The position numbers and the translations under genes are program-made. Shown one piece after another: positions 1-37,065 of a DNA stretch of 37,065 nucleotides (positions are counted from its first letter, which is position 1; the number at the start of each line of letters is the position of its first letter). The notes under the pieces are model-generated. The model had not been told where the DNA came from and ran no database searches. It saw only the letters and a list, made by a program, of their open reading frames with translations. The stretch comes from a virus. The DNA is taken from positions 1 through 37,065 of IMG/VR virus record IMGVR_UViG_3300025789_000087, one strand, 5' to 3'.

Positions 1-1847
1 GGTAGAACGGCTTGCTCAGTACTTGGAACGCTAGGTTCACTTGCTCCGGCGATAGGTTCATTTTGGGTCTCCTGTGGTATTGCTTGAAATTCTGGGCGGG
101 CTAAAAACTGTTCTACATTGTTTCTTGCTTTTTCGCTTGTAGTTTTATCTGCGTATGCTTCTAATACTGTTTTTACTTCAGCAGCATCAGATGGGTTTGT
201 AATATCTTTGCCGTGTATTAACTTGTTTCTAATAAACGTTGCGGTAGGACCAATACCCAAAGCTTTAAATGTACTATCATCAATCTTTGTACCAACGTCT
301 TGTGGTGTGGTTTTAACTGGCTTGGCCCTAACAACTGGTTCAGCAATAGGAGGTGCGCCAAATAAGTCTGGCTGTTGTTGGTCTTCTATTCCTGCTACAG
401 GTGGGGCTGGTTGTAAATCTAAATCAGCTTGCTTAGAACTTAAAAACTTTTTAAGACGTTTTGAAGCATCACGAGCTTGATTAGCAAGTACTTTTTCACC
501 TTTAACTACAGAAGCTTCTGCCTGCTTTGTAGGTTCACCCTGCTCATTAAATAAGCCAAGTTGTGTGCCTGTTAACTCTTTTGGTTTAGCTTTAGCCGCT
601 TTAGCTTCTTCTTTACCCTGAGCTTTAATTGCTTCCGCATCGTATAGTTGTGAGTACGGACCAGTTTCTAAACCCGGTAATTGTCCTTGCGTTTGAGCTT
701 GTTGGTATTGGTCAATATCCATTCCAGCAGCATCAGCTTGTGCTTTTAAGTCAGCGGCTTGTTGGTAAGCTTGGGTACGTCCAGCACGTCTTTGCATGGC
801 TTCGTTATACTGACCTTGTCGACGAGCAGCTTCTGTTGTACCTGTTCCAATACCTAGAGGACCTGCGGATACCGCACCACGAACTGATGATTCAATAACA
901 CGATCCCAATCTTTGCTATCAAATACTTGGGGATTATTACCTATAAACTTCTCTGCGGATAAACTAATAGCTTCTTGGGCACCCTCAGTTAATCCTTCAT
1001 AACCCATGTCTTTTAGTACATTAGCGGCAATAGAACGAACTAAGCCTTTTTCCATGCCAGATTTTTCTAGCAACTTTTCAACGATTCCAACTTTAACTGG
1101 ACCTGATACGCTTTGCAATAATTTGGTAGGCAATACAGAATCTAAAGCTGCTGACGCAGAACCCCATAACATGCCAGCACCAGGAGCTAATTCCCCAGTT
1201 TTATCGTATATGTTTTGAAATACTTCTGGAGCATTTTGTGCGTAAGAGCCTAGATATACACCAACGTGCTGACCCATTTGCCCTGCGGCTTTAATTTGTG
1301 GTAAAGACTTTAGTAGACCTTGCTGTATAAAAGAAGCTGCTTCATTTTCAGCTAGTCCTTTGGCGGCAGCCTCAGCAGTTAATTGGGCAGCAACTTTACC
1401 AGCAGCAACCCTAGTAGCAACTGCTTCTACACCAACTCCAGGAATAAGGGAAGTAAGTAAATTAGGTACGTTTTCTACAAAGTTTTCTAATACAAAACCA
1501 GGAATATCTGCTATACCTTTTACATCTGATAAAGAGCCATACTGAGGTGCATACTTAGCAGCAATTAAATCTTGGGTTTGTTTAGCTTCCGCCATCTGCT
1601 CTTTAGCATACTCATCATAACCTAAAGCACTTCCAACCATAGCTGGAATAATGTCGCCAAAAGTAGATTTAGTTTGCTCTATGCCACGATGCAAAGCGCG
1701 ACCAGCTTGTTCCCCGTAGGTTAATTCACCTTTAGGAATTTCAAAACCATGTTGTTTAGATAATGATTCTAACTGGGCGTCAAATTGGTCTTGTGTTAGG
1801 TTATCAGCAAAATTAGTTGGCCCAATTTTTGGTAGGTCTATTAGCAT
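1..1847 (-). CDS. Large internal virion/ejection-type protein (C-terminus outside window)
   Basis: The reading frame is open from an ATG at 1847 to the left edge, giving about 615 residues with no stop. It starts MLIDLPKIGPTNFADNL, three bases after the stop of the transglycosylase gene. The first ~250 residues are alanine-rich and helical, with amphipathic or hydrophobic stretches such as PGFVLENFVENVPNLLTSL. A segment reading YEGLTEGAQEAI resembles one I associate with large phage ejection or polyvalent proteins. The later part is rich in Q, A and K, suggesting coiled coil. Its place after the transglycosylase, S74 and GNAT-like genes fits an internal core protein ejected with DNA, as T7 gp15/gp16 are. 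That role is inferred from context and composition, because I see no catalytic motif in the visible part. Confidence 0.75.
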   Translation of the reverse strand, partial: MLIDLPKIGPTNFADNLTQDQFDAQLESLSKQHGFEIPKGELTYGEQAGRALHRGIEQTKSTFGDIIPAMVGSALGYDEYAKEQMAEAKQTQDLIAAKYAPQYGSLSDVKGIADIPGFVLENFVENVPNLLTSLIPGVGVEAVATRVAAGKVAAQLTAEAAAKGLAENEAASFIQQGLLKSLPQIKAAGQMGQHVGVYLGSYAQNAPEVFQNIYDKTGELAPGAGMLWGSASAALDSVLPTKLLQSVSGPVKVGIVEKLLEKSGMEKGLVRSIAANVLKDMGYEGLTEGAQEAISLSAEKFIGNNPQVFDSKDWDRVIESSVRGAVSAGPLGIGTGTTEAARRQGQYNEAMQRRAGRTQAYQQAADLKAQADAAGMDIDQYQQAQTQGQLPGLETGPYSQLYDAEAIKAQGKEEAKAAKAKPKELTGTQLGLFNEQGEPTKQAEASVVKGEKVLANQARDASKRLKKFLSSKQADLDLQPAPPVAGIEDQQQPDLFGAPPIAEPVVRAKPVKTTPQDVGTKIDDSTFKALGIGPTATFIRNKLIHGKDITNPSDAAEVKTVLEAYADKTTSEKARNNVEQFLARPEFQAIPQETQNEPIAGASEPSVPSTEQAVL

Positions 1848-1849
1848 TT

Positions 1850-3766
1850 TTAACCGCCAGAGGTATCGTCAAGCCCTAGTGTACTATATTGTCTAATGCG
1901 ATCTCTTTCCATGTCGTTATATGCTTTTTGTAAACTAGGTGTAACCGCCCAATTCTTGCCGTATTTTTCTGTAAACTGCTTTTGTAATGCTGCTTGACCA
2001 TTAGGACCAGTATCGTTGGAGTAGGCAGTTTGTGCTTTAATGCCAGCTAAATTAGCGGCTGCAGTAGCTCTTTGACCAGCAACACCTAACATACCAGAAC
2101 GATATTTTTCATTAGCGGCATCTACTTTAATTTGGCGGGCTAATGCATCTCTACGAGATTGCTCAAGAAGTTCCGCACGGGATAGACCAAGGCGACCTGT
2201 AAGCTGTGCATTTTCATCAGCAATTTGAGACTTACGTGCATCAGCCAATGTAGAAATACCTTTAGAGGCTCCTTGACCGATATTAGCTAAGGCATAAGGC
2301 GAAGTACCGCCCATCATACCAAGACCAGCTTGTAACAAAGCCATGTAATTATCAATATGTTTTTGGTTTTTAGAGCTAGTTTCACGTTCTCTTAACATAT
2401 CACGCAAAGAGGAAATATCCTCGTCTCCACGACCAGCTTTAGTTGCTGCAGCAATTTTATCTTCAATATTTGGTTCAGCATTTGTAGGGGCAGCATTACG
2501 ACCTAGTTCTGCATCAGTTGGGCCCATTGGCTGGTTAGAAGGTGTTGCACTAGGTGCAGGTGCTTGTTGTTTTTCTTGAGAACGAACATATTTGTCGTAA
2601 TACGGAGTCATACTGCTTGAAGACCCACCAAAAGCTTCTTCTGGGATATAAGGAACATTAAGACCAGTTGCACGTAAAGGACGAACAATACCAGTATTAG
2701 CTGCACCCATAACACCACGTACAGGCAATGTAACTACGTCTGCAGCAGAAGCCCCAAGTTTTTTAAGACCCATCATAAAGTCTTCTTTATCTTGTTTCTG
2801 TTGAGCATCAGCAGGAGTACCGCCTTCTTCAAAAGCAACAACGCCGCCGCTAGCTAATTTCATGATACCGCCTTCAGCTGCTCTTATATACCCTCTTGTT
2901 TCTCCAGGAACTTTGGAAGGATCTGCACCGGTAGATAGCCATTTGTCTACATTACCTTGACCCCAGTTATAAGCCATAGCAGCTAATCTTTGGTCCCCGC
3001 CATAATGTTTTAATAGACTAGCAGTCATCTTAGCAGCTGCAGGTAAAGCCTGATCCATATTCATTGGGTCAATACCATACTGTTTAGCAGTCTCAGGCAT
3101 AAATTGGGCAATACCTTTAGCGCCTGCTTTAGATACTGCGGACTCAGGGTGTTCTAAACCGCCTGTTTCTTTGGCAATCATATGCAAAAATAAATCTTCT
3201 GGGATGCCAGCTTTTGATGCCGCAGAACGAATTTCTTTTTCGTACTTGTGTTTTTTGTTGGTAAATTGGATACCTTCTCCGCCTTTTTTATCAGCATCGA
3301 TACCAATACCTTTACTAGGGGCTGCTGAAATACCAAAACTTTCTTCGCCACCTTCTGGTTCTTCTTGCATTTGGGCTTGGAACTTATGGAGCATAGCCAT
3401 GTCTTGATCTTCTTGCGGATCACTTTCATCGTCTTCTGGTAGACCACCTTCAGCAAAAGCAACAATACCACCGCCTGCCATACCACCTTCTGGTAAATTA
3501 CTTTGTGCAGATTCGATACCCTGTGGCTGGGCTTGAGCCATCATTTGTGGCTGTGCTTGTGGGGCAGACTCTTGCATAATCTGCTGGGCAATAGGGGGTT
3601 GCTTAGGAGCCTGTGGGGTTTGTGCAGCTTTTTCTTGCTGTAATTTATCTTGGATTAAAGGAATGCCAACATACGCAGGAAGCGTACCATCTTGCACGGC
3701 TTGATGTAGTTGTTGAACAGATAATTTTTGCGCATCACCCATGCGGCTCATTAAGCTACCAATCAT
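1850..3766 (-). CDS. Virion-associated lytic transglycosylase (SLT domain)
   Basis: This 638-residue protein carries a lysozyme-like SLT domain at about residues 178-296. E200 in IAKETGG is the likely catalytic glutamate. It is followed by the family motifs GAKGIAQFMPETA (215-227) and AMAYNWGQGNVDKW. Such domains cleave the glycan backbone of peptidoglycan and in virions open a local hole for DNA entry. The domain is flanked by two glycine motifs of the form GGxVAFxEGG, near residues 98-108 and 306-316. The first ~140 residues are Q/M/E-rich and look disordered, and the C-terminal half is helical and A/Q-rich. The gene overlaps the upstream S74-domain gene by 4 bases and leads into a large ejection-type protein. 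A virion-borne enzyme is more likely than a lysis endolysin, since a GH19 enzyme sits with the spanins elsewhere. Confidence 0.9.
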   Translation of the reverse strand: MIGSLMSRMGDAQKLSVQQLHQAVQDGTLPAYVGIPLIQDKLQQEKAAQTPQAPKQPPIAQQIMQESAPQAQPQMMAQAQPQGIESAQSNLPEGGMAGGGIVAFAEGGLPEDDESDPQEDQDMAMLHKFQAQMQEEPEGGEESFGISAAPSKGIGIDADKKGGEGIQFTNKKHKYEKEIRSAASKAGIPEDLFLHMIAKETGGLEHPESAVSKAGAKGIAQFMPETAKQYGIDPMNMDQALPAAAKMTASLLKHYGGDQRLAAMAYNWGQGNVDKWLSTGADPSKVPGETRGYIRAAEGGIMKLASGGVVAFEEGGTPADAQQKQDKEDFMMGLKKLGASAADVVTLPVRGVMGAANTGIVRPLRATGLNVPYIPEEAFGGSSSSMTPYYDKYVRSQEKQQAPAPSATPSNQPMGPTDAELGRNAAPTNAEPNIEDKIAAATKAGRGDEDISSLRDMLRERETSSKNQKHIDNYMALLQAGLGMMGGTSPYALANIGQGASKGISTLADARKSQIADENAQLTGRLGLSRAELLEQSRRDALARQIKVDAANEKYRSGMLGVAGQRATAAANLAGIKAQTAYSNDTGPNGQAALQKQFTEKYGKNWAVTPSLQKAYNDMERDRIRQYSTLGLDDTSGG

Positions 3767-5016
3767 ATGCGCTCCATCTTAATACCAAGCATGTCGTATT
3801 TAACACCCAAGAATCCATTATCCATCTCAACAACAGCCTCAGGCATAATCTTTTGTACTTCTTGCGCCATAACACCGCTGTACCAGCCTTCACCGCATTC
3901 AGCTTTAAATGGAGGTTTGTATTCAAAATGATACAAATTAATACCCATTGGCAATGTACCAACCAATCTAAGGTTTTGCTTAGTGCGAACATCAGAAGTA
4001 GTGCCAGAACTACCACCACCCATTGCATTGTAAAGACCTAAACCAGCAATACCTGTGGTACCAAGTCCAGCAATTTGTGAGGCAGTGCTAGGAGCAGCTT
4101 GATATGTTTGGGTAGTAGAAGACTGCATAGGCAAGCCATGCAGCAAGTTAGACATATTGGAAAGTTGCAACATTGGGTACTGTTGTTGGGCAGCATAGTT
4201 CTGAATAGCTTGGTTAATAATGTTTTGTTGCTGACCTTGCTGCACTGCACCTTGTTGGGCTTGTGCATTAAGAATGCCAGATTGAGCTTGCAATTGTTGC
4301 CCACCAATACCAGCTAATGCATTAGCGCCAGAAATACCTTGACCAGCACCTTGTAAACCTAAACCAGCTACTTGGTTCATTTGGTTTTGTGCATTTTGGA
4401 ATGCTTGACTATAGGCATTACCAACCAACTGGTTTTGAGCCAGCATTTGGTTTTGGCTATTTAAAGAATTAGCTAACTGCTCACGAGTACCACCAAAGGC
4501 ACCTGATTTAGTAGCTGCACTTTGTTCTTGTTGCCCTGCAATACCATACTGTTGGTTTAATAAATCTAATGATGGGGCTAAAGTATTTTGCAAATATGGA
4601 TTCATATAAGCAGCAACAGCATTAGGGTTTGTAGATTGGTTTTGTAAATTCTGACCAGCCATTAAAGATTCAGCTGTACCCATTCCAGCAGCACCAGTAG
4701 CGGCATTATATTGACCTGGAACTTGTAAATTAGATACGCCCTGTTGGGCTTGTTGCTGCAATGGACTAAAAGGTGCAACAGCAGCTTGGGCTTGATCTTG
4801 AGCAGAATTAGTGATATTGCCGCTAGCATCTACAGTAGCACCATAAGGTACATACGGTTTAAACCCGCTTACGTTACCACTAGGGTCGTAATTATATATT
4901 TGTTGCTGGGCAGTGCCCAACATGGTTTCCACATACGGTTGTACATATGTAGGTAAATTCGACGTATTAGTTGTCGATGTTGTTGGTCCGCCACCACCTG
5001 ATCCGCCGCCACCCAT
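3763..5016 (-). CDS. Q/N/A-rich virion protein with C-terminal S74-type chaperone domain
   Basis: This 417-residue protein begins with a glycine stretch (MGGGGSGGGGPTT). It continues as a long Q-, A- and N-rich segment (about 20-330) with recurring QxQ and NxQ patterns typical of helical fibrous or core proteins. The last 77 residues match the intramolecular chaperone/autoprotease family (Peptidase_S74) seen on tailspikes and fibres. SDVRTKQNL at 341-349 supplies the conserved Ser341 and Lys346 dyad, followed by YHFEYK, GVMAQEVQKIMPEAV and VKYDML. In that family the domain drives trimerisation and then cuts itself off before the serine. A short shaft-less partner is unusual for S74 and its position among ejection genes is odd. 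It could instead be a short fibre. The S74 call is firm and the role is not. Confidence 0.85.
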   Translation of the reverse strand: MGGGGSGGGGPTTSTTNTSNLPTYVQPYVETMLGTAQQQIYNYDPSGNVSGFKPYVPYGATVDASGNITNSAQDQAQAAVAPFSPLQQQAQQGVSNLQVPGQYNAATGAAGMGTAESLMAGQNLQNQSTNPNAVAAYMNPYLQNTLAPSLDLLNQQYGIAGQQEQSAATKSGAFGGTREQLANSLNSQNQMLAQNQLVGNAYSQAFQNAQNQMNQVAGLGLQGAGQGISGANALAGIGGQQLQAQSGILNAQAQQGAVQQGQQQNIINQAIQNYAAQQQYPMLQLSNMSNLLHGLPMQSSTTQTYQAAPSTASQIAGLGTTGIAGLGLYNAMGGGSSGTTSDVRTKQNLRLVGTLPMGINLYHFEYKPPFKAECGEGWYSGVMAQEVQKIMPEAVVEMDNGFLGVKYDMLGIKMERI

Positions 5017-5025
5017 AAGGTTCTC

Positions 5026-5439
5026 CTAAATTTTTGTTTCTACTAGCAGGGTGCGTTCAACAAACCCATACCGTTTCCATAAACGAGCGATAGATGGTTT
5101 TGCCATCCCTTGAATTTTTGTTGCTCCGTTAGCTTTCAAAATATCGCTCATCTGTTTAAATGTTTCTTTATTAGATATTAATTTACCGCCAATAAAAGTA
5201 ATAAAAGCAACCCTATCGTTTGGGTAGTTAATAAAAGAAGAGGCTGCTGCACCATGTATTACTCCTTCTTCATCTATTGCTACCATTAATACCCACTGCC
5301 CAACATTAACCAATAATTTAATCTGATCTAATGTGTAATCACCAAAACCGTTTTCCATTGCAGCCAGCACATACTTTTCTATTAAAGGCCATGTTTGAGC
5401 TGCATGCGTATTAGCTACATAACGGACAGTTAAGTTCAT
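5026..5439 (-). CDS. GNAT-fold-like small virion/ejection-region protein
   Basis: The 137-residue protein has the length and pattern of an N-acetyltransferase fold: a strand with WVLMVAIDEEGVIHGAAAS, then VAFITFIGGKLI, then a helix, then ATKIQGMAKPSIARLWKRYGFVERTLLVE. The last stretch resembles the GNAT end, where a Y/F-GF turn precedes the final strand. Comparable short GNAT-like proteins occur beside internal virion genes in podoviruses, where T7 gp13 is the classical counterpart. I do not see a clear acetyl-CoA pyrophosphate loop (Q/RxxGxG/A), so it may be a structural derivative without activity. It overlaps the upstream gene by 4 bases. Confidence 0.6.
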   Translation of the reverse strand: MNLTVRYVANTHAAQTWPLIEKYVLAAMENGFGDYTLDQIKLLVNVGQWVLMVAIDEEGVIHGAAASSFINYPNDRVAFITFIGGKLISNKETFKQMSDILKANGATKIQGMAKPSIARLWKRYGFVERTLLVETKI

Positions 5440-6557
5440 GCTGGTAAAAAGCCCCCTGCTTTAATTTGTTTGCCTTGTGCTTTACGACCAGTACGTGCAT
5501 GACGAACTTTATCCATCATCTTATATAAATGCTTTGCACCTGCATCAGTGGAGCCATTACCTAAATGAGATACTACATCGGCGGGTACAACAAACTCACC
5601 ATCAGCAAGACGGGCAGGCTGCGAGCCACCAATAGTTGCATGGATATCATCACTCATACCATCGCCACGACCTTTTAAAAGACCTGCAATACCACCAGAA
5701 GCCATCATTTGTGTAGGCTCACCTGTTAATGGGTTAGTTGATGGTTCGTTACTATCCATTTGGGCATTTTGTGCGCCTACTGGCATTTGGGATGGGGTAT
5801 TATATTGAGGTGTTTGTTGCTGACTCATTGGATATGCACCACCGGACATAAAGTCTACATTTGGGGGCATTGCTTGGGTAATTCCGCCAGCAGCATAATG
5901 AGGCACATAAACACTTCCTGGTGCATATGAAGGAGTAGATGGAGTAAATGCACCTGGGCTGTAATGTAATTGTGTAAGAGGTCCAGTATATGGGGCAGCA
6001 TTTGGATTTTGTGCGCCTTTAATTGGGGCACCAATAGTACCAGCCAAATAACCACCACCCACATCAGCAGCCAAGCCCATATTAGAAAGGCCTGTACCAA
6101 AAGCACCACCTAAACCAGAACCTACTGCACCAGTAGTAGCACCAGCCCCTAAAGAGCCAGTAGCCGCAGCAGGTAAACCTAAACCAGAAATACCGGCTGT
6201 AGGAGCCATTAAACCCCCCACTGCTCCGTTACCTGCTCCAATACCTACGCCAGTAGATGCACCAGTTAAACCAAATCCACCACCAGAACCTAAAGCGGCA
6301 TCAGTAAGAGCCGTACCAGTAGCTGCAGGAGCCGCGCCAGCAACAGCGCCAGGAACCAAAGTAGTAGAATCAGCAACAGCACTACCAGCAGCGCCAGCAC
6401 CAGCCCCACCAGCAAATCCACCAGTAACGGCACCTAAAGCACCGCCCATTAAAGCCCCTTTTAAGGGATCGCCACCTTGCGCAGCAGAAGAAGCACCACC
6501 CACACCAGCACCGATAAGGGCGCTGATTGCCATTGTTTCGCCGATTCCAGCATCCAT
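5436..6557 (-). CDS. Glycine/alanine-rich virion protein with conserved C-terminal LADGEFVVPADVVS domain
   Basis: This is a 373-residue protein. Residues ~9-200 are extremely G/A-rich with glycine-zipper-like stretches (for example GALGAVTGGFAGGAGAG). The middle is rich in P, Y and Q. The C-terminal ~90 residues form a distinct conserved-looking domain: MASGGIAGLLKGRGDGMSDD at 285-304, then LADGEFVVPADVVSHLGNGS (313-332) and a basic tail. I associate this end with structural proteins of many uncultured podoviruses, although its function is not known to me. A membrane-interacting or ejection role is plausible from the glycine zipper and the context. An alternative start is the ATG at codon 9. 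The ~40-base gap upstream is one of the few intergenic spaces in this part of the operon. Confidence 0.7.
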   Translation of the reverse strand: MDAGIGETMAISALIGAGVGGASSAAQGGDPLKGALMGGALGAVTGGFAGGAGAGAAGSAVADSTTLVPGAVAGAAPAATGTALTDAALGSGGGFGLTGASTGVGIGAGNGAVGGLMAPTAGISGLGLPAAATGSLGAGATTGAVGSGLGGAFGTGLSNMGLAADVGGGYLAGTIGAPIKGAQNPNAAPYTGPLTQLHYSPGAFTPSTPSYAPGSVYVPHYAAGGITQAMPPNVDFMSGGAYPMSQQQTPQYNTPSQMPVGAQNAQMDSNEPSTNPLTGEPTQMMASGGIAGLLKGRGDGMSDDIHATIGGSQPARLADGEFVVPADVVSHLGNGSTDAGAKHLYKMMDKVRHARTGRKAQGKQIKAGGFLPA

Positions 6558-6599
6558 ATTAGTACTTTCTAGGGTTAGACTTGACTGATTTTAGCATAA

Positions 6600-7538
6600 T
6601 TAAGTCTTGATAATAAAGTTAATACCGAGGTATGGGGGCAAATTAGCCCCTGTTGCGCTTCCACCTTGTGTATTGCTAGAAGCTGTAATACCAGTAGTTT
6701 GTGGGTTATTAGTATTGTCTGTACGTTTTGTATACAAGTTTACGCCACCACCAGAAGTAGTGGAAGTAGCATCATAAGAGAATCCGCTTTGTACGTTATA
6801 TCCACCTTGGCTTGCTACTTGGTCATCCGCACCAAAAATGTGTTGGTGTCCTGGGTCATTAATGTTAATACCATGACTATGAGCTACTAAAGTAGCATCT
6901 GCAGAACCGCCTGTAGCACCAATAGTTGTACCATATGGCATACGATTTACATAGTTAGGAAGTAAAAAAGACCCACCAGAACCGCCAAAAGTATATCCAA
7001 TTACCGAAAATAATGCCGCATAAGTAGATGTAGAGTATGACCCACCATTACATAGCAAATACCCAGTAGGGGCACTAGTAGTAGGCCACATCTGAATAGC
7101 ACCCGTCATAACAGACGCAACTCCTGAGGAAGACCCTGTACCACCATTTGCTACACTTAAAACCCCACCCAGAGTAATTGCCCCAGTTGTAGCAGTAGAT
7201 GGAGTTAGTCCAGTAGTACCACCACTAAATGAAGATACGGAAGCAGAAGCTGGGACAGCTGTAATCCAAGTAGAACCATTCCAATAAACAGGATATCCGA
7301 GAGTAGTATCAAAATATGGTTGCCCAATCGGAAGAGGTGCTTGCACATTACTAACTGGTCTATCTGCAGTAGCGCCATAAAAAGGCAGACCTGTTGCTTG
7401 GGTAAAATTATCTATCTGCGTAAAATAAAGACGCAAAGCATTAAGCATCTGGTCTATATAGTGCTGAGTATACTCAGTTGGTGCAATAGGTAAGTTAGGG
7501 GCTTGTGTGCCTTTTAATAATATATTTTTACCAGCCAT
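6600..7538 (-). CDS. Tail fibre with phage tail collar domain
   Basis: This 312-residue protein has a helical N-terminus (TEYTQHYIDQMLNALRLYFT, residues 21-40) that probably docks on the tail. A linker follows with PLPIGQPYFDTTLGYPVYWNG, a pattern common in phage fibre connectors. A Tail Collar domain covers about 146-207 (GAIQMWPTTSAPTGYLLCNG, YAALFSVIGYTFGG, FLLPNYVNRMPYGT). The C-terminus has the His-rich loops usual in this family (VAHSHGI, DPGHQHIFG) and ends NLPPYLGINFIIKT. Collar proteins are receptor-recognition or fibre-tip components outside the particle. The gene overlaps the upstream tail gene by one base in a TAATG arrangement. Confidence 0.88.
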   Translation of the reverse strand: MAGKNILLKGTQAPNLPIAPTEYTQHYIDQMLNALRLYFTQIDNFTQATGLPFYGATADRPVSNVQAPLPIGQPYFDTTLGYPVYWNGSTWITAVPASASVSSFSGGTTGLTPSTATTGAITLGGVLSVANGGTGSSSGVASVMTGAIQMWPTTSAPTGYLLCNGGSYSTSTYAALFSVIGYTFGGSGGSFLLPNYVNRMPYGTTIGATGGSADATLVAHSHGININDPGHQHIFGADDQVASQGGYNVQSGFSYDATSTTSGGGVNLYTKRTDNTNNPQTTGITASSNTQGGSATGANLPPYLGINFIIKT

Positions 7539-9946
7539 TATCTTCTTCCATCAGGCCTAATATCAATACGGGGACTACCTAGCTGCCAAGCAACTCCAAT
7601 AGTATTAGATTCAATTCTAAATGCCATTTGACGACCACGCAAACGAGTGTATACCTGTCCAGTAAATTGTTGTATCGTGTATTCACTAGGAATTGGTGTT
7701 CCATAAACTTGGGAGCTAGTAACTGTTGGATTATCTGCAGTACCGTAAGGAGTACCTGAGTTTTCTCTTGGTCTTAAAGTCATAGTCACAGATGGATAAG
7801 CAACATTAGAACCGTTAAAGTTAACGTCAGGCAGAATACGCCATACAAATCCAAAATTATGTCCATCACCAATATCAAAGTCTGAAGACTGCACATATGA
7901 ATCAATTGCTCTAGTAGTTAATCCTGAGTTGTCGTCAACACCATTTTCTTGGTATAACAAGTATCCGTATCCGCCAGTAGTAGCCATAGATATTGGAGCT
8001 GTTTGTGAACCTATATTTTGGTTAATATTTACTGAATATGTTCCAACACCGCCAGTACCTGTACCATAATCTGCAATCGTTGTATTTGTTGTAACTCCTG
8101 TACCCGATAAAGTGGTATCTAAAGAAATTACCCCAGAAGTCATATTAGTAACTGTTAACGTTGTACCAGAAATAAATCCAGAGAATACCGCACTTGTTAA
8201 ATAGTTAGCAGTTACTGGGTATTGTTGGATACCTGTTTCTAACCATGCAGTTCTAGACATAGTACCGTAATACCAAACCCTATCTAAATAGTTATATACG
8301 ACGTACTTATCAATAACGTTATTAGACTCATTAGAACAGTAGTACCACCATACTTCGTTATAACCTTCGTTAGCCCCTGCAAATATCTGATAGGCTTGGT
8401 TTTCATTAATATCGTCAAAAATATACTGACGTAACGAGCATGGTAGAGTTTGCACAGTACCAGAATACATATAGAACTTCTCTGTGCCCATCCAGTAAGT
8501 TACGTTGTTAACCGTAATCATGGCATTAGGTGAAATACAGGAAATGTTATCCATCAATACTTGGAAACCCCAAACATAAGGAGAGCCTAAGTACTGCATA
8601 GAATATAGGCATGAATCAGTCCAAACGAGAATCTCTTGGCGGGTTGCACGAGCCCCCATAATATAAGAGCCGTTAGATAATGGAAACTCACCTGATTGGT
8701 TTGTTATTGAAGGAACCCACTGATATTCATTACCCTGATCTGACCAACGAACTAGCATTGGGTTAAATTGCGTATTAGGAGTTCCAGCTAGATAGCTATT
8801 AGCACCAAAAGCAATCACAAAACGCTGGATAGCTGAAGAAAGAACTTGGTTAGTATTAGTAGGAACATATGCTCCTGAGTAGCCATTGTATGTAGATAAA
8901 GTACTTAAAGGCTGTGCCCGTACGCTAGTACCAGTTGCATCTTGCCAATAATAAAGTTGACCGCCTCTGGGGGCAAGCAAGAGGTTTTGACCGAAGTTAT
9001 CGCTAGACCAAAGACGTAGTTGCGAACCAACACCAATAGTAGCAGCTGTACCCCATCCCCTTGTGCCATATTGCGGATAAACAATAACTGCTGAACCACC
9101 ACCTGTTGTAGTAGCTGTAGCCGTAAAGCCGCTAGGAAGGGTAATAGTAAATGTATTTACACCAGTAACCGTAATAGCAAAGGTGTTGTTAATCATGTTT
9201 AGCGGTATGCTAGCAAAAGTAGTAGCCCCTGCAAAAGCTATGTAGTTACCTGTAATAAGATTATGCGCTGGGTAAGTGACCGTTACAGTACTGCTACCAG
9301 AAGTAGTAGCGAAAGGGTTAGCCCCTAAAGTTGTAAGAATAGTAGGTGACCAAGAACCTGCACCCCATCCAGTACCTGTCGTATATACATCTAGACCAGA
9401 AGGTAATTCATATTGGATTACTACAGAAGAACCGCCGCCTGTAGCTGTAGATGAGGCATTATTAGTTGCAACAACAGTATAAGTAATAGCACTGGGAACT
9501 GAAGTAATTACATATTCACCACTTAAAATAATACCACCAACAGCAGTTGCACCAGAAATAATTATGTAATCCCCTACGTTAGGAGTATAGTTTGGGTCAT
9601 TAATGGTAACAATATTAGAACCAGATTGGGTACTAAATGGGTTTGTTGCTAAAGTATTAGTTTGATATATAGGGGTTATATCGTAAAAGGAACCGCCCCT
9701 TGCAATATAGTATTTCTTGCTAGTACCCATACCTACATAGTTATTACCAGCTAAATCAACCCAGTTCCATAAATCTCTACATACTCCTACAAACGTAGAA
9801 TTAGCAAATCTAATCCAACCGCCAATTTTTTCTGGAAAGCCAGAACGAAACCTAATCTTATCCCCATCATACCAACCACCCTCGTTAGAGTAATCAGTGC
9901 CTTCACGGTTTAAACCAGGTCTAAATTGTAGTTTTTGTAAAGGCAT
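7538..9946 (-). CDS. Tail nozzle/stabilisation-type protein (tail tubular B-like)
   Basis: The 802-residue protein opens with MPLQKLQFRPGLNREGTDYS and GGWYDGDKIRFRSGFPEKIGGW. I recognise this N-terminus from a widespread podoviral tail protein usually described as tail tubular protein B or a stabilisation protein. The body is beta-rich (W/Y/N/G), consistent with a propeller-like nozzle. Two related beta modules of about 80 residues sit near the N-terminus, at roughly 101-180 and 209-290. Both start NPF(S/A)T(Q/T)SGS and end in a TGGGS(S/A)V(V/I) strand, so they look like a duplicated insert. A third similar glycine/threonine-rich piece lies further on. The gene forms one-base TAATG joints with both neighbours. 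The function is assigned by N-terminal resemblance and context. Confidence 0.8.
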   Translation of the reverse strand: MPLQKLQFRPGLNREGTDYSNEGGWYDGDKIRFRSGFPEKIGGWIRFANSTFVGVCRDLWNWVDLAGNNYVGMGTSKKYYIARGGSFYDITPIYQTNTLATNPFSTQSGSNIVTINDPNYTPNVGDYIIISGATAVGGIILSGEYVITSVPSAITYTVVATNNASSTATGGGSSVVIQYELPSGLDVYTTGTGWGAGSWSPTILTTLGANPFATTSGSSTVTVTYPAHNLITGNYIAFAGATTFASIPLNMINNTFAITVTGVNTFTITLPSGFTATATTTGGGSAVIVYPQYGTRGWGTAATIGVGSQLRLWSSDNFGQNLLLAPRGGQLYYWQDATGTSVRAQPLSTLSTYNGYSGAYVPTNTNQVLSSAIQRFVIAFGANSYLAGTPNTQFNPMLVRWSDQGNEYQWVPSITNQSGEFPLSNGSYIMGARATRQEILVWTDSCLYSMQYLGSPYVWGFQVLMDNISCISPNAMITVNNVTYWMGTEKFYMYSGTVQTLPCSLRQYIFDDINENQAYQIFAGANEGYNEVWWYYCSNESNNVIDKYVVYNYLDRVWYYGTMSRTAWLETGIQQYPVTANYLTSAVFSGFISGTTLTVTNMTSGVISLDTTLSGTGVTTNTTIADYGTGTGGVGTYSVNINQNIGSQTAPISMATTGGYGYLLYQENGVDDNSGLTTRAIDSYVQSSDFDIGDGHNFGFVWRILPDVNFNGSNVAYPSVTMTLRPRENSGTPYGTADNPTVTSSQVYGTPIPSEYTIQQFTGQVYTRLRGRQMAFRIESNTIGVAWQLGSPRIDIRPDGRR

Positions 9947-10542
9947 TAGTAGGTATCCAGTGCTTTTTGTGCTGCTGCAATATACGCAACTCGCTCGTTA
10001 TATCCATCCATACCGCCATTAATACGGCGGGTCATTTCTTTTAAATCACCTTCATCGGCTAAAGCATTTAAGCCTTTTTTATTCCAAAACCAACCTGCAC
10101 TTAAAGCTGCATATTGAGGTACTAGTAAGTTATTAGGAAAATCTATTAAGTTAAGTTTTAGAGCATCCCCACAATTTTTATACTCGTCACGCCCAGTTAG
10201 CTGTATAACTCCTCTGCCACGGAACGCAAACCCATCACCATCTTGGGTGTTCCCCATTCTACCAGCATACACTTTGTTAGCAATCTTTTCTGGATTTTCT
10301 GCGTATTTCTCAGCCACATCAACATCAGGAAATCTTGAGGGCCATGTACGCATAAGTCCATTGGCAGAGTAATGAAGGTTCTCTTCAAGAGTTCGGAAGT
10401 TGTTTGACTCATGTTGGCACTGTCCTATAAATGCTGCTTGTCTTTTAGTAGTACTAATTCCGTATTTAATAAAAGTGTCGACTAGTGGCTGGTACCATTT
10501 ATCTGCATCAATATTTAATATCTTTAACTGTTCCGGACTCAT
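9946..10542 (-). CDS. Endolysin, glycoside hydrolase family 19 (chitinase-like)
   Basis: This 198-residue single-domain enzyme has the GH19 architecture. QCQHESNNF (41-49) contains the proposed general acid E45, and LEENLHYSA (52-60) contains the second glutamate. GFAFRGRGVIQLTGRDEY (104-121) and a C-terminal INGGMDGYNERV segment complete the family pattern. Phage GH19 enzymes hydrolyse the beta-1,4 glycan bonds of peptidoglycan at lysis. There is no signal peptide, so release through the neighbouring holin is expected. The gene overlaps the Rz spanin gene by 4 bases, forming a holin-Rz/Rz1-endolysin lysis cassette. All key residues appear intact. Confidence 0.93.
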   Translation of the reverse strand: MSPEQLKILNIDADKWYQPLVDTFIKYGISTTKRQAAFIGQCQHESNNFRTLEENLHYSANGLMRTWPSRFPDVDVAEKYAENPEKIANKVYAGRMGNTQDGDGFAFRGRGVIQLTGRDEYKNCGDALKLNLIDFPNNLLVPQYAALSAGWFWNKKGLNALADEGDLKEMTRRINGGMDGYNERVAYIAAAQKALDTY

Positions 10543-10961
10543 TTAATACCTATTTGTTCATTAATCCATTTCTGGAGCTCTACTAATTGGAGGGTTGTTT
10601 CCGCACATTGTCCAGCAAGTATTGAGTAGGCGGCGGCTGCATCAGCGATTTTGGGGGTTGTGGTGATTCCGGGCACTGAACTGGTACCTGACTGGCGCAC
10701 CCCATTAGCATAATACTGGCGCAAAAGAGCAAGCTTCGCATCGTATTCATCTTGTATTCCTTTAGTGACTAATTCGTGTTCTTTTTTGATGGCTTCGATT
10801 TTAATTTCTTGCTGTGCGACCACTTCATCATTAACTCGCTTGTAATCCAAATATCTTTGATTACCAATATGGAAACCACAATAAAAAATGCCGCAAGCAG
10901 CCACAACATATAATCCAATTTTGATGTAATTAGCATACCCACTTATTAAACTCCACATCAT
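10539..10961 (-). CDS. Rz: Inner-membrane spanin (Rz-like)
   Basis: The 140-residue protein has one N-terminal membrane anchor (about residues 12-32, IKIGLYVVAACGIFYCGFHIG). A charged helical periplasmic stretch (about 35-90, KIEAIKKEHELVTKG) suits a coiled coil. The C-terminus, CAETTLQLVELQKWINEQIG, closely resembles the end of the Rz lysis-protein family. Rz pairs with the outer-membrane lipoprotein Rz1 and fuses inner and outer membranes in the last step of lysis of Gram-negative hosts. The matching Rz1 is encoded inside this gene in another frame. It lies between the holin-like gene and the endolysin, overlapping each by 4 bases. Confidence 0.9.
   Translation of the reverse strand: MMWSLISGYANYIKIGLYVVAACGIFYCGFHIGNQRYLDYKRVNDEVVAQQEIKIEAIKKEHELVTKGIQDEYDAKLALLRQYYANGVRQSGTSSVPGITTTPKIADAAAAYSILAGQCAETTLQLVELQKWINEQIGIK
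10583..10741 (-). CDS. Rz1: Outer-membrane spanin lipoprotein (Rz1-like), nested within Rz
   Basis: An ATG at 10741 opens a 52-codon frame wholly inside the Rz gene in a different frame, ending at TAG (10583-10585). The product starts MRSLLFCASIMLMGCASQVP. This is a short basic start, a hydrophobic core and a lipobox LMGC with the lipidated cysteine at residue 15, directly followed by A and S. The mature part is proline-rich (PESPQPPKSLMQPPPTQY). Small size, lipobox, proline-rich body and a nested position within Rz are the diagnostic features of Rz1 o-spanins. I see no strong Shine-Dalgarno, as is common for nested Rz1 genes. Chance is unlikely, given signal peptide, lipobox and prolines together. 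Confidence 0.88.
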   Translation of the reverse strand: MRSLLFCASIMLMGCASQVPVQCPESPQPPKSLMQPPPTQYLLDNVRKQPSN

Positions 10962-11203
10962 GCCCCCGGCCCAGAATTATCTGAAGGTTCAGTATTTTGT
11001 TTAGCCCAAAGCGCCATTCCATGTGCTCCCACAACGGCAGCTAAACCCATATATAACTTCTCTATGTCAACTAACCCAGTACTTATAGCGTTATAAATAG
11101 TCGCAAATACTACAGCTAGCATACAAAAAAGCCAAGAATGCCGCCCCAAATCAGGAGTAGCATTGTCCTTACCAGACATTAACTTGACGAAATACGATTT
11201 CAT
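10958..11203 (-). CDS. Holin-like two-helix membrane protein
   Basis: The 81-residue protein has two predicted membrane helices, about 23-43 (SWLFCMLAVVFATIYNAIST) and 50-67 (LYMGLAAVVGAHGMALWAK). They are joined by a short loop (GLVDIEK), and both ends are hydrophilic. Size, topology and the position just ahead of Rz/Rz1 and a signal-less endolysin are typical of a class II holin, which permeabilises the inner membrane and sets lysis timing. No sequence family is recognised with certainty. An alternative holin candidate exists at 28912-29160. It overlaps both neighbouring genes by 4 bases. Confidence 0.75.
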   Translation of the reverse strand: MKSYFVKLMSGKDNATPDLGRHSWLFCMLAVVFATIYNAISTGLVDIEKLYMGLAAVVGAHGMALWAKQNTEPSDNSGPGA

Positions 11204-11385
11204 TTTTTCTTTTTTGCCGATGTTTTTGCCGGTACTTTAGCCTTACGGGTTGTGGCTTTAACTACAATTTTACGTACCTTATTTGCCGCTTCTGGTGTTG
11301 GGAAAGGCCAAGGTGTAATCTCTTCTTTAGTTGGCTCAAATTTACTTAATGCCCATTTCAAGGCTTTAACTACATGCTTTTTCAT
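11200..11385 (-). CDS. Small basic protein, unknown function
   Basis: The 61-residue protein has a helical start (MKKHVVKALKWALSKFEPT), a middle with proline and tryptophan (ITPWPFPTPEAANKVRK), and a strongly basic alanine/lysine tail (KAKVPAKTSAKKKK) resembling a histone H1-like tail. It has no membrane segment or cysteine. It is linked by 4-base overlaps to the hydroxylase-like gene upstream and to the holin-like gene downstream. I do not recognise a family. Binding to nucleic acid or another polyanion is possible from the charge alone. Confidence 0.6.
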   Translation of the reverse strand: MKKHVVKALKWALSKFEPTKEEITPWPFPTPEAANKVRKIVVKATTRKAKVPAKTSAKKKK

Positions 11386-12164
11386 TTGTGTTTCCCTTTT
11401 GTTATAAAACTCTGTCTTACTGTTTCAAACTTTTCTAATAACTCTGGTTCAATTACTGCCGCATCTACGTTTTTACGGTATTCTAGGGCGTGATTTTTCA
11501 GTTCGGTTATGTCTGCATTATACCGAAAACCCTTAGTTTTGCCTTTAGTATCATAGGCATCGCAGATAATATGGTACCTGTCTTGGTCTGAATCGTTGCG
11601 AATCTGGTGCCAATTATTAACCCAAACTATATAAGCTTTGCCCGCTTGCATATGTAAATGCTGCCCATCTGAAATAAAGACGCATTTAGGATTAGTAATT
11701 AAAGGGATATGGATTCTAGCCATATACTCGCCCCCATCGGCATCTTTATGCACCAAAGACTTAGCCCCAGCTTTTAAGCAGGTAACCCTTACTCTTCTAG
11801 GGTAAAACCCTAAGTCCTCTAGCTGATTTACTATGTACGCAAATTCTCCCACACATGCTTGGGTAGGGTTCTTATGCTCCATAGAGTGCGCAATATCGAA
11901 GAATTTAAGTGCTTTAAAGTTATTATCGTTTTGTGGAAAGTAGATTTCCATCGCTTCTCCGTGGTCATTCTGGAAAAAATCCCAACCATCTCGCCAATCA
12001 CCAGTACGGGAAGTAATAGACCAGCCGCCAAAGCCATGATAAGCCGGTGTTTCATAATCTTCTCCTTGAATAATCTGCTTACCTAAAGGAAATACATGAT
12101 GTTTTAAGTTAAATAAAAGACGTGCATGGTCAATCTTTAAACAGTCAAGCTCTTCGTAAAACAT
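11382..12164 (-). CDS. Aspartyl/asparaginyl beta-hydroxylase-like Fe(II)/2-oxoglutarate oxygenase
   Basis: In this 260-residue protein, residues ~125-205 follow the aspartyl/asparaginyl beta-hydroxylase pattern (PF05118). LVHKDADGG supplies the metal ligands H139 and D141. MARIHIPLITNPKCVF (148-163) is the conserved R-x-HIPL strand. AGKAYIVWVNNWHQIRNDSDQ supplies the distal ligand H186, and R196 in DRYHII is the probable 2-oxoglutarate-binding arginine. The family hydroxylates Asp or Asn side chains in proteins, classically in cysteine-rich EGF-like domains, and some members act on amino acids or small molecules. It is coupled by a TAATG junction to a second oxygenase and is three genes from a radical SAM enzyme and a Cys/Asn-rich virion-like protein. 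The substrate is not shown by the sequence. Confidence 0.85.
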   Translation of the reverse strand: MFYEELDCLKIDHARLLFNLKHHVFPLGKQIIQGEDYETPAYHGFGGWSITSRTGDWRDGWDFFQNDHGEAMEIYFPQNDNNFKALKFFDIAHSMEHKNPTQACVGEFAYIVNQLEDLGFYPRRVRVTCLKAGAKSLVHKDADGGEYMARIHIPLITNPKCVFISDGQHLHMQAGKAYIVWVNNWHQIRNDSDQDRYHIICDAYDTKGKTKGFRYNADITELKNHALEYRKNVDAAVIEPELLEKFETVRQSFITKGKHK

Positions 12165-12730
12165 TATAGATTCCCCGTTTCATGTAACATTTGCTTTACT
12201 TCTTCATAGGTATGCTTATCCGTGCCTAGGGTAATAGCAATGCGTTCTTTTATTGGAAATATGCAATCTACTGCATGAATCTTAGTTACATCTAAAAGCC
12301 AAGCATCTCCAGGCTGGGCAATAAAATTGCCAGTGCAAACCAAATGTTTCTTATCGTATACAAAACCATTAGTTTGATTCTCAACTTGATAAGTTAATAG
12401 TGGCTCAGAATAACTTTCTAGTGGCCTGTAAAACTTGGTAATGCATAGCTCTGGCTGTATATAAAAGTTAATAGTGCATTTAATCTCGCTATCAGTATGC
12501 GGCGGAACAGCATCTTGAATTTTCATAACCGAAACAGTAAAGTCTTCTCTATATCTTCTGGGTATTACGTACAATACCCCACCTTGTTTAATATGGATGT
12601 TATGGTATGAGATAACTTCTCCATAGGAGATTTGCTCTTCTTTTTGGGTGTACTCCAGCTTTTTAAACTTCTGGTTCAGTTTTTGGAACATTTTTCCACA
12701 TTTCATATTGACGAATAATCTCGCAATCAT
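12164..12730 (-). CDS. Second Fe(II)/2-oxoglutarate oxygenase-like protein
   Basis: This protein of up to 188 residues has a double-stranded beta-helix pattern. VPPHTDSEIKCTINFYI contains H78-x-D80. GDAWLLDVTKIHAVDCIFPI contains the distal H152, and R163 in KERIAITLG is the probable 2-oxoglutarate anchor. This H-x-D...H...R layout is that of Fe(II)/2OG dioxygenases. It differs from its neighbour in sequence, so it is not a recent duplicate. The start is uncertain. The longest frame overlaps the upstream gene by 68 bases, and ATGs at codon 9 (12706) and codon 14 (12691) would cut that. No candidate has a good ribosome-binding site. Its role is probably tied to the radical SAM/Cys-rich cassette, by position only. 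Confidence 0.75.
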   Translation of the reverse strand: MIARLFVNMKCGKMFQKLNQKFKKLEYTQKEEQISYGEVISYHNIHIKQGGVLYVIPRRYREDFTVSVMKIQDAVPPHTDSEIKCTINFYIQPELCITKFYRPLESYSEPLLTYQVENQTNGFVYDKKHLVCTGNFIAQPGDAWLLDVTKIHAVDCIFPIKERIAITLGTDKHTYEEVKQMLHETGNL

Positions 12731-12998
12731 GCTCGAAGTCTATACCAGCATGGGGTCTTGCTCTAGCAGCTGCCCAAGGTTTGCCCAAGATATGCTCTAG
12801 GATTGGAATGCCAGAATGGAAAATCTTTTCTAAAACATCCGCATAATCGGTGAGCATTTGGAATAAACGTTCTTTTTCCGGTTGAGATAGCTGAAGAATA
12901 TCGTGACCCATTTGATGGTCAAAATAATGCACAACGTGCTGGCGATAGATGTCAATTTCATTAGGTTCTACTGGTGGGATTTCTGAATTTTCAATCAT
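12663..12998 (-). CDS. Hypothetical acidic helical protein in the modification cassette
   Basis: The 111-residue protein is acidic and predicted to be mostly helical (IDIYRQHVVHYFDHQMGHDI, EKERLFQMLTDYADVLEKIF). A small conserved-looking part around GKPWAAARARPHAGIDFEHD is followed by a short tail. There are several histidines but no clear metal motif, signal peptide or membrane helix. It lies between the Cys-rich protein (4-base overlap) and the second oxygenase. I do not recognise it. Possible roles are an adaptor for the modification enzymes or an unrelated morphogenesis factor. It does not look like the beta-rich winged-helix RiPP recognition element. Confidence 0.6.
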   Translation of the reverse strand: MIENSEIPPVEPNEIDIYRQHVVHYFDHQMGHDILQLSQPEKERLFQMLTDYADVLEKIFHSGIPILEHILGKPWAAARARPHAGIDFEHDCEIIRQYEMWKNVPKTEPEV

Positions 12999-13864
12999 GC
13001 TAATTTACCTTTAAAAGATGATAGTTTTTTATTGCTAGCTACCACGGCAGATGCAGCCCAATGGCTCATCCAAAATAAAGCCCACATAGTCCATAGCGTT
13101 AAGATCCGGTGACCTTTGCGGTGAGGTATATGATCAATGAAACGACTAATAGGCTTCCCAATAGCCATAAGAACCCGACCACGCAAGTTATCATTAGGAC
13201 GAGCTCCCATGAGGTATGCCATGTGTTCAGACCAAGGTATTCCAATACGCAACGCCATTTTTGTAATAGCTTCTTTTTGAGCTGCAGCACGATGTTCTTT
13301 CTTTATCCATAGGAAACAATCTGGACCTTTACCATCCATCCAAGCTGTTACAGTTCTAGCCCAACGTATATATCCTCTATATACTCTTCTGTCGTTTTTA
13401 CGCAGCATTCTACCATAGGCTTGGTCAGCTACCCAGACGTTAGGGTCCATATAGCCTTGTTCGTTTAACTTGGCACAAATAATTTTAGAGCAGTTACATG
13501 CGCAGTTACAGTTGTAAGATACAGGACCTGTTTGGCAATTATAAGTACAAGCAGTACAGTTAGTACCGGTCTGCAAATATGGTTTAGTTTGGCAGTTTAC
13601 GCAATCTACAGTCCCGGCGATGTAGCAGTTAGTACATTGGATATTGCCGCAGTTACAGTTAGATGTGCAGTTACCGTTAGAGCAGTTGCCTTGGTTAGTA
13701 TTTTGGTAATAAGTTAACCCATAGAACGCGGTAAGGCTTGGGGTAGAAACAGGAGTTAGCAATAAGCCATTAAGAAAAGACAAGCTATCTGTATATGTTG
13801 ATGGCTGTCCAATCTCTGTACTAATTTGACTGATTGATATTGTCCCTGAGCTTGGTAATGTCAT
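12995..13864 (-). CDS. Virion-like protein with 16-cysteine segment and helical C-terminal domain
   Basis: This is a 289-residue protein in three parts. Residues 1-52 (MTLPSSGTISISQISTEIG ... LTAFYGLTYY) resemble the short S/T-rich N-terminal modules of phage fibre and structural proteins. Residues 61-130 contain 16 cysteines (61, 66, 70, 72, 77, 80, 88, 91, 103, 106, 110, 119, 121, 123, 125, 130), 11 of them directly preceded by Asn, with CxxC pairs at 77/80, 88/91 and 103/106. From ~131 a helical domain follows (GYMDPNVWVADQAYGRMLRK, RGYIRWARTVTAWMDGKGPD, PWSEHMAYLMGA) and ends in a hydrophobic stretch at about 254-277. It overlaps the radical SAM gene by 4 bases (ATGA), which suggests a matched substrate. 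Metal binding or disulfides are alternatives to enzymatic crosslinking. Confidence 0.8.
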   Translation of the reverse strand: MTLPSSGTISISQISTEIGQPSTYTDSLSFLNGLLLTPVSTPSLTAFYGLTYYQNTNQGNCSNGNCTSNCNCGNIQCTNCYIAGTVDCVNCQTKPYLQTGTNCTACTYNCQTGPVSYNCNCACNCSKIICAKLNEQGYMDPNVWVADQAYGRMLRKNDRRVYRGYIRWARTVTAWMDGKGPDCFLWIKKEHRAAAQKEAITKMALRIGIPWSEHMAYLMGARPNDNLRGRVLMAIGKPISRFIDHIPHRKGHRILTLWTMWALFWMSHWAASAVVASNKKLSSFKGKLA

Positions 13865-15297
13865 GCTGCTACCCTCGATTTTCCATAGATTTCTACGTCG
13901 TCAATTTTGCCAACTACTTCGCTGACTACCTTGATAGGAATAATCTTTTTAATTGGCGTTTCTTCATGTTTAAATATTGTGCCAAATACATCTTGGCGGT
14001 CTAAGGGTAAACCCTCAGCTTTAATTAGTGTGGGTATATACCCAGTCATTTTGTATATAGATAGGGCAAATAGGGCAACATTATCAGAGTATGCATTAGC
14101 GCAAGAGATTTTCCAAAATTTGTTATCGAGGAACATACAAGCTCCTTTGCACAAATGTAAGACAGGACAAGAGGAACATTCAGCACGATTACTCCAATGT
14201 GTAGAAGTTTTAATAGCTACATCCTCATAGGCATCTAAGTTGCCACCTAAATGGGATTTTCCGTTTTTACTTGTTTCTACAGCAGATACGTTTTGACAGG
14301 TAAGAACATTGCCATGCATATCTACAGCCAGCACATGCTCATCATCCATACCGCACTTTTGACCTAAGTACTCGGCGCTAGCATGGGATAGAACCGCATT
14401 GGTAAACTGGTTGATCTTATCTAGCTGCATCTTAAATGCAATGTTGCCGTCCGTAGCAAAGATATCTGTAAAGGCTGTACGGCGGAATGTAAAGTGTTCT
14501 TGCTTGGATTGTAAAGAATTAGTTATGCCATCTTCATCGTAAGCATCCACAATCCCACCTTCACCTAGCGAAATATTAGGATCACCAGTAAGTTCACGGA
14601 ACCAGTCGGATATGGCTTTGCGGCTCTGGTTGTTTTTAGATAGCATCGAGTTAAAGCTAATGTTTTTGTTAAGGCGGGTCATCATGCGATAGAACCCTAG
14701 GATTAACTCTTTCTTTTCTGGGTCATCGAATGGGTCTGGACCTCTAACTGCTTGCCCTGGACCATCGTGTGAAATAGATACAGAAAAGTCTAGCATCATT
14801 AGCCAGTCAATAATCTCTTCAGTCAGGATAGAGCCGTTAGTAATAATAGAGAACTTAGCATAGGGGATTTTCTCCCTGATAGCTTCTGCCAACGGCTTTA
14901 GGGTTTTCCAGTAGACAAGTGGCTCGCCACCCCAGAACTCCACTTTAAGCCCATGCTGCTCATTAAACTCTAGAACCTCAAGCTTTTGTAGAAACGTTGC
15001 TACATCTTTGAATGAGGTTGATTCTGGTCTTTCTACAAACTTCTGCGAGCAGTAATCGCATGAATAGTTACAGCCCAAGCCTAGCTGGATTTTAAGCAGC
15101 TGAATATGTTTGGACTTTTTTAGGGGATGATCTTTATCAAAAGCAGTATACGGCTGATGCGCATGTTGCTGGGCTTGGTCGCCTTCTGGGTATTTAAAAA
15201 CAATCCCGTCCTCGCTCTTGAGGATATTAGTCATGTTGTCGTAGAAAAAAACTTTCTGGTCGGTACTGTTCTTTTCTGCATGGATTTCAAAGAGCAT
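13861..15297 (-). CDS. Radical SAM enzyme with SPASM domain
   Basis: The 478-residue protein has the radical SAM cluster motif C76-x3-C80-x2-C83 (GCNYSCDYC), the SAM-binding WGGEP at 122-126, and SIITNGS (150-156) on a core strand. The C-terminal SPASM region has C315, C334, then C374-x2-C377-x5-C383-x3-C387 and C399, the cysteine layout that binds auxiliary iron-sulfur clusters. SPASM proteins modify peptides or proteins: sulfatase maturation, thioether (sactipeptide/ranthipeptide) links, PQQ or mycofactocin formation. The first ~65 residues are a small N-terminal extension. The gene is joined by a 1-base overlap to a fibre gene and by 4 bases to the Cys-rich gene. All catalytic cysteines are intact. 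The substrate is inferred to be the neighbouring protein. Confidence 0.93.
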   Translation of the reverse strand: MLFEIHAEKNSTDQKVFFYDNMTNILKSEDGIVFKYPEGDQAQQHAHQPYTAFDKDHPLKKSKHIQLLKIQLGLGCNYSCDYCSQKFVERPESTSFKDVATFLQKLEVLEFNEQHGLKVEFWGGEPLVYWKTLKPLAEAIREKIPYAKFSIITNGSILTEEIIDWLMMLDFSVSISHDGPGQAVRGPDPFDDPEKKELILGFYRMMTRLNKNISFNSMLSKNNQSRKAISDWFRELTGDPNISLGEGGIVDAYDEDGITNSLQSKQEHFTFRRTAFTDIFATDGNIAFKMQLDKINQFTNAVLSHASAEYLGQKCGMDDEHVLAVDMHGNVLTCQNVSAVETSKNGKSHLGGNLDAYEDVAIKTSTHWSNRAECSSCPVLHLCKGACMFLDNKFWKISCANAYSDNVALFALSIYKMTGYIPTLIKAEGLPLDRQDVFGTIFKHEETPIKKIIPIKVVSEVVGKIDDVEIYGKSRVAA

Positions 15298-16088
15298 TAT
15301 GGGGTTCCGTATGCGGTTACGTTGCCAAGGGCAATAAAATTACCTGATGAATCTAAAGAGCCTACGTTAGTGCCGTTGTAGTTAAAATAAAGTTTAGTCC
15401 CTGATGGAGTAACGCTCCAGCCACCAGAGTTAGCAATGTTTTTAGCGCTGGCAACAGATGTAATGGCGTTGATTTGGTTGTTTACAAAAGCGGTATTGGC
15501 TGCCTTAGTTGAGCTATCGCCAGTTGACTGAGTTGGTACAGTTGTGGTGCTATTAAAGGTTGCGGTGCCGTTAAAAGTTGCAGTGCCGGTATGGGTGGTT
15601 GTGCCAGTAAAAGTTGAGTTACCAGTAACCCCTAAAGAGCCACCTACTGTTTCATTACCAGTTACAGCCCAGCTACCAGCAGTTCCAGTATTACCGCTAT
15701 AGAAATTAATGCCATCACAATAAACCGTTGCAGTAACGCCGTTAGGGATTGTTACAGTTGAGCCAGTAGTACCACCAATAGTGATTGAATATCCGCCAGT
15801 AGTATTATTAAATACAATGTATTGCTTATTAACTAGTGGGGCAATTACCTGATAAATAGCGCTGTTTGTGCCTTGAATAACCAAAACTGGGTTACGAGCC
15901 TCGTCTAGGGTACCGTTGTAATTTGACAACGAATAGTTGGCATTGGTCATTGTGATGTATTGAACACCAGTAATAGCCTGTTCTAGCAATGCACCTAAGT
16001 TATTATTAGTCGTGTTTCCCCATACTCCAGACTGGTCTCCACTACCGATTAGTTCGAGTTTTAATGATGTTGAGTATGTTGATGCCAT
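15297..16088 (-). CDS. Tail fibre/adhesin-like structural protein
   Basis: The 263-residue protein starts MASTYSTSLKLELIGSGDQSG then VWGNTTNNNLGALLEQAITG, an N-terminus I recognise as common in phage fibre proteins that attach to the tail. Beta-rich G/T/N sequence follows. A short repetitive shaft (GTATFNGTATFNSTTTVP, about 168-185) precedes a helix beginning STKAANTAFV, near 195, typical of fibre linkers, and a small C-terminal beta module (FNYNGTNVGSLDSSGNF). No enzyme motif is visible. It lies between the large repeat-containing adhesin and the radical SAM gene. The fibre role is inferred from composition and context. Confidence 0.8.
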   Translation of the reverse strand: MASTYSTSLKLELIGSGDQSGVWGNTTNNNLGALLEQAITGVQYITMTNANYSLSNYNGTLDEARNPVLVIQGTNSAIYQVIAPLVNKQYIVFNNTTGGYSITIGGTTGSTVTIPNGVTATVYCDGINFYSGNTGTAGSWAVTGNETVGGSLGVTGNSTFTGTTTHTGTATFNGTATFNSTTTVPTQSTGDSSTKAANTAFVNNQINAITSVASAKNIANSGGWSVTPSGTKLYFNYNGTNVGSLDSSGNFIALGNVTAYGTP

Positions 16089-16097
16089 GTTTTATCC

Positions 16098-19000
16098 TTA
16101 TGGATAGTTGTTATTAACTTTAGTCCAAACTACTGTTTGTCCGTCATTGATATCTGTCCAAACTGCTGTATTTCCGTTGTTTACTGCGTTCCATGAACCC
16201 GTTTGGCTATCATCAATTTTAAACCAACCACGTGGGAATGGGCTATCTAATAATACCAAATTCTCGGCTATTTGACTACTAAACGAAGCGATAACGGTAA
16301 TTGAATCGGCTGGAACTAAGTTTTCTGAAATAAGTCCTGCAAAGACCGCCTTAACCGTCTCGGCATCAGCTACAGAAAGGTTTTCGGTAATAGCGGAATT
16401 AAAGATTTTTACTACTACGCTGGAATCAGCTGCAGTCAGCGCTTCGGAAATACTGGATGCAAAGCTGGCTAATACCACCTCAATATCCGCAATACTACTA
16501 CCCTCAGACACAGCAACAGCAAAATTAGCCGCTACAGACTCGGTTTCAGCAATGCCAACCCCTTCAAAAATTAAGCTGGCAAAGGTGGCTACGACTGTTT
16601 GGGAGTCGGCTAGGGTTATAGCTTCAGAAATATTGGTACTAAAAACAAGAGAAACTGATTGAGCATCAGCTAAAGTAGCAGCCTCGGTAATCAATGCTGC
16701 AAAAGCAGCTACGGCAGACTCGGTATCGGCAATTTGAGTATCTTCGCTAATTACGGCAGCAAAGTTGGCTACCCCTGTTTCGGTGTCAGCTAGGATTACG
16801 GGTTCTGTTATGGTTGGGGCAAAAAGCCCTATTCCTGTTTCTGTATCGTCTAAGTTAGCGTTTTCTGTAATTGCTGCGACAAAAGCGGTTACTACTGTTT
16901 CTAAATCAGCTACGGATAAAGCCTCGGAAATCGCTGCCGAGAATGTGGCGATTAAAGATTCTGTGTCTTCTTCCGCAAGGATGGCTTCTGTAATAGATAC
17001 TGAGAACGTAGCAATTAAAGACTCAATATCTTCTTCTGCCAGAATAGCTTCAGTAATGGCGGTAATAAAGCTAGCTACAGCTGATGGGGTATCGTCTGGG
17101 TTTATATTTTCAGATATAGCACTAGCAAAGGCAGCTACTACATCTTGCGTGTCCGCAACAGTTAAGGCTTCAGAAACAGTATAAGCAAAGGTAGCTAGGA
17201 CAGACTCGGAGTCAGCTAGAGTATTGGGTTCTGAGATTTGCGTAGAAAATGAGGCAGCGGCTGATTCTGCATCGCTTATGGTATAAGTTTCAGAAATTGC
17301 GCTGTTAAATGAAGCAGTTACCGATTCAGTGTCGGCTATGTTTGCGTTTTCGGATATAGCGCTTAAAAAAGCTGCAATTACAGTTTGGGTATCAGCAATC
17401 CCAGCGTTTTCAGTAATGGCTCCAGCAAAAGCGGTTACAACCGACTGCGCATCAGCAATATTTAAGGCTTCTGTTATAGCAGATGAGAATGTTGCAATTA
17501 AAGACTCAGTGTCGGTTTCCGCTGTAATAGCTTCGGTAATAGCTACGCTAAATGTTGCAATTAAAGATTCGGTATCAGCTTCGGAAAGAATTGCCTCGGA
17601 TATAGCCGCAGCAAAAGCAGCTATGATGGACTCGGTGTCACCTGCTGTTATGGCTTCTGAAATAGAAGATGCAAAAATTGTAGCTGCATTAGGGGTATCT
17701 GTTAAATTTGTGCTTTCAGATACGCTATTATTGTTAAAAGTTGCGTTACCTACGTTGCTGTCCGCTAAGGTATTGTCTTCTGATATATCCGAGTTAAATG
17801 AAGCGGTTGTAGTTGGGGTATCAGCTAGGGTGTTCGATTCAGAAATGTTGCTTGAGAAACTAGCTAGTACAGACATTAAGTCTGCAATAGTAAACGCTTC
17901 TGTAATAGCTCCTGTATAAGCCGTTCCAAAACTATAAATAATAAAGATTGCGCCTTGGGACCCAGCACCGCCAGCAGTTACGGCGCCAAGAGCGGTTGCT
18001 CCACCCCCTGACCCACCGCCACCATATAAACCCGTATTTGAAGTACCAGCTCCATATCCGCTGCCTCCAGCGCCACCTGCTCCGCCCACCGTATTAGCAA
18101 TGTCTACTCCCGAACCACCCAAGGTACCAGAAGCTCCGTTACTGCCTCCAGCGCCACCACCACCAAGTTTTCCGTTTCCAGTTCCTGACCCGCCACCAGT
18201 TCCACTAAAATTATTACCGCCCGAACCGCCACCACTCCCTAGAGCGTTGCCGCCAGTAGAACCTCCGCCGTTACCACCTCCGCCTCCGCCAGCTACGGTT
18301 GCAGTAGTGCTACTATCTCCGTTACCGCCTTTACCACCTCCTCCGTTGGGACCTCCAGCGCCACCACCACCACCAGAACCAGTATATGTAAAAGTGACTG
18401 TTGTAGTAGCGCCAGCACCGCCAGCACCGCCAACAAAAGTTCCTGTGCCACCAGCACCGCCCGCAGATGTTGGAGTTGTAGTTGCCGTTCCTTTTTGACC
18501 TCCACCAGCAATATTAGTTGTATTAAAAGTGGTGTTTCCGCCGTTAGTATCAGCCGCCCCGCCAGAACCGATTGCATAAGGTATTGATGCCCCAACAGTT
18601 AATGATTGGTTAGATAAGCGCCTATAACCACCACCACCGCCGCCGCCACCACCAGCTTGAGTGCTTGCGGATGATACGCTAGTTGCTCCTCCCCCTCCCC
18701 CTCCAATTAAATAAATTGAGTTGTTGCTATTATTCCAACCAGAAGGGACGGTCCAAGAAGTTCCTGAGGTTAATAAATACGCCGTATTGGATGTTGGTTG
18801 AAACAATATGCCAGCATTATTACCGCCATTTGTAGAGCTTACACCACCATAAACAAGGTAAGGATTTGATGGGCCTAAAGTATAGGAAAAGTTAATATCA
18901 GTAATGGACATATAGTCCATAGATATTGTTCCACTACCTGTGTAAATAAATGTTCTTTGTGTTCCTACAACAGATGAGTTTACAGTTACTATATTTCCAG

Positions 19001-20078
19001 CAGTTCCAGTTATAGTCCAGTTGTTTATGCGTGTTCCGTTTGCAGTATTTGTGATTGTGTGGGCTACTGTTTTTGTACTTGCTAATGTTCCTATAGTTGC
19101 TGTTGTATTTGCAAAAGTTGTTGTTGATGTTGCAGTTGCACCACCAATAGTCAAAGTATTATAAGTTAAACTACCGCCAGAAAATTGTCTGCTAGTTGTT
19201 GAGTTATTACTTAAAATAATATTGGGGCTAGCAGTAAATGTAAGTCCCGTTGTTGTGGTTGTATCCCAAACAATACCAGTACCACTTAATGACCAAGTGC
19301 CAGAACCCATAGTTAAGGTTCTTGTGTTGGAGTTTGTACTACTAAATAATCCGACAGTTACGTTCTTATTATTAGCGTCAAATGTGCCGTTGGTTAAGGT
19401 TAAAGTCCTTGTAGAACCTAGTATTAAGTCGTCTACTAACTGAATTGTGCCACCAACTCCGTTAATAGTAATTGGAAAGTCTAGTGTTTTATTATTGCTA
19501 GTAATTGTTTGTGTGCCTGATGTGGCGGCAAAAGTTGTAGTATTTGCACCGCCAGTCAAAGTCATTCCTGTGGAAATAATTAAATTTCCATATATTGTTC
19601 TAGTAGAGTTTACAAGTGTTCCACTAAAGCCAGTAAGGTCTAAATTTTTTATGCTTGAGCTTATTGTTAAAGAGCCAGTACCAGCTGTAACATTAAAACT
19701 AATAGCATTAGCTTCTGTAACTGCGGCAGGAACTATTGTTTTTGAAGCTGTACTTGAATCTGTGCAATTAATTACTGGTGTTCCTGTTACAGAATAATTT
19801 GTTGCTCCTGTAAATATTGTTGCTGTACCAGCTAATGAAATATTCTGTGTGCCAAATGCTAATGTTCCTGTAAACCCTGTCATTGTCAGAGTTGAAATAG
19901 TGGGGTTATAACCGCTACCTAAAGTAACAGTATTAGCACCTGAATTGGCATCAAAGAAAACAGTATCAGCAGAAGTAGGGACAGCTTGACCACCAGCACC
20001 ACCAGTAGTCAATGCCCATTTAGAACCAGCAGTAGCATCCCAAGATGCAGTTCCACCAACCCAATATCTAGCCGCCAT
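16098..20078 (-). CDS. Giant tail adhesin with glycine-rich region and ~20-residue repeats (copy A)
   Basis: This 1326-residue protein is the largest complete gene here. Its N-terminus (MAARYWVGGTASWDA, PTSADTVFFDANSG) and a beta-helix-like T/N/G region run to about residue 430. A PSGWNNSNNSIYLIGGGGGG segment then opens a very glycine-rich part (436-715). About 27 full copies of a ~20-residue repeat (consensus SAISEALTIADTESVVATF) follow, and a short W/N-rich end closes with several TxxW units. Glycine-rich polyGly tips and long repeats are typical of receptor-binding adhesins on tails. It is paralogous to the gene at 20249-22747. The gene overlaps the small upstream gene by a TAATG junction. 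Adhesin function is inferred. Confidence 0.85.
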   Translation of the reverse strand: MAARYWVGGTASWDATAGSKWALTTGGAGGQAVPTSADTVFFDANSGANTVTLGSGYNPTISTLTMTGFTGTLAFGTQNISLAGTATIFTGATNYSVTGTPVINCTDSSTASKTIVPAAVTEANAISFNVTAGTGSLTISSSIKNLDLTGFSGTLVNSTRTIYGNLIISTGMTLTGGANTTTFAATSGTQTITSNNKTLDFPITINGVGGTIQLVDDLILGSTRTLTLTNGTFDANNKNVTVGLFSSTNSNTRTLTMGSGTWSLSGTGIVWDTTTTTGLTFTASPNIILSNNSTTSRQFSGGSLTYNTLTIGGATATSTTTFANTTATIGTLASTKTVAHTITNTANGTRINNWTITGTAGNIVTVNSSVVGTQRTFIYTGSGTISMDYMSITDINFSYTLGPSNPYLVYGGVSSTNGGNNAGILFQPTSNTAYLLTSGTSWTVPSGWNNSNNSIYLIGGGGGGATSVSSASTQAGGGGGGGGGYRRLSNQSLTVGASIPYAIGSGGAADTNGGNTTFNTTNIAGGGQKGTATTTPTSAGGAGGTGTFVGGAGGAGATTTVTFTYTGSGGGGGAGGPNGGGGKGGNGDSSTTATVAGGGGGGNGGGSTGGNALGSGGGSGGNNFSGTGGGSGTGNGKLGGGGAGGSNGASGTLGGSGVDIANTVGGAGGAGGSGYGAGTSNTGLYGGGGSGGGATALGAVTAGGAGSQGAIFIIYSFGTAYTGAITEAFTIADLMSVLASFSSNISESNTLADTPTTTASFNSDISEDNTLADSNVGNATFNNNSVSESTNLTDTPNAATIFASSISEAITAGDTESIIAAFAAAISEAILSEADTESLIATFSVAITEAITAETDTESLIATFSSAITEALNIADAQSVVTAFAGAITENAGIADTQTVIAAFLSAISENANIADTESVTASFNSAISETYTISDAESAAASFSTQISEPNTLADSESVLATFAYTVSEALTVADTQDVVAAFASAISENINPDDTPSAVASFITAITEAILAEEDIESLIATFSVSITEAILAEEDTESLIATFSAAISEALSVADLETVVTAFVAAITENANLDDTETGIGLFAPTITEPVILADTETGVANFAAVISEDTQIADTESAVAAFAALITEAATLADAQSVSLVFSTNISEAITLADSQTVVATFASLIFEGVGIAETESVAANFAVAVSEGSSIADIEVVLASFASSISEALTAADSSVVVKIFNSAITENLSVADAETVKAVFAGLISENLVPADSITVIASFSSQIAENLVLLDSPFPRGWFKIDDSQTGSWNAVNNGNTAVWTDINDGQTVVWTKVNNNYP
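16236..17921 (-). repeat. Array of ~28 degenerate ~60-bp coding repeats
   Basis: Within the copy-A adhesin, 27 full units and one partial unit of about 20 residues follow one another. Nearly every unit has I(S/T)E near the start, an AD or ADT(E/Q)S core and a closing phenylalanine (VATF, VAAF). Three neighbouring pairs carry an extra residue and read EAILAEEDTESLIATF-like, so they look like recent local copies. Most units differ by several residues, so the array is old and under protein-level selection. It is not a CRISPR or a tandem DNA satellite. Confidence 0.9.
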
Positions 20079-20239
20079 TAGTTAGCCTGTGGCTTAAAGG
20101 TTTTACCATCCCAAATATAACCAATGTCACAAAATGGGATTTCTACCAATATGCATCCTTCCGGAGGCACGTCAGTTGGCTCGGCAACAATAATATTTAC
20201 TACTACATTTTTAGAATCAACAACTGCACAATTAGCCAT
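20078..20239 (-). CDS. Small conserved protein paired with adhesin (copy A)
   Basis: The 53-residue protein begins MANCAVVDSKNVVVNIIVAE and ends IGYIWDGKTFKPQAN. It has a very good Shine-Dalgarno (AAGGAGGG just before the ATG at 20239) and ends in a TAATG overlap with the adhesin. It is a close paralogue of the 54-residue protein at 22747-22911, and each precedes an adhesin of the same family. The pattern VVD...VVVNIIVA...WDGKTF resembles short phage proteins found beside fibre genes, some of them fibre-associated or assembly factors. That role is inferred from pairing. Confidence 0.85.
   Translation of the reverse strand: MANCAVVDSKNVVVNIIVAEPTDVPPEGCILVEIPFCDIGYIWDGKTFKPQAN
20157..20206. 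repeat. 50-bp perfect direct repeat, left copy
   Basis: The 50 bases from CCTTCCGGAGG to TTTACTACTAC are identical to 22829-22878, about 2.67 kb away. The repeat lies in the coding part of the two paralogous small genes (VVNIIVAEPTDVPPEG region). Identity at third codon positions suggests a recent duplication or gene conversion. Confidence 0.92.
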
Positions 20240-20248
20240 ACGCCCTCC

Positions 20249-22747
20249 TTATTGTCGGTTATCTACTTGGACCCATTGGGTGTTTTCGGTGTTATCTAAA
20301 ATACTCCAACCATACCCCATTGTAACTTCTAACATATTTATGTTTTCCACTTCGGATACTCTGAAGGTAGCAGTAGTGCTAGATACCTCATTAGAAGTAA
20401 CATTTTCTGATATTAGCACGTTAAAAGTAAGTATTATACTTTCAGAATCGGCTGTACTTACTGGTTCTGAAATAGCGGCTATTAATATTTTGGTTACTAG
20501 CTCTGTATCTGTTAAAGCTGTGGGCTCAGTAATACTAGAAACAAATCCAGCGGCCACACTTTCTATGTCTAGTATGGAGCTACTTTCTACAATACTAGAA
20601 ACAAAAGATGTTACAACAGTGTTTGTATCAGCAGATTGAAAGTTTTCTGTGACATTTGCATTGGCATTAAATACGGTTGTTACTATATCCGTTGGTTGAA
20701 AGTCCTCCGTAATATTTGCGTTAGTATTCCATGTAGTTGTTAATAAGTCAGCAGTTTGAAAGCTTTCCGTAATAGCGCTATTAAAAATTAATAAACTATT
20801 TTGTAAATCAGATATTGTGCTTGGTTCTACTATGCTTACTAATATTGACGGCGTATAAATAATAAAAATTACACCTTGAGAACCAGCAGATGAGGCAGCT
20901 GTAACTCCTGCTGTGCTTATAGCTCCACCTGCACCGCCGCCGCCATACAAACCTAAATTAACAGTAGTACCATCACCGCCTTTACCACCGCCGCCACCTA
21001 AGGTATTTGCAATGTCTATACCTGAACCACCATTACCACCAGTATAAGGGCCGCCAGCACCTCCCCCACCGCCGCCAAGCGTTCCATTTCCAGCTGCAAC
21101 AAGGGGCGTATTTGTGCCACCTGTACCACCACCTGTTCCGTTAAAATTGTTTCCGCCCCCTCCTCCTACTGAGGACGAACCGTTTGCTCCATTACTGCCG
21201 CCACCATTACCACCGCCACCCCCACCACCTATATTAGCGTCAATAGTTACAGAACCAAATCCATTCCCTCCATTACCACCTATTCCGTTAGGTCCTCCGG
21301 CACCGCCGCCTCCGCCACCACCATAAGCTAAACTAGCAGTTGTTCCAAAAGTACCAGCACCACCTGCACCACCTGCATAAGTTCCAGTACCGCCAGCACC
21401 ACCAGAAGAGCTAGGAGTTGTTGTAGCATTGCCTTTTAAACCACCGCCTGCCGTTGTTGCCCCACTATTCCATGTAGTATCACCACCATTAGCATTAAGA
21501 ACAGAGGTGCCAATTTGATAATTAACTGTACTTGTTGGAGTTAAAGATTGATTAGTTAAAACTGTATATCCACCACCGCCTCCTCCTCCGCCTGCTGCTC
21601 TGTTGTTTCCTGATACCGCCGCACTTCCACCGCCGCCACCAGCTCCAATCATATGAATAGTGTTATTTGTATTATTCCAATCGGATGGTACTGTCCAAGT
21701 TGTCCCTGTGGTTAATAAATAGGCTTTAACTGTAGTTGGCTGAAATAATATTCCTGAAGTATTTCCGTTATTTGTAGAATGTGAACCAGCATACCAAACG
21801 TATGGTTGTGTTGCAGATGGTGCGGGGGTGAAAGTAACGTTGTTGGCAGCAATATAGTCCATAGAGACTACGCCACTACCAGTATAGTTAACAACTGGCG
21901 AAGTTCCGGAATTAGCTTGAATAGAAACTAAATTTCCCGCAGTTCCGCTTACTGACCAGTTATTAACTGTGTTTGTAGTACCGGTATTAAATTGAATAAT
22001 ACTTGGTACTGTTTTATTGCATATAAGACTGTTTACATTAATTGAACTAAGTATGTAGTTATTAGATACTGAAGATAACCCTAGCTGTAAAGTTCCAAAT
22101 AAATAATTGCTTAAAAGTACTCCAGTTGAAGCATAAATTGTATTGCCGATAAAAATAGTACATGCTGCACCATTTACCGTATTACCTAAATTAAATAAAA
22201 TACACGTTCCATAATTGTTTACACTAATTGTAGAAGTACCAAAATTATATGTTGACCCCGTACCCGTTGTATAAAATGTTCCACCAGTAAAATTGTAATT
22301 ATTAGTGGTAAATGAAGTACCAGTTATAGTAAGAAATGCAGTATTAGGTATTGTTAAATTACTTCCTAGCTGAATAGTCCCACCAGAAGTATTTAAAGTA
22401 ACTGCACACGACAATGCCACATTATTTGTAGTTATGGTAGCTGATGCAGTAAAAGTAAGTAAACCTGTTGCAGACCAAACTGTAGTTGAAGATAAAGTAA
22501 AATTACCAGCACAAGATATTGTGCCAGTTGAACTAAAAGTAAACGATGAGCCGGTTGTATCTATGCTAGTGCAATTAAGCGCACCAGTTAAAGTAACTGT
22601 GCCTGTGCCTGAATTGGCATCAAAGAAAACAGCATCAGTAGAAGTCGGTACGGATGCGCCACTACCACCGCCTGACGAAGCAGACCAGTGTGTAGTAGAT
22701 GAGGCATCCCAAGTACCGGAGCCACCAACCCAGTAACGGTTAGCCAT
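20249..22747 (-). CDS. Tail adhesin with glycine-rich region and repeats (copy B)
   Basis: The 832-residue paralogue of the 1326-residue adhesin has the same order. The N-terminus is MANRYWVGGSGTWDA and PTSTDAVFFDANSG, followed by a T/N-rich beta region to about 340. PSDWNNTNNTIHMIGAGGGG then opens a glycine-rich region to about 630. About nine shorter units of the ~20-residue repeat follow (I(T/S)E...AD...F), and a W-rich end closes with WSILDNTENTQWVQVDN. It probably forms an alternative or companion receptor-binding protein. It carries far fewer repeats than copy A, so array length has changed since duplication. The preceding small gene overlaps it by TAATG. Confidence 0.85.
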   Translation of the reverse strand: MANRYWVGGSGTWDASSTTHWSASSGGGSGASVPTSTDAVFFDANSGTGTVTLTGALNCTSIDTTGSSFTFSSTGTISCAGNFTLSSTTVWSATGLLTFTASATITTNNVALSCAVTLNTSGGTIQLGSNLTIPNTAFLTITGTSFTTNNYNFTGGTFYTTGTGSTYNFGTSTISVNNYGTCILFNLGNTVNGAACTIFIGNTIYASTGVLLSNYLFGTLQLGLSSVSNNYILSSINVNSLICNKTVPSIIQFNTGTTNTVNNWSVSGTAGNLVSIQANSGTSPVVNYTGSGVVSMDYIAANNVTFTPAPSATQPYVWYAGSHSTNNGNTSGILFQPTTVKAYLLTTGTTWTVPSDWNNTNNTIHMIGAGGGGGSAAVSGNNRAAGGGGGGGGYTVLTNQSLTPTSTVNYQIGTSVLNANGGDTTWNSGATTAGGGLKGNATTTPSSSGGAGGTGTYAGGAGGAGTFGTTASLAYGGGGGGGAGGPNGIGGNGGNGFGSVTIDANIGGGGGGGNGGGSNGANGSSSVGGGGGNNFNGTGGGTGGTNTPLVAAGNGTLGGGGGGAGGPYTGGNGGSGIDIANTLGGGGGKGGDGTTVNLGLYGGGGAGGAISTAGVTAASSAGSQGVIFIIYTPSILVSIVEPSTISDLQNSLLIFNSAITESFQTADLLTTTWNTNANITEDFQPTDIVTTVFNANANVTENFQSADTNTVVTSFVSSIVESSSILDIESVAAGFVSSITEPTALTDTELVTKILIAAISEPVSTADSESIILTFNVLISENVTSNEVSSTTATFRVSEVENINMLEVTMGYGWSILDNTENTQWVQVDNRQ
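20318..20850 (-). repeat. Short array of ~9 degenerate ~60-bp coding repeats
   Basis: Units of about 20 residues related to those in copy A run from VSIVEPSTISDLQ to EVENINMLEV. The first units share ITE(S/D/N)FQ(T/P/S)(A/T)D, a local sub-family, and later units return to the ISEP...ADSES form. Confidence 0.85.
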
Positions 22748-22911
22748 TAGCTACCTACTGGTGGATTGAATGTTTTACCATCCCATGTGTAACCAATATC
22801 GCAGAAAGGAAGAAGCACCAACGTGCAACCTTCCGGAGGCACGTCAGTTGGCTCGGCAACAATAATATTTACTACTACGCCATTAGCGTCTACAACCGCA
22901 CAATTCGACAT
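22747..22911 (-). CDS. Small conserved protein paired with adhesin (copy B)
   Basis: The 54-residue protein begins MSNCAVVDANGVVVNIIVAE, then has PTDVPPEGC and ends YTWDGKTFNPPVGS. It differs from the copy-A protein at relatively few positions and contains the same 50-bp block. It starts at the ATG at 22911 and ends in a TAATG overlap with its adhesin. It probably has the same function as its paralogue: fibre-associated or accessory, unproven. Confidence 0.85.
   Translation of the reverse strand: MSNCAVVDANGVVVNIIVAEPTDVPPEGCTLVLLPFCDIGYTWDGKTFNPPVGS
22829..22878. repeat. 50-bp perfect direct repeat, right copy
   Basis: This is the second copy of the block at 20157-20206, in the same orientation and at the equivalent place in the paralogous small gene. 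Homologous recombination between the two would remove one adhesin plus one small gene cleanly. Confidence 0.92.
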
Positions 22912-22935
22912 TCTTAACCCCCATAGAGATTAAAA

Positions 22936-23547
22936 TTAGCTAGTCGCTGTAGTTGTATATGTAACTGCTAGAGAGTCACCAGAAGCTACAGTTTTGCTAC
23001 CACCAGTAAACGAACCAGCAGAATATAGAACGCCAGTAGTTGTATCTTTAGTAGCAGATGCGCCAGAACCAGAGTTAATAAAGCAACCTGCAACAGTACC
23101 AGAAGAAGTCATTGAGAAAGTCAATGCTGGAGCTGTTTTTGAAGTTACGTTAGTTGGTGTAGAACCTGTGCTAGTAGCAGTTGTCCATGTTGGGGCTTGA
23201 CGGTTACCTGTGTAAGCCGGAGCATTTGTACCACCAACTTCTGTCCATGCGTGTGAACCCATAGTATCAGCAGCTGTGTAAGTAGTAGTACCACCAAGCA
23301 GACCTAAGTAGTTAGCGCCTGAAGCTGTACCGCCGTTTGATGTTGCGCCAAAGTAGTAGTTGAACAGGTCTTGCTTGCCAACAGCAGTAACCAAGTTAGG
23401 AGCAATATCTTCCCACTTTAGGTTGCCATCTGCATCGTAGCATTTGACGTTGTAATATCCTTGGATACCAAAGATTTCTTCGTGTGGCGCACCACGAGTT
23501 ACAGCAGCACTAGCCGCATCGCCAAAGTTTGATAATTCATTGTGCAT
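22936..23547 (-). CDS. Tail/virion structural protein, G/T/S-rich
   Basis: The 203-residue protein has an N-terminal part MHNELSNFGDAASAAVTRG. KCYDADGNLKWEDIAPNLVT, VGKQDLFNYYF and ADTMGSHAWTEVG follow, resembling a structural family found near tail genes of many phages, where DGNLKW and TMxSHxxWTE recur. The rest is beta-rich and S/T/G-rich. There is no enzyme motif. Upstream of the fibres and downstream of the adaptor genes, it is likely a virion component. The precise role is unknown. Confidence 0.72.
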   Translation of the reverse strand: MHNELSNFGDAASAAVTRGAPHEEIFGIQGYYNVKCYDADGNLKWEDIAPNLVTAVGKQDLFNYYFGATSNGGTASGANYLGLLGGTTTYTAADTMGSHAWTEVGGTNAPAYTGNRQAPTWTTATSTGSTPTNVTSKTAPALTFSMTSSGTVAGCFINSGSGASATKDTTTGVLYSAGSFTGGSKTVASGDSLAVTYTTTATS

Positions 23548-23556
23548 AATTGCTCC

Positions 23557-23988
23557 TTAACTAAATCTAATAATGGCCGTTGTGGAACTAGCCGTTGGGA
23601 AAGTAACTGTAAATGTGGATGTTGCTGTTTTATCATTGCCAAAATCTAGTACTGCAACCGCCGCATTTGTCGTGTTATTATAAATCAAAGCACCCCTACA
23701 GGTAAAGCTAGCTGGATTCCAAGTTACGTTAGCAAACGAAATAAAGGCTGTTGAAGCCCCTGTAGTATAGGTAGGCACCTGACTAATAGTTAAAGCCTGC
23801 CCACCAGCCGTATAGCCCGTACCAATAACCTCATTAACCGATGTATAGGCTAGGGTTGTGTAGTCTAGGTTAGCGGCTGCCGTATACAGGGCAATTTTAT
23901 AAGTATAGGGGGTACCAGCTGCAAAGTTTTCTAAACCACTTAGGCAGTTTTGTTTAAATATATTGCATTGGCCTTGCTGGATTGTCAT
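23557..23988 (-). CDS. Small beta-rich virion protein
   Basis: The 143-residue protein begins MTIQQGQCNIFKQNCLSGLE. It alternates short strands (YTYKIALYTAAANLDYTTLAYT, CRGALIYNNTTNAAVAVLDF) and ends TTAIIRFS, a complete beta-sandwich-like pattern. The LYTAAANL and RGALIYN phrases resemble short structural proteins found next to the DGNLKW family, consistent with its neighbour. It overlaps the adaptor gene upstream by 4 bases. Its specific function is unknown. Confidence 0.68.
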   Translation of the reverse strand: MTIQQGQCNIFKQNCLSGLENFAAGTPYTYKIALYTAAANLDYTTLAYTSVNEVIGTGYTAGGQALTISQVPTYTTGASTAFISFANVTWNPASFTCRGALIYNNTTNAAVAVLDFGNDKTATSTFTVTFPTASSTTAIIRFS

Positions 23989-24917
23989 GTTTTAACCATA
24001 AGTTTAGTTTGACCATCACGGTAGGCATCGCCACGCTCCAAGCCATCGCTAAGGCGTTTAAGCTGAGAAAGAGCTTCTTGATACTTATCTTCGTAGTATT
24101 TGACCAAATCGGCTTCGCCCTTCATAAAGAGCATAGCTTCCCGCATGGAGCCGTAGAATAGAACTGGGTCGTAGTTAGTACCAAGCCAGCTGGTGCCTGT
24201 AGGGTTATTAATTACATTTATTGTTAGCTGGAACCCAGAACCCGAACCACCCAAATATGAGTTAGATACGGTTAACACGTCATTGGCAACGTAAAAGTTA
24301 CCGCCGTTTCTAATACTTACGCTAGTAACAATCTGCCCAGCTACAGTGACATCTGCAGTAAAGCCAGCGCCTGAACCACCATTTAGGGGTACGTTAGTGT
24401 AGTAGCCGTTAGTGTATCCAAAGCCCGTATTAGTAATGGTAGAGACCGATGCTACGCCCTGCACAATAGATACTGGATAATAAAAATAATGTAATTCTGC
24501 TTGATAGTTTTGGTCTGGGGTTGGCCCCATAATAAGCGAAAGGCTATTAGTGTTATTGTATTGGGGTCCAAATAGTCCATAATACTTAGGAGTGCCTTGT
24601 GAGGAAGGGCTTGGGTAAGCTTCGCGGATAAAGTTCACGTCTTTGTTTAGTAGGTACGTGAAAGGCACTGTGGTGTAGTCGGATGTGTATATAGCTACAG
24701 AATAGTTAGAAAGCCAATCAGAAGGCAACGATAAATACTGATTCCCAGCCGAGAGTGTACCCGTCACGTTTTTACGCAACACAGGTATTTGTACGCTGTT
24801 ATATATGCGGTCTTCAGCCTCTATAACAAAACGTGGGATGTTATTAACAAACAATGCCTCAGTATTTTCACTGTAGTCTTGAATTGCTTGCCACAACTGG
24901 GTGTAATTCATTGCCAT
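23985..24917 (-). CDS. Head-tail adaptor-like protein with inserted beta domain
   Basis: The 310-residue protein begins MAMNYTQLWQAIQDYSENTE and NIPRFVIEAEDRIYNSVQIP, then LRKNVTGTLSAGNQYLSLPS. I recognise this helical/beta combination from phage adaptor or tail-connector proteins of podoviruses. The final part (FYGSMREAMLFMKGEADLVKYY, a helical C-terminus) completes it. An insert at about 152-238 (GFGYTNGYYTNVPLNGGSG, LTVSNSYLGGSGSGF) interrupts the family pattern between YYYPxSIV and GTSWLG. It looks like a mobile glycine-rich beta module. The protein likely joins the portal ring to the tail. The role is from resemblance and position. Confidence 0.75.
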   Translation of the reverse strand: MAMNYTQLWQAIQDYSENTEALFVNNIPRFVIEAEDRIYNSVQIPVLRKNVTGTLSAGNQYLSLPSDWLSNYSVAIYTSDYTTVPFTYLLNKDVNFIREAYPSPSSQGTPKYYGLFGPQYNNTNSLSLIMGPTPDQNYQAELHYFYYPVSIVQGVASVSTITNTGFGYTNGYYTNVPLNGGSGAGFTADVTVAGQIVTSVSIRNGGNFYVANDVLTVSNSYLGGSGSGFQLTINVINNPTGTSWLGTNYDPVLFYGSMREAMLFMKGEADLVKYYEDKYQEALSQLKRLSDGLERGDAYRDGQTKLMVKT

Positions 24918-24924
24918 AAAAGCC

Positions 24925-25209
24925 TTACGCTAAAGGACCATACGCCTTACGACCACGCTCTGCAGCGCCATTACCACGAGTTTCTACGCCAACACTTCTT
25001 TTCTTAGCAGTAGCATAGCTTACGCCATTTGGAACTGGATCTGTTAAGTCTGCTTCTCTTGCTGATTTCTCAGTTACATAAGTCTCAAATGGGCTTTCAC
25101 CATCTTTAACAGAAGTACCATTCATAGCATAAACTTCAGCTGGTTTAGCGTTCTTAGCATTGCCCGTTTTAATGGCGGCACCTTTAGTTGGTTTGATTTC
25201 TTTAGCCAT
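24925..25209 (-). CDS. Small basic protein, unknown
   Basis: The 94-residue protein is rich in K, A and G, with NGTSVKDGESPFETYVTEKS in the middle and a basic tail ending GRKAYGPLA. It has no cysteine and no membrane segment. It belongs to the run of small basic genes between the two adaptor-type genes and downstream. Similar small proteins are often seen there in uncultured phages, but I cannot name a function. Confidence 0.6.
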   Translation of the reverse strand: MAKEIKPTKGAAIKTGNAKNAKPAEVYAMNGTSVKDGESPFETYVTEKSAREADLTDPVPNGVSYATAKKRSVGVETRGNGAAERGRKAYGPLA

Positions 25210-25211
25210 GA

Positions 25212-25397
25212 TTAACGACCTCTTTGATTAGCTGCACGAGCCAAGTTACGACCCATAGACTTATAGTTCTGGTTTAGTTTGCTTTTAGCGGCTTTTGGGC
25301 CGTTGTCAATTACTTTAGGACCGTCATTAGGGTAAACCTTTACATCAGTTTTGCCTTTACTAACTACGCGTCCGTCGCCTGCTTTTTTGTATGTCAT
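25212..25397 (-). CDS. Small basic protein, unknown
   Basis: The 61-residue protein is strongly basic: MTYKKAGDGRVVSKGKTDVK at the start and NYKSMGRNLARAANQRGR at the end. It is probably short strands followed by an amphipathic helix. It has no recognisable motif. It sits two bases from the next gene and is part of the same small-protein run. A DNA-contacting virion role is possible from charge and context only. Confidence 0.6.
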   Translation of the reverse strand: MTYKKAGDGRVVSKGKTDVKVYPNDGPKVIDNGPKAAKSKLNQNYKSMGRNLARAANQRGR

Positions 25398-25405
25398 GAT
25401 TATTC

Positions 25406-25795
25406 CTAATTTGTTGATATTGTTACTGTACCCACCTGACAGATTGCAATCAGATAATTTGCCGTTAAAGCAGTATCAAACTGACTTGCACCACCTACAG
25501 GATTCCAACCCCACTGAAACACCCTACTACCACCGGAAATATTACCTAAAATATCTACTCCAGAAGCATAGTAACTAACGTCCGGTCTGGGTTCCCTAAC
25601 TGCCTGTGGGTCATTAACTGGATATAACCCTAATTGTAACTGAGGATGGTCAGGATCCCAACATTCTTGACATACTTTTATACTGACTTGCTTGGTTTTG
25701 ATGGTAAGCTTTTTAAGCTCCACCAGTTTATACCTTTGACCGCAACGATCACATTCCGCAATTGAATGTTTACCAGAAGCATACTTGGAGGGCAT
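25406..25795 (-). CDS. Zinc-ribbon protein in head-tail region
   Basis: The 129-residue protein has two CxxC knuckles, C15DRC18 and C42QEC45, separated by YKLVELKKLTIKTKQVS. This is a classic zinc-ribbon spacing. WDPDHPQLQLG follows, a phrase I associate with a small conserved phage family beside the adaptor gene. The C-terminal half is beta-like with W, G and T. Zinc ribbons here are likely structural. The gene lies 3 bases from the adaptor-type gene at 25799. Confidence 0.78.
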   Translation of the reverse strand: MPSKYASGKHSIAECDRCGQRYKLVELKKLTIKTKQVSIKVCQECWDPDHPQLQLGLYPVNDPQAVREPRPDVSYYASGVDILGNISGGSRVFQWGWNPVGGASQFDTALTANYLIAICQVGTVTISTN

Positions 25796-25798
25796 ATT

Positions 25799-26737
25799 TT
25801 ACCTCGCATAGAACAGATTCCTAGGCACAAAACGAATACTTGCCTTTTCTCTGTCTTCTTGGGCGGCTAAGTCAAATTGTTGGTCATAATCTGCTTTTAA
25901 CCCCATAACTCTTTGTGGGTCAACACCAGCAAGCTTAACACTTAACATGTAAGCAAGCCCAGCTACAAAGCAGTTAACAAATCTAAATGGGATATCGGCA
26001 ATATTAACACCACTGCCAGCGTCTTGAATACGGCGCATACGCCAATAAACGAGGGTATAAGTTGTTCCGCTAGCGGGGGTAGGCCAGATGTTCACACAAG
26101 GCAAATACTGATTATAGACAACAGTTCCTACAGTATGGGTAGCTGCTGTGGTGCCGTTTTGACCACGCCAACAGTTTTGTAACTGGTTTCCTACAATATT
26201 AGTGTAGGCAATAACTTCTGAGTCTAATTGAATAAAGCCTGTTGATCTTAGCCCTTGGGTAGAACTTAAAGTAATTGTTGTATTTGTAGCAGAAACCGCA
26301 CTAGCTACTGTATAAGTGGTTGCATCAGCATTCCCAGACTGGCGGTTAACCCACATCTGAATAGGACGACCAGTAGTTAACTTATTGGGAATAGTCGAGT
26401 AGGTAGATTCTGAAATGCGGCTTAAATTGATATCTTGCTGATTAGTTGGGCTAGCATTACTTGTACGGGTTACCGCATCCAAAATGTCAATTGTGTCAAC
26501 TGGAAGTGCGTAGATACCTTGATTTGGTACTAGTGGAATAGCAGCTTCTTCAACAGTCCAAAGGTTAATACCTTTATTAGCCCACTCAATCGTCATTAGA
26601 TTGATAGAACGGCGCGCAGTACGCAAGTCATATCCAGTACGGTCCTGCATACCGCAACGCTCAAAAGCCTCTTCTACGAGTTCTGTGAGGTCTAAGTTAA
26701 AGCCTGAAGTACCAGATGTGTACTGTGTTGTGGACAT
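25799..26737 (-). CDS. Head-tail connector/tail-tube-type protein
   Basis: The 312-residue protein has an N-terminal helix pair (LTELVEEAFERCG, TARRSINLMTIEWANKGINL), then beta-rich sequence (VPNQGIYALPVDTIDILDAV). The first helices resemble the P22 gp4/tail-tubular A-type adaptors of podoviruses. The C-terminal part (VNCFVAGLAYMLSVKLAGVD, a second helical region) completes the fold. An insert around 137-206 contains LRSTGFIQLDSEVIAYT and CWRGQNGTTAATHTVGTVV, a module with the RGxxGT and H..GT pattern that recurs in unrelated phage structural proteins. It likely extends the portal channel. It ends with a TAATG overlap of the small gene that precedes it. Confidence 0.75.
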   Translation of the reverse strand: MSTTQYTSGTSGFNLDLTELVEEAFERCGMQDRTGYDLRTARRSINLMTIEWANKGINLWTVEEAAIPLVPNQGIYALPVDTIDILDAVTRTSNASPTNQQDINLSRISESTYSTIPNKLTTGRPIQMWVNRQSGNADATTYTVASAVSATNTTITLSSTQGLRSTGFIQLDSEVIAYTNIVGNQLQNCWRGQNGTTAATHTVGTVVYNQYLPCVNIWPTPASGTTYTLVYWRMRRIQDAGSGVNIADIPFRFVNCFVAGLAYMLSVKLAGVDPQRVMGLKADYDQQFDLAAQEDREKASIRFVPRNLFYAR

Positions 26738-26913
26738 TATTTTTTCATGCCTTTGAGGGTTTCCGCCAAGCGAGCCCGCTTACCGATCTTGCCCGGTTTC
26801 TTTGCAGCTGCAGCTAATTTCTTGGCTGGAATTGGTTTACCTGGCTTTGCGCCTAATTCAGCACGTAAAGCTCCAGGTTTTTTAATAGCTTTTTGAATCC
26901 ACTTTTCAGCCAT
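26737..26913 (-). CDS. 58-residue basic MAEKWIQKAIKKPGALR protein
   Basis: This ORF starts at the ATG at 26913 and ends at a TAATG overlap with the connector gene. It encodes MAEKWIQKAIKKPGALRAEL followed by G/K/A/P repeats and LAETLKGMKK. The KWIQ.AIKKPGAL start is a motif I know from small proteins in many tailed phages of unknown function. It is very basic and lysine/alanine-rich like a histone tail. Strong codon continuity and spacing support it as a real gene. Confidence 0.82.
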   Translation of the reverse strand: MAEKWIQKAIKKPGALRAELGAKPGKPIPAKKLAAAAKKPGKIGKRARLAETLKGMKK

Positions 26914-26914
26914 T

Positions 26915-27151
26915 TTACTTACCTGTTAAGTTAGTTAATTCGTCCAAAATTGCAGGTTTAATATGTAGGTTGCTAAGAATAACGATTACTTGGTTCAAAG
27001 TATCAGCACTTAAACTAACCATCTTTTGGGCAGCCTTAGTAGTTACGGCTTGTACTTCAGCCACAGCAGCTGTAGATTCTTTGGTAAGTGTAGTAACTTC
27101 TTGCTTTAAGAAATCTGTAATTGTCGATTCAATGTTATCTAAAGTACTCAT
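26915..27151 (-). CDS. Small helical protein, unknown
   Basis: The 78-residue protein is predicted all-helical and amphipathic: MSTLDNIESTITDFLKQEVT, then an A/T/E/K heptad-like stretch and LNQVIVILSNLHIKPAILDE. It is possibly coiled coil, with no enzyme or membrane signature. It overlaps the preceding gene by 4 bases and its stop is one base from the ATG of the 58-residue basic protein gene. Confidence 0.62.
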   Translation of the reverse strand: MSTLDNIESTITDFLKQEVTTLTKESTAAVAEVQAVTTKAAQKMVSLSADTLNQVIVILSNLHIKPAILDELTNLTGK

Positions 27152-27399
27152 TTTTTCTTCCTTGTTTTAGCAGACTCAATAAAGTCCTTTTTAGTAGGCG
27201 CACCCTTAGACCCAACAGGACGCATCTTTTCACCAGAGCCAGCTTTAATACGTGCTTGCTTTCTATGAATGTTCTCATATAGTCCGACTTTCCCACCTTT
27301 AGAATACTGAGTAAAGTCCGTATCGTCTCTACGAGATTTCTTAGTACCGCTAGGCATTTTAGAAGGGGCAATAGCACCCATTCCGCGGGAAGCCATCAT
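27148..27399 (-). CDS. Conserved small basic protein (MASRGMGAIAPSKMP family)
   Basis: The 83-residue protein begins MMASRGMGAIAPSKMPSGTK, contains YSKGGKVGLYENIHRKQARI and AGSGEKMRPVGSKGAPTKKD, and ends in a basic tail. I recognise this combination as a short conserved phage protein of unknown function. It is lysine/arginine-rich, with a KGGKV motif shared with the larger neighbours. Start choice is between two adjacent ATGs (27399 or 27396), the first overlapping the upstream stop as TAATG. Confidence 0.75.
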   Translation of the reverse strand: MMASRGMGAIAPSKMPSGTKKSRRDDTDFTQYSKGGKVGLYENIHRKQARIKAGSGEKMRPVGSKGAPTKKDFIESAKTRKKK

Positions 27400-27596
27400 T
27401 ACTTCTTGCCTTTAGCCATACCGCCGCCACACATAGCTTTGATGTGGTCAGCATGTTTTTTATGGCCTGCAGCATGTTTGCCATAGTGGTCGCTATGATG
27501 TACGTGACCGCCATCTTCGTGCTTAGAAATGAAGTCGTCATGATGGACCATGTCTGGGCCTTTCATTGGTTCCATTTGTTCTTTTACCATTTTCAT
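27399..27596 (-). CDS. Histidine-rich small protein
   Basis: The 65-residue protein has 11 histidines, mostly in H-x2/3-H spacing (HHDDFISKHEDGGHVHHSDH, then KHAAGHKKHADH). It ends IKAMCGGGMAKGKK, with a single cysteine. The histidine content suggests binding of Zn, Ni, Cu or similar metals, but no defined finger pattern is present. The GGGMAKGK end echoes the GGMAK motifs of the 266-residue neighbour. It is probably a virion or assembly component. The function is unknown. Confidence 0.72.
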   Translation of the reverse strand: MKMVKEQMEPMKGPDMVHHDDFISKHEDGGHVHHSDHYGKHAAGHKKHADHIKAMCGGGMAKGKK

Positions 27597-27606
27597 TTAA
27601 ATCTCC

Positions 27607-27849
27607 TTAACAATAAGTACCACGAGTTTTACCTCGTTGGGCAATGCCATCTGCACGACTAGAAGCTGAAGATATTTTACCGCCTTTAGCTTTCTTAACT
27701 GGTTCCTGTGGGGCTGGAGCTGGTTTGCCGCCTAAAACAATGGCTAGCTTAGACCCAGAAGTAGCAGCTTTATCGAGGTTTTGTTGCCCCTCTTTATTCT
27801 GCTTCTCAGTACCAATAAGGTTATCTTTAATGTCGTCTAGTATGCTCAT
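27607..27849 (-). CDS. Small protein with C-terminal GIAQRGKTRGxxC tag
   Basis: The 80-residue protein has an acidic helical start (MSILDDIKDNLIGTEKQNKE), a linker with PAPAPQEP, KAKGGKISS, and a C-terminus SRADGIAQRGKTRGTYC. The last 13 residues are almost the same as those of the adjacent 266-residue protein (GIEQRGKTRGRFC). Both genes have their stop directly after the cysteine. I have seen this end on other small phage proteins. Its function is unknown. Confidence 0.72.
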   Translation of the reverse strand: MSILDDIKDNLIGTEKQNKEGQQNLDKAATSGSKLAIVLGGKPAPAPQEPVKKAKGGKISSASSRADGIAQRGKTRGTYC

Positions 27850-27851
27850 GA

Positions 27852-28652
27852 TTAGCAGAATCTTCCGCGTGTCTTACCACGTTGCTCAATACCGCCGCCA
27901 CGAGCCATCTTTTTAACGCCGCCACCTTTTTTATAGGTATCGCCCATTGGGTTCATGTTACCCATAGCTTTGGTCATTACGTTTGACTTTGGTTTAGACT
28001 TTATGCGTGGTTTAGTTGGGGTTGGAACTTGCTGATCCATATTACCGCTAGCCAAAGCAGCCATTGCGCGGGCGCGAGTATCGTCTTTGATAGCAGCGTT
28101 TTGACCCTGCATAGTTTGTGTTTCTACTGGAGTATCAACATCGCCACCTTCGTCGTAGCGTTTTACTTTACCGCCTTTAGCCATCTTAACAGTCTTAGGG
28201 GCAACAGTTTTGCCAGAGTCACCAAGGTTTTTACCTTTAGTGTGACCTTTTTTCTGGACAGCAGATTCACCAAACTTGCGTAATTTATTAGAGCCAGCTT
28301 CTACGTCTTTAGACATACTACGTGGACCCATAGACTCTTTAGCCATACCACCTTTAGCCATTTTTTTCATAGCCATACCACCTTTTTTAAGTTTAGACAA
28401 ATCAGTACCTGGGCCAGATTTGTGCTCTTGTTTATCATGCATTCTAAATGCTTTCTTAACAATGGCTTTATCTTGTTTAATGTCAGCCTTCATATTTTCT
28501 TTCATCATTCCACCTTTGTTAAATTTTTTACCTTTATCGGCAGCTACAAAATCTTTGCCTACTGACTGCGGTACTCCTACTTTCTTAGCCATCTTAGGGT
28601 TATGAGCTACCATTTCCATAAAACGGTGTTGTTTGCTAGAAGTACTTGGCAT
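27852..28652 (-). CDS. Lysine/glycine/methionine-rich protein with KGGM motifs
   Basis: The 266-residue protein begins MPSTSSKQHRFMEMVAHNPK and KKVGVPQSVGKDFVAADKG, a start shared with other small phage proteins. The middle has at least six GG motifs in basic surroundings (KGGMMKENM, KKGGMAMKKMAKGGMAKESM, MAKGGKVKRYDEGG, KKGGGVKKMARGGG). It ends GIEQRGKTRGRFC. It is basic, low in hydrophobic residues and likely disordered, suiting a DNA- or capsid-lumen-associated protein. No catalytic motif is seen. It lies 2 bases from the tagged small gene and overlaps the next by 1 base. Confidence 0.72.
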   Translation of the reverse strand: MPSTSSKQHRFMEMVAHNPKMAKKVGVPQSVGKDFVAADKGKKFNKGGMMKENMKADIKQDKAIVKKAFRMHDKQEHKSGPGTDLSKLKKGGMAMKKMAKGGMAKESMGPRSMSKDVEAGSNKLRKFGESAVQKKGHTKGKNLGDSGKTVAPKTVKMAKGGKVKRYDEGGDVDTPVETQTMQGQNAAIKDDTRARAMAALASGNMDQQVPTPTKPRIKSKPKSNVMTKAMGNMNPMGDTYKKGGGVKKMARGGGIEQRGKTRGRFC

Positions 28653-28912
28653 TATTTACATTTCCATCTAGCTAAACTAGCTGCCTTACGAGTAGGACGA
28701 CCCTTCTCATCTTTCATTGGACCAGGCATTCCTGACATTCTTGCACAAAACGATTTTTTACGTGGACCACCTTCTGGTTGAGGTGCTTTTAAATGCGAAC
28801 CAGTAGCTGCATTATATTTAGCACGACCTTTAGCGGTAAGACCAGCACCTTTAGACGCAGGTAACTTTTCTCCACGACCAACTGCGAGTGAAACACCTTT
28901 TTTCTTAGGCAT
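28652..28912 (-). CDS. Conserved small basic phage protein (possibly DUF6321)
   Basis: The 86-residue protein contains VGRGEKLPASKGAGLTAKGR, AKYNAATGSHLKAPQPEG, KSFCARMSGMPGPM and KDEKGRPTRKAASLARWKCK. This sequence is unusually well conserved among phages in my memory, and I believe it is the family called DUF6321, though I cannot verify the number. The two conserved cysteines and high R/K content suggest a compact nucleic-acid- or metal-binding fold, but no function is known to me. One-base overlaps join it to both neighbours. Confidence 0.78.
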   Translation of the reverse strand: MPKKKGVSLAVGRGEKLPASKGAGLTAKGRAKYNAATGSHLKAPQPEGGPRKKSFCARMSGMPGPMKDEKGRPTRKAASLARWKCK

Positions 28913-29160
28913 TATTTACTCCAAAACCCTTGAAACAAGTTAGCAATAATAGCGCCAATTAAAGCAGCTGCACCACCTACGCCTAACAATAATCTCCAAC
29001 CACCATGAGCTTCAGCCAATGTTTTTTGAATAGCTTGGATAGCGGTCTTGATTTCTTTCATTTCTTCGACCATTTTATCCATATCGCTTTGCAGGTGTGA
29101 GATATCGTTCGCGTGGGTAGCTAGTTCTCTTGCAGTAGAAATAAGATCAATTTCACTCAT
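28912..29160 (-). CDS. XhlA-like coiled-coil membrane protein (possible second holin factor)
   Basis: The protein is 82 residues from the ATG at 29160. The longer ATG at 29175 would overlap the upstream stop. It has an N-terminal coiled coil (ISHLQSDMDKMVEEMKEIKT, heptad-like) and a C-terminal membrane helix (WRLLLGVGGAAALIGAIIANL) followed by FQGFWSK. This order, coiled coil then a single C-terminal helix with a short tail, is that of haemolysin XhlA-type proteins, which assist holins in some phages. It is far from the lysis cassette, so it could instead be a membrane-anchored virion or head protein. Confidence 0.65.
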   Translation of the reverse strand: MSEIDLISTARELATHANDISHLQSDMDKMVEEMKEIKTAIQAIQKTLAEAHGGWRLLLGVGGAAALIGAIIANLFQGFWSK

Positions 29161-29162
29161 GA

Positions 29163-29447
29163 TTAGCCATAACAAATAGTGCAGGAGTTAGCGTTTGTTA
29201 AAGTAGCATAAATACCGTTTTGGGCCAAAATACCTTCGCCCGGCAACAATACAGGAACAGCTACTACGTTGGCTCCAAAATCAAACTGCCACAAAATATT
29301 ACCAGAAGCTGCAGAAGCATTATCGTAAAGGATAACCGTACCAGCAGTACCATTACTATTAAATGTAATTTGTTTTAAACGACAACGACCTGACACTAAC
29401 ACTGCAGACGCATTAGTGTGTGCGCTTTTTACATCGGTTTGCATCAT
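29163..29447 (-). CDS. Small beta-rich phage protein
   Basis: The 94-residue protein is predicted as short beta strands: GRCRLKQITFNSNGTAGTVI, LYDNASAASGNILWQFDFGA, LLPGEGILAQNGIYATLTNA, ending CTICYG. The order and G-turns resemble a compact beta-sandwich or jelly-roll capsid accessory. It has three cysteines, two near the C-terminus. It has a strong-looking ribosome-binding site (TTAGGAGA) ahead of the ATG. I do not recognise a function. Confidence 0.68.
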   Translation of the reverse strand: MMQTDVKSAHTNASAVLVSGRCRLKQITFNSNGTAGTVILYDNASAASGNILWQFDFGANVVAVPVLLPGEGILAQNGIYATLTNANSCTICYG

Positions 29448-29467
29448 AATTAATCTCCTAAAGATTT

Positions 29468-29495
29468 AAAAAGGAGGCGGGGTTAACCACCCCCT
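29468..29495 (-). terminator. Possible intrinsic terminator
   Basis: On the minus strand, G-rich and C-rich arms (a GGGG/CCCC core with a TTAA-containing loop, extended past one bulged base) precede a run of five T. It follows the structural gene at 29506-30207. The stem is imperfect, so a weak terminator or processing hairpin is possible. Confidence 0.4.
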
Positions 29496-29505
29496 AGCAG
29501 ATTAA

Positions 29506-30207
29506 TTAATCAAAGTTACCGTATGGGTATGTTGTAGCATTACCAATGTTGTAGTCGGCTTGTGTATAACGCAAAGTAATATTTACTTGACCTGCGTTAA
29601 CTGAAGTCAAACCAGTTGCTGTCAATGCCAAAGTTACTACTACTTGGCTAAACCATGTAGGCTGTTGACCAGGTTGTACGTTCTGAACATCTTGCAATGT
29701 ACCATTAGCATTGTCTAACTGAGTTGATGTATAAGTAGCGTATGTACGACCAGCAGCTGTAATAGCAGCAGAAGTGCCATAAACACCAGTAGTAGTAGTA
29801 AAAGCGTTAGAGATGTATGGTTGGATTGAAGTTACAGCGTGTGTACCATCAGTTGGAGTAGTGCCTTGCTCAATGATTACATCAATTAAGTTTGAACCGT
29901 ATGGGAGCAAGAATACTGCACCGCGGTAGTTAGTACCAGTAGCATCAGCAGTAGGAGCAGCAGCAACAGTTGGGCCAGAAGTGCTATAAGCACCAGCTTG
30001 TGGGGTCCAAATAGTACCAATGTTGTTAGGGATATTGTTTGAGCTAACAAATACGCCAGATGCGCCGCCGTAGTTAGTTGTGCCTGGAGTTGTTACAGCA
30101 AAGTCCAAAAATGCGTTTTGAACTAATTCTGCCGTACCAACGCAGCGTTGTGGACCCATACGCTGTTCACCAGCTAAAATTGGGCCTGAAAATGTAGAAC
30201 GTGCCAT
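29506..30207 (-). CDS. Virion structural protein
   Basis: The 233-residue protein begins MARSTFSGPILAGEQRMGPQ, an N-terminus I have seen on capsid-associated or structural phage proteins. RGAVFLLPYGSNLIDVIIEQ and PTWFSQVVVTLALTATG mark beta structure, and the rest is G/T/A/Y-rich. It is the first minus-strand gene downstream of the capsid block after the plus-strand island, with a good AAGGA Shine-Dalgarno. It is probably a capsid decoration or minor structural protein. The exact role is unknown. Confidence 0.68.
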   Translation of the reverse strand: MARSTFSGPILAGEQRMGPQRCVGTAELVQNAFLDFAVTTPGTTNYGGASGVFVSSNNIPNNIGTIWTPQAGAYSTSGPTVAAAPTADATGTNYRGAVFLLPYGSNLIDVIIEQGTTPTDGTHAVTSIQPYISNAFTTTTGVYGTSAAITAAGRTYATYTSTQLDNANGTLQDVQNVQPGQQPTWFSQVVVTLALTATGLTSVNAGQVNITLRYTQADYNIGNATTYPYGNFD

Positions 30208-30295
30208 GATAAGATTCCTTATGCAAAAGTTCCCGTACCAATCATTGCATTGTCTGCTGGGGCAGTCCGGTACAGGTAATCACCCAGATACGCCT

Positions 30296-30342
30296 AGTTT
30301 ACACTAATTATTCTTTTGTGTGTAATCATTTTTATGTAAAAT
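30296..30342. promoter_or_regulatory. Candidate divergent promoter/operator
   Basis: This segment lies between divergent genes in a ~165-base stretch with no other gene. On the plus strand a weak TTTGTG (30315-30320), 16-base spacer and TAAAAT (30337-30342) lie ahead of the gene at 30374. On the minus strand TTACAC (30320-30325), 18-base spacer and TAAACT (30296-30301) point toward 30207. The half-sites TTACAC (30299-30304) and GTGTAA (30320-30325) form an inverted repeat 21 bases apart, as for a dimeric repressor site. It is a candidate only. Confidence 0.35.
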
Positions 30343-30373
30343 GGGTGGTATTAGATAAATAAATGGGGTGGGT

Positions 30374-30520
30374 ATGAGTGCTTGGCTTATCATAGTTACG
30401 GGGCTAATTTACGCCTACATATCAGTAGAGCAAGGGTCTAAAGGTAACTGGGCTATGTCTATGGTGTACGCAGGGTACGCTTTCTCTAACGTAGGTCTAT
30501 ATTTAATGGCAACAAAATGA
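30374..30520 (+). CDS. Small two-helix membrane protein
   Basis: The 48-residue ORF begins at 30374 after a G-rich GGGGTGGG leader and overlaps the next gene by ATGA. It encodes MSAWLIIVTGLIYAYISVEQ, then GSKGNWAMSMVYAGYAFSNV and GLYLMATK. These are two hydrophobic segments joined by a short polar stretch. Similar 'IYAYISVEQ...KGN...VYxGYAxSNVGLYL' proteins are familiar to me from uncultured aquatic phages, and no function is assigned. It is the first gene of the only plus-strand operon. Confidence 0.8.
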   Translation: MSAWLIIVTGLIYAYISVEQGSKGNWAMSMVYAGYAFSNVGLYLMATK

Positions 30521-30954
30521 CAACTATTGTGGGTGATTGGGGTAGAAAGTTACTAGTAGCTGATAGCCAGTTTACCGATAGCGACTCTGGCATCAAATAT
30601 TTTGAAGATAAAATTTTTCCAATTGATGGTGGCTGGTTAGGCGTTGCTGGCAACTATGTCGATGCGGAAAAAGTTTTAGACTACCTTAGCAAGAAAACTA
30701 AAACTAAACCTAAACTTAAATCAGATAGCTCGTTTTTAAAACTGACTAAAGAAGGCTTGTTTTCTTGCGGAGATGATTTAGAATGGGAAAGAGTACGAAC
30801 TTTTATGGCTATTGGCAGTGGTTCAATGGCTGCAGAAGTGTGTATGCGTATGGGGTTACATCCCCATGAGGCAGTTAGTTGGGCTTGTAATGTAGATGTA
30901 AATAGTCACGAACCAATCAAAACATACTCCTTAGACGATAAAGATGCCATATAA
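30517..30954 (+). CDS. HslV/proteasome-beta-like Ntn hydrolase
   Basis: The 145-residue protein begins MTTIVGDWGRKLLVADSQFT, matching the HslV (ClpQ) start MTTIV, where Met removal exposes the Thr nucleophile (T2). D16 in VADSQ and K32 in EDKIFPI fit the HslV active-site Asp and Lys. FMAIGSGSMAAEVCMRMGL (96-114) matches the conserved IAIGSGGxxAxAAA helix entry. HslV is the peptidase of the HslUV protease. This copy is shorter than typical (~175 residues) and no HslU ATPase is visible. It could degrade host or phage proteins with a host unfoldase, or be a derived structural Ntn fold. It overlaps the HNH gene by 11 bases. Confidence 0.83.
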   Translation: MTTIVGDWGRKLLVADSQFTDSDSGIKYFEDKIFPIDGGWLGVAGNYVDAEKVLDYLSKKTKTKPKLKSDSSFLKLTKEGLFSCGDDLEWERVRTFMAIGSGSMAAEVCMRMGLHPHEAVSWACNVDVNSHEPIKTYSLDDKDAI

Positions 30955-31303
30955 AGACCCTATAGTACGTAAAGAAAAACATAAAGAATATAGTCGTAAG
31001 CACTATGAAAAAACATTAGAAGCAACAAGAGCTAGGACTGAAAGGTCTTCTAGGACTGGCAAAGAAAAATGGGATGCATTTAAAGATACACTTAAATGTG
31101 CAAGATGCGATGAGAAGCATATAGCTACCCTAGACTTCCACCATATAGATCCAGCCGATAAAGAGTACACAGTAAGTAAGCTAATCAGTAACAAAATGTT
31201 TACTAAAGCTTACAAAGAGATTAAAAAGTGCATTGTGCTATGCGCAAACTGCCACAGAAAACACCATTATGAAGAGCAGAAAAAGCAAAGCCCCGCCTTG
31301 TGA
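30944..31303 (+). CDS. HNH endonuclease
   Basis: This 119-residue protein has a basic N-terminal arm rich in K and R. A zinc/HNH module follows: C52-x2-C55, DFHHIDP (64-70), and C100-x2-C103 followed by HRKHH. This is the standard cysteine-flanked ββα-metal nuclease pattern. Phage HNH enzymes act in DNA packaging, or as free-standing homing or restriction-like nucleases. Here it sits on the opposite strand next to the capsid gene, in a two-to-three-gene island. That is consistent with a mobile homing gene or a packaging-associated nuclease, and I cannot decide which. Its stop lies in the loop of the terminator hairpin. Confidence 0.88.
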   Translation: MPYKDPIVRKEKHKEYSRKHYEKTLEATRARTERSSRTGKEKWDAFKDTLKCARCDEKHIATLDFHHIDPADKEYTVSKLISNKMFTKAYKEIKKCIVLCANCHRKHHYEEQKKQSPAL

Positions 31304-31310
31304 GCGGGGC
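31278..31310 (-). terminator. Intrinsic terminator of the capsid operon
   Basis: A perfect 7-bp stem GCCCCGC/GCGGGGC (31290-31296 with 31304-31310) has a 7-base loop. On the minus strand it is followed by TTTGCTTTTTCTG. It lies just beyond the major capsid gene, so it ends head-operon transcription. The plus-strand side has no T-tract, so it is directional. Confidence 0.85.
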
Positions 31311-31348
31311 CTGCACCAAGTAGTCGAAACCGCTTGGGGGGTTAGTTC

Positions 31349-32251
31349 TTAATAAGAACCGTAGATTCCTAGTGGATCAGACCAACCGAAGCTGTAACGC
31401 TCACGAGACTTGTAACGAACGTTACCTGTATCGAAATCACCGTCCATAGAATTCTGGAGTGGTGTGCGCTCGAAGTGCTTCAAACCATTAGGTACATCAG
31501 TTGTCAAGAACCAAGCATTGGTAGCGGTCAAGAAGTGGTTAATTGTGTAACCTTCTGGAACAGAACCGTTGTTCTTAATTGCATTGATGTCGTTGTTGTT
31601 TGTGCCAACGCGCAATTCAGTTTCGAGCAAACGAGTTGCAACGAATTGGAGTGCAGGTGGAACAACTAACTTACGTGGTTTAGCAGCGATCAAGAGGCCG
31701 CGCTCATCTGTCCAAGCAGCGATTTGAATAACAGCATTTTCCAACGCAGTTTCGTTCAAGTCAGCAGGAGTAGATGGAGTGTTGGCGTTTGAGCCACCGT
31801 TTACCAATGGGTGTGCGCTATTGAGTAATGATACGCCATCGCCACCGGTATAAGCAGCAGAGAAAGCGTTGTTCAATACAGCAGCAGCTTTAACCTGTTT
31901 GGTATAAGCCATAGCACGAGCCAAGCCTTTGGTGTAACGAGCGGATAACGAGTCATACAAGTTATCTTCGATAGCTTCTTCAGTCAAGCTGAAGCCCAAA
32001 GCGATTGTTTCGTGGTTGTAACGTGCAGTCCATGCTTCTTGCGCGTTGTCGTAAGCGATTGCAGAACCTTCGCCCTTGACTGGTGCAGCGCTAAAGCCGG
32101 ACAGTTTTGTTTCTTCTTCAAAAGAACGCTCAGAAGTCTCAGTTTCGTAGATCTCTTTGTGTTCTTCACCATAGCGAGCGTACTCTAATCCGAACAATGC
32201 ATTCAGTCCAGGGAGCAACTCTTTCAGTAGTTGTGCGCGTGAAATAGCCAT
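31349..32251 (-). CDS. Major capsid protein (HK97-fold type)
   Basis: The 300-residue protein begins MAISRAQLLKELLPGLNALF, GLEYARYGEEHKEIYETETS and EEETKLSGFSAAPVKGEGSA. It has the elongated N-terminus, mixed alpha/beta middle (SLTEEAIEDNLYDSLSARYT) and C-terminal ERTPLQNSMDGDFDTGNVRY usual for phage major head proteins. I recognise the first ~110 residues as a major capsid protein family of uncultured podoviruses. It lies after a scaffold-like gene and before a strong terminator, as expected for the most highly expressed head gene. There is no obvious N-terminal cleavage domain, so maturation by a prohead protease is not evident. Confidence 0.88.
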   Translation of the reverse strand: MAISRAQLLKELLPGLNALFGLEYARYGEEHKEIYETETSERSFEEETKLSGFSAAPVKGEGSAIAYDNAQEAWTARYNHETIALGFSLTEEAIEDNLYDSLSARYTKGLARAMAYTKQVKAAAVLNNAFSAAYTGGDGVSLLNSAHPLVNGGSNANTPSTPADLNETALENAVIQIAAWTDERGLLIAAKPRKLVVPPALQFVATRLLETELRVGTNNNDINAIKNNGSVPEGYTINHFLTATNAWFLTTDVPNGLKHFERTPLQNSMDGDFDTGNVRYKSRERYSFGWSDPLGIYGSY

Positions 32252-32265
32252 TTATAGCTCCTTAA

Positions 32266-33159
32266 TTAAAGTGTAGCTGCAGAAGCAGTGTTGTTGTAGT
32301 ACTCGTGGTTACCGAAGTTGAACTTAATCAATACTTCTGGATACTGAGTAAACACCAATGTGCTTGATGCAGGGATTGTCATGGTTGTAGATGCAGTGCC
32401 TGTTGGGCTGTTAACTGTTACAGGAGCGCTGTTCAAAACAACTGAAGTAGCACCAGCAGTAGCAGCTGTAGAAACCCAAGAACCTGTACCAACATATTGA
32501 CCGTTAGCAGCAATGTAACCTACTTCTGTACCAACTGGCAAAGCTACAGGAATAGCAGCGCAAGTAATAGTAGCAGTAGAAATGCTGGTGAAGGTAGATG
32601 TTGAAGAGGTAGCTGAATCACGAGCCAAGTCAACGATACGGAAAGGCAATGTGCCAGTATTAGCAGCAGAAGAAGCTAATACAGCATTGTATGAATCACC
32701 GTTGTTGATAGAACCAGTTAAGTCAGAGCCAGCAATGTTCAAACCGATCATTGAAGTCGCAGCAGAACCAATAGTGGTACCGCCTTGAGATGTAACGACA
32801 GCAGATTTGAAAATTGTGTCAGGATCGTCAGTCACGATAGCAACTGCGTCACCAGCTAAAGTATTTGCAGGCCAGTATTGGCTGAAAGTCTTTTGCTTAG
32901 TAACTGGGTTGGTGAAAGAACAACCTAAAAATACGCCTACAATTCCGTTACCAGCTGCACCAGTGGTAGAAGTACCACCAGTAGTTACAACTGTGCGTGT
33001 TACGAAACCGCGAGCAATACCTACTACGTCGCCATAAAAAATATTAGTGCCAAAGCCGTACTGGATCGGAATGTTGCGTGTCGAACCAGAGAAAACTTGA
33101 CCACCAATAAGATTTAAAGGCTTAAACCCGTATGGACCGGGTACTGTTGGATATGCCAT
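32266..33159 (-). CDS. Head decoration/minor capsid-like protein
   Basis: The 297-residue protein begins MAYPTVPGPYGFKPLNLIGG and contains VFSGSTRNIPIQYGFGTNIF, YGDVVGIARGFVTRTVV and NGIVGVFLGCSFTNPVTKQK. S/T/G/A-rich beta sequence follows, and it ends FTQYPEVLIKFNFGNHEYYN. This type of protein, immediately upstream of the capsid gene, typically covers the head surface or forms a capsid cement. Its length is comparable to the capsid protein. The decoration role is inferred from position and composition. Confidence 0.75.
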   Translation of the reverse strand: MAYPTVPGPYGFKPLNLIGGQVFSGSTRNIPIQYGFGTNIFYGDVVGIARGFVTRTVVTTGGTSTTGAAGNGIVGVFLGCSFTNPVTKQKTFSQYWPANTLAGDAVAIVTDDPDTIFKSAVVTSQGGTTIGSAATSMIGLNIAGSDLTGSINNGDSYNAVLASSAANTGTLPFRIVDLARDSATSSTSTFTSISTATITCAAIPVALPVGTEVGYIAANGQYVGTGSWVSTAATAGATSVVLNSAPVTVNSPTGTASTTMTIPASSTLVFTQYPEVLIKFNFGNHEYYNNTASAATL

Positions 33160-33176
33160 TTGAAATCTCCTAAAAT

Positions 33177-33626
33177 TTATTTACCTTTGCCAAAGCTGGA
33201 CGAAGATCTACTTTCTTTAAAAATAGGCATCCGCGCATCGCTTTGACGCATTAAATTATTATCTACAGCCTCAGTCTGTTTCTGTGTCATTTCAGCATAA
33301 TAAGCTTGCTGTTGTTCTACAAATTCAGTTGGGGTTTTGCAAAGTAATAACCCGCCAATCTCGATATTGTCCTTAAAGCGACCATCTGGATCAACTAACA
33401 GTTTAAATTTGGGTTGTTCTTCGATTCTTACTGGTTCCCAGCCTTCTCTCAATTTTGATGAAAGATTACGGGGATCAGCTTGATTTAACATCGAAACACG
33501 AATCCAACGGTACGAATATCCAGCCTCTTTGTCCGGCTCAGGGAGAAGCTCTGGTGGGCGCCACTGCTTAGGACGCTCAGTAAGTTCTCGGGTATCAATT
33601 TCACGACTTAATTTATTACTAGCCAT
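33177..33626 (-). CDS. Small head-region protein, unknown
   Basis: The 149-residue protein contains PPELLPEPDKEAGYSYRWIR, then NLSSKLREGWEPVRIEEQPK, LLVDPDGRFKDNIEIGGLLL and CKTPTEFVEQQQAYYAEMTQ. It ends in a basic SSSSFGKGK tail. It is predicted mixed alpha/beta. I recall similar short genes between scaffold and decoration genes in podoviral head operons, with no assigned function. A head-assembly factor is possible. Confidence 0.65.
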   Translation of the reverse strand: MASNKLSREIDTRELTERPKQWRPPELLPEPDKEAGYSYRWIRVSMLNQADPRNLSSKLREGWEPVRIEEQPKFKLLVDPDGRFKDNIEIGGLLLCKTPTEFVEQQQAYYAEMTQKQTEAVDNNLMRQSDARMPIFKESRSSSSFGKGK

Positions 33627-33627
33627 T

Positions 33628-34623
33628 TTAGGCCTCCACTTTCAAAAGTTCACGGACGTATTGCTCTGGGGTTAAACCTAGTCTCTTTGCCAACGCTACT
33701 TGTGTCGTTGTTAATTTGACTTTTTTAGAAGCAGTGCTTCTGGTTGCAGGCGCTACTACCGTGCTGGGTTTGGCTTTAGGGGGATTGTCTTCCTTAGCTT
33801 TTACCGCCACTTCTTCCGCATCCTCAAATTGCTCTGGGAAGCGTTTCCGCATTGTTTTGTCCAACGTAGCGTAATATTGTTCAGATCCAATCACGACTCC
33901 TTGCCGTTTAAGCTTTTCATGTAAGCCTAAGGCTGATGCAGTCATCTCTTCGTCCTGTCCGAACCAAGGATTTTCTTCCTGCCAAGCCATAACGCGAGCG
34001 TCTGGTTTTGGCGGAGATTGGTACTGTTCCTCTCTTTTTACCTCAAATTTCTCTTCTTGTAAAGGTGGCATCTTAAAGTTTTTAACTTTGTCAAGCCTTA
34101 AAGCAGCGTCAGTCATAAGCTGTTGCGCTTCCATTACCTTTTCAGCGTCGCCAGAATCATAAGCTTCTTTGTACGCTTTTCGAGCAATTTCGAGTTGCAT
34201 ATCAGCAGAACTCTTCATGGCATCTACATATTCTTTCTCGCCATTTGAGAGCATACTTTTGATACGCTTGTTTTCGTCTAGCAGACGTTGGGCAGCATTA
34301 ATTGCTTCGTGCCGTTCACGTTCTGCCGCTTCTTTAGCACGTCGCTCATCATTCCAGACTTTCTTCATTTTGATGAGTTTGACCTTAGCTTCTTCACTAT
34401 AGTTGTCAAGTTCGTCTACTTCTAAACGTAGCTTTTCAACTTCTTCCGCAGGCATGGGTGGTCGTTTTTGACGAGCTTCTTTGGGTGTATCGTCTTCGAT
34501 TTCAATCTCGAATTCAGCTTCGGGTTTACCCTTAGCTTCTTGGTTTACTGTTTCTTCTTCGGGTTTACCCTTAGCTTCAATTTCATCGGGAAACTCAAAT
34601 TCAACTTTTTCAAAATCAGCCAT
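33628..34623 (-). CDS. Scaffolding-like protein
   Basis: This 331-residue protein has an acidic disordered N-terminus (about 1-55, rich in E, D, K). A long helical charged region follows (60-200, for example VEKLRLEVDELDNYSEEAKV and ERRAKEAAERERHEAINAAQ), then a proline linker. A short basic helical tail begins VKLTTTQVALAKRLGLTPEQ and ends VRELLKVEA. An acidic coiled coil ending in a helix-turn-helix-like capsid-binding tail is typical of podoviral scaffolding proteins, which guide procapsid assembly and then leave. It sits just before the decoration and capsid genes. There is no protease domain, so it is not a fusion with a head protease. Confidence 0.8.
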   Translation of the reverse strand: MADFEKVEFEFPDEIEAKGKPEEETVNQEAKGKPEAEFEIEIEDDTPKEARQKRPPMPAEEVEKLRLEVDELDNYSEEAKVKLIKMKKVWNDERRAKEAAERERHEAINAAQRLLDENKRIKSMLSNGEKEYVDAMKSSADMQLEIARKAYKEAYDSGDAEKVMEAQQLMTDAALRLDKVKNFKMPPLQEEKFEVKREEQYQSPPKPDARVMAWQEENPWFGQDEEMTASALGLHEKLKRQGVVIGSEQYYATLDKTMRKRFPEQFEDAEEVAVKAKEDNPPKAKPSTVVAPATRSTASKKVKLTTTQVALAKRLGLTPEQYVRELLKVEA

Positions 34624-34634
34624 TGTTCGGCTCC

Positions 34635-35045
34635 TTAGTAGTCAGAACGTTTAATGCCGCGTGGGTCAAGGACTGTAGCTTCTACTGTATCCTCGTTAAT
34701 CATGCGGAACTCACGACCATGAATCAGCAAGCGGGTGCCTGCGTTAGGTCTTACGATTACGAAATCTCCTTTTTGGCACCAAGGCCCTGTTGGATATCGG
34801 TCTTTATCGGTGTAGCAATCTGGGCCAAGCTCAACGACAAATAGTACTGTTGCCAGCATTTCTTCACGTTTTGCAATAGCGTCAGCTTTGATAAGCCCGC
34901 TTTCGTATTCTTTTTCTACTTCGGGTACTGCGCACAAGATACGGTAGCCTTGCGGTTTTGGTAGTTGTGTTGCTTTTTCTTCTGCTGCTCTATCTAGAAC
35001 TTGTGCTAGATCTACTGCTTGGGATAAATCTAAGGCATCATTCAT
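34635..35045 (-). CDS. GroES-like co-chaperonin
   Basis: The 136-residue protein has an N-terminal extension of about 30 residues. A GroES-type core follows: GYRILCAVPEVEKEYESGLI (33-52), whose SGLI corresponds to the GG(I/L)V mobile-loop tip, then LATVLFVVELGPDCYTDKD, GDFVIVRPNAGTRLLIHGRE and FRMINEDTVEATVLDP. The GxxVIV, G(T/K)(R/E) and I-x-G-x-(E/D)(Y/F)-x(5)-D-(D/T) pattern matches GroES strands. Phage co-chaperonins such as T4 gp31 replace host GroES so GroEL can fold the capsid protein. Its place between portal and scaffold supports that. The tryptophan-cysteine-rich loop around GPWCQ is specific to this protein. Confidence 0.82.
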   Translation of the reverse strand: MNDALDLSQAVDLAQVLDRAAEEKATQLPKPQGYRILCAVPEVEKEYESGLIKADAIAKREEMLATVLFVVELGPDCYTDKDRYPTGPWCQKGDFVIVRPNAGTRLLIHGREFRMINEDTVEATVLDPRGIKRSDY

Positions 35046-35235
35046 TGTCCGAATGCTCCATACGTTGTGTGAGGTCTGTGATTATTAAACATGCGGATTC
35101 AAGTCCTCGTAACTGCCCGCATATATACCTATATTCTTCAAAGTCTTTACAGTTCCCGTGCGCAAGCGCTTCTTGTAACATCTGCATCCGGTCTTTGTAC
35201 TCACTTAAAAGAAACTCTAGATTTCTGTCCATCAT
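35038..35235 (-). CDS. Small helical protein beside portal
   Basis: The 65-residue protein is mostly helical (LEFLLSEYKDRMQMLQEALA, GQLRGLESACLIITDLTQRM) with a short cysteine-containing turn (HGNCKDFEEYRYICG). It overlaps the portal gene upstream by 4 bases and the GroES-like gene downstream by 8 bases. I recall small genes of this size in the same position in other phages, but no function. A head-assembly accessory is plausible. Confidence 0.62.
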   Translation of the reverse strand: MMDRNLEFLLSEYKDRMQMLQEALAHGNCKDFEEYRYICGQLRGLESACLIITDLTQRMEHSDNE

Positions 35236-37065
35236 TCTCCTTCAGAGGGTTTTGGTTTTTGTTTAGCCGATTGTCTGGCTAGTTCTAGCTGCTGCTCCAT
35301 TTGTGTTTGAGCATTAGCATGTTTGTGGGCATTGTCTATACCTTGTGCTATCAACTGCTTGTTTTGTGTTTTTTCACCGTGTTGGTGGGCAGCTAAATCT
35401 TTTAACAACGCAACACCGGCATTAAGTTTGGCGCTCTTTATTTGGGTAGAGTTTTGGAGAACTGCTCTAGCTCCCTCAACTTTGCCTTGCATTGCCACAC
35501 GTTGTTGCTCAACCTCAATCTGTTTAGCTTTAAGAGCCGCATCGGTCTGGTCTTTTTGAGCCTTACGTTGCTGTTCTTGCTGCTTAATCTGCAACTCTTG
35601 TTGTTGCATTTGGATCAATGGATCTTGAGCCTGTTGTTGATTCTTCTGCTGTTGTACCTGTGATTGGTTTTGTTGCAATAGGCGTTGTGCAGCTTGAGCC
35701 AATAATGGAGCAAGGCGGGCTTCTACTTCTGGATCCATATGTACATCTTCGCCAGTTTCGTCTGACTGTGGTGGCAAGGACATACCCAACTGTTGCTCGA
35801 TTTCTACACGATACTGGAAGCCAAGGTGTTCGTTGACGTGAGCCATCATAGCTGCTTGTAATGCTTGCGCCTGTGGATTACCTTGTAACAAACTTTGAAT
35901 CTTTGGATCTTGCATAGCAGCCATGTGAACTGCAATATGTGCTTGGTGATCTTGATATTGGAAAGCCTTGACTGGCTTCATCATTAATATGCTTTGGTTC
36001 TCTGTAACTGGATCCTGTGGCTTTTGGTCTTCCGCCATTGGGATAAGCTTTTGCGCATTCTTAATCCCCAGAACATCGAGCATCTGTCTATGAAGTAGTG
36101 GGAGATTATAGAGTTGTGGTGCGCCCTGGGCCAATTGGAGTACCGCTTGGTACTGGACAATTTTTTGCGCCATAGTCGACGCATTTGGATCTGAGACTGG
36201 TATAACGTCCACATTGTCGTAATCCGACTTCTTGGCTTTACGGTCACCTTCAACCGGGTCATAGTTGTAATCCTCAGGGGTGTAATCAGCAATAATTACT
36301 TTTAATAGCTTCAGTTCTTGTTTAAGACTGAAATGAATACGAGCCTGAACTGCAGACATAACCTTTAGCGTACGTTCAAGTATTGCTAGTGTAGTACCTA
36401 CAGGGGCTTGTGCGGACATATCCGAAAGCTGTAAATCTGCTGTATTAGCAAATCTGCGACCTTCTTCAACGATCTGGTTGAGCAAAGCCATTAAAGTTTG
36501 GCTAGGCTCCTTATAGGGCAACGGCATGATGTTGTCACGCATGGCTCCGGAGGGCACGTCAACATCTCGAAATTCACCGGGGGCGATGGGGGTGTCGTCA
36601 CCTTTGACACGCAACCCACGGGTCTTAAAGCCACCTGGCAAGTTTGCAAGTGACCCTGCATCAACCAACTGACGAATAAGGGAAGTGCCACTTTTAGCAA
36701 AAGCGCCAATAAGGTGGACGAGACCAAAACAATAAAAACCAAAACCGGGAATATACCCGTAGTGAACAAAGTGCTGACGTTTCGTATTAGTTTCATCATC
36801 GGGATTCCAATTTCTACGAATAGCTAAAACAGTCTGACTACCTTTTTCTAGTGTTACGATATAAGGCAGTGCCAGTCCTGTTTGCTCTCCGTTTTCATCT
36901 GTATGCTCAAAGCCTTCTAAGTCCAAGTTAACGTGGATCTCATATAGCTTATAGCGGTCATCGGTGGTAGCACGAAAGCCAAGTTTCTCGGCAATCTTTT
37001 TCTCTACTTCATCTAATGAGTTAGCTGGCTCACCTAAATCTACATCGCGGTAAAAGCCCGCTAGT
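35232..37065 (-). CDS. Portal protein, P22-like (N-terminus outside window)
   Basis: The visible ~610 residues are open from the right edge to TGA at 35232. The frame continues upstream of the TTG at 36926 (FYRDVDLGEPANS, YKLYEIHVNLDLEGFEHTDE), so that codon is not the start. HFVHYGYIPGFGFYCFGLVH, IGAFAKSGTSLIRQLVDAGS, LANLPGGFKTRGLRVKGDD and DVDVPSGAMRDNIMPLPYKE are typical of P22-type podoviral portals. The last ~200 residues are very Q/A/K-rich and helical, suggesting an extended C-terminal barrel as in P22. The portal forms the 12-mer packaging vertex. It overlaps the next gene by 4 bases. Confidence 0.88.
   Translation of the reverse strand, partial: LAGFYRDVDLGEPANSLDEVEKKIAEKLGFRATTDDRYKLYEIHVNLDLEGFEHTDENGEQTGLALPYIVTLEKGSQTVLAIRRNWNPDDETNTKRQHFVHYGYIPGFGFYCFGLVHLIGAFAKSGTSLIRQLVDAGSLANLPGGFKTRGLRVKGDDTPIAPGEFRDVDVPSGAMRDNIMPLPYKEPSQTLMALLNQIVEEGRRFANTADLQLSDMSAQAPVGTTLAILERTLKVMSAVQARIHFSLKQELKLLKVIIADYTPEDYNYDPVEGDRKAKKSDYDNVDVIPVSDPNASTMAQKIVQYQAVLQLAQGAPQLYNLPLLHRQMLDVLGIKNAQKLIPMAEDQKPQDPVTENQSILMMKPVKAFQYQDHQAHIAVHMAAMQDPKIQSLLQGNPQAQALQAAMMAHVNEHLGFQYRVEIEQQLGMSLPPQSDETGEDVHMDPEVEARLAPLLAQAAQRLLQQNQSQVQQQKNQQQAQDPLIQMQQQELQIKQQEQQRKAQKDQTDAALKAKQIEVEQQRVAMQGKVEGARAVLQNSTQIKSAKLNAGVALLKDLAAHQHGEKTQNKQLIAQGIDNAHKHANAQTQMEQQLELARQSAKQKPKPSEGE

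Follow-up and report, generated by a model that had tools for sequence, protein, structure and literature searches.

Across diverse phages, a radical SAM/SPASM enzyme accompanies a protein that carries an Asn-Cys-rich segment, a pairing that is well supported by searches made in both directions. We propose, with moderate confidence, that the locus described here is a phage protein-modification module in which the SPASM enzyme thioether-crosslinks the Asn-Cys segment of a likely tail part. The stretch analysed (the window) comprises the 37,065 bases of a virus record and has matches to portal-like, head, internal virion and tail proteins. As the preliminary description had stated, five genes form an overlapping chain; all five ORFs are intact and lie on the minus strand, with overlaps of 1, 68, 4 and 4 bases from position 11382 to 15297. 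They encode the radical SAM/SPASM enzyme (P0002, 478 amino acids (aa), 13861..15297), the Cys-rich protein that is its proposed substrate (P0001, 289 aa, 12995..13864), a small protein (P0005, 111 aa, 12663..12998) conserved in the window's clade (124 of 149 closely related loci and 0 elsewhere), a predicted 2OG/Fe(II) oxygenase (P0003, 188 aa, 12164..12730) and an aspartyl/asparaginyl beta-hydroxylase-like oxygenase (P0004, 260 aa, 11382..12164). The gene upstream of the chain (P0006, 263 aa, 15297..16088, minus strand) has weak tail fibre similarity (phrog_31104, E = 5.9 × 10−14; phrog_12796, tail fiber, E = 2.2 × 10−5). Window positions 16098-20078 and 20249-22747 each encode a very large protein rich in Gly, and the former ends in a C-terminal part built as a long succession of ISE...AD-type repeats that are related to one another.

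The enzyme belongs to the radical SAM superfamily (Pfam PF04055, E = 2.9 × 10−11, 44.3 bits against a cut-off of 29.5) and matched the PHROG_1802 family (E = 1.9 × 10−60). Its cluster motif, C76-x3-C80-x2-C83 (CNYSCDYC; 15049..15072, minus strand), and the seven Cys of its SPASM region (C315, C334, C374, C377, C383, C387 and C399; 14101..14355, minus strand) were kept throughout a 17-sequence alignment, and the ten cluster Cys columns were kept in 28/28 representatives of the enzyme family at 60% identity, which bears out the full Cys set read earlier from the sequence. The seven-Cys set places the enzyme in the SPASM/twitch subfamily, and the TIGR04085 SPASM model matched 16 of the 17 family members. 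Among NCBIfam models, the best-scoring was that of the PapB family, a thioether former (1.1 × 10−30); this ranthipeptide maturase model (NF047865) matched 17/17 family members, all below its cut-off (76.9 bits for P0002 against 340). P0002 likewise fell outside the QhpD family (TIGR03906; 77.3 bits, cut-off 453) and the anaerobic sulfatase maturases (TIGR03942; 46.6 bits, cut-off 349), and the CcpM and SCIFF maturase models also matched, well under their cut-offs, as did cyclophane-former models, again sub-cut-off. In a PDB profile search, the closest entries were 8vpo, 5wgg (which we take to be CteB) and a sulfatase-maturing enzyme (the last with E = 4.1 × 10−20). The family ranges over viral contigs, Achromobacter phages and Proteobacteria genome contigs.

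In the proposed substrate, P0001, a span of 70 residues contains 16 Cys, the same count as first reported, many with Asn directly before them. Its Cys-rich segment (residues 58-130; 13475..13693, minus strand), the proposed target of modification, was unstructured and of low confidence in an AlphaFold model. Among 21 homologues, TGT and TGC codons swap freely in this segment and the Cys is retained, with a ratio of amino-acid to synonymous differences of 0.26 for Cys, approximately 1.0 for the segment's other residues and 1.5 for the flanking domains; because the Cys are kept despite free codon swapping, the segment is under (purifying) selection. The segment is followed by a helical C-terminal domain with a hydrophobic last helix (residues 128-289; 12998..13483, minus strand), modelled with pLDDT mostly >80 and 31.5% identical to a protein of Synechococcus phage SynMITS9220M01. 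In the latter protein (locus L153, 4669-6519), a long run of poly-proline and poly-arginine stands at the place of the Cys-rich segment. Fold comparison of the C-terminal domain with the PDB gave a best Z of 4.6, uninformative for a helical bundle, and a PDB sequence search with P0001 returned a weak match alone (E = 0.027). The first 55 residues, previously described as resembling a tail-protein N-terminus, had no match in Pfam, PHROG or phage searches, and that resemblance was not confirmed.

Elsewhere, Asn-Cys runs of the form (NC)n are found mostly at protein C termini, and the P0001 segment is the counterpart of these C-terminal tags. In 72 non-redundant tags (from loci L100 and above), Asn preceded 72% of Cys, against a background of 8.7%, and a Cys-Cys spacing of two was the commonest (381 gaps of 2). 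No more than five residues followed the last Cys in 52 of the 72; the remainder, which are window-like, run on for 160 to 213 residues. One representative tagged protein from outside the window matched tail fibre families, and a homologue of central tail fibre J (gpJ) lay upstream in 29 of 93 non-redundant loci. In five loci (L407, L466, L467, L470 and L151), a Hint-like domain (CFPAGTxVxMADG) directly follows the Asn-Cys-type run; such a domain could self-cleave, leaving the tag C-terminal.

Co-occurrence of the SPASM enzyme and the Cys-rich protein, suggested at the outset as a check on their association, held in both directions and with controls. When P0001 and P0002 were searched against viral contigs, 149 close loci were obtained, 147 with the Cys-rich homologue and 146 with the enzyme; by tblastn, each was found in 148 of 150 loci, window included. 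In two exceptions (L089 and L119), the sequence ends <300 bases from the enzyme. The Cys-rich gene usually starts ≤75 bases downstream of the enzyme gene, with a gene intervening in some close loci; a further group instead has a short Cys-rich gene placed before the enzyme. These loci were picked by homology to either gene and are closely related, so this set alone cannot prove dependence.

A tag-first search was made without reference to the enzyme, using viral-contig DNA encoding NCNCNCNC, that is (Asn-Cys)4, and yielded 120 stretches, in 104 of which the motif lay inside an open frame. The enzyme was present in the fetched stretch for 74 of these 104 loci, on the same strand in 74/74 and downstream in 72/74, and the tag ended ≤12 residues from the C terminus in 71 of the 74. 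By comparison, the enzyme was found in 0/16 of the (NC)4 DNA matches outside an open frame and in 0/120 (NS)4 control stretches (Fisher P ≈ 7 × 10−26, a value that is uncorrected for relatedness and overstates independence, as related phages recur). The (AC)4 control stretches gave 2/56, both of which had genuine Asn-Cys-type tags. Where at least 3 kb was available downstream, 65 (NC)4 loci had the enzyme and 5 lacked it, and a whole-record search of 30 enzyme-negative (NC)4 records recovered 14 strong matches and one weak match. The enzyme HMM was partly built from tag-search loci, which affects the detection of relatives and not their position. Enzymes from the first 80 (NC)4 loci formed 29 groups at 90% identity and 15 at 60%. 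A chance or artefactual origin of the pairing was considered and ruled out by the (NS)4, out-of-frame and (AC)4 controls.

In the reverse direction, the enzyme alignment alone was searched against genome contigs, giving 79 loci that included Polynucleobacter, Limnohabitans, Paraburkholderia, Burkholderia paludis, Bradyrhizobium, Thalassobius and Magnetospirillum. An (xC)4 frame was present on the enzyme strand in 55/79, compared with 6/79 on the opposite strand and 8/120 control loci, and about 7 further genome loci had weaker tags. When enzymes were clustered at 60% identity, leaving out loci fetched by the tag pattern, a same-strand tag accompanied 28 of the 34 clusters, against 1/34 for the opposite strand; this is the stricter of two counts, a looser one based on Cys density having been discarded because GC-rich shadow frames inflate Cys density. 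The Asn-Cys-type tag was absent from some loci of outlying enzyme relatives on bacterial contigs. Four such relatives (L457, L461, L462 and L463) lie near a small protein and one of approximately 520 to 813 residues, with a DC-containing SPP-type motif common to three of the four, possibly a separate peptide-modification cassette.

Both oxygenases of the window retain the HxD...H...R sets that had been recognized in them: H78-x-D80, H152 and R163 were kept in 23/23 P0003 homologues, and H139-x-D141, H186 and R196 in 19/19 P0004 homologues. P0004 is a member of PF05118 (43.9 bits, cut-off 22.6). P0003 had no Pfam match, and a PDB sequence search found nothing convincing for it; its AlphaFold model (pLDDT 90.6), a double-stranded beta-helix, aligned best to 2OG oxygenases, led by proline 3-hydroxylase (Z = 10.3), and these model matches, along with the invariant residues, identify it as a predicted 2OG/Fe(II) oxygenase. 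P0003 was present in 111 and P0004 in 112 of the 119 close loci with room for them, and homologues of either in 0/199 of the other tag or enzyme loci examined; since they are confined to the window's clade, the oxygenases are accessory and not part of the core. A different 2OG family, PF13759-like and absent from the window, occurred near the enzyme in 36/120 tag loci and 40/79 genome loci, against 2/120 in each of two controls. A conserved partner of approximately 290 residues (for example, L195, 4013-4879) is encoded immediately upstream of the enzyme in 48/93 non-redundant loci; it was found in 66/120 tag loci versus 1/240 controls, with a marginal PHROG tail match and no Pfam match. A fatty acid desaturase-like gene (PF00487; for example, L105, 9449-10171) was also seen near the enzyme in 10/93 non-redundant and 45/149 close loci.

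From these observations, we suggest that the SPASM enzyme would act on the Asn-Cys-rich segment of the adjacent protein, probably a tail-fibre or tail-tip part, joining Cys sulphur to carbons of nearby residues, often Asn, as in NxxcA and QhpD. The thioether-linked segment would be rigid and could not be reduced, which may serve to stiffen it, and in the window's clade the two 2OG oxygenases would probably hydroxylate this protein or a neighbour of it. Action of the enzyme on the tag seems very probable to us, and the modified protein is likely to sit in the virion, more so for the tagged tail fibres found elsewhere than for P0001 of the window; the product is slightly more likely than not a thioether, such links fitting because the nearest named enzyme families include thioether-forming maturases. 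The preliminary description had one or more of the neighbouring enzymes modifying the Cys-rich segment; two-way co-occurrence strongly supports the pairing of the SPASM enzyme with the Cys-rich protein as its likely substrate, and the case is weaker for the clade-limited oxygenases. More tentatively, the pairing may represent a system, widespread among phages, that turns a portable C-terminal (Asn-Cys)n tail-fibre tag into a dense thioether-linked, possibly chain-joining, tip, receptor-binding or stabilising and of a kind not known from viruses before, with oxygenases optional.

Among the alternatives, the strongest, though we consider it unlikely, is that the tag is modified to a product other than a thioether, whether by conversion of Cys to formylglycine, by epimerisation or by a carbon-carbon link. 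A sulfatase-maturing enzyme is among the PDB profile matches (E = 4.1 × 10−20), the homologue in phage JWF is annotated likewise, and the seven-Cys SPASM set of P0002 is presumably that of the sulfatase-maturing enzyme; the sub-cut-off matches to cyclophane formers point the same way. However, the sulfatase motif is C/S-x-P-x-R, and no such motif is visible in the tag, the top NCBIfam model (PapB) is a thioether former, and many Cys at regular spacing fit crosslinking better. It is improbable, in our view, that the (NC)n segment is instead a metal-binding tip and the enzyme targets another residue or protein: metal-binding histidines occur at phage fibre tips, the terminal position of the tag would suit a fibre tip and its dominant CxC spacing recalls the CxC motifs of metallothionein, but the close tracking of enzyme and tag would be left unexplained. 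Phage tail regions do gather cargo genes, and 2OG oxygenases are common in phages, yet with the enzyme in none of the 120 (NS)4 loci, on the tag strand in 74 of 74 and with a tag in 28 of 34 clusters, we regard it as highly improbable that an unrelated auxiliary gene for the enzyme has come to lie in tail clusters by coincidence. Thioether crosslinking of the tag is our preferred reading.

If correct, this reading would mean that tailed phages make part of their particle by radical chemistry, for which we found no description in the literature. It would also provide a large natural set of enzyme-tag pairs, some of them from bacteria in culture and from two Achromobacter phages with sequenced genomes, which makes the chemistry directly testable; a short portable tag crosslinked by an enzyme would be useful for protein engineering.

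A limited literature search, covering phage proteins with NCNCNC runs and the modification of tails by radical SAM enzymes, returned nothing relevant, in agreement with the earlier statement that no phage system of this form had been described. Among the closest known systems is the PHROG_1802 radical SAM domain-containing protein of Achromobacter phages JWF and 2-1, which belongs to the same enzyme family (45% identity) and whose function the phage records do not describe. Two genes before the enzyme, these phages encode a tail-fibre-like protein with a tag (NCNCDCNCNCSC); unlike the window, they have a Hint-like domain after the tag and no P0003 or P0004 homologue. P0004, scoring above the Pfam cut-off for PF05118, resembles the AspH family, and AspH acts on EGF-like domains. 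In bacteria, the QhpD system for the QHNDH gamma subunit (QhpC) offers a parallel, in which a SPASM radical SAM enzyme modifies a Cys-containing protein of its own operon, forming intra-protein Cys-to-acid thioethers (PMC8172795); it differs in being a non-phage system for bacterial enzyme maturation, with three links to Asp/Glu and without an (NC)n tag. The ranthipeptide pairs PapB/freyrasin and NxxcB/NxxcA are also alike in using a SPASM enzyme, theirs forming S-Cbeta bonds with Asp or Asn residues (PMC11002830, PMC8326336), with a Cys-Asn S-Cbeta link in NxxcA (PMC8326336). Their substrates, however, are small peptides, whereas the phage protein that carries the tag here is large and probably structural.

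Follow-up and report, generated by a model that had tools for sequence, protein, structure and literature searches.

The question raised by this locus is why a phage protein carries a dense run of cysteines, most of them directly preceded by asparagine, and why its gene overlaps that of a radical SAM/SPASM enzyme. The DNA analysed, here called the window, is one virus record of 37,065 bases. Its genes lie mostly on the minus strand and match head, portal, tail-fibre, endolysin and other virion families; thus, the virus is a tailed phage. The features around the cysteine-rich segment are as follows.

12995..13864, minus strand: P0001, the core protein, a putative modified fibre-type protein of 289 amino acids (open reading frame; 80 related viral loci)
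13688..13864, minus strand: N-terminal part of P0001, residues 1–59, fibre-like by resemblance only (homologue alignment)
13475..13687, minus strand: Asn-Cys core of P0001, residues 60–130, with Asn directly before 11 of its 16 Cys (counts, alignment)
13490..13513, minus strand: alternating array NCNCACNC, residues 118–125, the element common to distant relatives
12998..13489, minus strand: predicted helical tip domain, residues 126–289, exchanged for other ends in relatives (structure model)
13861..15297, minus strand: P0002, radical SAM/SPASM enzyme of 478 amino acids, overlapping the core gene (PF04055, PHROG 1802, SPASM cysteines, CteB-like fold)
12663..12998, minus strand: P0003, a small protein without known function, overlapping the core gene (homologue in 64 of the loci searched)
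12164..12730, minus strand: P0004, probable 2-oxoglutarate Fe(II) oxygenase, a tentative assignment (conserved HxD...H...R only)
11382..12164, minus strand: P0005, aspartyl/asparaginyl beta-hydroxylase-like oxygenase (PF05118, 3e-11)
15297..16088, minus strand: P0006, tail-fibre-like protein directly upstream of P0002 (phrog_12796 tail fibre, 2e-5; phrog_31104, 6e-14)

The P0002 gene lies directly upstream of the P0001 gene, with an overlap of 4 bases, and the genes for P0003, P0004 and P0005 follow downstream of the core gene, also overlapping; these overlaps suggest one translationally coupled set. P0003 has no Pfam or PHROG family match. P0004 has no Pfam match, and its residues H78xD80...H152...R163 are kept in at least 90% of homologues; comparing its profile with those of the other oxygenase families lent the assignment no further support. 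In P0005, the residues expected of a 2-oxoglutarate oxygenase are present and conserved (H139xD141...H186...R196). Elsewhere in the window (16098–20078), a protein of 1326 amino acids contains a Gly-rich region and, after it, numerous degenerate repeats of the type ISEAxTLADxxSVxASF; it has no PHROG match.

A reading made from the sequence alone had described 13475–13684 (minus strand; residues 61–130 of P0001) as a 70-residue segment with 16 cysteines, 11 of them in Asn-Cys dipeptides. The count bears this out (16 Cys and 12 Asn), with ten of the dipeptides lying wholly inside the segment and the eleventh using Asn60, one codon beyond it. The preference for Asn before Cys, also pointed out in that reading, is equally real: when residues 60–130 were shuffled 100,000 times, the mean number of Asn-Cys dipeptides was 2.9 and the maximum was 10, against 11 observed. 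The cysteine spacing, which had been called irregular, is in part regular, being composed of alternating xC runs (NCNC, NCNCACNC) and CxxC pairs. The core had also been placed between a fibre-like N-terminus and a helical domain. The position is correct in this protein, and the structure model predicts a helical domain from about residue 126, whose last element is a long, partly hydrophobic helix, but the N-terminal part has no Pfam or PHROG family match behind its fibre-like character. The core itself has no match in Pfam, PHROG or NCBIfam, its predicted fold has a pLDDT below 50, and a Foldseek search with P0001 gave no significant PDB match. The end of the tip domain (window 13040–13096) is a hydrophobic, tryptophan-rich helix, LWTMWALFWMSHWAASAVV, which could be membrane-active.

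A scan of viral contigs with P0001 yielded 80 related loci. An alignment of homologues, which the sequence-only reading had proposed, revealed that Cys and the Asn preceding it are the most conserved residues of the core while others vary: across 39 aligned homologues, the most frequent residue of a position has an average frequency of 0.92 at Cys, 0.91 at Asn before Cys, and 0.65 at other core positions. When the window was compared with 15 homologues, the non-synonymous difference at Asn and Cys codons was 0–0.04, with synonymous sites near saturation past the closest relatives, whereas other core positions differ by approximately 0.2–0.4 beyond those relatives. Thus, the core is constrained at exactly Asn and Cys. 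The opposite outcome, cysteines that vary in number and placement without conservation, was not found: the number of core cysteines does range from approximately 13 to 25 among homologues, via insertions and deletions, yet their positions are kept in the 39 aligned sequences. At the X position of the alternating xC arrays, 213 distinct arrays have Asn 655 times, Ala 157 times, Asp 56 times and other residues 47 times.

Short repeated hexamers are present in the DNA, as they would be if the Asn-Cys run were a functionless product of slippage or low complexity. However, the codons of the P0001 core are mixed (AAC 10 and AAT 2; TGC 9 and TGT 7), so the core is not a DNA microsatellite, and the codons of the arrays across relatives are mixed as well (AAC 444 and AAT 211; TGC 512 and TGT 407). 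This explanation was rejected because of the mixed codons together with near-zero amino-acid change where synonymous sites are saturated, and its probability is negligible.

The enzyme encoded beside the core belongs to the radical SAM/SPASM enzymes. P0002 matches PF04055 (3e-11) and PHROG 1802 (2e-60); the cysteines of its CX3CX2C motif (C76, C80, C83) and of a seven-cysteine SPASM motif (C315, C334, C374, C377, C383, C387, C399) are invariant in 44 homologues; and four of its relatives (L096, L136, L152, L082) score above the cut-off of TIGR04085. A cysteine-rich candidate substrate, which marks a radical SAM/SPASM maturase, is encoded close by. Within NCBIfam, the best score of P0002 is for a QhpD-type model (E 9e-22), at 77 bits against a cut-off of 453; the scores for the PapB model NF047865 (76.9 bits against 340), the SCIFF model TIGR03974 (46.7 against 425) and the curated sulfatase-maturase model (46.6 against 349) are likewise below threshold, and divergent relatives also fall far short with the QhpD-type and PapB models. 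Thus, P0002 represents a subfamily without an NCBIfam assignment. The label “ranthipeptide” was considered and not adopted, since the scores fall far short of what the curated models require. The structure model of P0002 (pLDDT 92) has its best structural matches in CteB (Z 23.4), ChlB (20.0), anSME (19.2) and TigE (17.5), all of them SPASM-type enzymes that modify proteins or peptides. Residues 1–58 of the model consist of strands without helices, and no canonical RRE is seen in it; the alignment with CteB nonetheless begins at residue 1.

These structural matches bear on what the enzyme might do. Some other radical modification can be envisaged, e.g., epimerisation of alternate residues to give an alternating L/D strand and hence a beta-helix needle. 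Modification of every second residue would suit the strict X/Cys alternation of the arrays, and the epimerase EpeE is among the matches; however, its Z of 12.8 is well below those of CteB, ChlB and anSME, the target would be X although Cys is the invariant residue of the array, and the core in the window alternates only partly. We consider this kind of modification unlikely. Oxidation of the array cysteines to aldehydes (formylglycine), as carried out by anaerobic sulfatase maturases, would allow covalent bonds to the host surface. It draws on the close match to anSME and on the annotation of a P0002 relative, in Achromobacter phage JWF, as an anaerobic sulfatase-maturating enzyme; yet the score with the curated sulfatase-maturase model falls far short of the threshold, we know of no resemblance of the array to a sulfatase site, and the preference for Asn before Cys would be left without explanation, which makes this chemistry highly improbable. 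The reading preferred here is RiPP-like maturation of the Asn-Cys core by the phage radical SAM/SPASM enzyme.

Starting from the core, a homologue of the enzyme is found in 79 of 81 loci, the window included; the two remaining loci are a truncated contig (L054) and one in which only the tip domain was matched (L077). Starting from the enzyme, a profile built from 30 sequences retrieved 79 loci in bacterial genomes, including those of Limnohabitans, Polynucleobacter, Variovorax, Rhodobacteraceae, Rhodospirillaceae and Magnetospirillum (identities 31–58%), and further viral loci. At most of the bacterial loci, a gene with an alternating array lies on the same strand, usually 0.6–3 kb upstream of the enzyme, and the array is commonly at the extreme C-terminus of the gene product (e.g. 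FNCNCNCRC, YNCNCDCNCC). For 176 distinct enzymes, an xCxCxC array containing Asn-Cys was sought within 4 kb, the loci being scored where flanks were sufficient. In order of falling enzyme score, an array was present at 46/56, 25/26, 16/17 and 9/15 flank-complete loci, and all ten misses in the top class have a homologous core with shorter NCNC runs. The xCxCxC pattern occurred on the antisense strand at 14 of the 176 loci. No array was found near the divergent enzymes of L148–L151, which may belong to a different system.

The association was also approached without using the enzyme, by searching for DNA able to encode NCNCxCNC, which gave 119 viral loci. Among those with full flanks, a same-strand enzyme accompanies 21 of 23 distinct in-frame motifs and 1 of 35 out-of-frame motifs (p 1.6e-12, a value in which shared ancestry overstates independence); under a looser flank rule, the enzyme is present at 42 of 44 in-frame loci. 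Of the two in-frame loci without the enzyme, L336 is apparently a spurious frame and L322 codes for a small protein that is unrelated. The latter (L322:6685-6867) opens with MNLNCNCDCNCDDW and has a CPWC pair, and its 12-kb locus contains no radical SAM gene. A DUF4815 protein of 2081 amino acids (L306:3914-10156) contains NCNCACNCACDC as an internal array; its locus, in which the downstream flank is only approximately 0.7 kb long, shows no enzyme.

Does the enzyme follow the core or the tip domain? Tip domains were searched for, and the segment preceding each was classed as Asn-Cys core or as other, mostly Pro/Gly-rich, linker. The enzyme is present at 9/9 loci where a core precedes the tip and at 0/28 evaluable loci where another linker does (p 8e-9, again with independence overstated by shared ancestry); thus, the enzyme tracks the core and not the tip domain. 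Other phage proteins carry this tip domain (KIICxKL...) behind linkers of poly-Pro, poly-Arg or poly-Gly and have neither core nor enzyme (L084:2669-4519; L364-L411); at L405 and L424, it follows the apparent end of a Hint or intein-type domain. Oxygenases belonging to the families represented in the window are present at 55/56 window-type loci, 38/55 prophage loci and 5/10 core loci without a tip, compared with 0/41 loci that have the tip without the core and 1/43 control contigs. Since the loci share ancestry, the wide divergence of the enzymes and the variety of fibre scaffolds are a better argument than the p-values: the pairing of enzyme and repeat recurs across many phages and prophages, with relatives down to about 31% identity. 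As far as sequence comparison can establish them, the conservation of Cys and Asn, the family of the enzyme and its specific association with the array are established.

These distributions also bear on whether the array is modified at all. The sequence-only reading had offered three options for the segment: a RiPP-like crosslinked core, a disulfide-rich knot or a metal-binding adhesin loop. In an unmodified array, alternate cysteines could bind metal along a trimeric fibre or form disulfides, with the enzyme serving something else nearby. In a strand, alternating CxC brings the thiols to the same side, arrays lie at fibre ends, and metal ions are bound by HxH motifs in the tip of the long tail fibre of phage T4. 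However, the enzyme tracks the array and not the tip domain or the fibre type, neither metal binding nor disulfides need such an enzyme, and the conservation of Asn would go unexplained; we regard an unmodified array as quite improbable. Of the three options, the disulfide knot and the plain metal site leave the enzyme unaccounted for, and the RiPP-like core is favoured by the genomic evidence, i.e., by an overlapping radical SAM/SPASM gene that tracks the array in both search directions and by the accompanying oxygenases.

RiPP-like maturation by P0002 is thus the best reading overall and a likely one. From the associations described above we infer that modification occurs, what its chemistry is and what it is for. 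The array is very probably the substrate of the enzyme. The adjacent enzyme would modify the cysteine-rich stretch, and the remainder of the fibre-type protein would act as leader or scaffold. In the most likely reaction, Cys sulfurs would be linked to carbons in the side chains of nearby Asn (or Asp) residues, so that a compact element with many thioethers results, and the 2-oxoglutarate oxygenases would probably hydroxylate the same region. A Cys-Asn/Asp thioether is the most economical chemistry because CteB, PapB and QhpD make thioethers from Cys to side chains and because a Cys-Asn S-Cbeta link has a precedent (PMC11002830). Cys-Asp links are made by PapB and by QhpD, the latter working on a whole protein (PMC8172795), and the target of TvgB, a single radical SAM enzyme, is a repeated motif (PMC9062424). 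Ala at the X position in 157/915 cases does not fit a simple rule of Asn/Asp as acceptor, and thioethers specifically are given a little under an even chance of being the product. Also counting against the maturation reading are the lack of a canonical RRE, the array-less loci L148–L151, and the presence of oxygenases at only 5/10 cores without a tip.

The position of the array within its proteins points to where the matured element would be used. In 141 paired loci, the array lies at most 12 residues from the C-terminus in 61, before a helical tip in 56, before Hint in 8 and before S74 in 1; most of the 15 unclassed loci also have it before a helical tip. The part following the core is exchanged among homologues of P0001: most have the helical tip domain, and others end at the core (L069, L071, L073-L076, L078-L080). 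By Pfam, an S74 chaperone domain follows the array directly in L068 and L308, and Hint models, some of them below cut-offs, begin at the last Cys of the array in JWF, L152, L153, L157 and L161. S74 and Hint domains are known for cleaving themselves off. After such cleavage, the protein would end in the array, and three unrelated architectures would thus arrive at the same end state. Window-type proteins differ: in them, the array lies where the tip domain is joined on. The matured element, at the fibre end or at this joint, would form a hard, protease-resistant tip or a receptor-contact surface; a tip or adhesin role is about evenly balanced with other roles. In a broader view, which may equally well hold or fail, these proteins would form a class of virion proteins that is widespread and bears, at the fibre ends, an (Asn-Cys)n polymer cross-linked by radical SAM/SPASM enzymes and oxygenases, exposed by S74 or Hint cleavage in several lineages.

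Judged by its sequences, the system would work like RiPP maturation and resembles the ranthipeptide systems (CteB/thermocellin, PapB/freyrasin, and the streptococcal Cys-Asn S-Cbeta peptide) in having a radical SAM/SPASM enzyme beside a cysteine-rich substrate, in the fold of P0002, which is nearest to CteB, and in that both Asp and Asn have precedents as S-Cbeta acceptors (PMC8172795, PMC11002830). It differs in that the substrate is a phage fibre-type protein with an alternating NC array instead of a short precursor peptide, in lacking a canonical RRE, and in reaching no NCBIfam cut-off. In the maturation of quinohemoprotein amine dehydrogenase (QhpD/QhpC), several Cys-Asp/Glu thioethers are put into a protein subunit by a radical SAM enzyme (PMC8172795). 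That enzyme is the one whose model gives P0002 its best NCBIfam score, although 77 bits is far from 453, and its substrate is a subunit of a host enzyme and not a virion protein. TvgB resembles P0002 in that one enzyme would act on a repeated short motif, and TigE is a structural match, but the motif of TvgA, TVGG, has no Cys and the product is cyclopropylglycine. We know of no NC array in the QhpD/QhpC system, nor of any phage that builds its fibres by means of radical SAM chemistry. PHROG 1802 groups phage radical SAM proteins and annotates the enzyme of Achromobacter phage 2-1; it comes without substrate, function or fibre pairing. The closest earlier remark found is that radical SAM cassettes distinguish the host recognition clusters (tail-fibre region) of two pelagimyophages (PMC7029224); the likeness noted is one of position, and the passages on these cassettes propose no substrate or mechanism. 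In the open-access literature, to which the search was confined with most subscription papers and preprints outside its scope, no enzyme-paired Asn-Cys phage fibre was found described. The pairing suggests that phages chemically harden or decorate the ends of their fibres in a manner so far undescribed. If this is true, RiPP-type enzymes make part of the apparatus by which phages contact their hosts, which could account for many radical SAM and oxygenase genes that stand without assignment in the tail regions of phages, and a new source of enzymes for cross-linking whole proteins would be at hand.

Cultured examples are provided by Achromobacter phages JWF and 2-1, whose enzymes are about 45% identical to P0002. 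The fibre gene lies two genes upstream of the enzyme, with NCNCDCNCNCSC in JWF, or NCNCDCNCSC in 2-1, fused directly to a Hint domain. The text on a relative of JWF (PMC9959647) mentions neither cysteine nor tail fibre. The two array-Hint tail fibres are:

L082:5793-7244: PJWF_00028, array-Hint tail fibre of Achromobacter phage JWF
L083:5802-7244: array-Hint tail fibre of Achromobacter phage 2-1

Other genes accompany the pair at some of the related loci. A conserved family of approximately 278 amino acids, without a Pfam match among the members scanned, is encoded between fibre and enzyme at 33 prophage loci (L089-L161, e.g. L096:8399-9253); its members could take part in recognition or assembly. 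Three loci (L121:8702-9787, L143:4361-5428, L161:8504-9571) have, in addition to the main enzyme gene, a different radical SAM gene situated between that gene and the fibre gene. On a contig of Parasutterella muris (L163:6680-8073), three consecutive genes with CxxC or NCTTVNC repeats lie upstream of an enzyme that is among the most divergent of the radical SAM relatives.
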